Part shown: one piece after another, positions 1 to 64,000 of the stretch
Numbering within the stretch: position 1 is the stretch's first letter
Layout: every line of letters begins with the position of its first letter
Origin: Flavobacteriaceae bacterium R38
Lineage (GTDB): Bacteria > Bacteroidota > Bacteroidia > Flavobacteriales > Flavobacteriaceae
Reading direction: 5' to 3'
Length of the DNA stretch: 64,000 bases
NCBI GenBank assembly: GCA_009901575.1
Contig: WXYP01000002.1
Coordinates: forward strand, 62,001 to 126,000
Notes under the pieces: generated by a model
Seen by the model: only the letters and a program-made list of their open reading frames with translations
Told to the model about the DNA's origin: nothing
Databases searched by the model: none
Position numbers and translations under genes: made by a program

Positions 1-10
1 CCTTAAAAAA

Positions 11-667
11 ATGGAGCTACTAGAATTAAAATCCATTTGGAAAAAGGCAATAAAGCAGCAAGTTGATACCCCCAACTTAACTGCAGAAGAAGTGCATATG
101 CTAATAAATAAAAAATCTAATACTGCTATTTCTAAGATAAAAAGGGAAATGAAGTTTAAGATATGGTTTATGGGGATATTAGGTGTTTTAGGAATGGTAA
201 TGTCTGTTATATTATTGTTTGTGGGTAAAGAGGAACACCTTCTTGAAAGTATTTTTAACTCTGTTGAAATTAGTGTCATTTATTTTTTAATGTCTGTTGT
301 TATTTTTATTTTCTCTAGGAGAATTAAAACCACTCGCGATAAAATAAGAGAATATCAACGTACATCATTAGACTTAAAAACGGCTATTGAAGACGTTTTA
401 GTCTTGATGAAGAAGATTATAAAATTAGCGGTGACTATTGCCGGGATAATGACACCATTTTTTGTGGTTTGGATTACGTATACCTACCTATATGAAGAGA
501 GAGTGTTCGTATTTGATATAAGAGTGTTGTATCTTCTAATTATACTTATTGTTTCTCATAAGCTATTTTCTTTTTTAGAGACTAGAGTTCAGCGCAAAAA
601 ATATGGGAAATATATAGATACATTGAAACAATGCCTTGATGAATTAGAAGAAGTAGAGAAAATGTAA
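11..667 (+). CDS. Hypothetical membrane protein, possible anti-sigma-like partner
   Basis: I do not recognise a named family. The 218-residue product starts with a charged helical N-terminus (about 1-45). Four hydrophobic segments follow, near 48-68, 84-102, 138-158 and 168-190, and the protein ends in a Glu/Lys-rich tail, so it is an inner-membrane protein. The ATG is ten bases from the window edge, so an upstream partner cannot be seen. In Flavobacteria, proteins of this shape often sit directly behind an ECF sigma factor gene, but that is only inference here. The Lys- and Ile-rich composition matches its neighbours and gives no sign of transfer. Confidence 0.6.
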   Translation: MELLELKSIWKKAIKQQVDTPNLTAEEVHMLINKKSNTAISKIKREMKFKIWFMGILGVLGMVMSVILLFVGKEEHLLESIFNSVEISVIYFLMSVVIFIFSRRIKTTRDKIREYQRTSLDLKTAIEDVLVLMKKIIKLAVTIAGIMTPFFVVWITYTYLYEERVFVFDIRVLYLLIILIVSHKLFSFLETRVQRKKYGKYIDTLKQCLDELEEVEKM

Positions 668-756
668 TCGTAAAAAAAAAATGAGAAAAGTGTAATTCTT
701 GTAATTATTTATACAACTTACTTTATCAAGAGTAAATTTAATAATGAAGTTAAATA

Positions 757-972
757 ATGAGAAATAATAAGAATGATGAGTTTAAGAAAAACAGAATAAA
801 TTTTTCTTTTAAAGGAGTTTTTTATGGATTGGCAGCCTCTGTTGTTTTGATTTTGTTACATGGAGGGTATGAGTCGAGTAGTCTGCAAAAAATCCTTATG
901 GTAAAAATGTTTCTGGTTTTATTTTATGTTTTTGTAATGCCTAATCTGTTTAATAAAAAGGAAATGAGTTAG
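757..972 (+). CDS. Small hypothetical membrane protein (71 aa)
   Basis: This is an unrecognised 71-residue protein. It has a basic, Asn-rich N-terminus (about 1-20) followed by two hydrophobic stretches near 22-37 and 47-63, so it is probably a small inner-membrane protein. It is followed after five bases by another membrane-protein gene on the same strand, which suggests co-transcription. I chose the ATG at 757; the only upstream alternatives are short and AT-rich. There is no domain evidence, so the call rests on coding-like sequence and the tight spacing to the next gene. Confidence 0.5.
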   Translation: MRNNKNDEFKKNRINFSFKGVFYGLAASVVLILLHGGYESSSLQKILMVKMFLVLFYVFVMPNLFNKKEMS

Positions 973-977
973 AAATC

Positions 978-1433
978 ATGAATTTGCGAAGCATTAAGCC
1001 ATATATTAAATACTTGTATATTGGAATGTTACTGATGCATTCTGCAAATAAATTTTTAATCAGGCCATGGGTCTTGGAACACCATTTTTCAAGGTTTTGG
1101 GTTGTTTTGGTAAATTCGCTCCCAAACTTTCTGGAAGCAGTTGTTGGAATAATAGTGCTAACAGGAATAGGACTCCTGTTAAAAGTGTGTTTTTTTAAAG
1201 CACTAAATACAATAAATAATAAAACGTTATTGTCTATAGCTTCTGTAATCGCCGGTATTTATGTAATTACACAAGAATTAAAGATTCATAATTTAGGAGG
1301 AAGAAACGTATATGATCCTAATGATCTTATCGCTTCTATCATAGGCCTGGTTTTTACTTATTTGTTAATTTATAAAAAAGGTATTTTAAAAAAAGAAGGA
1401 GAGAGGGAGCTGGCTATTCAAAAGACTGCATAG
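978..1433 (+). CDS. Hypothetical membrane protein (151 aa)
   Basis: This 151-residue protein has about four hydrophobic segments (near 12-22, 40-64, 84-98 and 112-132), so it is an integral membrane protein of unknown role. It begins five bases after the 71-residue gene and probably forms a two-gene unit with it. Its last 20 bases overlap the 3' end of the convergent MsbA-like gene, so the two transcripts are antisense to each other at their ends. I do not recognise a family and assign no function. Confidence 0.6.
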   Translation: MNLRSIKPYIKYLYIGMLLMHSANKFLIRPWVLEHHFSRFWVVLVNSLPNFLEAVVGIIVLTGIGLLLKVCFFKALNTINNKTLLSIASVIAGIYVITQELKIHNLGGRNVYDPNDLIASIIGLVFTYLLIYKKGILKKEGERELAIQKTA

Positions 1434-3240
1434 TTACCAACTTTTTATACACTCCATCTTTTTTAATAAGCTCTTCGTGATTTCCTTGCTCTACAATTTC
1501 TCCTTTTTGCATAACTACAATAATATCTGCATTTTGAATAGTGGATAATCGATGCGCAATTACAATTGAAGTCCTGTTTTGCATCATATTCTCTAATGCA
1601 TTCTGTACCAATTTTTCGCTTTCGGTATCTAACGCAGAAGTGGCTTCGTCGAGAACCATAATAGGAGGGCTTTTAAGTACAGCTCTTGCAATGGACAAAC
1701 GTTGCTTTTGTCCGCCACTTAGTTTACCTCCCGCATCTCCTATATTGGTGTCGATTCCGTTAGGTAAATTCTCTACAAATTCCCATGCATTTGCAACCTT
1801 TAAAGCTTCTATAATTTCATCATCTGTTGCGTCTTGTTTTCCTAATAGCAAGTTGTTCTTTATACTATCATTAAACAAAATAGAATCTTGAGTTACCAGT
1901 CCTATATTGTTGCGTAAAGAATGCTTAGTGAAATTCCTGATATCTTCCCCATCAATAGATACAGCCCCTTCATTAACGTCATAAAAACGAGTGATGAGAT
2001 TGGCAATTGTACTTTTACCGCTTCCGGATTGCCCTACTAATGCTAATGTCTTTCCTTTCTTTAAGGTTATTGAGAAATTTTTTAAGACATAATCATCTTC
2101 ATATTTGAAAGAGACATTGTTTAAAGCTATTTCTTTGTCAAACCCTTCTTTAACTATTGCGTCTGGCTTATCTTGTAAAGGAGAAGTTATATTTAAAACT
2201 TCTAATACACGTTCTGCTGCTGCATTTCCTTTCTTGACACTATAATTAGCTTTGCTAATTGCTTTGGCAGGAGTTAAAATATTATACGCAAGCCCCATAA
2301 AAGTTAGGAATTGCTCTCCGCCAAGGGATCCTTCTACCAAAACCATTCTACCTCCAAACCATAACAAAACACCTATAACACCAATGCCTAAAAACTCACT
2401 GGTTGGTCTGGCTAAATTAGTTCTGTTTAAAAGCGAATTTGAAAAATGAAAGAAGCGTTTTGTCGAATCTTGGAATTTTTTATTGAAAATAGTTTCCATA
2501 TTGAAACCTTTGATTACTTTCAATCCTCCTAAAGATTCTTCTAGCAATGATAAAAAATAACCTTGTTCAGTTTGAACTTTATCAGATTTTCGTTTCAGGC
2601 TTTTTCCTATTATTGAGATGATGATTCCTGAAATCGGAATAAAAATGAAAACAAAAATGGTCAGTTTGACACTTATTGTAATCATAAATATAATAGAAAT
2701 GACAATTGTGAGTGGTTCTCTAATCAAAAGTTCTAAAACAGACAAAAATGAATGTTGTATCTCTAAAACATCGGTTCCCAAACGGGCCATTATATCTCCT
2801 TTTCTTTTTTCAGAAAAATAAGATAGTGGAAGCTCTATGGTTTTATCGTAAAGCTCATTTCTAATATCCTTTAAAGTACCATTCCTCAAAAAGGTAATGA
2901 AATACATGGCCAGATAACTAAATAAATTCTTTAAAAAGAAAACGGATAATATTAAAATGATTACAAAAGTCAAGGCTTTTGAAGTATCATTATCTGCCAA
3001 CTGGCTAATGTGATAATTTAAATAATCATTAAAATAAGTAGCTGCTTTGGTGAATCCTTCGTATTGAGGTGCCTCAGATAACCGTTCTGTTTCCTTATCA
3101 AATAAGACATTTAATAGGGGCATCAAAACCATAAAAGATAAGCCCGCAAATATTGCATAAAAAATATTGGAAATAATATTTAATAGTGCATAGCCTCTAT
3201 AAGGTTTCGCAAAGCGAAGTATTTTTCTGAAATAATACAT
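1414..3240 (-). CDS. ABC exporter, fused permease and ATPase (MsbA-like)
   Basis: A 608-residue half-transporter with an N-terminal six-helix ABC exporter domain (about 1-330) and a C-terminal nucleotide-binding domain. The ATPase motifs are all visible: Walker A GQSGSGKST at about 403-411, Q-loop VTQD near 450, signature LSGGQ near 507, Walker B IMVLDE near 527 and the H-loop His near 563. Such proteins act as homodimers and flip lipids, lipid A-core or drugs across the inner membrane. MsbA-type lipid export is the likeliest role but the substrate cannot be read from sequence. Its ATG overlaps the stop of the upstream phosphohexomutase gene by one base (TAATG), so translation is probably coupled. 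Its 3' end overlaps a convergent gene by 20 bases. Confidence 0.9.
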   Translation of the reverse strand: MYYFRKILRFAKPYRGYALLNIISNIFYAIFAGLSFMVLMPLLNVLFDKETERLSEAPQYEGFTKAATYFNDYLNYHISQLADNDTSKALTFVIILILSVFFLKNLFSYLAMYFITFLRNGTLKDIRNELYDKTIELPLSYFSEKRKGDIMARLGTDVLEIQHSFLSVLELLIREPLTIVISIIFMITISVKLTIFVFIFIPISGIIISIIGKSLKRKSDKVQTEQGYFLSLLEESLGGLKVIKGFNMETIFNKKFQDSTKRFFHFSNSLLNRTNLARPTSEFLGIGVIGVLLWFGGRMVLVEGSLGGEQFLTFMGLAYNILTPAKAISKANYSVKKGNAAAERVLEVLNITSPLQDKPDAIVKEGFDKEIALNNVSFKYEDDYVLKNFSITLKKGKTLALVGQSGSGKSTIANLITRFYDVNEGAVSIDGEDIRNFTKHSLRNNIGLVTQDSILFNDSIKNNLLLGKQDATDDEIIEALKVANAWEFVENLPNGIDTNIGDAGGKLSGGQKQRLSIARAVLKSPPIMVLDEATSALDTESEKLVQNALENMMQNRTSIVIAHRLSTIQNADIIVVMQKGEIVEQGNHEELIKKDGVYKKLVTMQSFE

Positions 3241-4961
3241 TAATTTAATTTCAATTCAGTAATTATTCGATCAATTTTTTGATTTAACTCTTCATCTGTT
3301 CTTTCAAATTGATCTTTAGATTCTAAATGCGTGTTAACGCTAAAATAAAACTTTATTTTTGGTTCTGTTCCACTAGGTCTTGCAGCAATTTGAGTGCCAT
3401 CTTCTGTATAATAAATCAAAACATTAGACGATGGAATTTCAATGGGAGATTCTTCCCCGTTAATCATATCTTTTGAGATGGAAGATTGATAATCCTCTAT
3501 CCTGATCACTTTAGAGCCGTCAATTGATTTTATAGGATTTTCTCTCAGGCTGATCATCATTTGCCTGATCTCTTCAGAGCCACTGATACCTTTTTTAGTA
3601 AGCGAGATTAATCGTTCTTTATAAAGTCCGAAATCTATATAAGACTGGATTAAATCTTTATAAAAAGAACTCCCGTTTGCTTTGGCATTTGCAGCAATTT
3701 CACAAGCTAAAAGAGAAGCGGTAACTGCATCTTTGTCTCGTACAAAATCGCCTACCATATATCCGAAACTTTCTTCACCCCCTCCTATAAAAACCTGGTC
3801 GGGATAATCGATAATCATTTTTGCTATCCATTTAAAGCCAGTAAGTCCGACTTTACATTCTACATGATACCCTTGAGCTAATTTATGCATCATAGGTGTA
3901 GAAACAATGGTAGATCCTATAAATTCGTTTCCTGATATTTTACCTTTATTTTTCCATTCCTCCAATAAAAAACGAGTCATAAGAATCATAGTTTGATTCC
4001 CATTCAAAAGCTTCATCTTCCCATCATTATCCCGAACAGCTATTCCTAAACGATCACTATCAGGATCTGTACCAATAACCATATCGGCATTGAGTTCTTC
4101 TGCTTTTTGAAGCGCCATATTAAGTGCCTCCGGTTCTTCCGGGTTAGGCGATTTTACTGTTGGGAAATCTCCATCGGGAACAGCCTGCTCTTCTACTACA
4201 TGTACGTTTTTATATCCCGCCCTCTTTAAAACCTCGGGGAGCGTAGTAATTGAGGTACCATGTAATGAGGTGAAAACGATGGTAAAATCATCTTTTCCCT
4301 TAGCGTTAAAACTTCCATTGTTAACTGAAGCATTAATAAAAGCTTCATCTACTTCATTCCCAATATATTCAATCAGATTTTCATTAGTTTCAAAGTTGAT
4401 GGCTTCAAAGTTTAATTGATTGATTTGTTCTATGATTTCTTTATCCTGCGGAGGCACTATTTGTCCGCCATCTGTCCAGTATACTTTATAACCATTGTAT
4501 TCTGGCGGATTATGAGAAGCAGTTAATACAATTCCGCAATGACATCCTAAATGTTTTACAGCAAAAGAAAGCTCAGGAGTAGGGCGTAACTCAGAAAATA
4601 AGTAAACCTTAATTCCGTTAGCAGAAAAGACATCAGCAACAACTTTTGCAAGCGTATCACTTTGATGTCTGCAATCAAAAGCTATAACTACTTTTAAATC
4701 TTGCCCGGGATATACTTTTTTTAAGTAATTACTCAAACCTTGAGTATTTTTACCTAAAGTGTATTTGTTTATTCGGTTAGTTCCAACCCCCATAACCCCT
4801 CTCATTCCACCAGTACCAAATTCAAGATCCTTGTAAAAAGATTCTTTTAATTCTTCCGGATTATTTTCTATAAGTTCAGTTACTGCTTTTTGTGTTTTTG
4901 TATCAAAAACATCAGTTAACCAAAAGTTTGCATTATCTAGAACATTCCCTGTTTTTTCCAT
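3240..4961 (-). CDS. Phosphoglucomutase/phosphomannomutase family enzyme
   Basis: A 573-residue alpha-D-phosphohexomutase, which interconverts hexose 1- and 6-phosphates in the cytoplasm and feeds nucleotide-sugar synthesis. All four family loops are present. The phosphoserine loop is TASHNPP (Ser149), the metal-binding loop is DPDSDR (about 299-304), the sugar-recognition loop is GEESFG, and the phosphate-binding loop RPSGTEPK lies near the C-terminus. The length fits the bacterial PGM/PMM subgroup of about 570-580 residues, which includes Bacillus PgcA. It is the likely first gene of a leftward unit with the MsbA-like exporter, which it overlaps by one base. Glucose versus mannose specificity cannot be decided here. 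Confidence 0.93.
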   Translation of the reverse strand: MEKTGNVLDNANFWLTDVFDTKTQKAVTELIENNPEELKESFYKDLEFGTGGMRGVMGVGTNRINKYTLGKNTQGLSNYLKKVYPGQDLKVVIAFDCRHQSDTLAKVVADVFSANGIKVYLFSELRPTPELSFAVKHLGCHCGIVLTASHNPPEYNGYKVYWTDGGQIVPPQDKEIIEQINQLNFEAINFETNENLIEYIGNEVDEAFINASVNNGSFNAKGKDDFTIVFTSLHGTSITTLPEVLKRAGYKNVHVVEEQAVPDGDFPTVKSPNPEEPEALNMALQKAEELNADMVIGTDPDSDRLGIAVRDNDGKMKLLNGNQTMILMTRFLLEEWKNKGKISGNEFIGSTIVSTPMMHKLAQGYHVECKVGLTGFKWIAKMIIDYPDQVFIGGGEESFGYMVGDFVRDKDAVTASLLACEIAANAKANGSSFYKDLIQSYIDFGLYKERLISLTKKGISGSEEIRQMMISLRENPIKSIDGSKVIRIEDYQSSISKDMINGEESPIEIPSSNVLIYYTEDGTQIAARPSGTEPKIKFYFSVNTHLESKDQFERTDEELNQKIDRIITELKLN

Positions 4962-5012
4962 GTATTTTGAGGATATTTGGCAAAGTTAATATTAGAATTT
5001 ATAGTAAGGGGG

Positions 5013-5963
5013 CTAAAGATTTATTTTTTCAGATATTTTATAAGATTTACGATCATTTCTCTTGGAACGAAGGATCATTTCACCCAAAAAACCTGCAATA
5101 AAAAGTTGGGCACCTATAATCATGGTGGTCAACGAAATATAAAACTGGGGTCGTTGGGTGATTAATCGTCCCGATGGATTTAAAAACAATTTATCAATCC
5201 CCAGATAAATAGCAAAAAGAAATCCGATAAACGACATTAAAACACCTAAAGCTCCGAATAAATGCATTGGGCGTCTGCCAAACTTAGAGATAAACCATAT
5301 AGTGATCAGATCTAGAAAACCATTGATAAAACGTTCCATTCCAAATTTGGTTTTCCCGTATTTACGGGCTTGATGCTGAACCACTTTTTCATCAATCTTA
5401 GAGAAACCGGCATTTTTTGCTAATACCGGGATGTATCGATGCATTTCGCCAGATACGTCAATGTTTTTAACTACCTCATTCCTGTAGGCTTTTAATCCAC
5501 AATTAAAGTCATGTAATTTTAAACCGGAAGTTTTTCTTGCTGCCCAATTAAATAGCTTAGAAGGGAGGTTTTTGAATAAAACAGAGTCGTATCGTTTCTT
5601 TTTCCAGCCGGAAATTAAATCGTGTTTATCATTTGTAATTAATTGATATAATTCCGGAATTTCTTCCGGATTGTCTTGTAAATCGGCATCCATGGTGATT
5701 ACAACATTCCCTTGTGCTATTTCAAACCCTGCATGTAGCGCCTGAGATTTACCAAAATTCTTAAAAAAACGAATGCCTTTAACAGCATCATTTTTTTCTG
5801 ATAATTTTTCGATAGTAGCCCAGGAATTATCTGTACTTCCATCATCTATAAATAAGAGCTCATATGAAAAACGATTGGATTGCATGACATTCGCAATCCA
5901 ATCGTGTAATTCGTTTAAAGATTCTTCTTCGTTGAGTAGTGGTATAACTACTGATATGTTCAT
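5013..5963 (-). CDS. Glycosyltransferase family 2, membrane anchored (GtrB/DPM1-like)
   Basis: A 316-residue inverting GT-A glycosyltransferase. The nucleotide-binding DDGS motif is at about 40-43 and the metal-binding DADLQDNPEE motif is near 93. A KYGKTKFG segment typical of polyprenyl-phosphate glycosyltransferases is near 205. Two hydrophobic helices at about 233-255 and 275-300 anchor it in the membrane. Relatives transfer glucose, mannose or similar sugars from a nucleotide donor to undecaprenyl phosphate. The DUF4199 gene just upstream on the same strand is a common companion in Flavobacteria, and the phosphohexomutase downstream could supply the sugar precursor, which is inference. 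Confidence 0.9.
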   Translation of the reverse strand: MNISVVIPLLNEEESLNELHDWIANVMQSNRFSYELLFIDDGSTDNSWATIEKLSEKNDAVKGIRFFKNFGKSQALHAGFEIAQGNVVITMDADLQDNPEEIPELYQLITNDKHDLISGWKKKRYDSVLFKNLPSKLFNWAARKTSGLKLHDFNCGLKAYRNEVVKNIDVSGEMHRYIPVLAKNAGFSKIDEKVVQHQARKYGKTKFGMERFINGFLDLITIWFISKFGRRPMHLFGALGVLMSFIGFLFAIYLGIDKLFLNPSGRLITQRPQFYISLTTMIIGAQLFIAGFLGEMILRSKRNDRKSYKISEKINL

Positions 5964-6002
5964 TGAATTTATATCTGATATTTAGATCAAAAATACAAAT
6001 TA

Positions 6003-6518
6003 CTAATCATTTTCAGACTTTTTTAAAACACTTCCTGCAATCATAGAGATTAGAAATCCTATAAAGGTAAACCATAGAATTCCAAATAAAATTCCAATTG
6101 GAGATCTGTTTGGTGGATTTTCGGCTATTTGATCTCTTACTGCATCACCTTGTCCAAACATCTCGGCCCAGGCTATGGTAGTAGCTATTTGAAAATTAGA
6201 ATCGACATAAGTATCATATACATAAGATGAGATAGAATAAAGCGTACCTATCACAACCATCATGGTAATTCCTATTAATAATGCTTGTTTAATGGATAAA
6301 AAACCATTGTTGAATGACCTGTATTTTTTAATAAATCGAGAGATAAAAATGATTTCTAAAATAAAACAAATCAGAAAAGTAGAGTAATAGACAATTGGAC
6401 CAGCAGAAAATAATTTGGGCAAGAGATCGATAATTACCCTCGCTACACCAAAAATTATCGCTGTAGGTAATATAAAATCTCTAATGTTTTTTGGTTGTTC
6501 AATGTGTTGATCTTCCAT
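6003..6518 (-). CDS. DUF4199 family membrane protein
   Basis: A 171-residue protein with four hydrophobic segments (about 15-35, 42-62, 77-98 and 142-165) and a soluble loop between the third and fourth. The pattern matches the Bacteroidota family DUF4199, whose function is unknown. It lies 39 bases upstream of the membrane glycosyltransferase on the same strand, a repeated arrangement in Flavobacteria. It may assist glycosyltransfer or lipid-linked sugar handling, but that is inferred only from position. The gene is divergent from rpmE2. Confidence 0.8.
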   Translation of the reverse strand: MEDQHIEQPKNIRDFILPTAIIFGVARVIIDLLPKLFSAGPIVYYSTFLICFILEIIFISRFIKKYRSFNNGFLSIKQALLIGITMMVVIGTLYSISSYVYDTYVDSNFQIATTIAWAEMFGQGDAVRDQIAENPPNRSPIGILFGILWFTFIGFLISMIAGSVLKKSEND

Positions 6519-6629
6519 GAATAATTTCTTTTTAGTTAGTAGTAATACTTTATTTAGTGATCAAAATTGGTTTTTTGTTACACTAAAACTTAAAATTAAT
6601 TTAAAAAGCATTGATTTTTTAAAAATAGA

Positions 6630-6660
6630 GTTGGTAGATTCTAAAATATGCTTAAATTTG
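6630..6660 (+). promoter_or_regulatory. Promoter of rpmE2 (Bacteroidota type)
   Basis: The sequence shows GTTG at 6630-6633, a 19-base spacer and TAAATTTG at 6653-6660. This fits the Bacteroidota -33/-7 consensus TTTG and TAnnTTTG. Transcription would start near 6665, giving a leader of about 33 bases before the L31 ATG. Confidence 0.7.
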
Positions 6661-6697
6661 CACTTCGAAATTTAGAAGAGATTAAAATATCATAGCG

Positions 6698-6949
6698 ATG
6701 AGAAAAGATATACATCCTGAAAATTATAGATTAGTTGCATTTAAAGATATGTCTAATGACGATATCTTTTTAACAAAATCTACTGCAGATACAAAAGAAA
6801 CAATTGAAGTTGATGGTGTTGAGTATCCATTAGTAAAGATGGAAATTTCAAGAACCTCTCATCCTTTCTACACTGGTAAATCTAAATTAATTGATACTGC
6901 CGGACGTATTGATAAGTTTAAAAACAAATACTCTAAGTTTAAAAAATAG
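6698..6949 (+). CDS. rpmE2: 50S ribosomal protein L31 type B
   Basis: An 83-residue L31 protein of the large ribosomal subunit. It begins [11 protein letters not shown] and carries the SHPFYTGK segment typical of L31. It contains no cysteine, so it belongs to the zinc-independent type B form rather than the four-cysteine type A. Its promoter matches the Bacteroidota consensus and it is monocistronic, ending at a strong hairpin terminator 30 bases after the stop. In bacteria with both forms type B is induced in low zinc. Many Flavobacteria carry only this form, so zinc control cannot be assumed. Confidence 0.97.
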
Positions 6950-6980
6950 GGTATTATCAAAATATAAAATATAAAATAAA

Positions 6981-7010
6981 AAAGCCTTCTGAAACAGAAG
7001 GCTTTTTTAT
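6981..7010 (+). terminator. Rho-independent terminator of rpmE2
   Basis: AAAGCCTTCTG and its partner around a short loop form a GC-containing stem, followed by a T-rich run. It lies 30 bases after the L31 stop codon. Confidence 0.9.
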
Positions 7011-7147
7011 TTTGCATTATATGAATAACAGTAGTCTCTAAAGAAGATTAATTTTTGATTTGGTAAAATAAATACAAAAGCTTAAAGTTTAATTGGTACG
7101 TTTATTCGTTAAATTTGCTGAGGTTTTTAAGAAGACAGTTTTTGAAT

Positions 7148-7450
7148 CATTGATTTGTTTGAGTGTTTAACTGTTACTCTTTTTTAAGAGCCAAGAACCA
7201 AGAACTAGTCGGGTTGAACTGTTAAACCGAATAATTGATGAAGTTGATTTGTTTAAGTGTCTAGTTTTTTTTCTTTTTTAAGAGCCAAGGTAAAATAACT
7301 GTCAACTGTTAACCGTAAACTGATAAGTAATTAATAATTTGTTGAAATGTTTATTTGTTGAATCGTTTAGAGGATACCTAATTTTTATATCCTCAACTAA
7401 CAACTAACAACTAACAACTAACAACTAACAACTAACAACTAACAACTAAC
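7148..7450 (+). repeat. Composite intergenic repeat, copy A, with heptamer tandem arrays
   Basis: This 300-base element is closely similar to one at 15235-15520. From left to right it holds an internal direct duplication (about 7148-7206 against 7236-7292, both ending in an AAGAGCCAAG segment). It then has short GAACCAA and CTGTCAA type 7-base repeats, a shared block around AAGTAATTAATAATTT, and a clean run of about eight CTAACAA units at 7394-7450. The run ends eight bases before the ATG of the GlmU-like gene. I see no ORF or terminal inverted repeats in it. The bases 7011-7147 before it hold nothing I can name. Confidence 0.85.
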
Positions 7451-7457
7451 ATTAGTT

Positions 7458-8633
7458 ATGAATTATATTCTATTTGATGGTACCGTACGAAATGCACTTT
7501 TACCTTTTACATATACCAGACCGGTAGCAGATATCCGAATAGGAATCTTAACTATTCGTGAGAAATGGGAAAAATTCTTGAACTATACGACAACAACTGT
7601 TACAGAAGATTATTTGTCTGATAAATATCCTATGGTAGAATTGGAAGAGAATATTCTCATCAATGCTTCTTTTTTACCAAACAAGGAAATTGTTAAGAAA
7701 ATAAAGAAATTAAAGAGTAATCAGGCTATTTTATATAACGATGAGGTCATTGCCTTTTTTACTACAGCTACCCAGGAAGAAGTAGATTTTGAAACCTATG
7801 AAACCGTAGAGTTTAAAGAAGAAATTATTCGTATAGAAAATAACTGTGATATTTTTTCTAAAAATAAGGAAGCTATTGAAGCCGATTTTGAATTGCTTAC
7901 TTCAGGACGAGAGAGCATGCCAATTCCTGAAGGTGTTAATGTGGTTAATCCGGAGCGTATTTTTATTGAAGAAGGAGCCAAGCTTACATTTTGCACGTTA
8001 AATGCTTCTTCCGGACCAATTTATGTTGGAAAGAATTCAGAAATCATGGAGGGGAGCTTTGTTAGAGGCGGATTGGCATTATGTGAAGGTGCACAATTAA
8101 AAATGGGGGCTAAGGTTTATGGAGCAACTACAGTAGGCCCTTATAGTAAGATAGGAGGAGAGGTAAATAATTCTGTCATATTTGGATATTCAAATAAAGG
8201 ACATGACGGTTTCCTTGGCAATTCGGTTTTAGGGGAGTGGTGTAACCTTGGTGCAGATACTAATACCTCAAACTTAAAAAACAATTATGCAGAGGTAAGG
8301 CTCTGGAATTATGAAACTGAAGGTTTTGCCCGTACCGGATTACAGTTTTGTGGTTTAATGATGGGAGATCACAGTAAATGCGGAATTAATACAATGTTTA
8401 ATACGGGTACTGTGGTTGGAGTAAGTGCCAATATATTTGGTAGCGGATTTCCAAGAAATTTTGTGCCAAGCTATAGCTGGGGAGGAGCTTCGGGGTTTAC
8501 TACATTTCTAACCCGTAAAGCTTTTGAAGTTTCAGAAGTGGTAATGAAACGACGTGGTATTGAATTTACCGATCAGGATAAAGCTATTTTAGAACATATT
8601 TTTGAGGAGACTAAAAAATGGCGTAAAGAATAA
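7458..8633 (+). CDS. GlmU-like sugar nucleotidyltransferase with left-handed beta helix
   Basis: A 391-residue protein of the alternative bacterial GlmU-like family found in Bacteroidota (TIGR03991 type). The N-terminal half starts MNYILFDG and resembles a reduced nucleotidyltransferase domain, with LLPFTYTRPVAD at about 15-26. Residues from about 160 to 350 form hexapeptide-type repeats of a left-handed beta helix, as in acetyltransferases that act on glucosamine 1-phosphate. The likely role is UDP-GlcNAc synthesis or a related sugar-nucleotide step, but activity is not proven for this subfamily. A heptamer tandem array ends eight bases upstream of its ATG. Its stop is three bases from the end of the convergent gene. 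Confidence 0.85.
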   Translation: MNYILFDGTVRNALLPFTYTRPVADIRIGILTIREKWEKFLNYTTTTVTEDYLSDKYPMVELEENILINASFLPNKEIVKKIKKLKSNQAILYNDEVIAFFTTATQEEVDFETYETVEFKEEIIRIENNCDIFSKNKEAIEADFELLTSGRESMPIPEGVNVVNPERIFIEEGAKLTFCTLNASSGPIYVGKNSEIMEGSFVRGGLALCEGAQLKMGAKVYGATTVGPYSKIGGEVNNSVIFGYSNKGHDGFLGNSVLGEWCNLGADTNTSNLKNNYAEVRLWNYETEGFARTGLQFCGLMMGDHSKCGINTMFNTGTVVGVSANIFGSGFPRNFVPSYSWGGASGFTTFLTRKAFEVSEVVMKRRGIEFTDQDKAILEHIFEETKKWRKE

Positions 8634-8636
8634 GTC

Positions 8637-9230
8637 TTATTTGTAATTTCTTTTCAATTCATTTAGGTTAATCTTATCAGGAAAAGCCTTAATGAGTGTA
8701 TTGACAAGTGTTTCTCCTTCATTACAATTTGTACTTTCATATTTACATCGATATGTATATGCTAAGGCCAATCTGTAATTAGCATCATATTCATTAGGAA
8801 ATATTTCCAATGCTTTTTTATACTGAAAAATAGCATTATGCCACTTTTTTTCTTGCAACCAATTATCCCCATCATTAATAAAGAAGAGGTATTTTTTCAA
8901 GTCTTTTTCAGGAATAACTTTAGCATACTCAATATCTTTTTGAATGGCTTCAATAGTTTTATAAAGCCCGAAAATAAATATAGGACTCAATATTAAAAGG
9001 ATTATTATAGTTATAAAATGCTGTTTCTTTTGTGCCCTTAATGCTTTTTTACGAATAATTTTTAATACTGCTTCAGAGGCTTTTTTGGGTTCAACAATGC
9101 CTTTAGCATTTTGGTAATTCTCTTTTTTAGTATTTAAAAAAGTTCGCTCTTTTCTCTTTTTACGCAATAAAAGTCTGTTTGCTTTTAGACTGTTTATCAT
9201 CCCTTGCGAACTACTGTTTCCCATCATCAT
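8637..9230 (-). CDS. TPR-like membrane-anchored hypothetical protein
   Basis: A 197-residue protein with a very basic N-terminal region (about 20-70), one transmembrane helix near 75-95 and a C-terminal region of TPR-like helical pairs (about 120-180, with KKALEIFPNEYDANYRLALAY). Four cysteines fall in the last 50 residues. The role is unknown; a scaffold facing away from the cytoplasm is plausible. Its ATG overlaps the stop of the upstream 86-residue gene (ATGA), so the pair is probably translationally coupled. Another in-frame ATG immediately follows the first, so the exact start is uncertain by a residue or two. Confidence 0.65.
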   Translation of the reverse strand: MMMGNSSSQGMINSLKANRLLLRKKRKERTFLNTKKENYQNAKGIVEPKKASEAVLKIIRKKALRAQKKQHFITIIILLILSPIFIFGLYKTIEAIQKDIEYAKVIPEKDLKKYLFFINDGDNWLQEKKWHNAIFQYKKALEIFPNEYDANYRLALAYTYRCKYESTNCNEGETLVNTLIKAFPDKINLNELKRNYK

Positions 9231-9487
9231 AAAAACAGAATAATTGAAAAGGTGGCAACTAATAGTATACTAATAGTAGCAATAGCAATAATATGACGCT
9301 CTTTTATATAAGCTTGTTCTAATTGTAACTTTCTCCTGAGTTTTTTTAGATCAGATTTAGAAATAGTATTATACCTGGGCTTTTCTTTTTTAGAAGTGTA
9401 CCCTAAATAGTCTTTTGAGAAATGGTTACGTTTATTTCTCATATTATCATTGTTTCTAATAGCAATAATTGCAGCAAATGCTCCCAT
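9227..9487 (-). CDS. Small hypothetical protein with C-terminal membrane anchor
   Basis: An 86-residue protein with a basic N-terminal two thirds and a single hydrophobic segment at about 65-86 reaching the C-terminus, as in a tail-anchored protein. It is the first gene of a coupled pair with the TPR-like protein, which it overlaps by four bases (ATGA). I recognise no family. The shared design, a basic cytoplasmic segment plus one helix, suggests that the two proteins might interact in the membrane, which is inference only. Confidence 0.55.
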   Translation of the reverse strand: MGAFAAIIAIRNNDNMRNKRNHFSKDYLGYTSKKEKPRYNTISKSDLKKLRRKLQLEQAYIKERHIIAIATISILLVATFSIILFL

Positions 9488-9943
9488 AATTGTAATGTTT
9501 AAAAGGGTTAAAAAAATATAAAAGCTGATTCTCTGGCTGTCTACTGAAGTAAGAATTTGAAAATCATATAGATAAAATTGCCTGAAAGTAGAAGAGATAA
9601 TAGCATTCTTTTTACAAAAAGTGATTTATACTCTCTTTGCATTGTGTTTTTTATCTCAACAAGTTACTTTGGAGTAGCTTTTGGAAAATTAAAATCTGTC
9701 GAATTTAATTAACATTTATACTATATATGTATTATAATCGATAAAAATGTTACAAATAGTTTTTAAAAAAAATGAAATATCTAAATGTTCATCGGTTTAT
9801 TAGTAGTGTAATTCTGCAATAAATGCGGAATCTAATTGAGATTCCTGATCTCACTTCGTTTGTCAGGAATGACATAAAAATGATAATTGAAAATCCAAAA
9901 TCTAAACTTGTAATTTGAATATTGAGATTTAAAACCTGAAAAG
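9488..9943. other. Gene-free stretch, 456 bp
   Basis: No coding-like ORF is visible in either strand. The only structure I see is the imperfect palindrome at 9838-9874, described separately. The rest is AT-rich sequence without clear promoter pairs or terminators. Confidence 0.6.
9838..9874. repeat. Palindromic intergenic element (ATTCCTGA...TCAGGAAT)
   Basis: ATTCCTGA at 9841-9848 pairs with TCAGGAAT at 9863-9870 around a loop containing CACTTCG, flanked by GAG and GAC. A related element with TGTCAT/ATGACA arms and a CTTTCGAA centre lies at 63892-63919. The form resembles short dispersed palindromes seen between genes in many Flavobacteria. Confidence 0.6.
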
Positions 9944-11572
9944 TTATTCTTTCCAGACTCTTTTTAAGACGAGGAAGTTTTGCGGACTCATAGTCATACC
10001 TTTCACGCTTTTTCTGGTGAAACGAGTGATCTCGTCGTAATATAACGGTACCACAGGAGCTTTATCGATAATGAGAGAATCCATTTTCTGATAGAGCGAT
10101 AAACGAATGTCAATATCGGTTTCTTTCATAGCAGTTTCATACCATTGATCATATAACCCATCCTTAAAATGCGTGTAATTTGGTCCGTTTGGTGCAAAAT
10201 TCTTGCTGTAATAAAGCGATAAGTAGTTTTCGGCATCAGGATAATCTGCTATCCAGCTAGCCCTGAAAATATCTAATTTACCTGTAGATTTTAGTTGACG
10301 TAACGTGGAAGGCGGCATTACATCTATTTTGATCTCTAATCCGATTTTTTGAAGCTCTCGTTGAATATATTCACATAAATCCAAATAATTACTATCGGTG
10401 CCTATAGAAATACTAGGGTTTTTATTCCCGGTAAGTTTTATATATTCTGACACAAATTCTTTTGCCTTTTCAGGCTGATAAGTATATCCTTTAATGTTAT
10501 TAAATCCGGGCATTCCTTTAGGGATGAAACCATTAACTGCCGGAAAACCGATTCCGTTTTTCAGAAAAGTAATCATTTTCTCCCTGTCAAATCCATAGTT
10601 TACAGCCTTTCTTAAGAGTTGAGAATTTATTTCGGCATCATCGGTCCCTAGAAAAAAACCAAGGTATTCTGTATTTAAATAAGGCCCTTTCATAATGTTT
10701 ATTTCCGACTTGTACTTTTCCTGAAGCCGTCCATCTACCGTTAATAATTCATCTTTATACGAATTATCCAGGCTATTTAAAAAGTCCAGATTCCCTTGAA
10801 TAAACTGGAGAAACTCGCTTTGCTTATCCGGAAGAAAAGTAATGGCCACAGCTTCCAGGTACGGAAGTCGGTTTCCATTTTCATCTTTTTCAAAATAATG
10901 ATTGTTCTTCCTTAGAACTAATTTGACATTTTCTTCCCATAATTTGAACTTAAAAGGCCCGGTACCTATAGGGTTTGATCTGAAATTACTTCCGTAGTGC
11001 TCAGCTACTTCTTTAGGGACTACAGAACAATAGCGCATGCTTAACATTCCTACAAAAGCTGGAAACGGATGTTTTAATTTAATTTGTAACAATGTATCAT
11101 TCAACGCTCTGTAGCCTGCAACATTTTGCAAGACCCAGCTCCCCGGAGAGGCTACTTTAGGGTCTTTCAAACGATTAAAACTATACACGAAATCCTCTGC
11201 AACTACTGTACGTGTACTGTCTTTTCCAAATAAAGGAGACTTGTGATAATAGACATCGTCTCTTAAACTAAAGGTGTATGTAAGTGCATCTTCTGAGATT
11301 TCCCATTTTTTAGCTATTTCAGGCCTGGGGGTTAATGAATCGTCCAATTGAACTAAACCGTTAAATATTTGGTTAACCGGCCATATATTCCTGGGATTTC
11401 TGGCAAATGCAGGATCTAATGAAGTTACATTACCATATTCATTATATCTGAAAACCATCTGATCTTTATCTATAGTTTTATTTTTACTACAAGCTGATAA
11501 AAATATAAGAGCGCAACCAATTGAAAAATAAGTGATTAATAATTGAAACGCTTTTTTAGAAGATTTTATCAT
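9944..11572 (-). CDS. Peptide ABC transporter substrate-binding lipoprotein (SBP family 5)
   Basis: This is a DppA/OppA-type periplasmic binding protein. I chose the ATG at 11572, which gives a 28-residue lipoprotein signal ending LSAC (Cys28). An ATG at 11611 would add 13 residues and a poorer signal. The mature part has the family 5 solute-binding layout, including LDPAFARNPRN near the N-terminus, the GTGPFKF segment and a C-terminal PVVPLYY stretch. It binds peptides or similar ligands for import. No permease or ATPase genes are adjacent, so it is an orphan component here. A good Bacteroidota promoter lies upstream inside the start of divergent mtaB. Confidence 0.88.
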   Translation of the reverse strand: MIKSSKKAFQLLITYFSIGCALIFLSACSKNKTIDKDQMVFRYNEYGNVTSLDPAFARNPRNIWPVNQIFNGLVQLDDSLTPRPEIAKKWEISEDALTYTFSLRDDVYYHKSPLFGKDSTRTVVAEDFVYSFNRLKDPKVASPGSWVLQNVAGYRALNDTLLQIKLKHPFPAFVGMLSMRYCSVVPKEVAEHYGSNFRSNPIGTGPFKFKLWEENVKLVLRKNNHYFEKDENGNRLPYLEAVAITFLPDKQSEFLQFIQGNLDFLNSLDNSYKDELLTVDGRLQEKYKSEINIMKGPYLNTEYLGFFLGTDDAEINSQLLRKAVNYGFDREKMITFLKNGIGFPAVNGFIPKGMPGFNNIKGYTYQPEKAKEFVSEYIKLTGNKNPSISIGTDSNYLDLCEYIQRELQKIGLEIKIDVMPPSTLRQLKSTGKLDIFRASWIADYPDAENYLSLYYSKNFAPNGPNYTHFKDGLYDQWYETAMKETDIDIRLSLYQKMDSLIIDKAPVVPLYYDEITRFTRKSVKGMTMSPQNFLVLKRVWKE

Positions 11573-11659
11573 CAAAGAATTAGTTGGTATATTTGCCCTC
11601 TTAAAAATCATGATATTTTAAAAGTCGTTTTTTAAAAAGAATCATGACGGAAATTTAAG

Positions 11660-11693
11660 CAAATATATAGGAATCAGCATACATGAACACAAG
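11660..11693 (-). promoter_or_regulatory. Promoter of the peptide-binding lipoprotein gene
   Basis: On the minus strand, CTTGTG (11693-11688) is followed after 20 bases by TATATTTG (11667-11660). This matches TTTG/TAnnTTTG spacing. The -33 element lies within the first codons of the divergent mtaB gene. Confidence 0.65.
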
Positions 11694-13017
11694 AAAAAAA
11701 GTAGCTTTTTATACTTTAGGATGTAAACTGAACTTTTCAGAAACATCTACAATTGCCAGAAGTTTTACAAACGAGGGTTTTGATCGTGTAGATTTCTCTG
11801 AAAATGCAGATATCTATGTCATCAATACATGCTCGGTTACCGAGAATGCAGATAAACGATTTAAAACTATTGTAAAACAGGCTCAAAAAGCTAATCCAAA
11901 TGCATTTGTAGCTGCTGTTGGTTGTTATGCACAATTAAAACCGGAAGAACTTGCTGCGGTGAATGGCGTAGATTTGGTGCTTGGAGCTACCGAAAAATTT
12001 AAGATTACAGATTACCTGAATGACCTTTCTAAAAACGATTTTGGAGAAGTACATTCTTGTGAAATAGAAGATGCAGATTTTTATGTTGGGAGTTATTCAA
12101 TTGGAGACAGAACTCGCGCATTTTTAAAGGTACAAGATGGGTGCGATTATAAATGTACGTATTGTACCATTCCTTTAGCAAGAGGAATATCGAGGAGCGA
12201 TACTCTTGAAAATGTCTTGAAGAACGCAAAAGAAATTAGTGAGCAGGGAATTAAAGAGATTGTCTTAACCGGAGTTAATATTGGAGATTATGGGAAAGGG
12301 GAGTTCGGAAATAAAAAGCATGAACATACATTTTTTGAATTAGTAACTGCTTTAGATAAAGTTGACGGAATTGAACGTTTACGCATTTCTTCTATCGAGC
12401 CTAATCTTTTAAAAAATGAGACTATAGAATTTGTAGCCAACAGTAAAACGTTTGTGCCACACTTTCATATCCCTTTACAAAGTGGAAGCAACGAACTTTT
12501 AAAGTTGATGAAGCGTCGCTATCTACGTGAATTGTATGTTGATAGGGTTAATAAGATAAGAGAAGTAATGCCGGATGCATGTATAGGAGTAGATGTGATT
12601 GTTGGTTTTCCTGGAGAAACTGATGAACATTTTCTTGAAACCTATCATTTTTTAAATGATTTGGATATCTCTTATTTGCATGTATTTACATATTCTGAAC
12701 GCGATAATACCGAAGCAGCGACTTTTGAGAATGTTGTTCCTTATAATGTGCGTTCTAAAAGAAGTAAAATGTTACGCGGACTATCAGTTAAAAAGAGAAG
12801 AGCATTTTACGAAAACCAATTGAAAAGCTCGCATACAGTGCTTTTTGAAAGTGAGAATAAAGAAGGATATATTCACGGATTTACAGAAAATTATATAAAA
12901 GTAAAAACTCCCTGGAATCCAGAACTGGTAAATACGTTACACAAAATAAAACTAACTGAGATTGATGAAGATGGATTGGTCCGATTTGATTTTTTAGAAG
13001 AGAAAGTATTGCAATAA
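11683..13017 (+). CDS. mtaB: tRNA t6A37 methylthiotransferase MtaB
   Basis: A 444-residue radical SAM methylthiotransferase that converts t6A at position 37 of ANN-decoding tRNAs to ms2t6A. The N-terminal MTTase domain carries cluster cysteines Cys14, Cys50 and Cys81. The radical SAM motif CxxxCxxC is at Cys154, Cys158 and Cys161 (CDYKCTYC). A C-terminal TRAM-like tail completes the fold. The opening FYTLGCKLNFSET is characteristic of MtaB rather than MiaB or RimO. It stands alone, divergent from the peptide-binding lipoprotein, and ends at a bidirectional terminator shared with the convergent GNAT gene. Confidence 0.95.
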   Translation: MNTRKKVAFYTLGCKLNFSETSTIARSFTNEGFDRVDFSENADIYVINTCSVTENADKRFKTIVKQAQKANPNAFVAAVGCYAQLKPEELAAVNGVDLVLGATEKFKITDYLNDLSKNDFGEVHSCEIEDADFYVGSYSIGDRTRAFLKVQDGCDYKCTYCTIPLARGISRSDTLENVLKNAKEISEQGIKEIVLTGVNIGDYGKGEFGNKKHEHTFFELVTALDKVDGIERLRISSIEPNLLKNETIEFVANSKTFVPHFHIPLQSGSNELLKLMKRRYLRELYVDRVNKIREVMPDACIGVDVIVGFPGETDEHFLETYHFLNDLDISYLHVFTYSERDNTEAATFENVVPYNVRSKRSKMLRGLSVKKRRAFYENQLKSSHTVLFESENKEGYIHGFTENYIKVKTPWNPELVNTLHKIKLTEIDEDGLVRFDFLEEKVLQ

Positions 13018-13047
13018 AAAAAGCCTCTTTTAAGAGGCTTTTTTTAT
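13018..13047. terminator. Bidirectional terminator between mtaB and the GNAT gene
   Basis: AAAAAGCCTCTT and its complement form a long stem with A-rich and T-rich flanks on either side. It begins at the mtaB stop codon and ends at the stop of the convergent gene, so it can serve both strands. Confidence 0.9.
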
Positions 13048-13344
13048 TTAGATCCTGATTCCCACAGGGAGTAAGTCTTTATACTCTTTGTGTTTTCTTA
13101 AAAAACCGGCAATTTGCGGGCTTGTTGGAACAACACTTAATTTTTTCTCTTTAATGATCCCTAAAATTTCTTTTAGAAACATTTCTTTAAAGCCATCTTC
13201 GGCAATTTCTTCCGGGATTACCAGTTTGGTAAGGAAAATTTTTTTCTCCTGAGAAGCATACTCAACTTTAGCTAATTTTCCTTCTACTTTAGTTTCAAAC
13301 TGTCTTAAGAAACTGTTGTCTAGAATTGTCAATTCGTCCGTCAT
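13048..13344 (-). CDS. Small GNAT-family N-acetyltransferase (YjdJ-like)
   Basis: A 98-residue protein resembling the short Gcn5-related acetyltransferases of the Acetyltransf_CG family. It has a LAKVEYASQEKKIFLTKLVIP core, followed by a helix and the VVPTSPQIAGFLRKHKEY segment typical of these minimal proteins. It probably binds acetyl-CoA, but the substrate is unknown and the family is poorly characterised. The gene is monocistronic. The 204 bases before it, shared with the divergent hydrolase gene, hold a small CCTTTT/AAAAGG hairpin near 13406-13421 and one TAnnTTTG-like box on the minus strand near 13496. Confidence 0.8.
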   Translation of the reverse strand: MTDELTILDNSFLRQFETKVEGKLAKVEYASQEKKIFLTKLVIPEEIAEDGFKEMFLKEILGIIKEKKLSVVPTSPQIAGFLRKHKEYKDLLPVGIRI

Positions 13345-13548
13345 TACGTATAATCAATTAATGTTATAGATGTGTATTTTAACAATTATTTCATGTAATG
13401 AAAACCTTTTATTTAAAAGGAACTAAAATACTTTTTTATAATTTTCGCATCATAAAATTTCATGGATAGGGGAAAGAATTCTTATTTTTAACCGTGCAAA
13501 GGTACAAATAATATTGTTAACATCCTCTTTTACAAGTGTTAAACTGCA

Positions 13549-14211
13549 ATGAAGGAAGAAAAAATTCAAGTTTACCTGATGCCGGGAATGGCTGCGAACC
13601 CTTCTATTTTTGAAAATATTAAATTACCGGCTTCAGATTTTAACATTCACTACCTTGAATGGATTATACCTTTTAAAGGAGAATCCATAGAAGATTATGC
13701 CTATCGTATGACCAAAAAAATAGAAGGAGAATCTCCTGTGCTGATAGGAGTATCTTTTGGAGGAATATTGGTTCAGGAAATGGCCAGGCATATCAAAGCG
13801 CGTAAAGTTATTATAATATCCAGTGTGAAATCGAACAAGGAATTGCCCAAAAGAATGATTTTTGCTAAATATACGCACATTCATAAACTACTTCCCACAG
13901 GCCTTGTGAATAATGTAGAACTCTTGGCAAAATATGCTTTTGGAGAAACAGTAACTAAGCGTTTATCACTTTATGAAAAATACTTGTCCATTCGCAATAA
14001 ATATTACCTGGATTGGTCTATTGATCAAATAGTGAATTGGAAACAAGAAACTCCGGATGATGATTTAATTCATATTCATGGCAGTAAGGATGCAGTGTTT
14101 CCTTCTACGAATATAAAAAACTGTATACGTATTGAAAACGGAACACATATTATGATTATCAATAAGTACAAATGGTTTAATGAAAACCTGCCGAAGATAA
14201 TTTTAACTTAG
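13549..14211 (+). CDS. Alpha/beta hydrolase
   Basis: A 220-residue hydrolase with the nucleophile elbow GVSFGG (Ser69). An Asp in HGSKDAVFP near residue 182 and a His in NGTHIMI near residue 200 complete a canonical Ser-Asp-His triad. The opening YLMPGMAANPSIF resembles the oxyanion region. There is no signal peptide, so it is cytoplasmic. It belongs to a common Flavobacterial group of small hydrolases without known substrates. It lies 44 bases upstream of a lytic transglycosylase gene and may be co-transcribed with it. Confidence 0.85.
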   Translation: MKEEKIQVYLMPGMAANPSIFENIKLPASDFNIHYLEWIIPFKGESIEDYAYRMTKKIEGESPVLIGVSFGGILVQEMARHIKARKVIIISSVKSNKELPKRMIFAKYTHIHKLLPTGLVNNVELLAKYAFGETVTKRLSLYEKYLSIRNKYYLDWSIDQIVNWKQETPDDDLIHIHGSKDAVFPSTNIKNCIRIENGTHIMIINKYKWFNENLPKIILT

Positions 14212-14255
14212 GTATTCCGTTATCTTTAGTATATTTAAGCAAAAAATTATTTAGT

Positions 14256-15194
14256 ATGCGTTATGTGAAGAGTGGTTTACTGCTTTTAGGTGTTTTATTT
14301 GTTGCTTCTACACTTATCAATGCAGTACAATTATTAGACGAAAAGGAAACTCAGGAAACTGTAGAACAGGAAGTTGTAGAAGAATATGGGGTTCATGCCC
14401 TGGAGATTCCGGAAGAACTTAGTTTTGCAGGAGAAGAAGTACCTTTAGATAATCCTGATATCAGAGAACGTCTGGACAGAGAACTCTTAGTCAATACATA
14501 TTGGCAATCTAACGCATTACTTTTAATTAAGAGATCTAAAAAGTTCTTTCCAATCATTGAACCGATTTTAAAAGAAAATGGGATACCAGACGATTTTAAA
14601 TATCTTGCAGTAGCAGAGAGCGGACTTCAAAATGTGATATCCCCTGCAAGAGCGACAGGGTATTGGCAAATTTTAAAAGCAACGGCAAAGCAGTATGGAC
14701 TAGAAGTAAACAATAATGTAGATGAGAGGTATCACTTGAAAAAGTCTACAGAAGCTGCTTGTAAGTATTTGAACGATGCTAAAAAGAAATTTGGAAGCTG
14801 GTCTTTAGCAGCGGCTGCTTATAACACAGGAAGAGGAAATCTTATCAAACAACAAGACCGTCAAAAAGTAAGTAATTACTATGATCTTTTGTTAGGAGAA
14901 GAGACGGGGCGTTATGTCTTTAGAATACTCGCGATTAAAGAAATTATATCTAATCCGGAGAAATATGGCTTCCAGTTAGATGAAGAAGATTATTATACAG
15001 CAATCCCGACATTTGAGGTAGAAATTGATCAACCTGTAGCAGATTTTGCAGATTTTGCTAAGGAGTATGAGATCAATTATAAAATCTTAAAAATTCACAA
15101 TCCGTGGCTTAGAGAAGCTTTCTTAAATAATGCTTCACACAAGAAATACCAGATAGAAATTCCGGAAAAAGGATATTATCAGTTGGGGAGATAG
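14256..15194 (+). CDS. Lytic transglycosylase, SLT domain (MltD-like)
   Basis: A 312-residue envelope protein. A signal or anchor helix covers about 6-23, an acidic linker about 28-66, and an SLT transglycosylase domain about 95-215. The catalytic glutamate is in AVAESGL (Glu121), followed by RATGYWQI and WSLAAAAYNTGRGN, all family hallmarks. The C-terminal 80 residues look like a degenerate LysM or MltD-type region. It should cleave the MurNAc-GlcNAc bond of peptidoglycan with 1,6-anhydro product formation. Its position after the hydrolase suggests a small operon. Composite repeat copy B follows it. Confidence 0.92.
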   Translation: MRYVKSGLLLLGVLFVASTLINAVQLLDEKETQETVEQEVVEEYGVHALEIPEELSFAGEEVPLDNPDIRERLDRELLVNTYWQSNALLLIKRSKKFFPIIEPILKENGIPDDFKYLAVAESGLQNVISPARATGYWQILKATAKQYGLEVNNNVDERYHLKKSTEAACKYLNDAKKKFGSWSLAAAAYNTGRGNLIKQQDRQKVSNYYDLLLGEETGRYVFRILAIKEIISNPEKYGFQLDEEDYYTAIPTFEVEIDQPVADFADFAKEYEINYKILKIHNPWLREAFLNNASHKKYQIEIPEKGYYQLGR

Positions 15195-15234
15195 TTTATT
15201 GATAGGTTTTACTTTGTTTAACTTTTTTAGGAGA

Positions 15235-15520
15235 CAGTCGGGTTGAACTGTTAAATCGCATAATTAATGAAGTTGATTAGTTTATAGGTGTTTAACTATT
15301 TTCTTTTTTAAGAACCAAGAACCAAGAACCAAGGTAAAATTATAAATATAAAACTGTCAACTGTCAACTGTAAACAGATAAGTAATTAATAATTTATTGA
15401 AATGTTTATTTGTCGAATCATTTAGAGTATACATGTTTTTATACCTTCAACTAACAACTAACAACTAACAACTAACAACTAACAACTAACAACTAACAAC
15501 TAACAACTAACAACTAACAA
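15235..15520 (+). repeat. Composite intergenic repeat, copy B, with heptamer tandem arrays
   Basis: This is homologous to copy A (7148-7450) over most of its length, starting with a shared AGTCGGGTTGAACTGTTAAA segment. It carries three different 7-base arrays: about three AGAACCA units near 15310-15333, about three AACTGTC units near 15352-15375, and roughly ten CTAACAA units at 15448-15520. The last array runs directly into the TAG stop of the minus-strand gene that ends at 15521. Copy number of each array differs from copy A, as expected of slippage. Confidence 0.87.
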
Positions 15521-16036
15521 CTAGATCTTCTTCATCTGTTGCTGCATCATCTTAATCTGATCTGTCAGCATATTGTGTTTATCTAATTTCTTAGCTTCAT
15601 TTAATAGGGTAGTAGCTTCTCTTTTTCTTCTTTTTTGCATAGATATTCCTGCAAGACTAAGTTTGGCCATGGCAATGTCATAATCCATAGTCAATCCAAG
15701 CTTTAAAGCTTTTTTAAAGTACTTTTCAGCTTGCGTCAGATTGGTTTGTGAAGTAATAATACCGTGCATATAGTTATAGTATCCTTGCTGCTTGGTAATA
15801 AGTGCTGCTTCAGGGTTTTTGATTTTACTCAACCATTTTTGAACTCCCTGCATATCCTGCTTACGCATTCTTAAAAAAGCCAATAAAATAATCTCATTCC
15901 TGAAGTATAGAAAAATGAAAACAAAAGAAATAAGAATTAAAAAGATACCGTTACCAATTGCACCTTCTGTAAACTGCCATACGGCTAAACCTATAACAAT
16001 AGCAGCTAATATTAGCTTGAAATTTTTATTAAACAT
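15521..16036 (-). CDS. TPR-containing membrane protein (171 aa)
   Basis: Two hydrophobic segments at about 9-24 and 28-46 form a membrane hairpin. The remaining 120 residues read as TPR-like helix pairs, including KYFKKALKLGLTMDYDIAMAKLS. Function is unknown; such proteins usually serve as protein-binding scaffolds. Its stop codon abuts a heptamer tandem repeat, so repeat expansion or loss could change its 3' end. It lies five bases after the DUF6263-like gene on the same strand and is probably co-transcribed with it. Confidence 0.75.
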   Translation of the reverse strand: MFNKNFKLILAAIVIGLAVWQFTEGAIGNGIFLILISFVFIFLYFRNEIILLAFLRMRKQDMQGVQKWLSKIKNPEAALITKQQGYYNYMHGIITSQTNLTQAEKYFKKALKLGLTMDYDIAMAKLSLAGISMQKRRKREATTLLNEAKKLDKHNMLTDQIKMMQQQMKKI

Positions 16037-16041
16037 AGTGA

Positions 16042-16932
16042 TTATTTAATCAGATTGTAAGTAATTTTTGATTTGATAGTTGTCGGGATACTGGCTTCAC
16101 CCAGTTGCTCGACTTTTGAATTGCCTTTTGCTGTACTATTAATGACCATATTCTTTAAAAAGCCATTGGTCGTATTAGTAGTTAGCTCTATTTGTTGTTC
16201 CCCTTTTAAAGACATTAAAACTCCCGGGTTTTCAATAGCCATTGTTACTGTACCTTTTGCCATCAGATGAGCTTCATCATCGTTTATCGCAGTTAATTCC
16301 CATACATTACAGGCAGTTAATTCTCCATTGTAATTATTTTCCCAGGTATCTTTTACATTAACCATTTGATTCGGATAGAAATAAGTCATTTGTTTGTAAC
16401 TTTCCGCCAGGGCTTCAGACCCGAAATCGTTTTTAAGTGAAGTTTTCATTAACTCCAGAGTAAATTCATCTTCGATATTAGCGGCTGCAAGCATATTGGC
16501 TACCAAAGCATCACCACCATCAACAGAAATAATATTTCCATCTTTTTTCATTGAAAATGTAATGGGAAAGTTAAGAATACCATTAAAAATTCTGGATTGT
16601 GGATCTTCAGGATTCACTTTATGAGCATCAATATCTATAATATTACCAACACTATTCGAACTCATGTTAAGTTTTAAATCTAAAAACTGCATCTCAATAG
16701 TGTATTGATCTGTTTGTACATCTTTGACTGAAAAACGAATAACTCCTTCTATTTTATTTGTAATCTCCTGGTTTTCGTCTGTAGATAATTCTTGAGAAAT
16801 AATTTGAGTAGCCTCTTGTTTTACTTCAAATACATCATTCTTTTTAAGATTGTAACACAACGAAAATTGTGCACTGGAGCTTGTAAAAATAAAAAGCGCC
16901 AATATTAAAAAATATGTATTTTTAACAGCCAT
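16042..16932 (-). CDS. Secreted DUF6263-like protein
   Basis: I place the start at the ATG at 16932, giving a clear signal peptide (AVKNTYFLILALFIF then SSSAQ). The longer reading from 16992 adds 20 residues. A TACCTTTG promoter box falls inside that extension at about 16961-16968, which argues that it is not translated. The mature protein is beta-rich, with repeated statements such as VFEVKQEATQI and DTWENNYNGEL, and resembles the Bacteroidota family DUF6263 of unknown function. It is probably periplasmic or outer-membrane associated. The downstream TPR gene follows within five bases. Confidence 0.75.
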   Translation of the reverse strand: MAVKNTYFLILALFIFTSSSAQFSLCYNLKKNDVFEVKQEATQIISQELSTDENQEITNKIEGVIRFSVKDVQTDQYTIEMQFLDLKLNMSSNSVGNIIDIDAHKVNPEDPQSRIFNGILNFPITFSMKKDGNIISVDGGDALVANMLAAANIEDEFTLELMKTSLKNDFGSEALAESYKQMTYFYPNQMVNVKDTWENNYNGELTACNVWELTAINDDEAHLMAKGTVTMAIENPGVLMSLKGEQQIELTTNTTNGFLKNMVINSTAKGNSKVEQLGEASIPTTIKSKITYNLIK

Positions 16933-16999
16933 AAGAAAACGGGATGTATACCGGAGCGCAAAGGTACAAAAAACAATTGTAAATATTTTCATGTTTAGG

Positions 17000-17030
17000 T
17001 TTGTGAAAGTAAAAACTCTTCGTATATTTG
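17000..17030 (+). promoter_or_regulatory. Promoter of rpmH, near-perfect Bacteroidota consensus
   Basis: TTTG at 17000-17003, a 19-base spacer and TATATTTG at 17023-17030 match TTTG-N19-TAnnTTTG, followed by a GC-rich CGCCGCAC discriminator. Transcription should start near 17035, leaving a leader of about 70 bases before the L34 ATG. Confidence 0.85.
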
Positions 17031-17106
17031 CGCCGCACTTTTGCGAAGGAATCTGCTACGCATTTGAAGAATAAAAAATTTTTAAGAAGATTTAAGATAT
17101 TTTAAA

Positions 17107-17265
17107 ATGAAAAGAACATTTCAGCCATCAAAAAGGAAGAGAAAAAATAAACACGGCTTTAGAGAGAGAATGGCGTCTGCAAACGGTAGAAAGGTCCTTG
17201 CCAGAAGAAGAGCAAAAGGAAGAAAAAAGTTAAGTGTTTCTTCAGAGCCAAGACATAAAAAATAA
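17107..17265 (+). CDS. rpmH: 50S ribosomal protein L34
   Basis: A 52-residue, very basic protein. It begins [19 protein letters not shown] and contains [20 protein letters not shown], the near-invariant core of L34 in the large ribosomal subunit. The gene is short and easily missed. It has its own strong promoter and ends at a hairpin terminator at 17288-17320. It is not next to rnpA or dnaA in this window; it sits alone before carB, as in other Flavobacteria. Confidence 0.97.
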
Positions 17266-17287
17266 TGATTAACAATTGTTAATATAT

Positions 17288-17320
17288 AAAGGTGTTACTT
17301 TTCGGTAACGCCTTTTTTTA
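17288..17320 (+). terminator. Rho-independent terminator of rpmH
   Basis: GGTGTTAC and GTAACGCC form a stem with one G-T pair around a TTTTCG loop, followed by a run of seven T. It separates rpmH from carB. Confidence 0.88.
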
Positions 17321-17368
17321 TATCTATTCGATAACTATTTTTGAAAAAATTAAAATACAATTCATAAA

Positions 17369-20224
17369 ATGCCAAAAAACCAAGATCTTAAGTCCATTTT
17401 AATAATAGGTTCAGGTCCAATAGTCATAGGACAAGCTTGTGAATTTGATTATTCGGGATCACAATCATTACGATCACTTAGAGAAGACGGAATTGAAACG
17501 ATATTAATCAATTCCAATCCGGCGACCATTATGACAGATCCGTCTATGGCAGACCACGTATACTTGTTGCCGTTAACTACCAAATCTATTATTAAGGTTT
17601 TAAAAGAACATCCGCAGATAGATGCTGTATTACCTACTATGGGAGGACAGACTGCTTTAAACTTATGTATAGAGGCTGATGAAAAAGGAATTTGGGAAGA
17701 TTTTGGAGTAAAATTAATTGGTGTCGATATCAATGCCATTAATATTACTGAAGATCGTGAGAAGTTTAGAGAGTTAATGTTGAAAATAGGGGTAAATATG
17801 GCCCCTCAGGCTACGGCAACTTCTTTCTTAAAAGGAAAAGAGATAGCTCAGGAGTTTGGATTTCCATTATGTATAAGAGCATCTTATACGCTGGGTGGAG
17901 CTGGTGCTGCTATTGTTTATGAAGAAGAAGATTTTGATAAGCTACTAAGAAGAGGTTTGGAAATCTCTCCTATCCATGAGGTGATGATTGATAAAGCAAT
18001 GATGGGATGGAAGGAATATGAATTAGAATTGCTGAGGGATAAAAACGACAATGTTGTTATTATTTGTTCTATCGAGAATATGGACCCTATGGGAATTCAT
18101 ACCGGAGATTCTATCACGGTAGCTCCGGCGATGACGCTTTCTGATAAGACCTATCAGAAGATGAGAGATATGGCCATTAAGATGATGCGTAGTATCGGGG
18201 ATTTTGAAGGAGGATGTAATGTGCAATTTGCTGTAAGCCCGGATGAAAAAGAAGATATTATAGCCATTGAGATTAATCCGCGTGTATCCAGATCATCGGC
18301 ATTAGCATCTAAAGCTACCGGATATCCTATTGCAAAAGTAGCTACTAAACTGGCTATAGGGTATACCTTAGATGAATTGGATAATCAAATTACAAAATCA
18401 ACTTCTGCATTATTCGAGCCTACTTTAGATTATGTAATTGTAAAAATACCACGTTGGAATTTTGATAAGTTTGAAGGTTCAGACAGAACCTTAGGGTTAC
18501 AAATGAAAGCTGTAGGAGAGGTGATGGGAATTGGACGTTCTTTCCAGGAAGCATTACACAAGGCTACACAATCTTTAGAAATAAAACGTAACGGACTAGG
18601 AGCAGACGGAAAAGGGTATAAAGATTATAACCAGATCATAGACAAATTAACACATGCATCATGGGATCGTGTATTTGTGATCTATGATGCTATTGCTATG
18701 GGAATTCCTCTAAGCCAGATTTATGATATCACAAAGATTGATATGTGGTATTTAAAACAGTACGAAGAATTGTTCCAACTGGAAAAAGAAATCTCAACGT
18801 ATACTATAGATACACTTGATAAAGAATTATTATTAGAGGCAAAACAAAAAGGTTATGGAGATCGTCAGATCGCACATATGCTGGGATGTCTTGAAAGCCA
18901 GGTATATAAAAAGAGAGAAGAGTTGAATATTCAACGTGTTTACAAACTGGTAGACACTTGTGCGGCAGAATTTACAGCTAAGACACCTTACTACTACTCA
19001 ACTTTTGAAAATGTTATTGAAACTCCGTCAGGTGAAATATATACACATAATGAAAGTGTTGTTTCCGATAAAAAGAAAGTTGTTGTTTTAGGTTCCGGGC
19101 CTAATAGAATTGGTCAGGGAATCGAATTTGATTACTGTTGTGTACACGGAGTTCTGGCTGCAGCTGAATGCGGTTATGAAACGATTATGATCAACTGTAA
19201 CCCGGAAACGGTTTCTACAGATTTTGATACAGCAGACAAGTTATACTTTGAACCTGTTTTCTGGGAACATATTTATGATATTATTCGTCATGAAAAACCA
19301 GAAGGGGTTATTGTACAGCTAGGAGGACAAACTGCGTTAAAATTAGCAGAAAAACTAACGAAGTACGGAATTAAAATTATAGGGACAAGTTTTGAATCCT
19401 TAGATTTAGCTGAAGACAGAGGAAGCTTTTCAACGTTATTGAAAAACAACAATATCCCTTATCCGAAGTTTGGAATAGCCGAAACTGCTGATGAGGCTTT
19501 AGCCTTAGCAGATCAACTGGACTTTCCAATTTTAGTAAGACCATCTTATGTGTTAGGAGGACAGGGAATGAAAATCGTTATTAATAAAGAAGACCTAGTA
19601 GAACATGTTGTTGATTTACTTCGTAAGATTCCGAATAACAAATTATTATTAGATCATTACCTGGATGGGGCTATAGAGGCAGAGGCAGATGCTATTTGTG
19701 ATGCAGATGGAAATGTGTATATCATAGGAATAATGGAGCATATTGAGCCTTGTGGGGTACACTCAGGAGATTCTAATGCAACATTACCTGCTTTCAACTT
19801 AGGAAACCTGGTAATGCAACAAATTATTGATCATACACATACTATCGCCAGAGAATTGAACACGGTAGGATTGATCAATATACAATTTGCTATTAAAGAC
19901 GATACGGTTTATATTATAGAAGCGAACCCAAGGGCATCCAGAACGGTACCTTTTATTGCAAAAGCATATAAAGAACCGTATGTAAATTATGCAACTAAAG
20001 TAATGCTTGGAGAAAAGAAAGTAACCGATTTCAATTTTAATCCTCAATTGGATGGATATGCTATCAAACAACCGGTATTCTCATTCAACAAGTTTCCTAA
20101 TGTTGACAAGACATTAGGTCCGGAAATGAAAAGTACAGGGGAGAGTATCTTGTTTATAGATAGTCTTAAGGATGATGACTTCTACAACCTGTATTCTAAA
20201 AGAAAGATGTATTTGAGTAAATAA
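17369..20224 (+). CDS. carB: Carbamoyl phosphate synthase large subunit
   Basis: A 951-residue CarB that makes carbamoyl phosphate from bicarbonate, ATP and glutamine-derived ammonia for pyrimidine and arginine synthesis. Both tandem ATP-grasp halves are present: the first opens IIGSGPIVIGQACEFDYSG and the second VLGSGPNRIGQGIEFDYCC (near 570). Glycine-rich ATP loops LGGAGAAIV and LGGQGMKIV are present. The protein ends shortly after the second synthetase domain. The C-terminal MGS-like allosteric domain of about 130 residues seen in Escherichia coli (1073 residues) is therefore absent, as known for other Flavobacteria. No carA lies next to it. Confidence 0.97.
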   Translation: MPKNQDLKSILIIGSGPIVIGQACEFDYSGSQSLRSLREDGIETILINSNPATIMTDPSMADHVYLLPLTTKSIIKVLKEHPQIDAVLPTMGGQTALNLCIEADEKGIWEDFGVKLIGVDINAINITEDREKFRELMLKIGVNMAPQATATSFLKGKEIAQEFGFPLCIRASYTLGGAGAAIVYEEEDFDKLLRRGLEISPIHEVMIDKAMMGWKEYELELLRDKNDNVVIICSIENMDPMGIHTGDSITVAPAMTLSDKTYQKMRDMAIKMMRSIGDFEGGCNVQFAVSPDEKEDIIAIEINPRVSRSSALASKATGYPIAKVATKLAIGYTLDELDNQITKSTSALFEPTLDYVIVKIPRWNFDKFEGSDRTLGLQMKAVGEVMGIGRSFQEALHKATQSLEIKRNGLGADGKGYKDYNQIIDKLTHASWDRVFVIYDAIAMGIPLSQIYDITKIDMWYLKQYEELFQLEKEISTYTIDTLDKELLLEAKQKGYGDRQIAHMLGCLESQVYKKREELNIQRVYKLVDTCAAEFTAKTPYYYSTFENVIETPSGEIYTHNESVVSDKKKVVVLGSGPNRIGQGIEFDYCCVHGVLAAAECGYETIMINCNPETVSTDFDTADKLYFEPVFWEHIYDIIRHEKPEGVIVQLGGQTALKLAEKLTKYGIKIIGTSFESLDLAEDRGSFSTLLKNNNIPYPKFGIAETADEALALADQLDFPILVRPSYVLGGQGMKIVINKEDLVEHVVDLLRKIPNNKLLLDHYLDGAIEAEADAICDADGNVYIIGIMEHIEPCGVHSGDSNATLPAFNLGNLVMQQIIDHTHTIARELNTVGLINIQFAIKDDTVYIIEANPRASRTVPFIAKAYKEPYVNYATKVMLGEKKVTDFNFNPQLDGYAIKQPVFSFNKFPNVDKTLGPEMKSTGESILFIDSLKDDDFYNLYSKRKMYLSK

Positions 20225-20231
20225 ATAGAGA

Positions 20232-20262
20232 TAAAAAAACCACCTGAAAAGGTGGTTTTTTT
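20232..20262. terminator. Bidirectional terminator between carB and thioesterase gene
   Basis: AAAAAACCACCT and AGGTGGTTTTTT form a symmetric stem with A and T runs on both sides, serving carB on the plus strand and the convergent thioesterase gene. Confidence 0.92.
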
Positions 20263-20809
20263 ATAACTCGATTTTTACTTTGTATTTATTGAGAATCTGC
20301 AATTCGGCTTCGTTAACATCAAATTTTGCTGCTTTAAATTTTTCCTGCCTGATTTTTGTTTCTTCCTGGCGTTTGATACTTCTTAAAAAACGCCTGATTT
20401 TCGCCTCACTATCCAGAATTAAACCGGGTATCGGAACACTTTTACCATTTTCATCTCTGGCTACCATAGTGAAATAGGAAGAATTACAATGTTTTACATA
20501 CTGGTCACGAATATTTTCTGATTCTACTCGTATACCAATGACCATAGAAGAGTTACCAACGTAGTTAACAGAAGCTTTTAAGGTAACAAGCTCTCCCACA
20601 TCTATGGAATTTAAAAAATCGACCTTATGTACAGATGCTGTGACACAATAAAATCCTGAATGTTTTGAAGCACAGGCAAAGGCTATTTGATCCATTAACG
20701 ATAAGATATATCCTCCATGAATCTTTCCACTAAAATTAGAATGAGATGGCAGCATCAACTCAGTAATGGTCACTTGCGATGCTTCAACAGTTTTAAAAGC
20801 GTCTTGCAT
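20261..20809 (-). CDS. Acyl-CoA thioesterase, hotdog fold (YciA-like)
   Basis: A 182-residue protein with the 4HBT hotdog signature: NFSGKIHGGYILSLMDQIAF (about 24-43) with its catalytic-region Asp, followed by VDFLNSIDVGELVTLKASV. It should hydrolyse acyl-CoA thioesters in the cytoplasm and matches the YciA/BACH group. The C-terminal 50 residues form a charged helical tail common to Bacteroidota members. It stands alone, converging on carB with a shared terminator. Confidence 0.92.
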   Translation of the reverse strand: MQDAFKTVEASQVTITELMLPSHSNFSGKIHGGYILSLMDQIAFACASKHSGFYCVTASVHKVDFLNSIDVGELVTLKASVNYVGNSSMVIGIRVESENIRDQYVKHCNSSYFTMVARDENGKSVPIPGLILDSEAKIRRFLRSIKRQEETKIRQEKFKAAKFDVNEAELQILNKYKVKIEL

Positions 20810-20827
20810 AATTAACTAAAAATTTTC

Positions 20828-21379
20828 CTATCTTTTTTTAAGATCGAAGTCTAAGCTAAGCATAATTTCTTTAGCAATCTTATTTCCAACAAGTTTTGGA
20901 ATCTTGATATCAAAGTCTTCCGGAGCTACAAGAAAATCAGCAACCATCTTCACAATACCATTTTTCTTATTTAAAACGATATCTGTTGAAATTTTTTTGT
21001 CTTTTCCTCTTACATTAAGCGTGCCATTCAAACGGTATGTTTTATCGCTTTCTGTAAGTCCGTCAAATGAAAAACCTTCAATAGTTCCTTTAAAAGTTGC
21101 TTTGGAAAATTTACTGCTTTCCATATAATTTTCATTAAAATGCTCTTCCATTAAAGCATTTTTAAAACGAAATCCTTTTACTAAAACCAGAGAGGCGATC
21201 TCCCCATTTTCGGAGTTTAAAATGGCAGTTGTATTTTTATTTGAAGCTTTGACTTCTTCAAAAGAAGGAACAGAGGCTTCAAAATCAATAGTTCCTGTTT
21301 TTGTGAAATATTTATCCTGTGCAGAAATAAATTGAACGGATAAACATAATAATGTAAGTGTAATTAATTTTTTCATCAT
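20828..21379 (-). CDS. YceI family periplasmic protein
   Basis: A 183-residue secreted protein with a signal peptide (about 1-20, ending ISAQ) and a YceI lipocalin-like beta-barrel. The family pattern is visible in KTGTIDFEASVP, FRFKNALMEEHFNENYME and the C-terminal FDIKIPKLVGNKIAKEI. YceI proteins bind polyisoprenoid or fatty lipids in the periplasm. It shares a strand with a cytochrome c-like lipoprotein upstream. The plus-strand OB-fold and DUF5777 genes diverge from them, a grouping often seen in Flavobacteria. Confidence 0.92.
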   Translation of the reverse strand: MMKKLITLTLLCLSVQFISAQDKYFTKTGTIDFEASVPSFEEVKASNKNTTAILNSENGEIASLVLVKGFRFKNALMEEHFNENYMESSKFSKATFKGTIEGFSFDGLTESDKTYRLNGTLNVRGKDKKISTDIVLNKKNGIVKMVADFLVAPEDFDIKIPKLVGNKIAKEIMLSLDFDLKKR

Positions 21380-21405
21380 TTTTTTGAATTATGTAATTTA
21401 ATTGT

Positions 21406-21762
21406 TTATTCTTCCAGCAAACCATCTTCTACCCATTGAAAAATAATATCAGTTACCTGGCTAGGTAGTAATCCACTAGGTGGCATAGGGTTATCTACAT
21501 TAATAATTCTGTTCAGAACATTTCTGTTTTGTACCCCATTAACTGCCTCCTCAAAAGACTCCAAAGAAAGTCCTTCAGCAGGAAAATCACCTCCATGGCA
21601 TTCAACACAACTACTACTTAATATGGGTTGGACATCAGTATTGAAAGTAACTAATTGCCCTTCCGGGATTTCTTCAAAAAAATCTTCCGGACTACTGGTA
21701 TTACAGGAATATATAGTAAAGGCAGAAATTGTTAACGAAATTATAAAAAATATCTTTTTCAT
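21406..21762 (-). CDS. Cytochrome c-like lipoprotein, one CXXCH motif
   Basis: A 118-residue lipoprotein with a signal peptide ending at lipobox Cys20 (TIYSC). One haem-binding motif CVECH lies at Cys52, Cys55 and His56, and a plausible distal Met follows in NPMPPSG near residue 92. This is the small planctomycete-type/cytochrome c domain found in Bacteroidota. It probably sits in the outer or inner membrane facing the periplasm and carries one covalent haem. Its partner in the unit is the YceI-family gene 26 bases downstream. Electron donor and acceptor cannot be inferred. Confidence 0.85.
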   Translation of the reverse strand: MKKIFFIISLTISAFTIYSCNTSSPEDFFEEIPEGQLVTFNTDVQPILSSSCVECHGGDFPAEGLSLESFEEAVNGVQNRNVLNRIINVDNPMPPSGLLPSQVTDIIFQWVEDGLLEE

Positions 21763-21864
21763 GAGTTTTTGTTGTTTTAATGAAATGATTTCGACTTATA
21801 AGCGAAGTAATCTATTATTCCTATAAGCTCAATAGTCTATTAACAAGTTAAAAACTTACTAAAC

Positions 21865-22248
21865 ATGAAATACAAATTACTTTTATTGCTTCTTATACTA
21901 GTTATAGTTGGAGCTATAGGATACGGCTATCTATATCAGGATCACAGAGATATAGCCTCAGAGAAGCCAACATTTACCATCACATCCGAAGATTTTTTAA
22001 CATCATTTTTAGAAGATGCAAATGCGGCAACAGAAAAATTTCTTAATAAAACGATACAGGTTACAGGAGTCTGTACTTCAACAGATGAAGGTAATATTAC
22101 ACTAAATGACCAGGTGTATATAGCACTGGATGATGAAACTTCATTAACAGATTTACTTAATAAAGAGATTACCATAAAAGGAAGATGCATAGGTTACGAT
22201 GACCTTTTAGAAGAAATTAAGCTAGATCAAGGCACAGTTTTAAAATAA
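21865..22248 (+). CDS. OB-fold tRNA_anti-like membrane-anchored protein
   Basis: A 127-residue protein with an N-terminal signal or anchor helix (about 2-24). An OB-fold domain of the tRNA_anti-like family follows, with KFLNKTIQVTGVCTS, YIALDDETS and KEITIKGRCIGYDDLL. Despite the family name, such secreted members are not known to bind tRNA; the domain is a general beta-barrel fold. It lies 31 bases upstream of the DUF5777 gene and diverges from the YceI/cytochrome c unit. The four genes together look like an envelope cluster. Confidence 0.82.
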   Translation: MKYKLLLLLLILVIVGAIGYGYLYQDHRDIASEKPTFTITSEDFLTSFLEDANAATEKFLNKTIQVTGVCTSTDEGNITLNDQVYIALDDETSLTDLLNKEITIKGRCIGYDDLLEEIKLDQGTVLK

Positions 22249-22279
22249 ATAATTCACAGATATTAAATTGCTATCACAA

Positions 22280-23146
22280 ATGAAAAAATGTAAACACTTT
22301 GTTTTCTTATTATTTTTAATTCCTTTTTTAAATTTTGCTCAAGATGATCTGCTAGATGAACTTAATGAAGAAACTTCAGACGTTCCAAATTATGAAACAG
22401 CAGCGTTTAAAGGTCTGAAAATAGTTAATTTTGAATCTACTAAATTAGTTGCCAAAAGAGAATTCTTCTTTAATGTACAGCACAGATTCGGTTCGGTTAG
22501 AAATGGTTTTGATGATTTCTTCGGATTGGATGATGCAAATACAAGAATCCAGTTTATTTATGGAATTAGTGACGGACTTAACGTTGGAGTTTCCAGAAGT
22601 AGTATAGGACAAACATATGATGCTCATGTAAAATATAGAATTGCCAGGCAAAAAGTAGGCGGATTTCCTTTTACTATTGCGGGTTACAACTTAATTGCTG
22701 TAAATACAGAATTAGATAGTGATGTTTTTCCGGGATTAGAATTCAATGATCGTCTTAGTTATACATCACAGTTATTAATCTCAAGAAAATTTACAGACGC
22801 ACTATCTCTTGAAGTCATCCCGACTTTTTTCCACGATAATTTTGTGACTAATGACGACCAGGATAATGCACAGTTTCTTTTGGGTGCAGGAGGGAGATAT
22901 AAATTGACAAAACGATTCAGTATTAATATTGACTATGGAATCCATTTTAACAGGGCAGATTCTTCACAATTTGAGAATCCGCTTTCTGTAGGAGTAGATA
23001 TTGAAACGGGAGGTCATGTTTTCCAATTAATATTCTCTAACGCTCAGGGAATCACAGAAAATCAATTCTTAGGGCAGGCAAATGGAGATTTCTTTGATGG
23101 GGATTTCTTCTTTGGATTTAACCTAAGCAGGGTTTTTAATTTCTAG
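22280..23146 (+). CDS. DUF5777 family outer-membrane beta-barrel protein
   Basis: I start at the ATG at 22280, which gives a typical signal peptide (MKKCKHFVFLLFLIPFLNFAQ). An in-frame TTG four codons earlier is unnecessary. The mature part alternates polar and hydrophobic residues as in a beta-barrel, with FFFNVQHRFGSV, DGLNVGVSRSSIGQTYD and a C-terminal FFGFNLSRVFNF ending in an aromatic residue, as outer-membrane proteins do. It matches the Bacteroidota family DUF5777, whose role is unknown. The companion genes (OB-fold protein, YceI, cytochrome c) suggest a shared envelope or redox function. Confidence 0.85.
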   Translation: MKKCKHFVFLLFLIPFLNFAQDDLLDELNEETSDVPNYETAAFKGLKIVNFESTKLVAKREFFFNVQHRFGSVRNGFDDFFGLDDANTRIQFIYGISDGLNVGVSRSSIGQTYDAHVKYRIARQKVGGFPFTIAGYNLIAVNTELDSDVFPGLEFNDRLSYTSQLLISRKFTDALSLEVIPTFFHDNFVTNDDQDNAQFLLGAGGRYKLTKRFSINIDYGIHFNRADSSQFENPLSVGVDIETGGHVFQLIFSNAQGITENQFLGQANGDFFDGDFFFGFNLSRVFNF

Positions 23147-23166
23147 AGTTAAAAAAATGATATCAT

Positions 23167-23202
23167 AAAAACTGTTTACTTTTTAAGTGAACAGTTTTTT
23201 TA
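23167..23202. terminator. Bidirectional terminator between DUF5777 gene and rmuC
   Basis: AAAACTGTTTACTT and AAGTGAACAGTTTT form a long stem around a short T-rich loop with flanking A and T runs. It lies between convergent stops. Confidence 0.88.
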
Positions 23203-24525
23203 TAACCCACTTTCTTCACTGGCCCGTTGAATTAAATTCTCCGGAAGTGATTTTTTTGCTTTGGCTCCCATTTTTTTCAGCTTTTCAACAGAAGTAACCA
23301 GGTTTCCTTTACCCTCTACTAATTTATTCATAGCAGCAGAGTAATCTTTTTTAGCATCGTCTATCTTTTTTCCAACTCCGGTAAGATCTCTCATGAGACC
23401 TTCAAATTTGTCATAAAGCGCTCCGGCCTGACGCGCTATTTCGATTGCATTACGTTGTTGCTTCTCATTATTCCACATGCTATCTATGGTACGTAGTGTA
23501 GCCAATAGAGTAGAAGGGGTTACGATGACAATATTTCGTTCAAAAGCTTTATTATAGAGTGTGTTATCTTGATTTAAGGCAATAGCAAAAGCCGGTTCTA
23601 TCGGAATAAACATCAATACGAAATCCGGACTTTCCATCGTATAGAGATCCTCATACTTTTTGTCCGATAACTGATCAACATGACGCTTAATGGATAGCAA
23701 ATGTTCTTTTAGGAAACTTTCTTTTTCATCTCCGTCTGTATTTACATAGCGTTCATAAGCCGTTAAAGAAACTTTGGAGTCAATTACCATTTTCTTACCA
23801 TCCGGTAAATTGATCACAACATCTGGCATGACCCTGGATCCGTCGTCTAACTTAAAACTTTGCTGTACTACATATTCACGATCTTTTTCGAGTCCGCTTT
23901 TCTCTAATACACGTTCCAAAACTAATTCTCCCCAATTTCCCTGCATTTTGCTATCTCCTTTCAAGGCTTTGGTTAGGTTAAGCGTTTCTTTGCTCATCTG
24001 CTCATTAAGATCTTTGAGCCCAAGTATTTGCTGACGTAATGCAGCGTGATAATCAATACTTTCTTTGTGAGTTTCATCTACTTTTTTCTCAAAGAGTTGT
24101 ATTTTTTCCTGGAGCGGATTAAGAATGTTTTTAATATTTTCTTTATTCTGTTCTGTAAATTTTGCAGATTTCTCTTCGAGGATTTTATTGGCAAGAAGTT
24201 GAAAGTCTTTAGTGAATTTTTCCTGTAATTTTTCTACTTCTTCTTTTTGTTCTTTATTTTTCTCTAATAAATTATCAAAATCGACTTCTTTTTTAGTCAG
24301 TTGAATGGCCAGGGCTTCTTTTTGTTGACGCAACTCTTCTTTTATCTTTAGTTCTTTATCAGCAGTTGCCTGCAATTCTTTAATAGTTGTTTGTAATTGC
24401 GTTTCTCTTTCTAATAAAGTACTTTGGGAAGATTTGGTTTTTAAATTCTGAATATAAATCCCCAGAAAAACACCAATTCCAGTAGCTAAAAAGGCAATAA
24501 TGATGATTAAAAGTGATTCTGACAT
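23200..24525 (-). CDS. rmuC: DNA recombination protein RmuC
   Basis: A 441-residue protein with an N-terminal transmembrane helix (about 4-24), a long Glu/Lys-rich coiled coil (about 30-175) and a C-terminal RmuC domain of the restriction-endonuclease-like fold. The domain shows QGNWGELVLERVLEKSGL, MPDVVINLPDGKKMVIDSKV and SLTAYERY. RmuC limits inversions at short inverted repeats and is thought to be a nuclease. Length and domain order are standard. It precedes the B12 island but is separated from it by orientation-neutral spacing and no shared function. Confidence 0.95.
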   Translation of the reverse strand: MSESLLIIIIAFLATGIGVFLGIYIQNLKTKSSQSTLLERETQLQTTIKELQATADKELKIKEELRQQKEALAIQLTKKEVDFDNLLEKNKEQKEEVEKLQEKFTKDFQLLANKILEEKSAKFTEQNKENIKNILNPLQEKIQLFEKKVDETHKESIDYHAALRQQILGLKDLNEQMSKETLNLTKALKGDSKMQGNWGELVLERVLEKSGLEKDREYVVQQSFKLDDGSRVMPDVVINLPDGKKMVIDSKVSLTAYERYVNTDGDEKESFLKEHLLSIKRHVDQLSDKKYEDLYTMESPDFVLMFIPIEPAFAIALNQDNTLYNKAFERNIVIVTPSTLLATLRTIDSMWNNEKQQRNAIEIARQAGALYDKFEGLMRDLTGVGKKIDDAKKDYSAAMNKLVEGKGNLVTSVEKLKKMGAKAKKSLPENLIQRASEESGL

Positions 24526-24563
24526 TGGTCAATTTGATTTAAACGTAAAGATAGAAGTTTAAG

Positions 24564-25358
24564 CTATTTATTTACCTTAAACGTTTGTGTTTTTTTATCA
24601 AAATTGATGAGGTCATTGGGAAACAATTTCGAAAAACTTCCTTTTTCTATGAGTTGCTCAGGGGTATCAAAAAGTACTTCATTGTTATTCATAACCACCA
24701 TTTTATCACATAGTTGAATAGCCAAATCTATTTCGTGTGTAGAAAATAGGATGGTCTTATTCGTCTCTTCAGAAATCCTTTTCAGTATTTTTAAAATATA
24801 AGCTTTGTGGTAAATATCTAAATGTGTAGTTGGTTCATCTAAAATAATAAGCGAAGTATCTTGCGCCAATGCTCTAGCAATTAATACTTTTTGCATTTGC
24901 CCGTCACTCAACTCAAAACACTTTTTTTCCTGGAGATCAGAAATATTGATCAATTCCATTGCATTTTTTACATGTTTAATGTCATTTGCTGTAAATGTAC
25001 CTATCCAGTTAGTGTGTGGCTGGCGCCCAAGTGCAATTATTTCTTTTACAGTCAGGTTGCGAGTTGGCAATTGTTCTGTTAGCACTAAACTTAAAGATGT
25101 AGCAAGTAAAGATGATTTATAACTGCTTAATTCTTTTTGATTTAAAAAAATAGTACCTGAAAGATTTGGTTGAATATTTGCCAGTGTTCTTAGTAATGTT
25201 GATTTACCTACTCCGTTAGCACCAACAATAGCTATTAATTCTCCCGATGCTAATGAGAAATTAATATTCTGAGCAACCTCAGTAGCTTTCTTCTTGGCTT
25301 TGTAACCAATAGAGAGGTTTTGAACTTCTAAAACGCTATTTTTTTCTGTCGTATTCAA
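24564..25358 (-). CDS. btuD: ABC transporter ATP-binding protein, vitamin B12 type
   Basis: A 264-residue FecE/BtuD-type ATPase with Walker A GANGVGKST (about 40-48), signature LSDGQMQKVLIARAL, Walker B LIILDEP and switch His in STHEID. It would power import through the FecCD-type permease encoded upstream. The start appears to be TTG (25358) with an AGGAAA-like sequence just before it; no ATG lies in frame near the N-terminus. Placement beside cob genes favours cobalamin over iron-siderophore transport. A composite tandem repeat lies in the 211-base gap to the permease gene, so it could be transcribed separately. Confidence 0.85.
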   Translation of the reverse strand: MNTTEKNSVLEVQNLSIGYKAKKKATEVAQNINFSLASGELIAIVGANGVGKSTLLRTLANIQPNLSGTIFLNQKELSSYKSSLLATSLSLVLTEQLPTRNLTVKEIIALGRQPHTNWIGTFTANDIKHVKNAMELINISDLQEKKCFELSDGQMQKVLIARALAQDTSLIILDEPTTHLDIYHKAYILKILKRISEETNKTILFSTHEIDLAIQLCDKMVVMNNNEVLFDTPEQLIEKGSFSKLFPNDLINFDKKTQTFKVNK

Positions 25359-25499
25359 TTCCTGTTTTCCTGTAGTATAGTAAACCTACTTTTTTCTTTT
25401 TAATATTAATTAATGATGAATTGTCAAGTTGTTGAATCGTTAAACTTTTAATATCTATAACAAATTACTTTTGCTGGTGTATTATAAATTTTCAAACTT

Positions 25500-25569
25500 T
25501 TACTCTCCAACTCTCCAACTCTCCAACTCTCCAACTCTCCAACTCTCCAACTCTCCAACTCTCCAACTT
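25500..25569 (+). repeat. Octamer tandem repeat inside the B12 transport operon
   Basis: About eight units of TCTCCAAC run from 25503 to 25567, directly before the TAG stop of the minus-strand permease gene (25570). The sequence upstream (about 25410-25500) has TTGTTGAATCGTTAAACTTTTAAT, recalling the composite repeats at 7.2 and 15.3 kb, but the tandem unit is 8 bp and different in sequence. Confidence 0.9.
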
Positions 25570-26598
25570 CTAAAAAATCATTTTTCGCTTTCTTGTCAAT
25601 AACCAAATAACTACAGGCGCACCTACAAGAGATGTTATTGCATTGATAGGAAGCGTGTAATCACTGGAAGGCAATTGTGCTATGGTATCACAAATTAACA
25701 TAATAATCGCACCGTAGAGTAAAATCGCAGGCAATAATATACGATGATTCGTGGTATTAAATATTTGTTTTGTCAGGTGTGGGACTGCCAATCCTATAAA
25801 GGCGATGGGACCGGCGAATGCTGTAACACTTCCTGCCAGTAAACTCGTAGCTATGATAATTAAAAACCGGGATTTTTTAATATTTAAGCCTAAGCTTTTT
25901 GCATAATTTTCTCCTAGAAGCAAAGAATTCAATGATTTAAGAGAATAGATGCTCATGAGAATACCTAAAGTAATAATAATAGAAAATAATAATAATGCAT
26001 TCCAGCTAAGGTCTCCTAAACTCCCAAAAGTCCAGAAAATGTATTGCTGTAATTTTTCAGAATTACTAAAATAGGAGAGTACACTAACAATGGCAGTTGT
26101 AATACTTCCAAACATGAGTCCGATAATTAAAATGGCCATAGTATCTCTTATTTTGGAAGCGACAACCATTACAGCCATTAAAACCAAAAAACTACCTAAA
26201 CTGGCAGCTATAGCTATAGAAGCACTGCTTACAGCTAAAAGAGAACTCCCCGCAATAAATGAAGACCCCAAAACTAATAACGATACACCGAGACTGGCTC
26301 CAGAACTTATTCCCAATACAAAAGGACCTGCTAAAGGATTTCTAAATAAAGTTTGCATTAATAAGCCGCTTAGTGATAGTCCACTTCCCACCAAAATTGC
26401 AGTAAATGCTTTAGGGAGTCGATAATTCAAAATAATATACTTCCAGCTTTCTTTTGAAACTTCTCCACCTGTTAAGGCTATTAATACTTCTTTAAAAGGA
26501 ATTGATACAGAACCCAAACCTATATTGATAAAGAAAACACCAAATAAAACAATGATCAGAATGCCATAAGATAGCCTGTATGTGATGCTGTTTTTCAA
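25570..26598 (-). CDS. btuC: FecCD-type ABC permease, vitamin B12 type
   Basis: A 342-residue polytopic permease of the BtuC/FecCD family with about nine to ten transmembrane helices. Family signatures include GLSLSGLLMQTLFRNPLAGPFVLGISSGASLG (split here: GLSLSGLLMQ at about 78-87, then NPLAGP) and FVGLAVPH-like FIGLAVPHLTK. The apparent start is TTG at 26598, immediately after the stop codon of the binding-protein gene and in the same reading frame. No later Met occurs before about residue 81. It should form the membrane channel for cobalamin with the adjacent ATPase and binding lipoprotein. Confidence 0.88.
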   Translation of the reverse strand: MKNSITYRLSYGILIIVLFGVFFINIGLGSVSIPFKEVLIALTGGEVSKESWKYIILNYRLPKAFTAILVGSGLSLSGLLMQTLFRNPLAGPFVLGISSGASLGVSLLVLGSSFIAGSSLLAVSSASIAIAASLGSFLVLMAVMVVASKIRDTMAILIIGLMFGSITTAIVSVLSYFSNSEKLQQYIFWTFGSLGDLSWNALLLFSIIITLGILMSIYSLKSLNSLLLGENYAKSLGLNIKKSRFLIIIATSLLAGSVTAFAGPIAFIGLAVPHLTKQIFNTTNHRILLPAILLYGAIIMLICDTIAQLPSSDYTLPINAITSLVGAPVVIWLLTRKRKMIF

Positions 26599-27753
26599 TT
26601 AATCAAGTAATGGCTTAAAGAAAAATAATTGATGATCTGGTAAGAGTTCAGGATGAAAAATATGAATCAAATCTTTTAAAATAAGATCAGGTCGGTTTGG
26701 TCCCAGTTCATAATAAAGGAGTCCGCCTGTACTTCCTTTAGATAACCCAAAAGTGAAAACTTTTTTATTTTTAAAAGCATTGAATTTGGCGTTGTGTTGA
26801 TTGGCATTATTTAAGTCTAGATATGAGCTGTATCCTGATGGCCCAATCCAAAATTCAGCATCCTGTCCTTTTTCTAAAACACTTTCTATACTAAGCGATA
26901 AACTTCCTGTTCCTTCGGTAGCTTTCCATAAATAATTACAATTTGCGTCTGCTAAGAATTGAGCAGCCCAGCTATCCCCGGCTGGAGCATACCATACATC
27001 CTGATATAAAGCTCCACTCATTACCGTTGGGATATTTTTAGCTTTTTTACTGATTTCTACCGCTGCATTATATTCAGACTCAATATTTGAAAAGATAGTA
27101 TCTGCTTTTTCTTCCAAATTAAAAAACGGTGCGAAAAACTTAATCCATTCTGCCTTTCCCAAGGGAGTTTCTTCAACCCAATCTCCATTATATACTACAG
27201 GGATACCTGTTTTCTGGATATTATCATAAGTCTTATTTTGGTCGTTAATTGAAAAACCAATTACAAGTTCGGGTTCCAAGTCAATAAGTACTTCAGTATT
27301 AATAGCTTCGTTTTTTCCTAACTCTTTTACTTTTCCATCAGCTATATTTTGACGTGTCTTTTTTGATGAAATGTATTTGGTATCCGGGAAACCAATCAAT
27401 TTATCCTCCACATCAAGTGCTTCCAAAGAGGGAATATGTGTAGTAGAAGTAACTACTATTTTTTCAACCGGAGTAACTACAATAGCATCATAAGCATCTC
27501 TGGCTAATGTTACAGAAGCTAGTTTTTCTCTAGGAATTAGCGCATAAGTAAATGTTTTTTGATTCCCGGGCCAGGGAGTAGTCACTTTAATGATAGTTAA
27601 ATCTGAAGACTTCTCTACAGTAAACCCCTTGGCATGATTAACATCAATTTCTATATTTTCTGATACCGGAAGTGACTCTCCTGATGATTTTTTTTCTTTT
27701 TGACAAGAAAGTAGCAGGAAGGCAACAGCTATACACAAATACAGGTGTTTCAT
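26599..27753 (-). CDS. btuF: ABC substrate-binding lipoprotein, BtuF/FecB-like
   Basis: A 384-residue lipoprotein with a signal peptide ending at lipobox LLSC (Cys17) followed by an acidic linker. The two-lobed class III binding-protein fold is indicated by IVVTSTTHIPSLEALDVED and DLEPELVIGFS. It probably captures cobalamin or a related corrinoid in the periplasm and hands it to the permease. Assignment to B12 rather than a siderophore rests on neighbouring cobU, cobT, cobS, cobC and the riboswitch-controlled receptor. Its TAA is followed with no gap by the permease TTG. Confidence 0.82.
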   Translation of the reverse strand: MKHLYLCIAVAFLLLSCQKEKKSSGESLPVSENIEIDVNHAKGFTVEKSSDLTIIKVTTPWPGNQKTFTYALIPREKLASVTLARDAYDAIVVTPVEKIVVTSTTHIPSLEALDVEDKLIGFPDTKYISSKKTRQNIADGKVKELGKNEAINTEVLIDLEPELVIGFSINDQNKTYDNIQKTGIPVVYNGDWVEETPLGKAEWIKFFAPFFNLEEKADTIFSNIESEYNAAVEISKKAKNIPTVMSGALYQDVWYAPAGDSWAAQFLADANCNYLWKATEGTGSLSLSIESVLEKGQDAEFWIGPSGYSSYLDLNNANQHNAKFNAFKNKKVFTFGLSKGSTGGLLYYELGPNRPDLILKDLIHIFHPELLPDHQLFFFKPLLD

Positions 27754-27801
27754 CTATTATTTTTTATGTATTAATTTGATTAGATGTAGTTATTGACACC
27801 T

Positions 27802-28662
27802 TTAATTGATTACTTTTCTTTTTTTGAGATCGTATTTGTCTCCCGATCTTAAAAAATAGAATTGTGCTTTTTCTTCTGGTAAATTCTTAAGATTACTTCC
27901 TTCCCTGGACCAAAATGAGTTATCATACATTAATACATAACTGGCTCCCAGTACCTCAAATTTATCATTTTGTACAATTACAGCAGTGTTTTCATCTATT
28001 CCAATACCTAATAATTCCGGCTTTTTCTTTAAGATAGTAAATAAATCAAATTGCCTGTTTCTGGCAAGTACATGCTGATCGATGGCTACATTTTTTAAAA
28101 AGCCAAAGCCAACCTCATGATCTCCCATCATAATCTGATTATTTTTAGTATCTCCTCTAGCTAGATACGATCCTTGAATAGAGGCTCCTGCAGAAGATCC
28201 TCCAATAACACCTCCACGATTTAAAACTTCCCAAAACAGTTTTTCTGCTTCTGTATTTTTATAAGAATCAACTAAACGCCATTGACGTCCTCCTCCAAAC
28301 CAAACTCCTTTAGCATTTTTTAAAGGAGCAACAAAAGCACTTGTATTTGCTTCTTTTGGATCTGCTGTATGTAGTACAGTTACATTGGTAGCACCGTGTC
28401 TTTTTAGAAAATTTGCAGAATTTTCATCATAACTGTCTCTCCCGGCTGCTGTCGGGATTACAACAATAGGAGCATCTTTACCTCCTGCAAGTTCAATGAA
28501 TTTTTCAATGATATTGCTTGAAAGTCTTCCGCCTCCAACTATGACGAGACTTCCTTTTTCAGGCCCCTTAACTGTAGCTGCTTTACCATTCTGTGCTTGT
28601 ATGGTTTGAATCCCGATAAGGAATATGAAAAAACTTAGAAAACCTGTTTTTATCTTTTTCAT
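27802..28662 (-). CDS. Secreted cyanophycinase-like S51 peptidase
   Basis: A 286-residue protein with a signal peptide (about 1-24, ending QAQ) and a peptidase S51 domain. The nucleophile elbow GGSSAGAS is at about 154-161 (Ser157 likely catalytic), preceded by GVWFGGGRQWRL, which is typical of cyanophycinases. These exopeptidases cut multi-Arg-Asp cyanophycin or similar beta-linked dipeptides. It sits between cobC and the B12-binding lipoprotein on the same strand with gaps of 31 and 48 bases, so it is probably co-transcribed with cobalamin genes. A role in B12 metabolism is not known and remains open. Confidence 0.88.
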   Translation of the reverse strand: MKKIKTGFLSFFIFLIGIQTIQAQNGKAATVKGPEKGSLVIVGGGRLSSNIIEKFIELAGGKDAPIVVIPTAAGRDSYDENSANFLKRHGATNVTVLHTADPKEANTSAFVAPLKNAKGVWFGGGRQWRLVDSYKNTEAEKLFWEVLNRGGVIGGSSAGASIQGSYLARGDTKNNQIMMGDHEVGFGFLKNVAIDQHVLARNRQFDLFTILKKKPELLGIGIDENTAVIVQNDKFEVLGASYVLMYDNSFWSREGSNLKNLPEEKAQFYFLRSGDKYDLKKRKVIN

Positions 28663-28693
28663 AATGATTGAATTGTTATTAGTGTAATCAAAA

Positions 28694-29272
28694 CTACATA
28701 AATTTATTATTAATAAGCAATCCGGATTGAATAGAAACTTTTTCGTTTACATATTTTAAATGTATAACATCTCCATAATTTATTTTGATATCAAAAGAAT
28801 CTTTTAAATCCATTTTTAAAATATCTGATAAAATTGATCTCATGACCCCTGCATGTGTAATTATAAAAACTTGTTCGTTCTTTGTTTGAATAACTTCATT
28901 AAAAAAAGAAAGGCTCCTGTTAAATAACCAGATGTAGGATTCTCCATTCGGAACTTGTTCGTTTACAAAATCTGACATCCACTTATTTAAATCGGTTTGA
29001 TGAATTTCATCCCATGATTTTAGTTCCCAATCTCCAAAATCTAACTCTTTTATCCGGTCATCATAGCGAACAGTTTCACTAATATTTTTAGCTAATAGAG
29101 AACAACGTTTTGACGGACTACTGTAAACAATCCCGTTTTTAAAAGCATCAATTTTAGATAAAACCTCGTTAATTTCTTTTTTAAAATTGGGAATTAATTC
29201 AAGGTCAGCTTGCCCATAACAAATTCCCTTATCAATTTTTGGAGTAGTATGCCTGATTAAATAAATTTCCAT
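28694..29272 (-). CDS. cobC: Alpha-ribazole phosphatase CobC, histidine phosphatase family
   Basis: A 192-residue histidine phosphatase. The LIRHTTP motif (catalytic His in about 5-11) is followed by GICYGQADLEL, a pairing characteristic of CobC. Further motifs are SSPSKRC and a second His in ITHAGVMRS. It removes phosphate from alpha-ribazole 5-phosphate, or from adenosylcobalamin 5-phosphate after CobS. It overlaps the end of cobS by 16 bases, consistent with translational coupling in the cobU-cobT-cobS-cobC order. Confidence 0.9.
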   Translation of the reverse strand: MEIYLIRHTTPKIDKGICYGQADLELIPNFKKEINEVLSKIDAFKNGIVYSSPSKRCSLLAKNISETVRYDDRIKELDFGDWELKSWDEIHQTDLNKWMSDFVNEQVPNGESYIWLFNRSLSFFNEVIQTKNEQVFIITHAGVMRSILSDILKMDLKDSFDIKINYGDVIHLKYVNEKVSIQSGLLINNKFM

Positions 29273-30018
29273 AATGCAATTAGACTTAGATAGAAAATTA
29301 CTTCACTTAACTGTTGTACTGCACCGGCACAGTCTCCCGTTTGCCCGCCTAACCATTTTTTAAATTTAACTCCTAAAAACATTTTAGAAAGATACATTGG
29401 GGTGAGTGTCAGAAAAACTATAGGCGTTTTAAAAAGTAGTAGCGGTATAACCCCAAAAAAGCCACTTATGATTACCATTGTTAAAGTAATGTCTTTGGCA
29501 GCAGGCTTTGCTTTACTATCATCGGTATCCCTTACGTATGGATGTGTAAAAATGAGCGTAGTTGCAATAAACCTGCTTAAACTATGTCCGGCTATGATAG
29601 CAGCTGGGATGTAGACAGGGTTTATTTCTCCTAATGCCGTAAACTTTAGTAATAGAATTAAGATAAGTCCGATTACTCCATAGGTGCCAAGACGAGAATC
29701 TTTCATAATTAAGAGAATCTTTTCTTTAGTCCATCCGCCTCCAAGTCCGTCACACACATCTGCAAACCCATCTTCATGAAAAGCTCCTGTAGCGTAAATA
29801 GTAGCTGTCATGCTTAGCAAAAGAGCAATAGAAGTTGAAAAAATAAAAGATGAAACATAAAAAACTAATGCTCCTATACTTCCGACAATGATACCAACCA
29901 GGGAGAAATATTTAGCGCTTTTTGATAAATAATCAGGAGAATGGCCTACCCATTTCGGACACGGGATACGGGTAAAAAACATCAAGGCAGTAAAGAATAT
30001 ATGAATTTCTTTTTTCAC
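29257..30018 (-). CDS. cobS: Adenosylcobinamide-GDP ribazoletransferase
   Basis: A 253-residue integral membrane enzyme with about six transmembrane segments. It joins adenosylcobinamide-GDP to alpha-ribazole (or its phosphate), the last assembly step of B12. The CobS motif GAFHEDGFADVCDGLGGGW, with its acidic metal-binding residues, lies at about 78-96, and DSRLGTYGVIGL follows. The start codon appears to be GTG at 30018. The stop overlaps cobC by 16 bases and cobT is 33 bases upstream, so the four genes form a nucleotide-loop assembly unit. Confidence 0.93.
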   Translation of the reverse strand: MKKEIHIFFTALMFFTRIPCPKWVGHSPDYLSKSAKYFSLVGIIVGSIGALVFYVSSFIFSTSIALLLSMTATIYATGAFHEDGFADVCDGLGGGWTKEKILLIMKDSRLGTYGVIGLILILLLKFTALGEINPVYIPAAIIAGHSLSRFIATTLIFTHPYVRDTDDSKAKPAAKDITLTMVIISGFFGVIPLLLFKTPIVFLTLTPMYLSKMFLGVKFKKWLGGQTGDCAGAVQQLSEVIFYLSLIALWKFI

Positions 30019-30051
30019 AAGCTTAAATTTTTAGATGATCGTTTCATCCGA

Positions 30052-31089
30052 TCATGATTTATCACTTACTCCGGCATCTTTAAAACTGGCCATATCATTT
30101 AAGAAATTTACTGCCGATTGTACTATGGGGAAACATAATGCTGCTCCTGTACCTTCACCAAGTCGTAATCCTAAATTTAATAAAGGTGTTGCTTCCAGAT
30201 AGGATAGAATTTTTTCGTGCCCTTTTTCATTTGAGGTATGAGCAAATAAACAATAGTCAAGGCAATTTTTATTTATTGCGTGAGCTGCAAGTAATGATGC
30301 GCTTACTATAAAACCATCAATAAGAATAGACATTTTTAATTCTGCAGCTTTTAAAATCGCTCCGCACAGCATTACAATTTCAAATCCGCCAAAAGTAGCT
30401 AAAGCTTCTAAAGGAGATTGAGGGTGATGTTTTTGATAGGCAGCAGCTAATGTTTCTTTCTTTTTTGAGATGCCTTCAGCATTTAATCCGGTACCGGCAC
30501 CAATACACTCATCAATAGGAATACCGGTAAAATAGCTCATTAATAAAGAAGCAGAAGAAGTATTCCCTATTCCCATCTCTCCAAAACCGATACTATTACA
30601 ACCTTCTCGATGTATTTGAGTAACAATATCTCCACCTTTTTTCAAAGCTGCTGTGCATTGATCTGTACTCATAGCAGCTTCTTCTTCATAGTTTTTAGTG
30701 CCAAAATCGATTTTTGCATCTATGATTCCTGGTAAATCAAAATGGTGATTAACCCCGGAATCTACAACTTTAAGTGCTATGTCATGAGTTTTACTAAAAA
30801 CATTGATAGCTGCTCCACCATTCAGGAAATTATAGACCATTTGCGATGTGACTTCCTGAGAGAAGGGATTAACCTCTCCTTTTTTAGCAATTCCGTGATC
30901 TCCAGCAAAAACAACAATAGTAGGTTTAGATAGCTTAGGAGAAGATGTTTGTTGTATGAGTCCGATTTGCAATGCTGTTTTTTCAAGCAAACCCAAGGCA
31001 CCTAATGGTTTTGTTTTGGTATCAATTTTTTCATTCAGCTCATTTTCCAATGACGCATTTGCTGTTTTATCGATAGAATAATGAATCAT
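30052..31089 (-). CDS. cobT: Nicotinate-nucleotide-dimethylbenzimidazole phosphoribosyltransferase
   Basis: A 345-residue cytoplasmic enzyme that makes alpha-ribazole 5-phosphate from nicotinate mononucleotide and a benzimidazole base. The opening TKTKPLGALGLLE and FAGDHGIAKKGEVNPF are CobT signatures, and the catalytic glutamate lies in LRLGEGTGAAL (about Glu312). Length matches the family (about 350). It lies five bases from cobU on the same strand. No bluB or other lower-ligand synthesis gene is visible, so the base is probably imported or made elsewhere. Confidence 0.95.
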   Translation of the reverse strand: MIHYSIDKTANASLENELNEKIDTKTKPLGALGLLEKTALQIGLIQQTSSPKLSKPTIVVFAGDHGIAKKGEVNPFSQEVTSQMVYNFLNGGAAINVFSKTHDIALKVVDSGVNHHFDLPGIIDAKIDFGTKNYEEEAAMSTDQCTAALKKGGDIVTQIHREGCNSIGFGEMGIGNTSSASLLMSYFTGIPIDECIGAGTGLNAEGISKKKETLAAAYQKHHPQSPLEALATFGGFEIVMLCGAILKAAELKMSILIDGFIVSASLLAAHAINKNCLDYCLFAHTSNEKGHEKILSYLEATPLLNLGLRLGEGTGAALCFPIVQSAVNFLNDMASFKDAGVSDKS

Positions 31090-31093
31090 TAGC

Positions 31094-31597
31094 TTATTTT
31101 AATTTTAAAGGAATACCAGATATCATCACAGTAGCTGTATCTGCATTTTTAGCTATAAATTGATTCACCCAACCTTGTAATTCTGTAAATTTTCTTCCAA
31201 CTTCAGTATGAGCATGAACCCCCATACCAATTTCATTAGAGATAATTATAATATGAGCATTTATAGCAAATAATCTTTCTAATTCTTCTTTTGCCAAACG
31301 AAGAGATTCTTCTACATCATTTTTAGTATCTACAAAATAATTAGTGAGCCATAATGTGATACAATCGATTACAACTACCTCGTTTTCATCAATAACATTA
31401 GAAATATGTTTTTCTTCTTCTATTGAAATCCAACGCTCATCTCTGTCATTTTTATGCCGATCTATTCTTTTTCGATGGTCTTCATCCCAAATACGGGAAG
31501 TAGCGATGTATTTTGCAGAAGAAGAGAGTGATAATGCCAGGTTTTGGGCATAACTACTCTTACCGGATCGTTCTCCTCCTGTGATATAATATATCAT
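31094..31597 (-). CDS. cobU: Adenosylcobinamide kinase/guanylyltransferase
   Basis: A 167-residue CobU/CobP enzyme that phosphorylates adenosylcobinamide and transfers GMP to it. The P-loop TGGERSGKSS is at about 6-15. The family motif VVIDCITLWLTN follows near 75 and SNEIGMGV near 120, where the GMP-binding region is expected. It is the first gene of the leftward cob/btu run. The promoter region shared with the divergent riboswitch is short. No cobalamin riboswitch is visible on the minus strand, so this half of the island may not be B12-repressed by that element. Confidence 0.94.
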   Translation of the reverse strand: MIYYITGGERSGKSSYAQNLALSLSSSAKYIATSRIWDEDHRKRIDRHKNDRDERWISIEEEKHISNVIDENEVVVIDCITLWLTNYFVDTKNDVEESLRLAKEELERLFAINAHIIIISNEIGMGVHAHTEVGRKFTELQGWVNQFIAKNADTATVMISGIPLKLK

Positions 31598-31681
31598 TAT
31601 CGTCTTCTAATTAATTTATCACAAAGATTATGTTTTTTAAGACAAAATGCCACAAAGAATTTTTAATTCTAAAATAGATAT

Positions 31682-31689
31682 TATATTTG
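31682..31689 (+). promoter_or_regulatory. -7 box of the btuB riboswitch transcript
   Basis: TATATTTG matches TAnnTTTG and is followed by a GC-rich CGGCG. A -33 TTTG is weak (TTTT near 31661). It lies about ten bases before the start of the riboswitch, as expected for its promoter. Confidence 0.5.
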
Positions 31690-31699
31690 CGGCGAATTT

Positions 31700-31884
31700 A
31701 GGTTCCTGTATTTCTTTTGAAGATATAGGATTAAAAGGGAATTCGGTGTGAAACCGAAGCTGTTCCCGCAACTGTAAGCTCAGTTCTGAATATTCAGAAT
31801 GCTTGTTGTTCCTCTTTGAAGTCACTGTTTCGAAAATTTGAAATGGGAAGGCAAACAACAAGACGCAAGCCAGGAGACCTGCCT
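31700..31884 (+). promoter_or_regulatory. Cobalamin riboswitch
   Basis: The leader of the TonB receptor gene contains the conserved B12 box AGCCAGGAGACCTGCC at 31868-31883. Before it are the GGGAATTCGGTGTGAAACCG and GCTGTTCCCGCAACTGTAAG elements (about 31737-31780). These are hallmark positions of the adenosylcobalamin aptamer. The aptamer ends about 87 bases before the ATG, leaving room for a regulatory platform. Coenzyme B12 binding would be expected to lower receptor expression. Confidence 0.95.
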
Positions 31885-31970
31885 TTATTTGTATTAATTG
31901 TCAAACTTTCGGGTAAAAAGTTTCGGTATGGGTAAACTACATGCTTTTCTCCCTTTAATTATTATTAAAA

Positions 31971-33848
31971 ATGTTTAAAAGAAGTATTTCTCTTGGTGTT
32001 TTAGCAATGTTATGCGCACCTGTTTTTGCTCAGGAAAAAGAGCAGGAAAGTAAAGTAGAACAACTGGACGAAGTTGTTGTTACAGATTCTCGTTTTGCAT
32101 TAAAACGTGAAAATTCCGGTAAAACCGTGATTAAGATCTCTAAATCAGAGATAGAAAGAAATCAAGGACGGACTATCGCTGAACTAATAAATACAAAATC
32201 AGGTATTGAAATTACTGGAAGTAGAAGTAATGCCGGGCAAAATTTAGGTGTTCGTGTTAGAGGGGGGAATAATAATCAAGTTTTAGTTATTATAGATGGT
32301 GTTCAGGTAACAGACCCGTCTCAAATAAATAGTGAATACGATTTACGTTTATTATCTTTAGGTAACATTGAATCTATTGAAATTATTAAAGGAGCTGCCA
32401 GTACATTATATGGTAGTGGAGCAGCTACAGCAGTAATAAATATTACAACTTTAAAAGCAGGAAAAGATGTAATCAATGCTTCTGTAACATCTACAATTGG
32501 AACCAATCAATCGCAAGATGATCAGGATTTCGATATCGCCGATTTTACGAATAGTGTTAATATTAATGGTACAGTAAACAAATTCAATTACCGTTTGATA
32601 TTCAACCAAACTTTCTCGAATGGAATTTCTGCTGCTATTGCAGATAATGCAGAAAGAGATGCATATTCTAGATATGGTTTAGATTTGAATCTGGGCTATC
32701 GATTTACAGATAATTTTTCTATAAATATATTTGGAAATCTTACTGATATTGATTCTGATTTTGATGCCGGTGCATTTTCTGATTCAGAAGGGAACGAATT
32801 TATAAGTGACCAGAGACGTATTGGATTAACTTCAAAATATGCATATGAGGGAGGTAGTGTTAATTTAAGTGCTTCGTATAGTAGTTTTGAAAGAGAATTT
32901 TTATCACCTCCTTTTAATCCTTTTATTTCTGAAGGTGATAACTTTATTTTAGATGTGTATAATAAGTATAATTTCAGTAATAAGTTTTATACTATAATTG
33001 GATTGAATGTAATTGATAATCAAGCTACTTTTGCTGAAGATGTAGATTTTAATATTATTGACCCTTATATTAATACCGTATATGTATCTGGTTTTGGATT
33101 AAATATCAATGCAGGTGCCAGACTAAATAATCATAGTGAATATGGATCTAATTTTATTTATAATATTAATCCATCTTATACTATTAAACTAAATGATAGT
33201 CATTATATCAAGTTTTTTGGATCGTATAGTACATCTTTTATCACACCTTCTTTATTTCAATTGTTTGACCAGTTTAGCGGAGTTCCTGATTTAGATCCGG
33301 AAGAAAACTTAACTATTGAAGGGGGTGCAGAGCTTAAACTAGGTTCTAAATTTAGAGCAAGTGCATTATACTTCAATAGGGAAGAAGAAAATGTTCTTAG
33401 CTTTGATGACACAAACTTTATATATTTTAATGGGCCTGATCAAACTGTAGATGGTTTGGAGACAGAAGTTGATTTTATTCCAACTAAAAACCTCTCTTTA
33501 TCATTAAATTATACATTTATTTTAGAAGATGATGTAGAGTTAACACCTGAACATAAAGCTAATTTATCTGTAGCATATAATTTAACACCAAGAACTTTTG
33601 CTTCAGTTTCTTATCAATTTACAGGTGAGCGTTCTACTTTTGATCGCAGGGATTTTTCTAATCCTATTCCAATTACCTTAGATAGTTTTAACTTAATAAA
33701 TTTATCGTTTAATCATACGTTCAAAAATGATAAGGTTACTGTTTTCGCAGGTGTTGAAAATTTATTTAATGAAGATTATCAAGATGTATTTGGATTTACA
33801 ACCAGAGGGTTTAATACTAATATTGGTTTTAAATTGAATTTACTATAA
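31971..33848 (+). CDS. btuB: TonB-dependent outer-membrane receptor, BtuB-type
   Basis: A 625-residue receptor with a signal peptide (about 1-20, ending FAQ), a TonB-box-like region LDEVVVTDSR (about 31-40), a plug domain with RVRGGNNNQVLVIIDGVQVTDP, and a 22-strand-type barrel ending FNTNIGFKLNLL. It should import cobalamin across the outer membrane using TonB energy. The cobalamin riboswitch in its leader and the adjacent cob/btu genes make vitamin B12 the likely ligand. The length is close to Escherichia coli BtuB (614). A strong hairpin follows the stop. Confidence 0.93.
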   Translation: MFKRSISLGVLAMLCAPVFAQEKEQESKVEQLDEVVVTDSRFALKRENSGKTVIKISKSEIERNQGRTIAELINTKSGIEITGSRSNAGQNLGVRVRGGNNNQVLVIIDGVQVTDPSQINSEYDLRLLSLGNIESIEIIKGAASTLYGSGAATAVINITTLKAGKDVINASVTSTIGTNQSQDDQDFDIADFTNSVNINGTVNKFNYRLIFNQTFSNGISAAIADNAERDAYSRYGLDLNLGYRFTDNFSINIFGNLTDIDSDFDAGAFSDSEGNEFISDQRRIGLTSKYAYEGGSVNLSASYSSFEREFLSPPFNPFISEGDNFILDVYNKYNFSNKFYTIIGLNVIDNQATFAEDVDFNIIDPYINTVYVSGFGLNINAGARLNNHSEYGSNFIYNINPSYTIKLNDSHYIKFFGSYSTSFITPSLFQLFDQFSGVPDLDPEENLTIEGGAELKLGSKFRASALYFNREEENVLSFDDTNFIYFNGPDQTVDGLETEVDFIPTKNLSLSLNYTFILEDDVELTPEHKANLSVAYNLTPRTFASVSYQFTGERSTFDRRDFSNPIPITLDSFNLINLSFNHTFKNDKVTVFAGVENLFNEDYQDVFGFTTRGFNTNIGFKLNLL

Positions 33849-33859
33849 TATACTTTACA

Positions 33860-33900
33860 AAGAAAGTCGTTTCTTATTATTAGAAACGACTTTCTTATAT
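33860..33900. terminator. Bidirectional hairpin between btuB and the S41 protease gene
   Basis: A perfect 14-base stem, AAGAAAGTCGTTTC with GAAACGACTTTCTT, surrounds a nine-base loop (33860-33896). It is well placed to terminate btuB on the plus strand and the convergent protease gene on the minus strand. Confidence 0.88.
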
Positions 33901-33918
33901 AAAATTGCTTATGGTGGG

Positions 33919-35388
33919 TTATTGAAAATCTTTTAAATGTAAAGTCATATTATCTTTAAACATTTCTGATTTTTTATACTGAATCTCTTCCAAAGGAAAT
34001 GATGATATTCTTTGTTGTCGAATTGATGTATTTGTTGCTCCTGTGATTTCCTGAATAGCTCTTGCCAATAATGGTTCACTTGGATTCCCAAGTATTCCAA
34101 AATTAGTAAAATCTTCACGCAATTCAAGATCAGGATCTAATCCTTGTGCAAATTCTGAAACCCCATCTGCATTTACTTCAATGAGTACTAATGGCTGCAT
34201 GGCATAATTATGAGAAGTAGTAATTCCTCTATCGTCAAAATCGTTGAAATTACTTTCTCCGTTTATAACTTCAGAATCAAAAACCGTAATTGATGCCTGG
34301 AATTTTCCCCTGGTTTGCGTTCCTATTTGTATTACGTCAATATAAGAACTCAAAGAATTGATAGTAAGTTCACTTGCAGAAGCAGAACTTCCGGTAGTCA
34401 ATACAAATACTCTATTTAGATTAAGATGATTTAATGGAGTCCCATTTCTTGTAGTGGTTTGAAACAGATTTACAAGTCGATCAGGATTATTAGCTTCAAA
34501 AAAAGCTTGTAAATCACTATTCCAACGTTCAGTAGAGAAAACTTCTTCAGAAAACTGACCTGTGATTAAACTTCCTAATGTAATCGAACTGGTTACAGAG
34601 CCTCCACCATTATATCTTAAATCAAGAATTAAATCGGTAACATTATTTGCAGCAAAAGTGCCAAAAACATCATTTAATTGTTCATCAAAATCAGCTCTAA
34701 AACCATTGTATACCAGATAACCAACGTTTTGACTTCCTACGTTTAACACATCTGCAATTAAAATAGGGTTTTCAGTTATTGTTGTTTTACCTACGGTTAC
34801 CTCTTCTCCTGTAGGAGTGACATTCACACCATCAAAAGTGGCTAGTCCATAAGTAACACTAGTGTCATCATTGAATAATAATCCGCCAAAGTTAGCGTCG
34901 GTTAATTGAGTTCCGTTTACTGTGGTAAAAATATCGCCTCGTTGTAATGTAGAATTTTCGGCCTCAGAACCCGGAATGATATAGCGTACAATACCAAAAA
35001 GATTACTTCCTCCTCCTGGAAAACGTACCAAACCAAATTCTACACCGCTATTTAAAGAAGTTCCGCCTAGGAAATCTTCCAGTTCAAATCGGTTATCAGT
35101 AATAAAACTGAATTCATCTTCGTCTCCGGGTAAGAACAATAAACTATTAAAAAGTGCTTCGGGGGTATCGAAACCTTCTAAAAAAGGTAAATATTCTTCA
35201 TCCGTTGGAAATCTATTATCTGCAAGATTAGGAACATCGTCCTTGTACAAGTAGAAAAAATTCATTCCTCTCCAAACAAAATCATTAATCTCTAAACTTG
35301 CAGGAACAGCCCTTAAATCGTCATCCCTGTCTGAACAACCGATATTTATTAAACTGATGATGGTTAATAAAAATAAAATTTTTCTCAT
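33919..35388 (-). CDS. S41 family C-terminal-processing peptidase, lipoprotein
   Basis: A 489-residue lipoprotein with lipobox NIGC (Cys18) after a short signal peptide. A PDZ-like domain covers about 110-200 (RGDIFTTVNGTQL) and an S41 peptidase domain about 210-400. The catalytic Ser-containing GSSASASEL is near 330, and DLRYNGGGSV precedes it as in tail-specific proteases. It is probably anchored in the outer membrane and processes periplasmic or surface proteins. It stands alone, convergent with btuB and divergent from the sigma factor gene across about 150 AT-rich bases. Confidence 0.9.
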   Translation of the reverse strand: MRKILFLLTIISLINIGCSDRDDDLRAVPASLEINDFVWRGMNFFYLYKDDVPNLADNRFPTDEEYLPFLEGFDTPEALFNSLLFLPGDEDEFSFITDNRFELEDFLGGTSLNSGVEFGLVRFPGGGSNLFGIVRYIIPGSEAENSTLQRGDIFTTVNGTQLTDANFGGLLFNDDTSVTYGLATFDGVNVTPTGEEVTVGKTTITENPILIADVLNVGSQNVGYLVYNGFRADFDEQLNDVFGTFAANNVTDLILDLRYNGGGSVTSSITLGSLITGQFSEEVFSTERWNSDLQAFFEANNPDRLVNLFQTTTRNGTPLNHLNLNRVFVLTTGSSASASELTINSLSSYIDVIQIGTQTRGKFQASITVFDSEVINGESNFNDFDDRGITTSHNYAMQPLVLIEVNADGVSEFAQGLDPDLELREDFTNFGILGNPSEPLLARAIQEITGATNTSIRQQRISSFPLEEIQYKKSEMFKDNMTLHLKDFQ

Positions 35389-35539
35389 AAATAATTTTTT
35401 TTCATCATTGCACTATATTATAGAACTCTAAAATACTGATGTTATTATGAAATAAAAATTTTTTGTAACAAAATAAATAGTTGTTCGTCTTCCTTTTATA
35501 ACACAAAACAAAGAAGTGTTTTTTAAACTAAACTAATAA

Positions 35540-36049
35540 ATGAACCAAGCTGATTTTTTAAATATTATAGTGCCTTTTAAAGACAAGGTGTTTAGATTGG
35601 CAAAACGGTTATTAGTGTCTAACCAGGAAGCTGAAGATGCTACACAAGAAGTTCTGTTAAAATTATGGTCGAAGAAAGAACAGATAGGGGAGTATAATAA
35701 TGTGGAGGCTTTTACAATGACGATGACCAAAAATTTTTGTTTAGATCGTTTAAAATCGAAACAAGCAAACAATTTGAAGCTGGTACATAGTAATTATCAG
35801 GATGAAAACACATCACTTCAAAAGCAAGTTGAGGCAGAAGATAGTATTAGTTGGGTGTCCAAAATCATGGAAACGTTACCAGAACAACAAAAAATGGTAT
35901 TACAACTAAGAGATATAGAACAATACGAATATAAAGAAATAGGAGAAATGCTAAATATGAATCCGACAGCGGTAAGAGTAGCACTCTCCAGGGCAAGAAA
36001 AACAGTTAGAGAAGAATTAATTAAAAAACATAACTATGGAGTTAGCTAA
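35540..36049 (+). CDS. ECF-type RNA polymerase sigma factor
   Basis: A 169-residue extracytoplasmic-function sigma factor. Region 2 covers about 10-75 (KRLLVSNQEAEDATQEVLLKLW), and region 4 about 110-160 (ETLPEQQKMVLQLRDIEQY, GEMLNMNPTAVRVALSRARK), with a standard helix-turn-helix. It overlaps the next gene, a membrane protein of anti-sigma type, by 14 bases. Three DUF4252 genes follow on the same strand. It probably controls this operon and others, but the stimulus is unknown. Confidence 0.95.
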   Translation: MNQADFLNIIVPFKDKVFRLAKRLLVSNQEAEDATQEVLLKLWSKKEQIGEYNNVEAFTMTMTKNFCLDRLKSKQANNLKLVHSNYQDENTSLQKQVEAEDSISWVSKIMETLPEQQKMVLQLRDIEQYEYKEIGEMLNMNPTAVRVALSRARKTVREELIKKHNYGVS

Positions 36050-36473
36050 CATAGAAAAATTATTAGAAAAGTATTTTGAGGCTAAAACAACCATTTTGGA
36101 AGAGAAAACTTTACAGGAGTATTTCTCACAAGAAGAGGTAGCCCCTCATTTGGAAGATTATAAATCGTTGTTTCAATACTTTTCAATTGCTAAAGAAGAA
36201 CAGTTCACCAAACACGTTCCATTAAAAACTAAGAGAAATTATTACAAATGGATTTCTGTGGCAGCGGTGGCAGTTTTAGTACTTGGCGTTTATTTTGGGA
36301 ATCAACCTTCTAAAGGAGGAGGTATTGATCCTCAGGAGAGAATAGCAGCAGAACGTGCATATCAGGAAACAAAGAGAGCACTGGCTATGATCTCACAAAA
36401 TTTAAATAAAGGAAAAGAAAAGATGCTTTATTTAAATGAATTTGAAAAGACAAAAAATAAAATCTTTAATTAA
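36036..36473 (+). CDS. Putative anti-sigma factor, single-pass membrane protein
   Basis: A 145-residue protein with a cytoplasmic acidic N-terminal part (about 1-65), one transmembrane helix at about 72-89 and a short periplasmic part. The opening LEKYFEAKTTILEEKTLQEYF is common in Bacteroidota proteins encoded behind ECF sigma factors. It overlaps the sigma gene by 14 bases, so the pair is translationally coupled. The assignment as anti-sigma is by position and topology; no zinc anti-sigma motif is present. Confidence 0.7.
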   Translation: MELANIEKLLEKYFEAKTTILEEKTLQEYFSQEEVAPHLEDYKSLFQYFSIAKEEQFTKHVPLKTKRNYYKWISVAAVAVLVLGVYFGNQPSKGGGIDPQERIAAERAYQETKRALAMISQNLNKGKEKMLYLNEFEKTKNKIFN

Positions 36474-36491
36474 AATTTAGAAAGAAAAGTC

Positions 36492-37028
36492 ATGAGAAAA
36501 TTAATTTTAATAACGTTATTTATTGTTACTCCATTAGTAACATTTGGACAATCAATTTTTGATAAGTTTGAAGATTCAGATGATGTTACAACTGTAGTAG
36601 TAACCAAAAAAATGTTTGATCTTTTTTCCAGGATATCTTCTGATGATCCGGATACAAAAGATGCTATGGAAATGATCAAAAGCTTAACCGGGTTAAAAAT
36701 ATTTACTACGGAAAGCAAATCTGTAGCAGCAGACATGAAAGCTACAGTAGACAGATACCTTAAAAGCTCTTCCCTTGATGAGTTAATGAGAGTTAAAGAT
36801 GAAGATGTAAATGTGAAGTTTTACATCAAAGAAGGAAGAGATGCAGATCATGTAAAAGAGTTATTGATGTTTGTTACAGGAATCAAAGATGTAGAAGCCA
36901 ACGGGAAAAAAATTGAAACTGTATTGCTTACTCTAACAGGAGATATCGATTTAAACAGGATTAGTTCTTTAATGGAACAAATGGATTTACCTTCAGAATT
37001 AGGTAATGTCAATAAGAGAAAAAACTAA
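36492..37028 (+). CDS. DUF4252 family secreted protein, paralogue 1
   Basis: A 178-residue protein with a signal peptide ending TFGQS (about 1-18). The DUF4252 domain shows DELMRVKDEDVNVKFYIKEG and ELLMFVTGIKDVE. No biochemical function is established for the family, which is largely confined to Bacteroidota. It is the first of three neighbouring DUF4252 genes behind the sigma/anti-sigma pair. Paralogue 2 shares nearly the same central segment, so this looks like a recent tandem duplication. Confidence 0.87.
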   Translation: MRKLILITLFIVTPLVTFGQSIFDKFEDSDDVTTVVVTKKMFDLFSRISSDDPDTKDAMEMIKSLTGLKIFTTESKSVAADMKATVDRYLKSSSLDELMRVKDEDVNVKFYIKEGRDADHVKELLMFVTGIKDVEANGKKIETVLLTLTGDIDLNRISSLMEQMDLPSELGNVNKRKN

Positions 37029-37053
37029 TCTAACCATAATAAACAAACCTAAA

Positions 37054-37090
37054 AAAGCACTGGCGGTTTATATCGAGCAGCCAGTGCTTT
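37054..37090 (+). other. Strong intercistronic hairpin between DUF4252 genes 1 and 2
   Basis: AAAGCACTGGC at 37054-37064 pairs perfectly with GCCAGTGCTTT at 37080-37090, giving an 11-base stem around a 15-base loop. The following bases ATCAATCAAAA are not a T run, so this is not a classical terminator. It may stabilise or process the operon transcript, or attenuate it. Confidence 0.65.
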
Positions 37091-37112
37091 ATCAATCAAA
37101 AGACAATCAATT

Positions 37113-37661
37113 ATGAAAAGAATACTATTAATTGCAATTATAGCAATACTACCATTTGCGGGATTTAGCCAGTCAATTTTTGAGAAATATGAAAGTAATA
37201 ATAAAGTAGGATTTATCAATATCAGCCCTAAAATGATTGAATTGGCAGCTGACATAGGAAAAAATACCAATGATCCTGATGCCAGGAATCTAGCAGATCT
37301 GGCGAAGAGTATAAAAACATTCAAGGTAATGACAACAGAAGATACTGATATCTCTGAAGATATTCATTCATGGGTAAATAGACATTTAAAAAATTCTTCT
37401 TTAGAAGAGTTAATGAGAGTAAGAGATGGAGATACAAATGTAAAAGCTTACATTAGAGAAGGGAGAGATGAAAATCACATTAGTGAATTATTGATGTTTG
37501 TTACCGGAATAGGAAAAGCAAATGTCAATATTAATGGTACAGAATTAGAAACTGTATTAGTATCTTTAACTGGAGATATAGATCTAAGGAAAATAGGAGA
37601 GCTTACTGATAAAATGAATTTACCCGGATCAAAACAATTAAAAAAAGCAACGAAACACTAA
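37113..37661 (+). CDS. DUF4252 family secreted protein, paralogue 2
   Basis: A 182-residue homologue of the preceding protein with a signal peptide ending FSQS and the conserved SLEELMRVRDGDTNVKAYIR and ELLMFVTGI segments. It has the same order of alpha and beta elements as paralogue 1. The 84-base gap from paralogue 1 contains a strong hairpin. Function is unknown. The retained duplicates suggest either dosage or small functional differences. Confidence 0.87.
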   Translation: MKRILLIAIIAILPFAGFSQSIFEKYESNNKVGFINISPKMIELAADIGKNTNDPDARNLADLAKSIKTFKVMTTEDTDISEDIHSWVNRHLKNSSLEELMRVRDGDTNVKAYIREGRDENHISELLMFVTGIGKANVNINGTELETVLVSLTGDIDLRKIGELTDKMNLPGSKQLKKATKH

Positions 37662-37715
37662 AAGTAAAGTGTTAATAAATTTGATCTGATATCAATAATA
37701 TTTAAAAAACAACAG

Positions 37716-38261
37716 ATGAAAAAATTAAGATATTTTGCAGGGATACTGTTTCTTTTAGGGATAATGATTTCCTGTAATAACGGACAAAGCTTGCAACAAT
37801 ATTTTGTAGATGGAGCAGATGACAGGGATTTTATTTCGGCAGATTTATCAACTAGCCTTTTAAATCTCTCTGAAGTAGATTTGACATCTGAGCAAAAAGA
37901 AGCATACGAATCGTTGAAAAAAATTAACGTTCTGGCCTATAGACTGACAGGAGAAAACAAAGCTGAGTATGACGTTGAAAGAGCTAAAGTCAGAGAAATT
38001 TTGAAACAACCAAAGTACCAGGACCTAATGAAGGTTAACAGCGGAACAGTGAAAGCCAGTATTAAATATTTAGGAGATGATGATGCTATTGATGAGGTCA
38101 TTATTTTTGGCACAGATAAGCAGTATGGTTTTGCATTGATACGTGTTTTAGGAGACGATATGAAACCAGAGAGTGTTTCAGAGCTGATAGCAGTGATACA
38201 ACAATCTAATTTTCAGGGAGGAGAAGGATTGAGTCAGTTAGGGAATTTACTGGGAAGGTAA
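37716..38261 (+). CDS. DUF4252 family lipoprotein, paralogue 3
   Basis: A 181-residue lipoprotein with lipobox IMISC (Cys20). The DUF4252 domain is more divergent: YQDLMKVNSGTVKASIKYLG and EVIIFGTDKQYGFALIRVLG can be matched to the same blocks in paralogues 1 and 2. Being a lipoprotein, it is probably membrane anchored while the other two are soluble or surface exported. It closes the ECF operon and is followed by a terminator. Confidence 0.82.
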   Translation: MKKLRYFAGILFLLGIMISCNNGQSLQQYFVDGADDRDFISADLSTSLLNLSEVDLTSEQKEAYESLKKINVLAYRLTGENKAEYDVERAKVREILKQPKYQDLMKVNSGTVKASIKYLGDDDAIDEVIIFGTDKQYGFALIRVLGDDMKPESVSELIAVIQQSNFQGGEGLSQLGNLLGR

Positions 38262-38281
38262 AAATTAAAAATAATAGGAAT

Positions 38282-38316
38282 AAAAAACCTCACGATAAGT
38301 GAGGTTTTTTATTTTA
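38282..38316. terminator. Terminator after the ECF/DUF4252 operon
   Basis: AAAAAACCTCAC and GTGAGGTTTTTT form a stem around GATAA with A and T runs on both sides. It lies 20 bases after the DUF4252-3 stop and 40 bases from the end of the convergent small gene, so it can serve both strands. Confidence 0.9.
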
Positions 38317-38355
38317 ATTTAAATAGATCGTTATTTTACGATCTTATATGTTAAT

Positions 38356-38520
38356 TCAAATATCTTTTTTGTATTTGAGAAAAATGCTGACTATTAGAAA
38401 GAGAATAGCAATACCTAAGATGATACCGTTGCCATCTATCCCGCTTATTTTAAAAAATATTCCTAAAATAAACCCCAGAACTGCAATTATTGCAAACGCT
38501 ATCAGGACTTTCTTTTTCAT
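38356..38520 (-). CDS. Small membrane protein (54 aa) coupled to purB
   Basis: Reading the minus strand gives a 54-residue protein. It has a basic start MKKKVLIAFA, a first hydrophobic helix (about 5-22), a short KISGIDGNG turn, a second helix (about 32-47) and a basic end KYKKDI. It is a helical hairpin typical of small Flavobacterial membrane proteins. The ATG overlaps the purB stop by one base (TAATG), so translation is coupled to purB. An opposite-strand ORF of 69 codons over the same bases looks non-coding. The function is unknown. Confidence 0.7.
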   Translation of the reverse strand: MKKKVLIAFAIIAVLGFILGIFFKISGIDGNGIILGIAILFLIVSIFLKYKKDI

Positions 38521-39863
38521 TAAATACCAGTGTAATTACTTGGTGAAATATTTTTAAGTTCTTGTTTTATTTCTTCGGATATCTCTAACGTATCAATAAA
38601 ATTAGCAATAGACTGTTGTGTAATACTTTCGTTTGTCCTTGTTAATCCTTTTAAAGCTTCATACGGATTAGGGTATCCTTCTCGTCTTAAAATAGTTTGA
38701 ATAGCTTCTGCTACAACAGCCCAATTGTTTTCCAGGTCTTCTTCAAACTTTTCTTTGTTTAAAAGTAATTTATTTAAACCTTTTAAAGTAGATTCAAACC
38801 CAATTAATGTGTGCCCAATAGGAACTCCGACGTTTCTCAATACGGTACTATCAGTTAAATCACGTTGTAATCTTGAAACAGGAAGTTTTGAAGATAAGTG
38901 CTCAAAAAGTGCGTTGGCGATCCCTAAGTTACCTTCAGAGTTTTCAAAATCAATAGGGTTTACTTTGTGTGGCATTGCAGAAGATCCCACTTCTCCTTTT
39001 TTGATTTTTTGTTTAAAATATTCCATAGAGATATAGGTCCAAATGTCCCTGTCAAAATCAATAAGAATAGTGTTTATTCTTTTGAGTCCGTCAAAAATCC
39101 CCGCAAGATGATCATAATGCTCGATCTGCGTGGTTGGAAATGAATGGTGAAGGCCTAGCTTTTCTTCTACAAATCCTTTTCCAAAGGCTTTCCAGTCTAT
39201 TGACGGATATGCAACTTTGTGTGCATTAAAGTTTCCTGTAGCTCCTCCAAACTTAGCTGCGAATGGAATTTCCTGTAATAACTTCACTTGTTCTTCTATA
39301 CGAGTCACAAAAACCTGGATTTCTTTCCCAAGCCTGGTAGGAGAAGCTGGTTGTCCGTGAGTTCTTGCCAGCATGGATATTTCACTCCATTCGTTTGCCT
39401 GTTCTTTAAGTTTATCTAAAACAGCAACCAGCAATGGCATATATACCTGCTGTAAAGCATCTTTTACAGATAAAGGAACTGCTGTATTGTTAATATCCTG
39501 TGATGTAAGTCCGAAATGAATAAACTCTTTGTATTGAGAAATATCTAGTGCATCAAATTTCTCTTTGATAAAATATTCAACAGCTTTTACATCGTGATTA
39601 GTTGTCTTTTCAATTTCCTTTATGGAAATAGCATCATCAGAAGAAAAATCGGTATAAATACTTCTTAAATCATCGTATAAAGAACTGTCAAAATCGTTTA
39701 ATTGAGGTAAAGGGATATTGCATAACGCAATAAAATATTCAATTTCAACAAGTACTCTGTATTTAATAAGCGCTTCTTCAGAAAAAAAAGAAGCAAGTGT
39801 TTGTGTTTTACTTCTGTAACGGCCGTCTATAGGCGAGATAGCATTTAACGCTGAAAGTTCCAT
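38520..39863 (-). CDS. purB: Adenylosuccinate lyase
   Basis: PurB, which splits SAICAR to AICAR and adenylosuccinate to AMP in purine synthesis. The start at ATG 39863 gives 447 residues beginning MELSALNAISPIDGRYR. A longer reading from a TTG at 39890 is unlikely because a TATCTTTG promoter box overlaps it. Family motifs include TSQDINNTAV-like HFGLTSQDINN, RTHGQPASPT, and the mobile signature loop GSSAMPHKVNPIDFEN with the catalytic Ser. The length fits the class that includes Escherichia coli PurB. Downstream lies a one-base-overlapping small membrane protein gene. Confidence 0.97.
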   Translation of the reverse strand: MELSALNAISPIDGRYRSKTQTLASFFSEEALIKYRVLVEIEYFIALCNIPLPQLNDFDSSLYDDLRSIYTDFSSDDAISIKEIEKTTNHDVKAVEYFIKEKFDALDISQYKEFIHFGLTSQDINNTAVPLSVKDALQQVYMPLLVAVLDKLKEQANEWSEISMLARTHGQPASPTRLGKEIQVFVTRIEEQVKLLQEIPFAAKFGGATGNFNAHKVAYPSIDWKAFGKGFVEEKLGLHHSFPTTQIEHYDHLAGIFDGLKRINTILIDFDRDIWTYISMEYFKQKIKKGEVGSSAMPHKVNPIDFENSEGNLGIANALFEHLSSKLPVSRLQRDLTDSTVLRNVGVPIGHTLIGFESTLKGLNKLLLNKEKFEEDLENNWAVVAEAIQTILRREGYPNPYEALKGLTRTNESITQQSIANFIDTLEISEEIKQELKNISPSNYTGI

Positions 39864-39881
39864 AAGGATGTTGTTTTTAAC

Positions 39882-39900
39882 AAGCGGCAAAGATACTTTT
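39882..39900 (-). promoter_or_regulatory. purB promoter core shared with the DEAD-box helicase gene
   Basis: On the minus strand the core is AAAAGTATCTTTGCCGCTT, containing TATCTTTG (39895-39888) and a GC-rich discriminator. The same 19 bases occur at 55205-55223 before the DEAD-box helicase gene. A clear -33 TTTG is not seen in either. Confidence 0.6.
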
Positions 39901-40330
39901 TATCTGTTTAAAATTTAAGCTTAGATGGTAGAATTTTAAAGTTTCAAGACTCAAAAACCAAACACAAGTTTCAAAAATTATTCTTTTGACATTAATATTC
40001 ATTTGATCATTGAATTTGAATTTTGATTATTGACTTTTCAAAAATCTCAAATTTCAAAATACAATTTTCAAGGATATTTTTTATTAATGACTACAGGTCA
40101 TGCATTTAGAATAAAATATGTTAATCTGCCTGAACAGAACGGGAAAGTTAGAATGAATTTCATGAATTAGAATGTTAGCATAAATGAAATTAGTGTATAG
40201 AATCAAATTTTTGATTTCTTAACTAGTTCTCGATATAATTTTCTGTCGAAAGTCATTCGAATTGATATTAAGCTATATCAAATAAATCTAAATGTACAAT
40301 GAACAGTAATTAATTATTTGACCATTAAAA
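39901..40330. other. Gene-free AT-rich stretch, about 430 bp
   Basis: No convincing ORF on either strand. It contains many near-repeats of TTCAAAA and TTTGAATTTTGA type (about 39940-40075) and a weak ATGAC/GTCAT palindrome near 40087-40101. The composition resembles the flanks of the composite repeats elsewhere, but I cannot define a unit. Confidence 0.5.
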
Positions 40331-40393
40331 TTTTAAAACACACTTCAACAATTCATCAATTTATCAACTCAACAATTCATCAATTTTATACAA
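40331..40393 (+). repeat. Degenerate tandem repeat at a gene 3' end
   Basis: CAACAATTCATCAATTTAT is followed by a second imperfect copy CAACAATTCATCAATTTTAT, about 22-24 bases apart (40346-40390). The array ends just before the TAA stop of the minus-strand gene at 40394. Its placement matches the other tandem arrays, though the unit differs. Confidence 0.65.
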
Positions 40394-40963
40394 TTAAGCT
40401 GATTTCTCTATTTGCTTGAGAATATCTCTGGCTGCTGCTTTGTATGCTGCCGAATGCTTAGCGTAATCTTTTTCCAGGGTTAATTTTAGTTCGGGATATA
40501 TCCAATCAAATTGTTTCCCAAGTAAAAACAGCGATCGCATGGCATATGCTTTGACTGCAACTTTTTGATTACTAATGAGCCAATCGAAATTTGCTTCAGC
40601 AAAACGTTCTAAAACATTATCACTAAGATTATCTTTTATAAGGGGTGTTCCTTTTTTAATAGATGCAATACACAGGAGTTGAATAATTTTTGCGATGGGA
40701 CGTATAGCTGAATCCTTTTTAAACTTAGGCAAGTTTAATGAGAACTCAGATATATGAGGTAATAACCATTCTAATTTTTTATAACTGACAAATTCCAGAA
40801 TCCAACATGCCCTGCTGGATACATCATTGTCGAATTCAAAACAAATGCTCAATAGTGTAGGATATAAGCTAGGGTCTGCAAGAACTTCATCTGCTAATCT
40901 TGATCGTGTTTCTCTGTAGGCTTTTAGGCTTTCAAGCTCTCTTTTAAAATCGTTTTGATTCAC
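40394..40963 (-). CDS. Helical-repeat (HEAT-like) hypothetical protein
   Basis: A 189-residue soluble, almost wholly alpha-helical protein whose segments (SRACWILEFVSYKKLEWLLPHI; KAYAMRSLFLLGKQFDWIYPEL) read like HEAT or armadillo repeats. No catalytic motif is seen. It lies upstream of purB on the same strand but separated by over 500 bases of repeat-rich DNA, so co-transcription is doubtful. It is divergent from the DUF1028 gene with only 40 bases between starts. Function is unknown; a protein-binding role is typical for such repeats. Confidence 0.75.
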   Translation of the reverse strand: MNQNDFKRELESLKAYRETRSRLADEVLADPSLYPTLLSICFEFDNDVSSRACWILEFVSYKKLEWLLPHISEFSLNLPKFKKDSAIRPIAKIIQLLCIASIKKGTPLIKDNLSDNVLERFAEANFDWLISNQKVAVKAYAMRSLFLLGKQFDWIYPELKLTLEKDYAKHSAAYKAAARDILKQIEKSA

Positions 40964-41003
40964 ATTTTAAAATTGTAAATTCGTTCATTAAATATAGAAA
41001 ATA

Positions 41004-41987
41004 ATGAAGAATCTTTTTTTAACTTTTTTAGTTGCTGTGATGAGCGGACCAATTTCTGCACAATTTTATAAAAAAGACCAGCCTTTTGCGCATACTTATT
41101 CTATTGTAGCGAGAGACACTGTTACAGGTGAAATGGGAGTAGCTGTCCAATCACATTGGTTTTCTGTAGGTACAGGAGTAACATGGGGTAAATCTGGAGT
41201 AGGAGTAGTGGCTACACAGTCTTTTACGAATCCGTCTTTTGGACCACGCGGACTTCAATTGTTAGAAAACGGATTAACAGCAGAACTGGCTGTAAATGCT
41301 TTAATAGAAGTAGATGAAGCAAGAGGAGTACGACAATTAGCTATTCTTGACGCCAACGGTAATGTTGCAGCCCACACAGGCAAAGACTGTATAGAAGCAG
41401 CAGGACATTATGTAGGGAATAATTTTTCGGTACAAGCTAATCTAATGGAAAAAGCTACCGTCTGGCCTGCAATGGCAAAAGCATTTGAAGAAACTAAAGG
41501 CTCATTAGCAGAGCGTATGCTGGCAGCATTAGAAGCTGCACAAGCAGAAGGGGGCGATATAAGAGGAAAGCAATCTGCTGCATTAATGGTAGTTGGAAAA
41601 GAAGATACTGGAAATGAATGGGATGATAAGTTAGTAGATTTACGTGTGGACGACCATGAAACTCCATTAAAAGAATTGAGACGTTTATTAACAGTACAAC
41701 AAGCTTATGAATTTATGAATGCCGGGGATGTAGCTGTTGAAAAAGGGGATATCAAAGGCGCAAAAGAGATGTATCAAAAAGCGCAACAGTTGAATCCGGA
41801 TAATATCGAAATGAAATATTGGTATGCTGTTACTTTGGTTAATAATAAGGAGTTTGCAGAAGCAAAATCGATTTTCAAAAAAGTTTTTGACAAAGATAAA
41901 AACTGGCAAGCGTTGTTGAAGAGGTTAAAAAAAGTAAATCTTTTACAAGTTACAGAGAGTCAGCTTAAAGAACTGGAAAGATTATGA
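41004..41987 (+). CDS. DUF1028 family protein with C-terminal TPR segment
   Basis: A 327-residue secreted protein with a signal peptide (about 1-20). A DUF1028 domain (about 25-230) follows, recognised by YSIVARDTVTGEMGVAVQSH, WGKSGVGVVATQSF and DPSFG-like NPSFGPRGLQLL. DUF1028 has an Ntn-hydrolase-like fold with no agreed substrate. The C-terminal part (about 235-327) has TPR-like helices, such as GDIKGAKEMYQKAQQLNPDN. Its stop overlaps the next gene (ATGA), so the two are probably coupled. Confidence 0.88.
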   Translation: MKNLFLTFLVAVMSGPISAQFYKKDQPFAHTYSIVARDTVTGEMGVAVQSHWFSVGTGVTWGKSGVGVVATQSFTNPSFGPRGLQLLENGLTAELAVNALIEVDEARGVRQLAILDANGNVAAHTGKDCIEAAGHYVGNNFSVQANLMEKATVWPAMAKAFEETKGSLAERMLAALEAAQAEGGDIRGKQSAALMVVGKEDTGNEWDDKLVDLRVDDHETPLKELRRLLTVQQAYEFMNAGDVAVEKGDIKGAKEMYQKAQQLNPDNIEMKYWYAVTLVNNKEFAEAKSIFKKVFDKDKNWQALLKRLKKVNLLQVTESQLKELERL

Positions 41988-42454
41988 AAAGAACGATAAA
42001 AACAACCTTAATAATCTTATTGGTCGTATTTGTAGTTATGCAATTTATAAGGCCTGAAAAAAATATTTCTGATGTAGTTCCTGCAACCGATTTGATTGTT
42101 GTAACAAAACCTCCAAAAGAAGTACAAGATATCCTAAAAACTTCTTGTTACGATTGTCATTCAAACAATACAAATTACCCGTGGTACAGTAATGTCGCAC
42201 CAATATCATATTGGATATCAGATCATATTAAGCATGGGAAGGGGAATTTAAATTTTTCTGAATGGGATACGTATTCTGTAAAAAAGAAAGCACATAAACT
42301 GGAAGAATTGACAGAAGAGGTTGAAAAGCACGAAATGCCTCTGGAATCCTATTTAAGGATTCATAAAGACGCTAAATTAAGCAATGAGCAAATTGAAACG
42401 TTGACTAACTGGGCAAATAACCTGAGGTTTATTCATCAGTTAGGAGTGAAATAG
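41984..42454 (+). CDS. Haem-binding domain protein, one CXXCH
   Basis: A 156-residue protein with an N-terminal helix (about 7-22) and a Haem_bd domain. The motif CYDCH (Cys55, Cys58, His59) is followed by SNNTNYPWYSNVAPISYWI, characteristic of this Bacteroidota family. It should carry covalently attached haem in the periplasm. It is coupled to the DUF1028 gene by a four-base overlap. Its last 26 bases overlap the 3' end of the convergent sirtuin gene. Redox partners are unknown. Confidence 0.9.
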   Translation: MKRTIKTTLIILLVVFVVMQFIRPEKNISDVVPATDLIVVTKPPKEVQDILKTSCYDCHSNNTNYPWYSNVAPISYWISDHIKHGKGNLNFSEWDTYSVKKKAHKLEELTEEVEKHEMPLESYLRIHKDAKLSNEQIETLTNWANNLRFIHQLGVK

Positions 42455-43115
42455 CTTTAGGAACTCCTATAGTTGCTTTTTCCGGGATGATGATTAAATC
42501 TGCCAGTTCATTTTCTGAAATACTAGGCTTAGGGTCAATAAAATAAATAGGAACCCTGGATTTTCTATAGTGAATAAGACTGGCTGCCGGATACACTTGC
42601 ATTGAAGTACCTATTACAAACAAATAATCTGCAGTTTTTACAATTTCTACTGCCTTTTCAAGTAAAGGAACAGCTTCTCCAAACCAAACTATGTGCGGGC
42701 GTAATTGATGCTGACGTTCACATAAATCTCCAATTTCGATATCGCTTTCCCAGTCATAGACTAAATTTTCGTCAAAAGTACTTCTGGCTTTAAGTAATTC
42801 TCCATGTAAGTGAATTACATTTTTACTTCCTGCTCTTTCATGTAAATCATCTACATTTTGCGTAATTATGGTTACGTGATACTCCTTTTGTAAATCAACC
42901 AAAGCTTTGTGAGCATTATTTGGAGAAACTTTACGCAGTTGACTTCTTCGTTCATTATAAAAATTAAGTACAAGTTCTTTGTTATCATTCCAACCTTTAG
43001 GTGAAGCGACTTCCATGACATCATGCCCTTCCCATAGACCATCTGCATCTCTAAAGGTGTTAATACCACTTTCTGCGCTTATTCCAGCTCCGGTAAGAAC
43101 AACTATTTTTTCCAT
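42429..43115 (-). CDS. NAD-dependent protein deacylase (sirtuin, class III-like)
   Basis: A 228-residue sirtuin. NAD-binding GAGISAESGINTFRDADGLW (about 9-28), TQNVDDLHERAGS and catalytic His104 in HLHGEL are intact, and the FGE motif follows at about 145. Tyr53 and Arg56 (YNER) match the Tyr-xx-Arg pair that confers desuccinylase or demalonylase preference in SIRT5-like enzymes. The usual four zinc cysteines are absent; only Cys132 occurs in that region, as in many Bacteroidota relatives. It overlaps the convergent haem gene by 26 bases. Confidence 0.92.
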   Translation of the reverse strand: MEKIVVLTGAGISAESGINTFRDADGLWEGHDVMEVASPKGWNDNKELVLNFYNERRSQLRKVSPNNAHKALVDLQKEYHVTIITQNVDDLHERAGSKNVIHLHGELLKARSTFDENLVYDWESDIEIGDLCERQHQLRPHIVWFGEAVPLLEKAVEIVKTADYLFVIGTSMQVYPAASLIHYRKSRVPIYFIDPKPSISENELADLIIIPEKATIGVPKAISLLTDE

Positions 43116-43125
43116 ATCTGTCTAT

Positions 43126-43155
43126 TTTGAATGTCTAAGATAACATCTATCTTTG
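43126..43155 (+). promoter_or_regulatory. Promoter of trmH
   Basis: TTTG at 43126-43129, an 18-base spacer and TATCTTTG at 43148-43155 match the Bacteroidota consensus. The predicted start lies only about ten bases before the ATG, so the leader would be very short. Confidence 0.7.
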
Positions 43156-43170
43156 AAAAAACAGCCATAA

Positions 43171-43824
43171 ATGATAGATGAAAAATTGCTGGAATACCTT
43201 GAAGGTTTTATGACCGAAGAGCGAAAGCATCGGTTTAAGCAAATCTTATCCTCAAGAACAAAACATTTAACTGTTGCTATAGAAGATGTTTTTCAAGCAC
43301 ACAATACCAGTGCAGTTATTCGTAGTTGTGAAGTATTTGGAGTGCAGGAAGCACATTTAATTGAAGCGCGTTTTGGGGATAGATTGGACAGTAAAATAGC
43401 TATGGGTGCAGAAAAATGGGTAGATGTCAAGAGATATGAAGATACGCAAACCTGTATAGACCAACTCCGGGAACAAGGATATCAGATTATAGCTACAACT
43501 CCTCATAATGATAGTTTGCTAGAAGATTTTGATGTGACTAAAAAAAGTGCCTTGTTTTTTGGGACAGAAAAAGATGGATTATCTGATAAAGTATTAGAAC
43601 AGGCAGACGGTTTTATTAAAATTCCTATGGTTGGTTTTACAGAGAGTCTTAATATCTCTGTTTCTGCGGCCATTATTCTCCAATCGGTTTCAACCAAGCT
43701 TAGAAACTCTGATGTTGCCTGGCAATTAACAGATGATGAAAAGCTTGAAAAACGTATAGATTGGGCCAAAAAGACAGTACGGAGTTTAAAAGACATCATG
43801 TCGCGATACAATCCTGATTGCTAA
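43171..43824 (+). CDS. trmH: TrmH-family tRNA/rRNA 2'-O-methyltransferase
   Basis: A 217-residue SPOUT methyltransferase. Motif 1 is NTSAVIRSCEVFGVQEAHLIE (split: NTSAVIRSCEVFG near 45-57), motif 2 is ALFFGTEKDGLS near 128, and motif 3 is IPMVGFTESLNISVSAAI near 150-167, forming the trefoil-knot SAM site. The length and the N-terminal YLEGFMTEERKHRF resemble tRNA(Gm18) methyltransferase TrmH, which lacks the extra N-terminal domain of RlmB. It methylates G18 of tRNAs. It has its own promoter and is divergent from the sirtuin gene. Confidence 0.9.
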   Translation: MIDEKLLEYLEGFMTEERKHRFKQILSSRTKHLTVAIEDVFQAHNTSAVIRSCEVFGVQEAHLIEARFGDRLDSKIAMGAEKWVDVKRYEDTQTCIDQLREQGYQIIATTPHNDSLLEDFDVTKKSALFFGTEKDGLSDKVLEQADGFIKIPMVGFTESLNISVSAAIILQSVSTKLRNSDVAWQLTDDEKLEKRIDWAKKTVRSLKDIMSRYNPDC

Positions 43825-43899
43825 TTTTTTAAAGAATATTAATTAACTTTATATCAAATAATTATCCTGGTTATTTGGGATTAAAAATTTTCATTTGTC

Positions 43900-44427
43900 A
43901 TGGCAACTTTATTTTATATTTTAGGAGGAATTGTTTTACTCGTTGTTATTCTGGCTTTAATAGCTCCCAAGAATTACCATGTGAGCAGAGCTATAGAAAT
44001 CGAAAAACCTTTACCGGAAGTTTTTGAATACTTGAAATATGTGAAAAATCAGGATCATTGGTCTCCCTGGAAAAAGAAAGACCCTAAAATGCGACAGGAA
44101 TTTAAAGGAACAGATGGTAAGGCAGGATTCATATCGAGCTGGGAAGGAAATAAACAGGTTGGAGTAGGAGAACAGGAAATCAGGAAAATTATAAAAAACA
44201 AAAGTATAGAAACAGAATTACGTTTTTTAAAACCTTTTAAATCACAATCTGATGCTTATCTGAATGTAGATAAAATAGATAATAATAAAACCAAAGTAAC
44301 CTGGGGTTTTTCAGGAGAAAATAAGTTTCCGGGCAGTATATTTATGATATTTATGAATATGGATAAGGCTGTGGGGAAAGATTTTGAAGAAGGATTAGCC
44401 GATTTAAAATCAGTTTTAGAAAAATAA
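43900..44427 (+). CDS. SRPBCC/polyketide cyclase-like protein
   Basis: A 175-residue protein with an N-terminal transmembrane helix (about 3-22) and an SRPBCC domain, whose opening HVSRAIEIEKPLPEVFEYLKYVKNQDHWSPW (split: HVSRAIEIEKPL and DHWSPWKKKDP) is typical. These START-like helix-grip folds bind hydrophobic ligands, but no ligand is known for this group. It is anchored in the membrane by its N-terminus. It lies between trmH and a secreted MBL hydrolase on the same strand, the latter only 11 bases away, so they may be co-transcribed. Confidence 0.85.
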   Translation: MATLFYILGGIVLLVVILALIAPKNYHVSRAIEIEKPLPEVFEYLKYVKNQDHWSPWKKKDPKMRQEFKGTDGKAGFISSWEGNKQVGVGEQEIRKIIKNKSIETELRFLKPFKSQSDAYLNVDKIDNNKTKVTWGFSGENKFPGSIFMIFMNMDKAVGKDFEEGLADLKSVLEK

Positions 44428-44438
44428 ACAAATTATTG

Positions 44439-45200
44439 ATGCGTACTTTTTTTATATGTTTTTTGTGTCTGGTGAATCATTTGGCAATTAGCCAGGACAA
44501 GATTGAGATTGAGTACCTGGCACATTCTTCTTTTAAAATTCATGCAGAAAATAAAACTATTTTATTAGATCCGTTTGCTGATAAAATATGGATAGGTTAT
44601 AATTTCCCAGAAAATCAGGAAGCTGATGCTGTTTTTAGTACGCATCCGCATTATGATCACGATGGCGGAATTTTTTTAGGTTTTCCTCCATACTGGAAAG
44701 ATAAAATCCCGTTTTACTCAGAGCCCGGGAATTATAGTATAGGTAAGATTAAAGTAAAGGGGATAAAAGGAAAACACAGTGATCCTTACGGGAAAGAGTT
44801 TAAGCAGAAAAATACAATTTGGATTATAGAAGTTGCAGGAATCAGGATAGCACACCTGGGCGATAATGGGCCTTTATCTGAAGAGAATTTAAAAGAATTA
44901 ACAGCTATCGACATTTTAATGATACCTATTGATGCTCAATATCATATTTTAAAGAAAGAAGAATTAAAAACTGTGATCAATCAGGTAAAGCCAAGGATAA
45001 TAATTCCGATGCATTATAAAATTCCCGAGTTAGAAGAAGATCCGGAAGCACTTGATGATTTGGGCATCTTAGCACCTTATTTAAAAGGTAGAAATAATGT
45101 TGTCAAACTAGAAACCAATAAATTAACCATTAAAAAGGAAGACATACCTTTAAAACAACGCTATTTTGTTTTTAAACATTCTCCATTAGTAACTAAATAA
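44439..45200 (+). CDS. Secreted MBL-fold metallo-hydrolase (UlaG-like)
   Basis: I start at ATG 44439; a TTG one codon earlier adds only a Met. Signal-like residues at about 1-19 precede a metallo-beta-lactamase domain. STHPHYDHDGG gives the HxHxDH zinc motif, and further ligands lie in GKHSD, HLGDNG and the IPMHYK segment. The UlaG/YtnP-like type is probable but the substrate is unknown. It follows the SRPBCC gene after 11 bases and ends 20 bases from the stop of convergent lspA. Confidence 0.88.
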   Translation: MRTFFICFLCLVNHLAISQDKIEIEYLAHSSFKIHAENKTILLDPFADKIWIGYNFPENQEADAVFSTHPHYDHDGGIFLGFPPYWKDKIPFYSEPGNYSIGKIKVKGIKGKHSDPYGKEFKQKNTIWIIEVAGIRIAHLGDNGPLSEENLKELTAIDILMIPIDAQYHILKKEELKTVINQVKPRIIIPMHYKIPELEEDPEALDDLGILAPYLKGRNNVVKLETNKLTIKKEDIPLKQRYFVFKHSPLVTK

Positions 45201-45220
45201 TCATTGAGATAGAAAACATT

Positions 45221-45736
45221 TTAATGTGACGATTCAGAAGGTTCCAGGCTTTTTTTGGGTAAAAAACTGGAAAAGATCAAGAGTAATGCTCCAATGGTTA
45301 CAGATAAATCTGCCATATTAAATATGCCGGTTTTAATAAATCCGAGATCAATAATTACAAAGTCTGTTACAGATCCATAAAGAATACGATCTAATAAATT
45401 TCCTATCCCTCCTCCAATTATAAAAGTTAGTGCAATAAGCGTTGTTTTATGAAATGTATTTTTAGATAAAATAATTCCGAGCATTAATAACAAAAATATG
45501 CTGGGAAGAATGATGATAGTTACGTATCGGACAGCAGGATGAAATTTAGCTCCGAAACCCAAAGCAGCTCCTGTATTTTCAACTTTAGTAAGCGTCAGGT
45601 GTTTATTTATAACTTCTACCTCTTCGAATTCAGCAATATTTTTGCGAATCACAGATTTTGAAACCTGGTCACAACCAATATTCATGATAATCAAAATCAG
45701 GATCAATGATACGTTAAATAGTCTTTTGAATTTCAT
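45221..45736 (-). CDS. lspA: Lipoprotein signal peptidase II
   Basis: A 171-residue LspA with four transmembrane segments. It removes signal peptides from diacylglyceryl-prolipoproteins at the lipobox Cys. The catalytic aspartates are Asp116 in GGGIGNLLDR and Asp143 in FNMADLS, with VENTGAALGFG before them. The Bacteroidota pattern is standard; the window encodes at least six lipoproteins that would need it. It stands alone on the minus strand. The 236 bases after its start, before the VWA gene, hold no clear gene or promoter. Confidence 0.95.
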   Translation of the reverse strand: MKFKRLFNVSLILILIIMNIGCDQVSKSVIRKNIAEFEEVEVINKHLTLTKVENTGAALGFGAKFHPAVRYVTIIILPSIFLLLMLGIILSKNTFHKTTLIALTFIIGGGIGNLLDRILYGSVTDFVIIDLGFIKTGIFNMADLSVTIGALLLIFSSFLPKKSLEPSESSH

Positions 45737-45975
45737 AGGTCAAAGGTTCAATTTGGGTAATTTTTATAAGCTTTGAGATTTTAAATATATCAATTTTAAT
45801 TTTAAAGGAGGGATATTAACAAAATATTGAGAGCTTTTCGGCGAGATAAAGCCAGTAATTCTCTTAAAAAAACAGTATTTTTAACTGCTATGAAAAGAGT
45901 TTGAGCTCATCATTATAATACTGTATAACTATAATGTATGACCTACTCAAAAATTAATACTAAAAAACGAAGCAA

Positions 45976-47100
45976 ATGAAGAATTTGAATCAGCGAAAAG
46001 GCTTTATTTTTAAAAGTTACGAAGCTCCGTATCAATCTCCTTTTGATAAACTTTTTGAGATTTTTAAAGAACTGATAACACATACTTCCGGTGATTTTGA
46101 TGAAGCTATTGACTGGTTACGTGAACTTGATAAAGAATATAGCCTTACAGATGAAGATTATACTATAGAAGATTTTATAGAAGATTTAAAAAAGAAAGGA
46201 TATATCAGAGAAGAAATTGATCCCGATGGAAACTCAGGTGGGATGGCAATTACGGCTAAAACAGAGCAAGCAATACGCCAGAGAGCCTTAGACCAGATTT
46301 TTGGAAATTTAAAAAAAGGAGCAGCTGGGAACCACAAGACTAAGCACAGTGGGAGGGGAGATGAGCATACCGGGGAATTCAGAGAATACAGGTATGGAGA
46401 TTCCCTGGAACGTATTTCTATGACTGAGAGTTTAAAAAATGCACAAATTAATCACGGAATAGGAGCTTTTAACCTTACTGAAGATGATTTGGTAGTTGAA
46501 GAAACGCATTATAAGGCGCAAATGAGCACTGTTTTAATGATTGATATCAGTCATAGTATGATATTATACGGAGAAGACAGGATAACACCAGCTAAGAAAG
46601 TTGCTATGGCTCTGGCAGAATTGATTACTACGCGTTATCCAAAAGATACATTAGACATTCTCGTATTTGGAAATGATGCATGGCCGATTGAAATAAAAGA
46701 CTTGCCATACCTGAGAGTCGGACCTTATCATACAAATACCGTTGCCGGATTGAGATTGGGAATGGATTTATTGAGAAGAAAACGCAATACCAACAAGCAA
46801 ATCTTTATGATTACAGACGGGAAACCAAGCTGCTTACGCTTAAAAGACGGAACCTATTATAAAAATAGTGTTGGATTGGATTCTTTTATTGTTGATAAAT
46901 GTTATAACATGGCACAACAGGCAAGAAAGTTAAATATCCCAATTACAACCTTTATGATAGCCCAGGATCCCTATTTAAGACAATTTGTAGAACATTTTAC
47001 TGAAGCAAACCAAGGGAAGGCATTTTATACCGGTTTGAGTGGACTCGGAGAGATGATTTTTGAAGATTATGAACAAAACAGAAAGAAAAGAATTAGATAA
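45976..47100 (+). CDS. VWA domain protein, partner of AAA+ ATPase
   Basis: A 374-residue protein with a helical N-terminal region (about 1-110), a Gly/His/Lys-rich linker (about 112-135) and a C-terminal von Willebrand A domain. Its MIDAS motif DISHS (Asp190, Ser192, Ser194), Thr in the second metal-contact loop and ITDGKPS (near 290) suggest functional metal binding. It precedes a MoxR/magnesium-chelatase-type AAA+ gene by 27 bases. Such ATPase/VWA pairs often act as metal-insertion or protein-remodelling machines. The substrate is unknown. Confidence 0.88.
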   Translation: MKNLNQRKGFIFKSYEAPYQSPFDKLFEIFKELITHTSGDFDEAIDWLRELDKEYSLTDEDYTIEDFIEDLKKKGYIREEIDPDGNSGGMAITAKTEQAIRQRALDQIFGNLKKGAAGNHKTKHSGRGDEHTGEFREYRYGDSLERISMTESLKNAQINHGIGAFNLTEDDLVVEETHYKAQMSTVLMIDISHSMILYGEDRITPAKKVAMALAELITTRYPKDTLDILVFGNDAWPIEIKDLPYLRVGPYHTNTVAGLRLGMDLLRRKRNTNKQIFMITDGKPSCLRLKDGTYYKNSVGLDSFIVDKCYNMAQQARKLNIPITTFMIAQDPYLRQFVEHFTEANQGKAFYTGLSGLGEMIFEDYEQNRKKRIR

Positions 47101-47127
47101 AATACAATTGCAAAAGTTGAAGAAATA

Positions 47128-48591
47128 ATGAATTATAAAGAAATACAGACATTAGGAGCGTTAAAAGCATCTGGATATATCCCAAAAGATATTAAAGATG
47201 AGCTGAGAGATAATTTACGTCAAAAAATTAAAAATGGAGAACCTGCTTTTGAAAAAGTGTGGGGGTATGAAAATACTGTAATTCCGGAATTGGAAAGAGC
47301 AATTCTTTCCAGACACAACATTAATTTATTAGGATTACGCGGACAAGCAAAAACCCGCCTTGCCAGATTGATGGTTAACCTTTTAGATGAGTGGGTTCCT
47401 GTAGTCAAGGGGTCAGAGATTAATGATGATCCGATGCGACCTATCTCTCGCTTTGCTATAGAAGAAGTAGCAGCAAAAGGTGATGAAACACCTGTAGAAT
47501 GGTTGCATAGAAATGATCGTTTTTTTGAAAAACTGGCCACCCCGGATGTTACTGTAGCCGATTTGATTGGAGATGTAGATCCTATTAAGGCAGCTAATTT
47601 GAAACTATCATATGCAGATGAACGCGTTATCCATTTTGGAATGATTCCACGTGCACATCGCTGTATTTTTGTAATTAATGAGTTGCCAGATTTACAAGCG
47701 CGTATACAGGTGGCTCTATTTAATATTTTGCAAGAAGGAGATATTCAGATTCGCGGATTTAAACTCAGAATGATATTAGATATTCAATTTGTTTTTACTG
47801 CAAACCCTGAAGATTATACAAATCGTGGAAGTATCGTAACTCCTTTAAAAGATAGAATCGGGTCACAGATTCTGACACATTATCCTGAGAATATCGAAAT
47901 TGCACGTACTATCACAGAACAAGAAGCAGTATTAGATAAAGATCAAAGTGAGATGGTATATATTCCATCTTTGGCTAAAGACCTATTAGAACAAATTAGT
48001 TTTGAAGCCAGAGAGAGTGAATACATAGATGAAAAAAGTGGAGTTAGTGCTCGTCTGAGTATTTCTGCTTTAGAAAACCTGGTAAGTACAGCAGAAAGAA
48101 GAGCATTGATTTCCGGAGAAGAAAAAACTACAGTCAGATTAAGTGATTTTGTAGGCATTATTCCTGCGTTAACAGGTAAAGTAGAACTCGTTTACGAAGG
48201 AGAACAAGAAGGTGCAGCTTTTGTAGCACAAAACTTGATTGCAGAATCTGTTCAAACTTTATTTCCTGAATACTTTCCTAAAATTGAGAAGTTAGAACGT
48301 CCGGATGATGAGAGTCCATATAAACCTGTAGTAGAGTGGTTTTTTGAAGGAAACGGACTTGAGTTATTAGATGATTTGCCAGATGAAGAATATAAAGAAC
48401 AACTGGATTTTATCTCTCCGTTAAATGATTTAATTGAAAAATATCAACCTGAGACTCTTTTAGAGGATCGATATTTTATAAAAGAGTTTTTGCTATGGGG
48501 ATTAGTAGAATTTAAGAAATTAAGCAAACAAAGAGTTACAGAAGGTTTTCAGTTTAAAGATTTGTTTGGAAATTATATCAACAGATTATAG
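47128..48591 (+). CDS. AAA+ ATPase, magnesium chelatase/MoxR type
   Basis: A 487-residue AAA+ protein with Walker A GLRGQAKT (about 69-76) and a Walker B region FVINELPDL, where the usual Asp-Glu is replaced by Asn184-Glu185. This variant is shared by relatives annotated as magnesium chelatase subunit I. A sensor-type FTANPEDYTNRGSIVTPLKDR (near 220) and a C-terminal helical lid follow. The downstream half (about 370-487) is specific to this subgroup. It forms a two-gene unit with the upstream VWA protein and ends with a terminator. Function is unproven. Confidence 0.88.
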   Translation: MNYKEIQTLGALKASGYIPKDIKDELRDNLRQKIKNGEPAFEKVWGYENTVIPELERAILSRHNINLLGLRGQAKTRLARLMVNLLDEWVPVVKGSEINDDPMRPISRFAIEEVAAKGDETPVEWLHRNDRFFEKLATPDVTVADLIGDVDPIKAANLKLSYADERVIHFGMIPRAHRCIFVINELPDLQARIQVALFNILQEGDIQIRGFKLRMILDIQFVFTANPEDYTNRGSIVTPLKDRIGSQILTHYPENIEIARTITEQEAVLDKDQSEMVYIPSLAKDLLEQISFEARESEYIDEKSGVSARLSISALENLVSTAERRALISGEEKTTVRLSDFVGIIPALTGKVELVYEGEQEGAAFVAQNLIAESVQTLFPEYFPKIEKLERPDDESPYKPVVEWFFEGNGLELLDDLPDEEYKEQLDFISPLNDLIEKYQPETLLEDRYFIKEFLLWGLVEFKKLSKQRVTEGFQFKDLFGNYINRL

Positions 48592-48600
48592 TATTGAATT

Positions 48601-48644
48601 AAAAGAATCTCTTAGCTAAGTACAGCTTTAGAGGTTCTTTTTTA
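48601..48644. terminator. Terminator after the VWA/AAA+ unit
   Basis: AAAAGAATCTCT and AGAGGTTCTTTT form a stem with one T-G mismatch pair around a 19-base loop, followed by a T-rich stretch. It also faces the end of the convergent small lipoprotein gene. Confidence 0.75.
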
Positions 48645-48671
48645 TATTTTCAAGTTTATTTGGGTTAGTTA

Positions 48672-48869
48672 CTATTCATTGTAATCTTCAGAGACCCAAA
48701 TAGTACCTAATGGTTCAGCAGGACTTAAACCACAAGCTTCGGCTTGAGCTATGCTTTCAGGATCATCGATGTTAACAATAATCATATCCGGACAAGTATC
48801 ATCAGAAGAACAACTTGAAAATAAAAAAGTAATAATAATTAAAAAAGAGAGACTTAGAAATTTATTCAT
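48672..48869 (-). CDS. Small lipoprotein (65 aa)
   Basis: A 65-residue protein with a clear lipoprotein signal peptide (about 1-18, LFSSC at Cys20) and a short acidic mature part with two further cysteines (CPDM and EACGLSPAEP). It is probably exported to the outer membrane. No family is recognised. It stands alone, convergent with the AAA+ gene. The 255 bases after it, before the RDD gene, have a small CATCG/CGATG inverted pair near 49050-49074 but no gene that I can support. Confidence 0.7.
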   Translation of the reverse strand: MNKFLSLSFLIIITFLFSSCSSDDTCPDMIIVNIDDPESIAQAEACGLSPAEPLGTIWVSEDYNE

Positions 48870-49124
48870 ATTAAAAAATTATATATCTAAATATATGTAA
48901 AAAAAATGTTAAAGTCAATAATTAAAGAGTTGTTTTTTAATTGCTTATCTTATTCTATTCCTCTTTTGATGAACCCTTATTGGAGGAGTATAAGCGCATT
49001 TTTTTAATGAATTCATAGTTAAATAATCAGCTAAACAAGACTTATATAAGTTACTTCATCGTTAAGGCTCTGCCGATGAGAATATATTTTTTATTATTTT
49101 TAAAGTAATAGTTGTGCCTTAATT

Positions 49125-49481
49125 ATGAAAAGACGAATAAGATTATACAATTTATTGATTGATTCTACTGTTTTTTTTATTCTGGTCCTGCTACTTTCTA
49201 TATTATTGAAAGAATATGTTGAGAGGGAAGAATTAAAGTATTTTATGATTTTAATTTATTACTTGTACTATTTCTTTTTTGAATTAATTTTTGGTCAAAC
49301 CATTGGAAAAATGATCACTAAAACTAAAATAGTAGATATAAAAAGTGGCGGTAAACCTGGCTTTATAAGAATATTAATAAGGACATTATCAAGATTGATC
49401 CCTTTCGATTTTTTATCGTATCTTTTTTCGTCAAATGGAATTCATGATAAATTATCAAAAACAAAATTAAAATCAATATGA
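49125..49481 (+). CDS. RDD family membrane protein
   Basis: A 118-residue protein of the RDD family with three transmembrane segments (about 11-29, 38-55 and 90-106). The LIDSTVFFILVLLL start (RDD family Arg-Asp-Asp type region is here ID) and the GQTIGKMITKTKIVDIKSGG segment are typical. The family name comes from Arg-Asp-Asp residues that are here partly changed. Function is unknown but RDD proteins are implicated in transport or membrane stress. It is 22 bases upstream of a small lipoprotein gene on the same strand. Confidence 0.82.
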   Translation: MKRRIRLYNLLIDSTVFFILVLLLSILLKEYVEREELKYFMILIYYLYYFFFELIFGQTIGKMITKTKIVDIKSGGKPGFIRILIRTLSRLIPFDFLSYLFSSNGIHDKLSKTKLKSI

Positions 49482-49503
49482 ATAGCAACTTAAATTATTA
49501 AAG

Positions 49504-49728
49504 ATGAAAAAAGTCAAAAAAATAATTGCAGTAAGCTTAGTTGCAGTAATGTTAACAGGCTGTGCGACAGTATTTGGAGGTAAAATAACACCACATCAAA
49601 AAAGAAAACCAGGACCAGGTGAACAACAAAGAGAAATAAGGGTTGTTGCCTTAATTGCAGACATTATACTTTTTCTTCCGGGGACAATTGTTGATTTTGC
49701 TACAGGCGCTATTTATAAGCCAAAATGA
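49504..49728 (+). CDS. Small lipoprotein (74 aa)
   Basis: A 74-residue protein with lipobox MLTGC (Cys20) after a basic, hydrophobic signal peptide. The mature part is Lys/Gly/Pro-rich and ends with a hydrophobic stretch (about 50-70, IADIILFLPGTIVDFATGAI). The pattern recalls YceK/YidQ-type small lipoproteins but I am not certain. It is probably membrane attached in the envelope. It lies 22 bases after the RDD gene and may share its transcript. Confidence 0.72.
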   Translation: MKKVKKIIAVSLVAVMLTGCATVFGGKITPHQKRKPGPGEQQREIRVVALIADIILFLPGTIVDFATGAIYKPK

Positions 49729-49864
49729 TAGTAAGGCAATAGAGTTTCTATAAAAAGTGGCAGTATATAGTTAATATTGGTTATATAAAAGAAATACGAT
49801 TAATATTAACTATATATATTAATTGTTATGTGCAATTACTAAATATGCTCACAAATTATATTAA

Positions 49865-50499
49865 ATGGATGAGAGTAACATAAAATTAGAAAAAGAAAAA
49901 TACACCAATGAATTAAGACTAACAATCTTGGAAAATAGTCTATTTCACGAACATCTAATAACTAGATCATTAGGAGATATTTTAGATATAGATATCGAAA
50001 ACTCTTATTCTTTAAGTGACAAATCAAGCGCTTTAAGTTTAGCATCAAAAATACATTTGCTTATAGATTTGAAAAGTCTCGACAAAAAGCAAAAACCAAA
50101 TTGTTTTATTATCTGGAAATAAGAAATCAATTCTTACATAATTGGAAGTGTAGAACTTTTGAAAATTGTTTTAAAAGTCTAGATCACACATACAAAGCTC
50201 TTAAAAAACTATACTCTCCAAATATTGAATTAACGACTGAAGAACAAATGACTTTTTGCTATAACTCTTTATCTGATGATATTGTTGATATTGCAATCAA
50301 TCATTTGACTATGAATGTGATTAATACAAAGGCTAGTAGGGAAATTCAGAAAAAAGATGCAGAGAAATTCAAAGAAATGAGAACAAAAGTAGTTGAGTAT
50401 GTTTGGGAACTTATGAACTCATCTGTTATCTCAAAATATAACATTTCGTTTGAAGACAAAAGAAAACTAATAATCGAATTTATAGACAAAACAATATAA
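49865..50499 (+). pseudogene. Frameshifted hypothetical gene (about 210 aa if restored)
   Basis: An 85-codon ORF from ATG 49865 (ends at 50122) and an overlapping ORF at 50101-50499 in another frame read as one protein. The first part holds SALSLASKIHLLIDLKSLDKK and the second continues FYYLEIRNQFLHNWKCRTFEN, a junction typical of a family with an EIRNQFxHN motif. The second ORF opens with TTG and lacks a believable start. The switch falls in the A-rich run CAAAAAGCAAAAACC near 50085-50100, where loss of one base would produce it. The arrangement therefore looks like a one-base frameshift. It may instead be a sequencing error. Confidence 0.72.
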
Positions 50500-50510
50500 G
50501 AAAAGCACAT

Positions 50511-50714
50511 CTGAACACATCAAATCTAAAGCCTAAAGAAGATAAGAAAAATACAGTTGAAGGTATTGACCTGGAATATGGACAAACTCAGAAAATTTAC
50601 TTTCCAACCGAATTAACTAAAAGGAAAGATTGGATTATTGACGAATGGTTATTTAAGATCGGGCAAAAATTACGAGAAGGCACACTAATAGTAGAAATAA
50701 CCGGGAACAAATAA
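50511..50714 (+). pseudogene. C-terminal remnant of an unknown gene
   Basis: From CTG 50511 an uninterrupted reading frame runs to TAA at 50714 (67 codons) but has no ATG or other start. It contains NTVEGIDLEYGQTQKIYF and DWIIDEWLFKIGQKLREG, which look like real protein sequence. The upstream region carries the other frameshifted gene. The remnant is probably the end of a gene that lost its 5' part. I do not recognise its family. Confidence 0.5.
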
Positions 50715-50796
50715 AAAAGTATCTCGATCATCTCCAAGTTTGATGATTACCAAATAGTACTAAAACAATAGATAAGGGAATTTAAATCATCAATTC

Positions 50797-50830
50797 ACAG
50801 TATTGATTTATAAACAGTATTGATTTATAA
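50797..50830 (+). repeat. 17-bp tandem duplication over the amylase stop codon
   Basis: ACAGTATTGATTTATAA occurs twice back to back at 50797-50813 and 50814-50830. The second copy contains the TTA that reads as the amylase TAA stop on the minus strand (50825-50827). It looks like a recent local duplication. Confidence 0.85.
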
Positions 50831-52477
50831 CTCTTCTAATAGCAAAATACTAAATTCGGTATCAATGCTAATTTTCCCGTCTTCTACGATAGCTGTATGA
50901 CCAGAATAAATGTCTTTTAATTGAGTTCCTTCTGTAAAGGTGTTTCCTGTGAAAATTTCTTTAATACCAACAGGAGTATCCAATGCTACTAAAACAGTAT
51001 CAGAATAACTCCCTGTTTTTAATGTTCTGGAAAAAACATAAGCTATTTGTGGAATCATTTGATGCCTTCCCATACCTATGGCCGGATGGTTTTTTCTAAA
51101 TATTCCTAACTTTTGATAATGAGCGAGTAATTGTTGTGTTTCAGAGTTATTTTCCAAATCTTCCCAATTCATAAATGAGCGCAGCGTAGCATCTCCTTCG
51201 GTTCCTTCAATTTCTAACGAACGCGCCAGTTCATCTCCATAATATACTTGTGAAGCCCCGGGAGTTAATAATAATTTTGTAGCTGCTTCATAAGTTTTTT
51301 CTCTTTTTTTATCAAAAGGACCTCCATCATCATGAGAAGTAAGGTAATTTAAAACACTTCTCCCTTTTAGTTCATGATTTAAAATGCTGTCATACTTTGT
51401 AAACACCTGTTCATAATCATTTTGTGCATCGTACTTAAGACCAAAATTGATAAGGCTGGAGAATCCGTGATTAAAATAATCTACTTTTTTATCTCCAAAA
51501 TCATAATTCCTACCGCTTGATATCGAATAATTATAAACTTCCCCAACCATAAAAAACGGATTATCATCCAATATTTCTTTTGGGTGACTAGCCTTCCAGT
51601 CATTAAAGGCAATCGAAGCTTCTTTATATAAATCTGCCCAGACCGTTTCTTCTACATGCTTTGTCGTATCAACTCTAAAACCGTCTATTCCTAATGTTCT
51701 GACATAATCGGTTAGCCATTTAATAATATAGTATCTGGGCGCTTTAGGATAGCCTGTACGCTCAAAAAAACTATTTAGAGAAACTATTTCTTTTTCAAGG
51801 CTCCCATCTGCTTCCCATTTTTGTAGTAATTGCTGAGGTAGTTCAACAGGAATGTCACTATGGGTTAAAATATCAGGAAGGTTTTCAACTAGTGTACAAC
51901 TTGTTGTGTTTTCATAATTGGTGTACTCACATTTAGGACTGGTACGTACCCAATTATCTTCCCAGGCAGGATCTACCTCCGTTACCGGCCCCGTATGATT
52001 AATGACAACATCCATTAAAATTCGTATTCCTTTTTCATGTGCTGTTTTAACCAATTCTGAAAGCTCTGCCTTAGTCCCAAAATTAGGATCTAATTGTGTC
52101 CAGTCTTTGGTCCAATACCCATGAAAACCATAAGTGTTTCCTGTACCTTCATCTACAGAGCCGTGAATTTGTTCTACCACTGGGCTAAACCAGATGGCGT
52201 TAATCCCCAAATCTGTAAAATATCCATCTTTAATTTTTTGAGTGATTCCTTTTATATCCCCACCCATAAAGTTCCTAAGCTTTCCGGTCTCTTTTGTTCT
52301 ATTGTAATTTATATCATTTGAAGTATCACCATTGTTAAATCGATCTGTTAACAGAAAATAAACATTCGAAGCTTCCCAGAAAAATGGAGCAAGAGCTTTT
52401 GTTGTTGTTGGAGCAGTTTCTTTTTTACAGGAAATTAATAATAGAACAAAGAAGCAAAGGGTTAATAGTTTTCTCAT
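50825..52477 (-). CDS. Alpha-amylase family glycoside hydrolase, lipoprotein
   Basis: A 550-residue GH13 enzyme with lipobox LLISC (Cys17), so it is probably surface or periplasmic. The four conserved GH13 regions are visible: MDVVINHTG, GIDGFRVDTTKH (catalytic Asp), MVGEVYN (acid/base Glu) and YLTSHDD (stabilising Asp). It hydrolyses alpha-1,4-glucans such as starch or maltodextrins, probably as one part of a glucan-use system, though no SusC/SusD pair lies here. A 17-base duplication covers its stop codon. It follows the degraded locus at 49.9-50.7 kb and converges on it. Confidence 0.95.
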   Translation of the reverse strand: MRKLLTLCFFVLLLISCKKETAPTTTKALAPFFWEASNVYFLLTDRFNNGDTSNDINYNRTKETGKLRNFMGGDIKGITQKIKDGYFTDLGINAIWFSPVVEQIHGSVDEGTGNTYGFHGYWTKDWTQLDPNFGTKAELSELVKTAHEKGIRILMDVVINHTGPVTEVDPAWEDNWVRTSPKCEYTNYENTTSCTLVENLPDILTHSDIPVELPQQLLQKWEADGSLEKEIVSLNSFFERTGYPKAPRYYIIKWLTDYVRTLGIDGFRVDTTKHVEETVWADLYKEASIAFNDWKASHPKEILDDNPFFMVGEVYNYSISSGRNYDFGDKKVDYFNHGFSSLINFGLKYDAQNDYEQVFTKYDSILNHELKGRSVLNYLTSHDDGGPFDKKREKTYEAATKLLLTPGASQVYYGDELARSLEIEGTEGDATLRSFMNWEDLENNSETQQLLAHYQKLGIFRKNHPAIGMGRHQMIPQIAYVFSRTLKTGSYSDTVLVALDTPVGIKEIFTGNTFTEGTQLKDIYSGHTAIVEDGKISIDTEFSILLLEEL

Positions 52478-52534
52478 GGGTTGAATTTAAAAACCTAAAA
52501 CTATAAAAAACTGTTATTTGTAGAAAGAAAAGAT

Positions 52535-53308
52535 TTAATTTTCCCTGTTAAGCACTTTGTATTCTTCATAACAACCACTAATGGCATCAAGAATTTGAAG
52601 ATCATTGGCAGTTTTGATAAATTCTGAAGAGTAATTACAGGTACGCAGAATATCTTCTATGTTATCCTTGTCTACCTGAATAAGTGCAGAAAGTGTTTCT
52701 CTGTCAAACTTTGAGGCTAGCAGATTTCGGATTTCATCATCCTGTTTCATCTGTTTTAGCTTTCGGAGCTGCCTGGATTTCTTGCTGAAAATATTATTGA
52801 GTGTAGTTGCGGGATCAAAAATAGCTTTTAAAACTTTTGAAACTCTACGCGGATTTCCAGCTTCGTATCCTGTGTTTAAACCAGAGATACTGTATCGATA
52901 TGCATTATTAACAGGAATGTTTTTAGCATCAATCTCGAGATAACCTGTAAGCTGATATGGTCTTACAACCACTTCTTCCAGTGCGTAAGCTAACTCAGTA
53001 AGTCCTATTCTGGTACCATCAAATTTTAAGATATCATTTGTTACACGTACTTTAATCGGTTTAAAACCTATAAATGAAAAGTATAAAGTATCATTAACAG
53101 CTGCTCTGATTTTAAAAGCTCCTTCGTTATTTGTGATTGTACCTACTACCTGGGTTAAATTAAGCACATGCACATTACTCATTGGAAAGTCATTCTCTGC
53201 ATTCACAACTATACCATTGACCTCAGTATCTTCCTGATTAGATTGATCCTGTTGACTATATCCATAGGTGAATAAGCATAGCGCTATAATGAGGAAAAGG
53301 TTTTTCAT
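52535..53308 (-). CDS. Carboxypeptidase-regulatory-like domain protein (secreted)
   Basis: A 257-residue protein with a signal peptide (about 1-18). A CarboxypepD_reg-like domain (about 30-110) reads VNGIVVNAENDFPMSNVHVLN then NEGAFKIRAAVNDTLYFSFIGF, the beta-sandwich seen in N-termini of TonB receptors. The C-terminal part (about 115-257) is alpha-helical and specific to Bacteroidota. It is probably in the periplasm or outer membrane. It stands alone on the minus strand between amylase and the DEAD-box helicase gene. Confidence 0.85.
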   Translation of the reverse strand: MKNLFLIIALCLFTYGYSQQDQSNQEDTEVNGIVVNAENDFPMSNVHVLNLTQVVGTITNNEGAFKIRAAVNDTLYFSFIGFKPIKVRVTNDILKFDGTRIGLTELAYALEEVVVRPYQLTGYLEIDAKNIPVNNAYRYSISGLNTGYEAGNPRRVSKVLKAIFDPATTLNNIFSKKSRQLRKLKQMKQDDEIRNLLASKFDRETLSALIQVDKDNIEDILRTCNYSSEFIKTANDLQILDAISGCYEEYKVLNREN

Positions 53309-53343
53309 AGACTTAATTGCAAGCTAAAATACTAAACAAAACG

Positions 53344-53375
53344 AAAAAAATGTGCCAAAGCACATTTTTTTATCG
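53344..53375. terminator. Terminator after the DEAD-box helicase gene
   Basis: AAAAATGTGC and GCACATTTTTT form a stem around CAAA with a run of T on one side and A on the other. It lies 21-50 bases downstream of the helicase stop on the minus strand. Confidence 0.88.
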
Positions 53376-53395
53376 TAAAATTAACAAGGAATAGA

Positions 53396-55192
53396 TTAAT
53401 ATCTTTTTTTCTTTCCTCCTCTAAAAGAGCCACCTTTAGAGCTATCTTTTCTTCTGAAATCTGAAGAAGGTTTTCCATCTCTTCGATCTCTGTTGCTTCG
53501 GTTTCTTCTATCTCCACCGCCACTATTTCCTCTTCTGTTTCTGTCTCCACCACGATTTCTTCGTCTTCCACCTCCTCCTGAGGGGTTGCTGGAAATTTCG
53601 ACATTGATAAAACGCCCATCGAGTTTAAAATCTTTAAACATTCCTAAGAGGGCTTCTGTATGAGCAACATCGGTATTGAAAAAAGAAAAACTTTCTTTTA
53701 CATCTACTTTAAATACATCATCTCTGCCAAAATCCATAGTATCACGTAGAAAATCTTTTAAGCTTCTCCAGTCATACCCATCACGTTCACCTACATTTAT
53801 GAAGTAGCGTACATCTCCACTGGTTGGGATTTTTCCCGGTTCCTGAGACCTTCTCCCTTCTTTGGATTCTACAACATTAAGGTCTTTGGCATTTTTATAA
53901 TAATTGAAGAAACGCCCAAATTCTACAGAAACCATTTTCTTGATTAATTCTTCACGATCTATACCACTAAGAACATCGTTTATTGCAGGTAAATAATGAT
54001 CAATTTCTTCATTGATCTCTGTATTTTTAATTTTGCTGGCTAAGTGATATAATTGAATTTCACAAATCTCAATATTCGTTGGGATTTTTTTCGCTATGAA
54101 TTGCTTTTTGATGATTTTTTCAATCGACCGGATTTTACGAATCTCACTCTTAGGTACAATAACCATTGAAATTCCTGATTTTCCGGCTCTTCCTGTTCTT
54201 CCACTACGGTGTGTATACGTTTCTACTTCATCAGGTAATTGATAGTTGATAACGTGTGTGACATCATCTACATCAATACCTCTTGCCGCAACATCTGTAG
54301 CAACTAACATTTGAATTTGACGGGACCTGAACGATTTCATAACCATATCACGTTGATTCTGACTTAAATCTCCGTGTAATGCACCGGCACTATACCCGTC
54401 TTCAATTAATTTCTCGGCTACATTTTGAGTATCTCTTTTAGTTCGGCAAAAAACTACAGAAAAAATATCCGGATTTGCATCTGCCAATCTTTTTAAAGCC
54501 AGGTATCGATCTCTACCGCTTACCAAATAATATTCATGCTGAACAGTATCTGAACCCGAATTTTTAGCTCCTACGGTTATCTCGATAGGTTTATACATGA
54601 ATTTTTTAGCTATGGTAGATACCTCTTTGGGCATTGTAGCAGAAAATAACCAGGTATTTTTTTCATCGGGAGTATGAGAAAGGATAGAGGTAATATCTTC
54701 ATAGAACCCCATATTTAGCATTTCATCGGCCTCATCCAATACACAATATTCAATTTTGGTAATGTTTACCAAAGACCTGTTGATCATGTCCTGCATTCTC
54801 CCGGGTGTAGCCACAATAATTTGTGCCCCTCTTTTTACTTGTTTAGCCTGGTCTGTAATGCTGGCACCACCATAAATAGCAACTACGTTTAATCCTTTGG
54901 TGTATTTAGCGTAATTTTTAATTTCATTGGTAATCTGTAGGCACAGCTCCCTGGTAGGAGATAAAATAAGTGCCTGTGTTGTTCTGCTGTCTGCATTAAT
55001 CTTTTGAATTAACGGAAAACCAAAAGCAGCTGTTTTACCGGTACCGGTTTGTGCTAAAGCAACCAGATCTGTTTCTTGATCTAGTAATATCGGAATTGCC
55101 TTTTCTTGAACTTCGGATGGTGTCTCAAATCCCATATCATTTACAGCCTGTATAAGCTGTTCATCCAATCCTAGTATTTCAAATTTATTCAT
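53396..55192 (-). CDS. DEAD-box RNA helicase with DbpA RNA-binding domain
   Basis: A 598-residue helicase. Motif I AQTGTGKT (about 45-52), motif II DEAD near 153, SAT near 184 and the HRSGRTGRAGK motif VI near 335 are complete. A DbpA-like RNA-binding domain follows (about 460-545), and the C-terminal 50 residues are rich in Arg, Gly, Asn and Ser, an RGG-type RNA-binding tail. It acts in ribosome assembly or mRNA turnover in the cytoplasm and is comparable to DeaD/CsdA. The promoter core shares 19 bases with that of purB. Confidence 0.95.
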   Translation of the reverse strand: MNKFEILGLDEQLIQAVNDMGFETPSEVQEKAIPILLDQETDLVALAQTGTGKTAAFGFPLIQKINADSRTTQALILSPTRELCLQITNEIKNYAKYTKGLNVVAIYGGASITDQAKQVKRGAQIIVATPGRMQDMINRSLVNITKIEYCVLDEADEMLNMGFYEDITSILSHTPDEKNTWLFSATMPKEVSTIAKKFMYKPIEITVGAKNSGSDTVQHEYYLVSGRDRYLALKRLADANPDIFSVVFCRTKRDTQNVAEKLIEDGYSAGALHGDLSQNQRDMVMKSFRSRQIQMLVATDVAARGIDVDDVTHVINYQLPDEVETYTHRSGRTGRAGKSGISMVIVPKSEIRKIRSIEKIIKKQFIAKKIPTNIEICEIQLYHLASKIKNTEINEEIDHYLPAINDVLSGIDREELIKKMVSVEFGRFFNYYKNAKDLNVVESKEGRRSQEPGKIPTSGDVRYFINVGERDGYDWRSLKDFLRDTMDFGRDDVFKVDVKESFSFFNTDVAHTEALLGMFKDFKLDGRFINVEISSNPSGGGGRRRNRGGDRNRRGNSGGGDRRNRSNRDRRDGKPSSDFRRKDSSKGGSFRGGKKKRY

Positions 55193-55204
55193 AGGTTAAA
55201 AAAT

Positions 55205-55223
55205 AAGCGGCAAAGATACTTTT
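55205..55223 (-). promoter_or_regulatory. DEAD-box helicase promoter core
   Basis: On the minus strand AAAAGTATCTTTGCCGCTT contains TATCTTTG (55218-55211), identical over 19 bases to the purB promoter core. It lies 13-31 bases before the ATG, giving a short leader. Confidence 0.6.
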
Positions 55224-55327
55224 AATAAATGGATAAAATGGGATTAAGTAGAGATAATTTTATTTTGGTTTAAAATTGAAAATGAGAAAGTTAAACTTTG
55301 AATTTCAATACATCATAAACCAAATGC

Positions 55328-55924
55328 CTAATTTTTTAAATAATCTATTAGCTGTCGCATTGCTTTTGCCCTATGACTTATTTCGTTTTTAACAGAAAGC
55401 GGCAATTCTGCAAATGTTTCGTGATAACCATCCGGTTTAAATATAGGGTCATAGCCAAACCCTTTCTCCCCTTTCTTCTCTTTAGTTATTTCTCCGTTTA
55501 CAATGCCCTGAAACAATACTTTTTCATCATTTTGGAGGTTCAATGCAATTACAGTTTTAAAACGCGCTTTTCTATCATTGATATCTTCTAACTCATGTAG
55601 CAGTTTATTCATATTATGCTCCGCGTTTTTCTCTGCTCCGGCATAACGGGCAGAATATATTCCGGGAGCCCCATTAAGTGCGTCAACTTCCAGTCCGGTA
55701 TCATCAGCAAAACAATCATATCCGTAATGTTCTTTGATATGATTAGCTTTTAAAATAGCATTCCCTTCTATGGTATCTGCAGTCTCCGGAATATCTTCGG
55801 TACACCCAATATCATCCAGACCCAGTATTTCCAGATGATTAGGAAGTAGTGCTTTTACTTCAATCAGTTTATTTCTATTATGAGTAGCGAAAACCAGTTT
55901 CACTTTATTTTCATTTTGATTCAT
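55328..55924 (-). CDS. rdgB: Non-canonical purine NTP pyrophosphatase (RdgB/HAM1)
   Basis: A 198-residue enzyme that hydrolyses dITP, XTP and ITP to their monophosphates. The family motifs are [11 protein letters not shown] (about 13-23), [25 protein letters not shown] (split: FADDTGLEV and [11 protein letters not shown]) and GFGYDPIF near 150. The length matches the bacterial RdgB class (about 190-200). It keeps abnormal nucleotides out of DNA and RNA. It stands alone on the minus strand, upstream of the helicase. Confidence 0.95.
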
Positions 55925-56026
55925 GTATTTAAGAGATTGGATTGAATAGAAAGCAAAAATAAAAATATAAGTTTTTTTATCTGTTTATATCCTATTGTTT
56001 TTAATTCGTTTAAAAGAATAATTAAA

Positions 56027-56500
56027 TTACCGATGATGATAAGGTTCATTGCGTAGAATAGTAAATCCTCTGTACAGTTGTTCTATAAAAAATAAACGTA
56101 CCATTTGATGTGAGAATGTCATATTAGAAAGTGAAACTTTTCCCATGGCTTTAGTGTAAACAGCTGATGAAAATCCGTAGGGGCCACCTATAACAAAAAC
56201 GAGAGTTTTGATTCCTGAATTCATCTTTTTTTGTAAAAACTCAGAAAACCCAACAGAGCTTAATGCTTTTCCTTTTTCATCCAAAAGAATAAGATGATCT
56301 GTAGCCTGCAACTTGTTTAAAATAAGAGCCCCTTCTTTTTCTTTTTGTTGCTCTTCAGATAAGTTTTTTACATTCTTGATATCAGGAAGAATTTCCAATT
56401 CAAATTTTATATAATGGCTTAACCGTTTTTGATAATCGGCAATTAATTGTTGGAGATTAGCATTATCGGTTTTCCCAATGGCAAGTAGCTTTATATTCAT
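56027..56500 (-). CDS. rlmH: 23S rRNA (pseudouridine1915-N3)-methyltransferase RlmH
   Basis: A 157-residue SPOUT enzyme with FVIGGPYGFS (about 103-112) and the C-terminal TFSHQMVRLFFIEQLYRGFTI, hallmarks of RlmH. It methylates pseudouridine 1915 of 23S rRNA in the assembled ribosome. A TATTTTTG box lies only six bases before the ATG on the minus strand (56513-56506), so the mRNA may be leaderless or nearly so. It is divergent from nadC. Confidence 0.95.
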   Translation of the reverse strand: MNIKLLAIGKTDNANLQQLIADYQKRLSHYIKFELEILPDIKNVKNLSEEQQKEKEGALILNKLQATDHLILLDEKGKALSSVGFSEFLQKKMNSGIKTLVFVIGGPYGFSSAVYTKAMGKVSLSNMTFSHQMVRLFFIEQLYRGFTILRNEPYHHR

Positions 56501-56618
56501 AGCATCAAAAATACAAACATATATCTATCAACATAAGATTTTACTTCATAGAATTTGAGACCTGTTTTTTGCGATTTAGGTTTCCCTTTCTTTATTTTAG
56601 CTGAAATTTTTATACAAG

Positions 56619-57476
56619 ATGATCTCAAAAGAACAGTTTGACTTTGAAATTGATACTATAATAACCAATGCTATTCGTGAAGATATCGGAGATGGTGATC
56701 ACAGTTCGCTGGCCTGTATTCCTGATTCTGCTATGGGTAAGGCGAAACTCCTGGTAAAAGATGAAGGGATAATTGCAGGGGTAGAATTTGCTAAAATGGT
56801 TTTTGAGTATGTAGATGGAGAAATGGAAGTTGAGACGCTTATCAATGATGGTGAAAAAGTCAAGTATGGAGATATTGTTTTTTATGTAAAAGGGAAATCA
56901 CAATCCATTTTAAAGGCAGAAAGATTAGTGCTTAATGCGATGCAAAGAATGAGCGCTATAGCTACTAAAACAAATGAATTTGTTCAGCTTTTAAAAGGAA
57001 CGGAAACAAAAATTCTGGATACTCGTAAAACTACTCCCGGAATTCGCGCCTTAGAGAAATGGGCAGTAAAAATAGGAGGAGGGGAGAATCACAGGTTTGC
57101 ACTTTATGATATGGTAATGCTTAAAGACAATCATATTGACTTTGCTGGCGGAATCACCACAGCAATTGATAAAACAAAGACCTATCTTGAATCCATAGGA
57201 AAAGATTTAAAGATTATAGTTGAGGCCAGAAATATTAAGGAGGTAGAAGAAATATTAAGATCGGATGGTGTTTTTAGGATTCTCCTGGATAATTTTAATT
57301 ATGAAGAAACCAAACAAGCGGTCAAAATGATAGCTGGCAAATGTCTAACTGAATCTTCCGGAGGGATCAATGAAAAAACCATTGCAAAGTATGCAGCATG
57401 TGGAGTCGATTATATTTCCTCGGGAGCTTTGACTCATTCGGTTTACAATATGGATTTGAGCTTAAAAGCGGTATAG
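56619..57476 (+). CDS. nadC: Quinolinate phosphoribosyltransferase (decarboxylating)
   Basis: A 285-residue NadC that converts quinolinate and PRPP to nicotinate mononucleotide for NAD synthesis. The motifs AIREDIGDGDHSSL (about 18-31), ILDTRKTTPGIRALEKWAVKIGGGENHRFALYDMVMLKDNH (split: DTRKTTPGIRALEKWAVKIGG and NHRF.LYD..MLKDNH) and SGGINEKTIAKYAACGVDYIS-like segments are all typical. The length fits the family (about 280-300). It is the first of three closely spaced plus-strand genes; yihY begins one base after its stop codon. Confidence 0.96.
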   Translation: MISKEQFDFEIDTIITNAIREDIGDGDHSSLACIPDSAMGKAKLLVKDEGIIAGVEFAKMVFEYVDGEMEVETLINDGEKVKYGDIVFYVKGKSQSILKAERLVLNAMQRMSAIATKTNEFVQLLKGTETKILDTRKTTPGIRALEKWAVKIGGGENHRFALYDMVMLKDNHIDFAGGITTAIDKTKTYLESIGKDLKIIVEARNIKEVEEILRSDGVFRILLDNFNYEETKQAVKMIAGKCLTESSGGINEKTIAKYAACGVDYISSGALTHSVYNMDLSLKAV

Positions 57477-57477
57477 T

Positions 57478-58440
57478 ATGTCGGTAGAAATTGAAGCAAA
57501 ACTCTTAAAAATTCCGATAGTCAATATTGTGGTACGGCTTTTAAAAAAAGTAAAGCTGAAAGCCTTTGAAGGATTATCTATGTACGATCTCATTGAGATG
57601 TATGTAATCGGAATTATTAAAGGTGCCGTTTCTTTTAGAGCCAGTGCTATTGCATTTAGCTTATTTATGGCACTGTTTCCAATGCTTCTGTTTTTGTTAA
57701 ACCTGATACCATACGTACCGGTAGAAGACTTTGATCGGGAGTTTTTAGCTTTTTTAGAATCATTTTTGCCTACTGCAACTGTCGATTACTTCGGGGCTAT
57801 TTTTGCTGATATTAATAAGCAGGGCGGATTACTATCTTCTTCATTTTTGTTATCCATCTTTTTTATTGCCAATGGAATAAATGCCATATTTAGTAGTTTT
57901 GAAAGTTCCTATCATATAGAATTAACCCGTAATTTTTTTAAACAATACTGTTATGCTGTATTAATTGGCTTACTTCTGGCTATTTTACTTATCCTGTCAT
58001 CCGTAGCTTTTATATATTTTGAAGTTTATGTGATTCAGTATATGAGTGATTTTGCCGAAAAAACTCAGGGAATAAACCACCTCAAGGGAGATGAAATAGG
58101 AGTACAGATAGGAAAAGTTCTTTTTTTTACGATTATAACGTATGTTTTTACTGCAATTCTCTACTATTTTGGTGTAGTAGAAGGGAAAAAAGCAAAATTT
58201 TTCTCTTCCGGGGCATTGTTAACGACTATTTTGATATTAGTAACGACTTATCTTTTTGGAATCTATGTAGATAATTTTGCACGTTACAATGAACTATATG
58301 GGGCTATAGGAGCGTTATTAATATTGATGGTCTATATCTGGCTTAATGCAAATATTTTGTTACTAGGCTTTGAATTGAATGCCTCGCTCAATAAATTGAG
58401 ACGTAAAAATGCTTTGAGGAATAAAAAAGAAGATGAATAA
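57478..58440 (+). CDS. YihY/BrkB family membrane protein
   Basis: A 320-residue integral membrane protein of the YihY/virulence factor BrkB family with six hydrophobic segments. The KGAVSFRASAIAFSLFMALFPMLLFLL segment (split: RASAIAFSLFMALFP near 57-71) and SIFFIANGINAIFSSFE near 130 are characteristic. Though once called RNase BN, the family is not a ribonuclease and its role is uncertain. It begins directly after nadC and overlaps the DUF2147 gene by eight bases, so the three are a probable operon. Confidence 0.9.
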   Translation: MSVEIEAKLLKIPIVNIVVRLLKKVKLKAFEGLSMYDLIEMYVIGIIKGAVSFRASAIAFSLFMALFPMLLFLLNLIPYVPVEDFDREFLAFLESFLPTATVDYFGAIFADINKQGGLLSSSFLLSIFFIANGINAIFSSFESSYHIELTRNFFKQYCYAVLIGLLLAILLILSSVAFIYFEVYVIQYMSDFAEKTQGINHLKGDEIGVQIGKVLFFTIITYVFTAILYYFGVVEGKKAKFFSSGALLTTILILVTTYLFGIYVDNFARYNELYGAIGALLILMVYIWLNANILLLGFELNASLNKLRRKNALRNKKEDE

Positions 58441-58864
58441 AATAATCGTAATACTATTTTTTCTTATAGGACTAACTGTTCAGTCTCAGGATAAGATTTA
58501 TGGAAAATGGAAAACAGTAGATGATAATACAGGAGAAGTAAAGGGAATAGTAGAGTTTTTTGAAAAAGATGGGAAAGCGCACGGTAGAATAGTAAAGATT
58601 TTGCACCCCGATCCTGTTAAACAAAAGGAAATTTGTAGTCGCTGTAAAGATGAGCGTAAAGATCAACTTATCCTGGGAATGGTTGTTATCAGAGATTTAA
58701 AGGAAGATGGAAAATATTATAGAGGCGGAAAAGTTTTAGATCCCGAAATCGGAAGAGAATATCAGTGCTATGCAAAATTATTAGATGATGGCAAATTAAA
58801 ATTACGAGGCTATTTAGGGATTCCGTTGATCGGTAGAACTCAATATTGGTTTCGTGATAAATAA
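58433..58864 (+). CDS. DUF2147 family secreted protein
   Basis: A 143-residue protein with a signal peptide (about 1-18, ending VQSQ). A DUF2147 domain follows, with YGKWKTVDDNTGEVKGIVEFF, the CSRCKDE motif (two cysteines) near 65 and LRGYLGIPLIGRTQYWFR at the C-terminus, all typical of this family. Function is unknown; a lipocalin-like ligand role has been suggested. It overlaps the YihY gene by eight bases and is 47 bases upstream of priA. Confidence 0.9.
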   Translation: MNKIIVILFFLIGLTVQSQDKIYGKWKTVDDNTGEVKGIVEFFEKDGKAHGRIVKILHPDPVKQKEICSRCKDERKDQLILGMVVIRDLKEDGKYYRGGKVLDPEIGREYQCYAKLLDDGKLKLRGYLGIPLIGRTQYWFRDK

Positions 58865-58911
58865 TGATAAATAAAGTTATACTTAAGCTTTAAGAAGTTT
58901 AACTTTGTAAT

Positions 58912-61365
58912 ATGTCATATTATATTGATGTTATTCTCCCCATTCCTTTAAAAAAACTGTTTACCTATGTGGTGAATAGTTCGGAAGCATCTTTTCTTAA
59001 ACCCGGAATGCGCGTTGCTGTGCCTTTTGGGAAATCAAAGATTTATACGGCTTTAGTAGACAAAGTGCATACCGTTGCACCAGAAACATATAAAGCCAAA
59101 GAAATTCATCAAATATTAGATGAATCCCCAGTGGTTAATACTATCCAGTTGAAACATTGGAAATGGATTGCTACATATTATATGTGTAGTGTGGGAGAGG
59201 TTTTTAGAGCAGCTGTTCCCAGTAGCTTTCTTTTGGAGAGTGAAACCATTATCATGAAAAATGAAGAAGTTTCGGTTGATGAGTTGAAACTTAAAGATGA
59301 TGAATGGCTTATTTATGAGGCGTTACAACATCAATCGGTATTACGGATTCATGAACTCATAGATATCGTTAACAAAAAAAATGTTTTTCCGATTCTAAAA
59401 CGATTATTGGACATCAATTTAATTCATTTAAAAGAAGAAATATATGAGCAGTATAAACCTAAGTTGGTGCGCTATGTTCGTCTAAACAATAATTACAGCT
59501 CAGATGAATCTTTACAGGAGTTGTTGGATAATTTATCCAGGGCTCCTAAACAACGAAAAGTAATACTGACATTGTTTTCACTTTCGGCTGCAGTCAAAAA
59601 AAATATAAAACTAAAAGATTTAGAAGCTAAAAGTGAAGTATCTACTGCGGTAATAAAAGCACTTATTGATAAAGGAATCTTAAATGAGTATTATATTCAA
59701 ACCGATAGGGTTACTTATGATGGAGAGACAACAAAAACTTCAAAGCAGCTTAATGAATACCAGGAACAGGCTTTAAAAGAGATTAAAGAAAGTTTTGAAG
59801 AGAAGGAGGTAGTATTATTGCATGGAATAACATCGTCCGGGAAAACAGAAGTATATGTAAAGCTTATAGAAGAAGTTGTACGACAAAACAAGCAAGTACT
59901 GTATTTACTTCCAGAAATAGCACTCACTACTCAACTCATACAGCGATTACAGGATTACTTCGGAGAGAAAATAAGTGTTTATCATTCCAAATACTCATTA
60001 AATGAACGTGTAGAGGTATGGAATAATATATTGCATAATAAACCTAAAACCCAAATTGTCTTGGGGGCCAGATCGTCAATATTTCTTCCGTTTTCAAACC
60101 TGGGACTGATTATAACAGATGAAGAACATGAGGTTTCATTTAAGCAATTTGATCCTGCACCAAGATACCATGCCAGGGATGCAGCTATTGTACTTGCAGC
60201 TTTACATACCTCAAAAACCTTATTGGGTTCTGCAACTCCTTCTGTAGAGAGTTATTTCAATGCAATCCAGGGAAAATACGGGTTGGTTGAAATCACCAGA
60301 AGGTATGGTAATGTTTTGCTTCCGGAAATGGAACTGGTCGATATTAAAGAGAAGCATAGGAAAAAACGAATGAAAGGGCATTTTTCTGATCGTTTATTTG
60401 AAGAGATGACAGAAGCGCTGGAAAATAACGAGCAGATCATCTTATTTCAGAATAGACGTGGATATGCACCTATTGTTGAATGTACAACTTGCGGGCATGC
60501 TCCGGAATGCCCGAATTGTGATGTGAGCCTGACTTATCATCAGTATAAAAATCAATTGCGTTGCCATTATTGCGGGTACCATATGGCAAAACAGCAAAAC
60601 TGCCTGGCTTGTGGTAGCAGTGAGTTAAGCACAAAAGGTTTTGGAACCGAACAAATAGAATTAGAACTCAAAGAATTGTTCCCTGATATTAAAACAGGAA
60701 GAATGGATTCTGATACTACCAAAGGGAAATATGGTTATGAAAAGATCATTACAGCTTTTGAGCAACATGAAATAGCTATTTTGGTGGGCACACAAATGCT
60801 TACAAAGGGGTTAGATTTTAGGAATGTAACCTTAGTGGGGATTATGAATGCCGATACCTTACTTAATTATCCCGATTTCAGAGCTTATGAACGAAGTTTT
60901 CAATTGATCCAGCAAGTAGCAGGCAGGGCAGGGCGAACAGAAAAAAGAGGAAAAGTAATCATACAAACATACAATCCATATCATCAGATTTTACAACAAG
61001 CTTCAATGAATAATTTTGAAGAAATGTTCAAAGATCAATTAAACGACAGGCGCCAATATAAATACCCACCGTTTTATCGATTGATTAAAATCACTTTAAA
61101 ACACAAAGATTATAATAAGGTAAACGAAGGTGCAGATTGGTTGGCCAAATCGTTAAGAAATAATTTCGGGGATTATGTTTTAGGTCCGGAATTTCCTCCT
61201 GTTTCCAGGATTCGTAATGAATATATTAAGACAATTCTCTTAAAAATACCTCCTGGTCAATCTATAAAATCAACAAAAACACTATTAAATAAGATTGATA
61301 ATAGCTTTAATGCAATTGCTCATTACAGGAGTATCCGGATTATTTATAACGTAGATAACTATTAA
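58912..61365 (+). CDS. priA: Primosomal replication protein N' (helicase PriA)
   Basis: An 817-residue PriA that restarts stalled replication forks. The N-terminal 3'-binding domain opens YIDVILPIPLKKLFTYVV. The helicase core has Walker A GITSSGKTE (about 304-312) and DEEH. A cysteine-rich zinc region CTTCGHAPECPNC and CHYCGYHMAKQQNCLACG (near 525-570) bears eight cysteines. LVGTQMLTKGLDF and QVAGRAGR (motifs V and VI) follow. A TAACTTTG box ends five bases before the ATG, so the transcript may be leaderless. Its end overlaps the convergent LytTR gene by four bases. Confidence 0.96.
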   Translation: MSYYIDVILPIPLKKLFTYVVNSSEASFLKPGMRVAVPFGKSKIYTALVDKVHTVAPETYKAKEIHQILDESPVVNTIQLKHWKWIATYYMCSVGEVFRAAVPSSFLLESETIIMKNEEVSVDELKLKDDEWLIYEALQHQSVLRIHELIDIVNKKNVFPILKRLLDINLIHLKEEIYEQYKPKLVRYVRLNNNYSSDESLQELLDNLSRAPKQRKVILTLFSLSAAVKKNIKLKDLEAKSEVSTAVIKALIDKGILNEYYIQTDRVTYDGETTKTSKQLNEYQEQALKEIKESFEEKEVVLLHGITSSGKTEVYVKLIEEVVRQNKQVLYLLPEIALTTQLIQRLQDYFGEKISVYHSKYSLNERVEVWNNILHNKPKTQIVLGARSSIFLPFSNLGLIITDEEHEVSFKQFDPAPRYHARDAAIVLAALHTSKTLLGSATPSVESYFNAIQGKYGLVEITRRYGNVLLPEMELVDIKEKHRKKRMKGHFSDRLFEEMTEALENNEQIILFQNRRGYAPIVECTTCGHAPECPNCDVSLTYHQYKNQLRCHYCGYHMAKQQNCLACGSSELSTKGFGTEQIELELKELFPDIKTGRMDSDTTKGKYGYEKIITAFEQHEIAILVGTQMLTKGLDFRNVTLVGIMNADTLLNYPDFRAYERSFQLIQQVAGRAGRTEKRGKVIIQTYNPYHQILQQASMNNFEEMFKDQLNDRRQYKYPPFYRLIKITLKHKDYNKVNEGADWLAKSLRNNFGDYVLGPEFPPVSRIRNEYIKTILLKIPPGQSIKSTKTLLNKIDNSFNAIAHYRSIRIIYNVDNY

Positions 61366-62054
61366 CTGTTATTTAAAGCTTCAGTAAGTTCTGCTTTTTT
61401 ATTTCTGCTTAAAGGAATAAGTTTCCCATTCACTTCTACATTTTTGCTGTTGAATTTTTGCACTTTATCCAGATTCACTATATATGATTTGTGAATTCTT
61501 AAGAAGCGCTCTGCAGGCAATTCTTTTTCAAACGCTTTCATTGTAGAAAGAATAACAATGTTAGCTTCTTCTGTGACCAATTTTATATAATCTCCAAGTG
61601 CTTCCACCCAATTGATCTCACTTAAAAGAACTTTTCTTTTCTTCAGGTTACTCTTTACAAAGATGTGTTCTTCGTCTTCTTTGGTTGCATTTTGAAGTTG
61701 GTAATTTTGAATAGCTCTTTTTACAGATGCTTCAAAACGTTCTGTAGTAATGGGTTTATGGAGATAATCGGTTACATCGTAATCAAATGCTTTAAGCGCA
61801 TAATCTGCTTTACCGGTAACAAGAATGATCTGAGGAGGAGCATCTAAAGATTCGATAAGGTCAAATCCACTAACGACCGGCATTTCCACATCTAAAAAGA
61901 TAAGGTCAATTTTCTCATTCTTTAATCCGTTTTTTGCTTCTATACCATTGCTATATTCGGCTACCAAATTTAAAGAAGGATGATTTTTGATAAGACGGGC
62001 TACTGCCATTCTTTGTAAATTCGAATCGTCAACTATAATACAATTTAATCTCAT
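61362..62054 (-). CDS. LytTR-type response regulator
   Basis: A 230-residue two-component response regulator. The receiver domain (about 1-118) has Asp9/Asp10 and the phospho-acceptor Asp55 (LIFLDVEMP), with Lys near 103. The LytTR DNA-binding domain covers about 130-228 and has FLRIHKSYIVNLDKVQKF and PLSRNKKAEL. It should bind repeats upstream of its targets. No histidine kinase gene is adjacent, so it is an orphan in this window. Its stop overlaps that of priA by four bases on the other strand. Confidence 0.93.
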   Translation of the reverse strand: MRLNCIIVDDSNLQRMAVARLIKNHPSLNLVAEYSNGIEAKNGLKNEKIDLIFLDVEMPVVSGFDLIESLDAPPQIILVTGKADYALKAFDYDVTDYLHKPITTERFEASVKRAIQNYQLQNATKEDEEHIFVKSNLKKRKVLLSEINWVEALGDYIKLVTEEANIVILSTMKAFEKELPAERFLRIHKSYIVNLDKVQKFNSKNVEVNGKLIPLSRNKKAELTEALNNS

Positions 62055-62180
62055 TGTTTTTCTGGCTAGTTAGGCGGATTTTATTTTCAAGCAATTTTAA
62101 TGAAAAAAACACAATCCTACAATTATTGTTAATAAAATAAGGAGCTCTTCTCGATAGTAAACGTATTATGTCAGATTTTA

Positions 62181-62211
62181 TTTGATATTCGATTGATAAT
62201 TATTATTTTTG
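62181..62211 (+). promoter_or_regulatory. Promoter of the rpsF-rpsR-rplI operon
   Basis: TTTG at 62181-62184, a 19-base spacer and TATTTTTG at 62204-62211 match the Bacteroidota consensus. It lies about 30 bases before the rpsF ATG. Confidence 0.82.
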
Positions 62212-62241
62212 CACCCTTAAAATTTAAAAAGAACAATTTTT

Positions 62242-62580
62242 ATGAATCATTATGAAACTGTTTTCATTCTAAATCCCGTTTTATCTGAAACTCAGATAAA
62301 GGAGACAGTTAAGAAGTTCGAAGATTTCTTACTATCGAAGGGTGCAGAATTTGTATCAAAAGAAGATTGGGGACTAAAAAAATTAGCTTACCCTATTCAA
62401 AAAAAGAAAAGTGGATTCTATCACCTTTTCGAATATAAGGTAGATGGTTCTGCTATCGATCCTTATGAAGTAGAGTTCAGACGTGACGAACGTGTAATGC
62501 GTTACCTGAATGTGAAAATGGACAAGCATGCCATTTCATGGGCTGAAAGAAGAAGAACTAAATTGAAACAAAAAGCTTAA
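62242..62580 (+). CDS. rpsF: 30S ribosomal protein S6
   Basis: A 112-residue S6 protein of the small ribosomal subunit. The opening [20 protein letters not shown] and the [20 protein letters not shown] segment are standard. The C-terminus is rich in basic residues and has [10 protein letters not shown]. It is the first gene of the rpsF-rpsR-rplI operon and has a consensus promoter. No ssb or priB gene lies between it and rpsR, as in other Bacteroidota. Confidence 0.97.
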
Positions 62581-62585
62581 GAAGT

Positions 62586-62882
62586 ATGTCATCTATAGAA
62601 CAACAAGCAAAAGGAAAAAAAGATGGAGAAATCAGGTATTTGACTCCATTAAACATAGAGACTAACAAGACAAAGAAATATTGCCGTTTTAAAAAGTCCG
62701 GGATTAAGTATATCGATTATAAAGATCCGGATTTCTTACTTAAGTTCGTTAACGAGCAAGGAAAGATTTTACCTAGAAGACTTACCGGAACTTCATTGAA
62801 GTACCAACGTAAAGTATCTGTGGCAGTTAAAAGAGCACGTCACTTGGCTTTAATGCCATATGTAGCTGATTTATTAAAATAA
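62586..62882 (+). CDS. rpsR: 30S ribosomal protein S18
   Basis: A 98-residue S18 protein. The core [26 protein letters not shown] (split: [18 protein letters not shown] near 31-48) and [19 protein letters not shown] are near-invariant. The N-terminus is a basic extension. It lies six bases after rpsF and 13 bases before rplI. S18 binds 16S rRNA with S6 in the platform of the small subunit. Confidence 0.97.
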
Positions 62883-62895
62883 AAAAGGGCACAAG

Positions 62896-63348
62896 ATGGA
62901 ATTAATATTAAAGAAAGACGTAGAGAATTTAGGTTTTAAAGATGATGTGGTAAATGTGAAAAATGGTTACGGACGTAACTATCTTATCCCTCAGGGATTT
63001 GCAATTTTAGCAACCCCATCTGCCAGAAAAGTATTAGCAGAAAACCTAAAACAGAGAGCTTTCAAAGAGAAGAAAGCAATAGAAGATGCTCAGAAAATAG
63101 CAGATGCATTAAAAGCTTTAGAAGTTAAGATCCCTGCAAAGTCTGCAGAAGGAGATAAACTTTTTGGTTCAGTTAACAATGCAAACCTTGCAGAAGTATT
63201 TGAAAAGGAAGGGCATTCAATCGACAGAAAATATATTAATGTGATTGGAGGAACTATTAAAAGAACAGGAAAATACAATGCTGTAATCCGTTTACACAGA
63301 GAAGTGATTGTAGATTTCCCATTTGAAGTAGTTGCTGAGAATAAATAA
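62896..63348 (+). CDS. rplI: 50S ribosomal protein L9
   Basis: A 150-residue L9 protein of the large ribosomal subunit. It begins MELILKKDVENLGFKDDVVNVKNGYGRNYLIPQG (split: VENLGFKDDVVNVKNGYGRN), has a central long helix rich in Lys, Glu and Ala, and a C-terminal domain with DKLFGSVN. Length and order are normal. A strong terminator follows, ending the operon. Confidence 0.97.
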   Translation: MELILKKDVENLGFKDDVVNVKNGYGRNYLIPQGFAILATPSARKVLAENLKQRAFKEKKAIEDAQKIADALKALEVKIPAKSAEGDKLFGSVNNANLAEVFEKEGHSIDRKYINVIGGTIKRTGKYNAVIRLHREVIVDFPFEVVAENK

Positions 63349-63371
63349 TCATATTCAACATATTAAAACAC

Positions 63372-63402
63372 TAAAAACCGCCCATTAAGGCGGTTTTTTT
63401 AA
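63372..63402 (+). terminator. Terminator of the rpsF-rpsR-rplI operon
   Basis: AAAAACCGCC and GGCGGTTTTTTT form a stem around a CATTAA loop, followed by a T run. It ends 6-7 bases before the next ATG. Confidence 0.92.
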
Positions 63403-63408
63403 ATTAAG

Positions 63409-63879
63409 ATGAAATATACACGCCTTACAAAAGAACAACTGGAAGCATTGCACCAGGAATTTATTAACTTTCTTGCAACACAGTCTATTACTGCAGATGA
63501 ATGGCATACGATTAAAAAGACAAAACCGGAAGTCGCAGAGGAAGAATTGGATATTTTTAGCGATTTGATCTGGGAAGGTGTACTTAGCAAGGTAAAAGCT
63601 CTCGAGAATTTTTCTGAAAAATCTCTTCAACTTTTTAAATGTGATGAAGATCAGTTATTGTTAATTGCAGTAAAGATTAATAACAATTCGGTTAATTTAC
63701 TTACAGATGAAGGGTTTGAATGGTTTAAAAACAATTTAAAGCACGAAGATGTGGAGATTTTTACAGCTTCTAAAGTGTATTCTCAAGATAAACGATTGGA
63801 TATTTTTAAATTGATACAACAAGGGAGTCAGATTTCTGACGGCGCTCTTTTTGATGCGCTGGACAAGGTTATTAGCTAA
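63409..63879 (+). CDS. DUF6495 family protein
   Basis: A 156-residue soluble, acidic protein with no signal peptide. The pattern (KYTRLTKEQLEALHQEFINFL, EEELDIFSDLIWEGVLSKV, FKCDEDQLLLIAVKI) matches the DUF6495 family of Bacteroidota, whose function is unknown. It directly follows rplI in many Flavobacteria and is separated here by the rplI terminator, with its ATG only about seven bases after the hairpin. It may be expressed by read-through or from a weak promoter of its own. Confidence 0.85.
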   Translation: MKYTRLTKEQLEALHQEFINFLATQSITADEWHTIKKTKPEVAEEELDIFSDLIWEGVLSKVKALENFSEKSLQLFKCDEDQLLLIAVKINNNSVNLLTDEGFEWFKNNLKHEDVEIFTASKVYSQDKRLDIFKLIQQGSQISDGALFDALDKVIS

Positions 63880-63891
63880 AATAATAGTCAA

Positions 63892-63919
63892 TGTCATTCT
63901 TGCTTTCGAAGGGATGACA
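63892..63919. repeat. Palindromic intergenic element (TGTCAT...ATGACA)
   Basis: TGTCATTCTTGCTTTC is matched by an imperfect complement GAAGGGATGACA, giving a hairpin with a few G-T pairs. It resembles the element at 9838-9874 (shared CATTC...GAATGAC type arms with TTCG centres). No other feature is seen in the last 120 bases of the window. Confidence 0.6.
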
Positions 63920-64000
63920 ATCTTACCCTATAAAAACTTGTAACAATCATTTTTTTCTTATCTCCAATTCATCGTAAATTAGGATATTTGCAACATTATA

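Follow-up and report, generated by a model that had tools for sequence, protein, structure and literature searches.

Why several different simple-sequence arrays should share one unit length within a single intergenic element, and by what process such an element is made, is the question raised by a repeat in Flavobacteriaceae bacterium R38. The repeat lies near the left end of the window, the whole stretch of 64,000 nucleotides that was analysed. The original prediction had described it as a composite of heptamer arrays with a second copy at 15.2 kb.

Two composite elements and their parts

The whole composite repeat, here E1, occupies 7148–7451 on the plus strand, as defined by sequence, BLAST and comparison with relatives. 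The second site, E2, fills the spacer between two convergent genes at 15229–15523, also on the plus strand (BLAST, open reading frames). A BLAST search of 7140–7450 against the genome of the strain aligns query bases 68–311, and thus window positions 7207–7450, with 15236–15504 at 82% identity, and both sites terminate in a CAACTAA array, with 8.3 copies in E1 and 10.9 copies in E2 according to Tandem Repeats Finder (TRF). The homology of the two sites and the difference in array copy number, both put forward in the original prediction, are thereby confirmed.

Read from left to right on the plus strand, E1 consists of an AAGAACC array of 2.9 copies (7186–7205, TRF), a degenerate G/T-rich octamer ladder with a T-run, at which the homology to 15236 begins (7207–7287, BLAST and lag analysis), degenerate AACTGTC-type heptamers (7295–7326, TRF), a conserved right-hand octamer module of the form TTTGTTGA AATGTTTA TTTGTTGA ATCGTTTA (7331–7369, alignment, profile and lag analysis), a T-rich linker of 24 bases (7370–7393, linker measurement) and the terminal CAACTAA array (7394–7451, TRF), which stops 6 bases short of the ATG at 7458. 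TRF reads the inner heptamers of E1 as 3.7 copies of AACTGTA with a 78% match, and neither these nor the AAGAACC units of E1 are more than scarcely repeats. In other genomic copies AAGAACC reaches 8.3 and 5.1 copies, and an extra unit, CTACAGT, reaches 6.3. In E2, again on the plus strand, the AAGAACC array (15310–15333) and the AACTGTC array (15352–15375) each have 3.4 copies (TRF), and they are followed by the octamer module (15390–15424, profile), a T-rich linker of 23 bases (15425–15447, linker measurement) and the terminal array (15448–15523, TRF), which enters the stop codon of a gene on the minus strand (15521–16036).

A perfect ACTCTCCA octamer array of 8.4 copies (TRF) lies at 25502–25568 on the plus strand, in the same direction as E1 and E2 and 1 base from the next coding sequence, and a short degenerate octamer stretch read by eye lies to its left at 25414–25449 (plus strand). 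Together with its upstream octamers the array forms a further family member, one whose terminal unit has 8 bases. Elsewhere in the window, at 53506–53568, a 33-base unit is repeated in tandem about 1.9 times, outside the 7/8-base family.

No open reading frame of at least 80 amino acids, in a list made by a simple script and not by a gene finder, fills E1 or E2. A search for inverted repeats finds only scattered imperfect pairs of 10–18 bases (five in E1, one in E2), none of which frames either element, and the other genomic copies, read by eye, show no terminal inverted repeats. An insertion sequence or a miniature inverted-repeat transposable element (MITE) is therefore rejected, and the earlier judgement that this is no typical insertion sequence stands. 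The empty sites in relatives have diverged too far for a target-site duplication to be visible. Rfam 15 gives 25 matches at E<=1 in the E1 region, all of them to the left of E1 (6944–7066) and all below the gathering score. Since the right ends share no fold and Rfam has no match inside E1, a structured RNA is also rejected, as is a plasmid- or phage-borne repeat, no plasmid or phage match having been found.

A dispersed family with periods of seven and eight bases

The genome of the strain is a 3.94-Mb draft in 11 contigs (C1–C11). E1 as a BLAST query finds 14 matches in it, and a profile of the right-hand module (76 positions, built from the aligned right-hand part of 12 copies) finds 24 matches at E<0.01, which were grouped by hand into 20 loci; 12 of the 24 matches are the model's own training rows. 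E1 and E2 are therefore not the only two copies, and belong to a family of non-coding repeats dispersed over about 20 loci. Along the direction of fork movement the order of parts, 5' to 3', is degenerate G/T-rich octamers, a T-rich linker of 12–27 bases across the family, and a perfect A/C-rich array with a unit of 7 or sometimes 8 bases; E1 and E2 each consist of several such octamer-linker-array units in tandem. Most arrays carry the conserved octamer module on their left and so are not stand-alone arrays without a homologous flank. Counted by eye in the printed copies, there are twelve different 7-base units, nine of them terminal (CAACTAA, TCTAACA, TCTAACT, TTTAGCA, CCTGAAA, CCTGACT at three loci, CAAAACT, CCATCAT and CAACATT) and three inner (AAGAACC, CTACAGT and AACTGTC), together with three 8-base units (CAACAACT, CTCTCCAA and CTCAAATC). 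This variety in the printed contexts indicates that similar modules stand before many different units.

Exact arrays of period 3–25, with at least 2.8 copies and at least 19 bases, were collected from 1,221,571 bases (31% of the genome). There are 25 arrays of period 7, three of period 8, one of period 6 and none of any other period. The density is biased upward, the sample having been chosen partly around known matches (not by period): nine stretches are placed on known matches, the window itself holds three, and several of the spread stretches cover weak matches. In 421,571 bases, 19 exact arrays of period 7 and two of period 8 were found, where first-order Markov copies gave 0.4 and 0.0, and so tandem 7-base arrays exceed chance in length and number in this genome. 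Once the arrays are masked, what is left of 12 elements is self-similar at lags of 8 (z=10.2), 16 (z=6.0) and 24 bases (z=4.0), with nothing to speak of at lag 7 (z=1.1), although these z values overstate independence because the 12 elements are mutually homologous. The signal at lag 8 without one at lag 7 indicates that the DNA between the heptamer arrays consists of degenerate octamer ladders. In 695 other intergenic pieces of the genome (125,094 bases) there is no excess at lag 7 or lag 8, which rules out a 7/8-base period as a general trait of its spacers.

The distance from the last octamer to the array, measured for 19 arrays with the octamer end picked by hand for each, is 12–16 bases in nine, 21–24 in eight and 26–27 in two, and 17–20 in none; the classes are spaced about one unit apart. 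The claim that every array has a 7-base unit thus needs amendment: the period is common to units of differing sequence, but period 8 is equally part of the element. Because the period is shared though the units differ, a mechanism of unit length common to the arrays is favoured over chance, as had been proposed, and slippage or copying as that mechanism is an interpretation. The 8-base ladder between the arrays, the many further copies and the 8-base array at 25502–25568 had no place in the original prediction, nor had replication polarity and the stop at coding boundaries, for which the whole genome is needed.

Three contig ends lie inside arrays, namely the end of C11 (C11:113655), the start of C4 (C4:1) and the end of C6 (C6:543049), indicating that the assembly broke at these repeats. 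C11 and C4, which both carry a TCTAACA array at these ends, are probably adjacent.

Direction relative to replication and placement at coding edges

The reference for polarity was the third-codon GC skew, taken separately from plus- and minus-strand open reading frames for each contig segment. Its sign is clear for 10 segments (|z| 5.4–15), being positive in C3, C4 before 500 kb, C5, C6, C8, C9 and C11 and negative in C7, C10 and C4 beyond 500 kb; single stretches waver (C5:1-20000 is negative, C4:200001 and C4:450001 are near zero). In most bacteria it is the leading strand that is rich in G. The modules follow the G-rich strand at 19 of the 20 loci (23 of 24 matches), and, as the rule predicts, the minus strand carries the sole locus in a negative segment, at C7:125.8 kb. 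Since contig orientation is arbitrary and a single locus lies in a negative segment, the polarity in this genome rests on many contigs. The exception, C3:681741, has octamers in the opposite direction and no array. When the 23 exact arrays with at least 3.4 copies are oriented by their C-over-G strand, 21 agree with the rule, one carries as much C as G, and one, which lies within a gene, disagrees. The last is a 3.7-copy CAAATCT array inside a long GTPase-like coding sequence (C3:957515-957540), the sole in-gene array of that length in the sample.

The direction of genes does not explain this polarity, because, of the 19 loci with a right-hand gene, 13 have it running against the array and six along it. 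Nor does strand composition, since the arrays are C-rich on the G-rich strand and simple composition predicts the opposite. The near-uniform orientation with respect to replication suggests that copying at the fork makes or spreads the element.

At 14 of 18 loci no more than 7 bases separate the far end of the array from the next coding sequence, and at 15 no more than 12, coding sequences being open reading frames called by the script mentioned above; the remaining three arrays are 37, 96 and 136 bases away. Three loci in contact with a contig end (C11:113595, C4:1 and C6:542992) were omitted from this count, and three of the 18 hold only about two exact copies. The combined probability of such placement is 3e-14, or 4e-11 without the three loci of about two copies, under a null of uniform placement that is crude. 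The gap is 12 bases for the array at C3:574.9 kb, and the left gap at C3:772062 is 288 bases. Of the 19 loci with a right-hand gene, 13 have an array that runs up to the stop codon of a gene on the opposite strand, and at the other six it reaches the start side of a forward gene.

Relatives and the wider distribution

In another genus, a genome assembled as a single contig of 4.13 Mb (G148) has array loci that agree with the skew in 10 of 11 cases, including all five at which the right-hand gene is not co-directional. These 11 loci come from 31 listed matches to a CAACTAA pattern and the period-7/8 arrays encountered, two period-9 arrays being omitted. The skew of G148 changes sign twice, first at about 1.8–2.06 Mb and then near 3.5–3.8 Mb, and eight of the loci precede the first switch. 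Several stretches have |z| <2, and those at 830 and 1568 kb have genes on one strand only; because the local skew is weak or one-sided in this way, the agreement of four of the ten loci depends on the stretches next to them. The sets searched contain one other genome of the same genus, G001, which carries many CAACTAA/CAACCAA arrays and no match to the octamer module; its arrays agree with the skew at 16 of 27 loci, which amounts to no clear polarity (27 hand-counted clusters on its contigs C1 and C3; eight on C2, where the sign of the skew is near zero, were omitted). In G024, a closed relative of 2.6 Mb, degenerate matches looked polar by eye and the skew pattern is unreadable. The results in G001 and G024 indicate that polarity is a trait of the arrays of some genomes and not of all heptamer arrays. 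In 400 kb of G024, with many stretches placed on matches, 28 exact 11-base arrays were counted against 18 of period 7 and nine of period 8, so that this genome favours another unit length.

Empty sites were compared for the two window elements, E1 and E2. E1 fills most of a spacer of 508 bases, which measures 74, 135 and 157 bases in G001, G007 and G020, respectively; all three of the spacers examined contain a terminator and no element, and the region at about 7013–7457 has no counterpart in G001. As for E2, the flanking convergent genes overlap by 4 bases in G007, 43 bases separate them in G020, and in G001 a different gene is present. These element-free sites indicate that E1 and E2 are gains in the lineage of the strain or, less likely, that they were lost repeatedly in the relatives. 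Of eight arrays of relatives that were checked, some likewise lie at a coding edge, the gaps being -1, 0, 4, 4, 19, 36, 63 and 90 bases.

Under stricter filters the full module profile matches four of 397 genomes of the family, that of the strain included, at E<=1e-4, which rules out the module as a family-wide element. An exact 23-base core (with two Y and one N) occurs in 58 stretches in a collection of 84,980 species, from which records of the same species may have been excluded; 57 of the stretches lie in records titled as Bacteroidota groups and one in a Chlorobiota metagenome-assembled genome. A further TTKAWYYG octamer is found within 100 bases in the same direction in 48 of the 58 stretches and in the reverse direction in 20, compared with 12% and 12% at random places. 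By eye, a few of the core stretches (L234, L276 and L277) join A/C-rich runs of 7 or 8 bases. The reverse octamers near core stretches, again by eye, sometimes form long A/T-rich inverted pairs near stop codons. Three TTKAWYYG-type octamers in a row are present in 24 of 395 genomes of the phylum, against three of 395 for a reversed control pattern, and 13 of the 24 are among 23 genomes of one genus, probably Flavobacterium to judge from record names. This pattern has no match in the genome of the strain because its own octamers are too degenerate. A loose CAACTAA pattern matches 83 of 119 genomes, a figure that overstates the number with specific arrays because the control pattern also matches in many, exceeding the real pattern in some.

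At C8:87203 in the strain and at 837373 and 848737 in G148, short TTAG-type heptamers followed by CTAA-type heptamers stand just before genes that look ribosomal by sequence; those at C8:87 kb are on the G-rich strand. The likeness of this stretch in two genera hints that the repeat had an earlier form, which may have been functional.

Known systems, origin and significance

Heptamer direct repeats, TAACTGA among them, have been described in Beggiatoaceae, Cyanobacteria and Bacteroidetes by MacGregor in 2015 (PMC4679880), including Flavobacteriaceae spacers with several different heptamers in Gramella forsetii and Aequorivita sublithincola. In the parts of that paper compared, relatives' spacers are shorter and without obvious repeats in three of four sets, and a Microcystis repeat set between stop codons shares one chromosome orientation. 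The general phenomenon of heptamer excess and of mixed heptamers in flavobacterial spacers is therefore not new (PMC4679880; related reports are PMC4692102, PMC4596501 and PMC6749651). MacGregor's repeats resemble the present family in forming heptamer arrays in spacers, frequently next to a coding boundary, but the Gramella and Aequorivita arrays run forward to the downstream open reading frame, whereas the arrays described here follow replication (six of 19 forward, 13 against), and neither octamer ladders nor a dispersed octamer module appear in the parts of the paper compared, nor is replication polarity tested there. As to whether a known element already covers these repeats, the mixed heptamer spacers were thus in print, whereas the 8+7 composite architecture and the replication polarity were found neither in those parts nor elsewhere in the literature searched. 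TAACTGA is not among the units found here (exact arrays, 31% of the genome). The long simple sequence repeats (SSRs) of Mrazek 2007, as presented in the parts of PMC4679880 and PMC4692102 compared, share the dominance of heptamers, and the idea that 7 bases correspond to the contact length of the polymerase comes from that work; unlike them, the present arrays stand at set distances from a homologous, fork-oriented module of period 8. The GGGAATC and GGGGA(C/T)T heptamers of Xanthomonas and Nostoc likewise form many intergenic arrays per genome, with array lengths that vary between species, but they are G-rich, occur on both strands (84 plus and 102 minus in Xcc) and have no composite module in the parts compared (PMC4692102). 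BrickBuilt, a minisatellite within a MITE in Porphyromonas gingivalis, is also a dispersed intergenic element of Bacteroidota with a leader and an array of variable length, but in the parts of that report compared its unit has 23 bases and some copies have inverted ends, tabulated beside those of the IS5 family (PMC4596501).

The reading that we prefer, tentatively and with a probability of about 0.45, is slippage in steps of 7–8 bases on a fork-polar template, combined with dispersal of the modules in a way that keeps their orientation. Arrays would arise by strand slippage in such steps during passage of the fork and on a single template strand, most simply that of the lagging strand; selection at coding edges would halt both gain and loss of spacer DNA; and homologous modules may move between sites by template switching of nascent strands or by another single-strand process that preserves orientation. 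Against this reading weigh the lack of clear polarity and of a module match in G001, the unreadable skew of G024, the weak skew in parts of G148, the opposite direction of C3:681741, the presence of just one locus in a negative segment and the three arrays that end 37, 96 and 136 bases from a coding sequence. Somewhat unlikely by comparison is that these are ordinary heptamer microsatellites produced by slippage in neutral spacers, with the likeness of the modules due to a few old segmental copies and the polarity a by-product of strand composition. Such an origin would suit the period-7 arrays of G001, which have neither polarity nor a module match, and heptamers are the commonest class of long SSR in most genomes rich in repeats of 5–11 bases (Mrazek 2007, as given in the parts of PMC4679880 compared); it is contradicted by the C-richness of the arrays on the G-rich strand, opposite to the background skew, by the presence of one octamer module before many different units at preferred spacings, and by the lack of 7/8 periodicity in the other spacers of the genome.

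IS200/IS605-type transposons favour the lagging-strand template. A non-autonomous single-strand transposon of this type or of the REP/RAYT type, inserted into that template and later filled with arrays by internal slippage, would account for the fork-linked bias of module orientation and for the lineage-specific presence of the element, and a left-end motif near TTTWAGRAGACAG was seen by eye in three copies, with one mismatch in a fourth. We consider this origin improbable, because the genome has no Y1 transposase (PF01797), which the same search found in five of 14 control genomes, because no stable hairpin is common to the right ends (15 arrays, fold energies -1.0 to -9.6), and because the right ends vary in sequence and mostly halt at coding edges and not at a target motif. 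The missing enzyme leads us to reject a RAYT/IS200 origin proper, although a vanished or different HUH enzyme could still have stood behind a single-strand transposon. It is more doubtful still that the arrays serve as unstructured A/C-rich sites for translation or protein binding in mRNA leaders, as MacGregor proposed for TAACTGA. Some arrays do lie 2–7 bases before a start codon (C4:69394, C6:271443 and C8:87203), a placement also reported in the parts of PMC4679880 compared, but at 13 of 19 loci the array follows a stop codon because the right-hand gene lies on the opposite strand, and the lack of an Rfam match inside E1 adds to the case against a regulatory element. KOPS/AIMS-like signals that mark chromosome polarity for FtsK or a similar translocase would fit octamer units with leading-strand polarity, but are very improbable given only about 20 loci in 3.9 Mb, the degeneracy of the octamers and the 393 of 397 family genomes without a module match at the threshold used.

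Slippage on a fork-polar template has a bolder extension, which we regard as unlikely though worth stating, in which the octamer module itself is a cis-acting slippage site dependent on fork direction, stalling synthesis on one strand and amplifying 7–8 bases a set distance ahead, with the TTKAWYYG ladders across Bacteroidota as its wider family. Why long SSRs of bacteria favour 7 bases is explained in the literature searched only by the 2007 hypothesis, and here one chromosome offers about a dozen units beside one homologous module, in near-fixed fork direction and with a sharp stop at the coding edge at most loci. The family is therefore a natural comparison set for the strand that slips, the origin of the 7–8-base step and any inducing role of the flanks. 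The arrays are candidate variable markers, and they also account for some of the breaks between contigs (C11, C4 and C6). If the module were a slippage site, a different perfect array would be formed beside each copy and the spacer replaced up to the coding edge, and the family would represent a self-propagating remodelling of spacers without a protein of its own.
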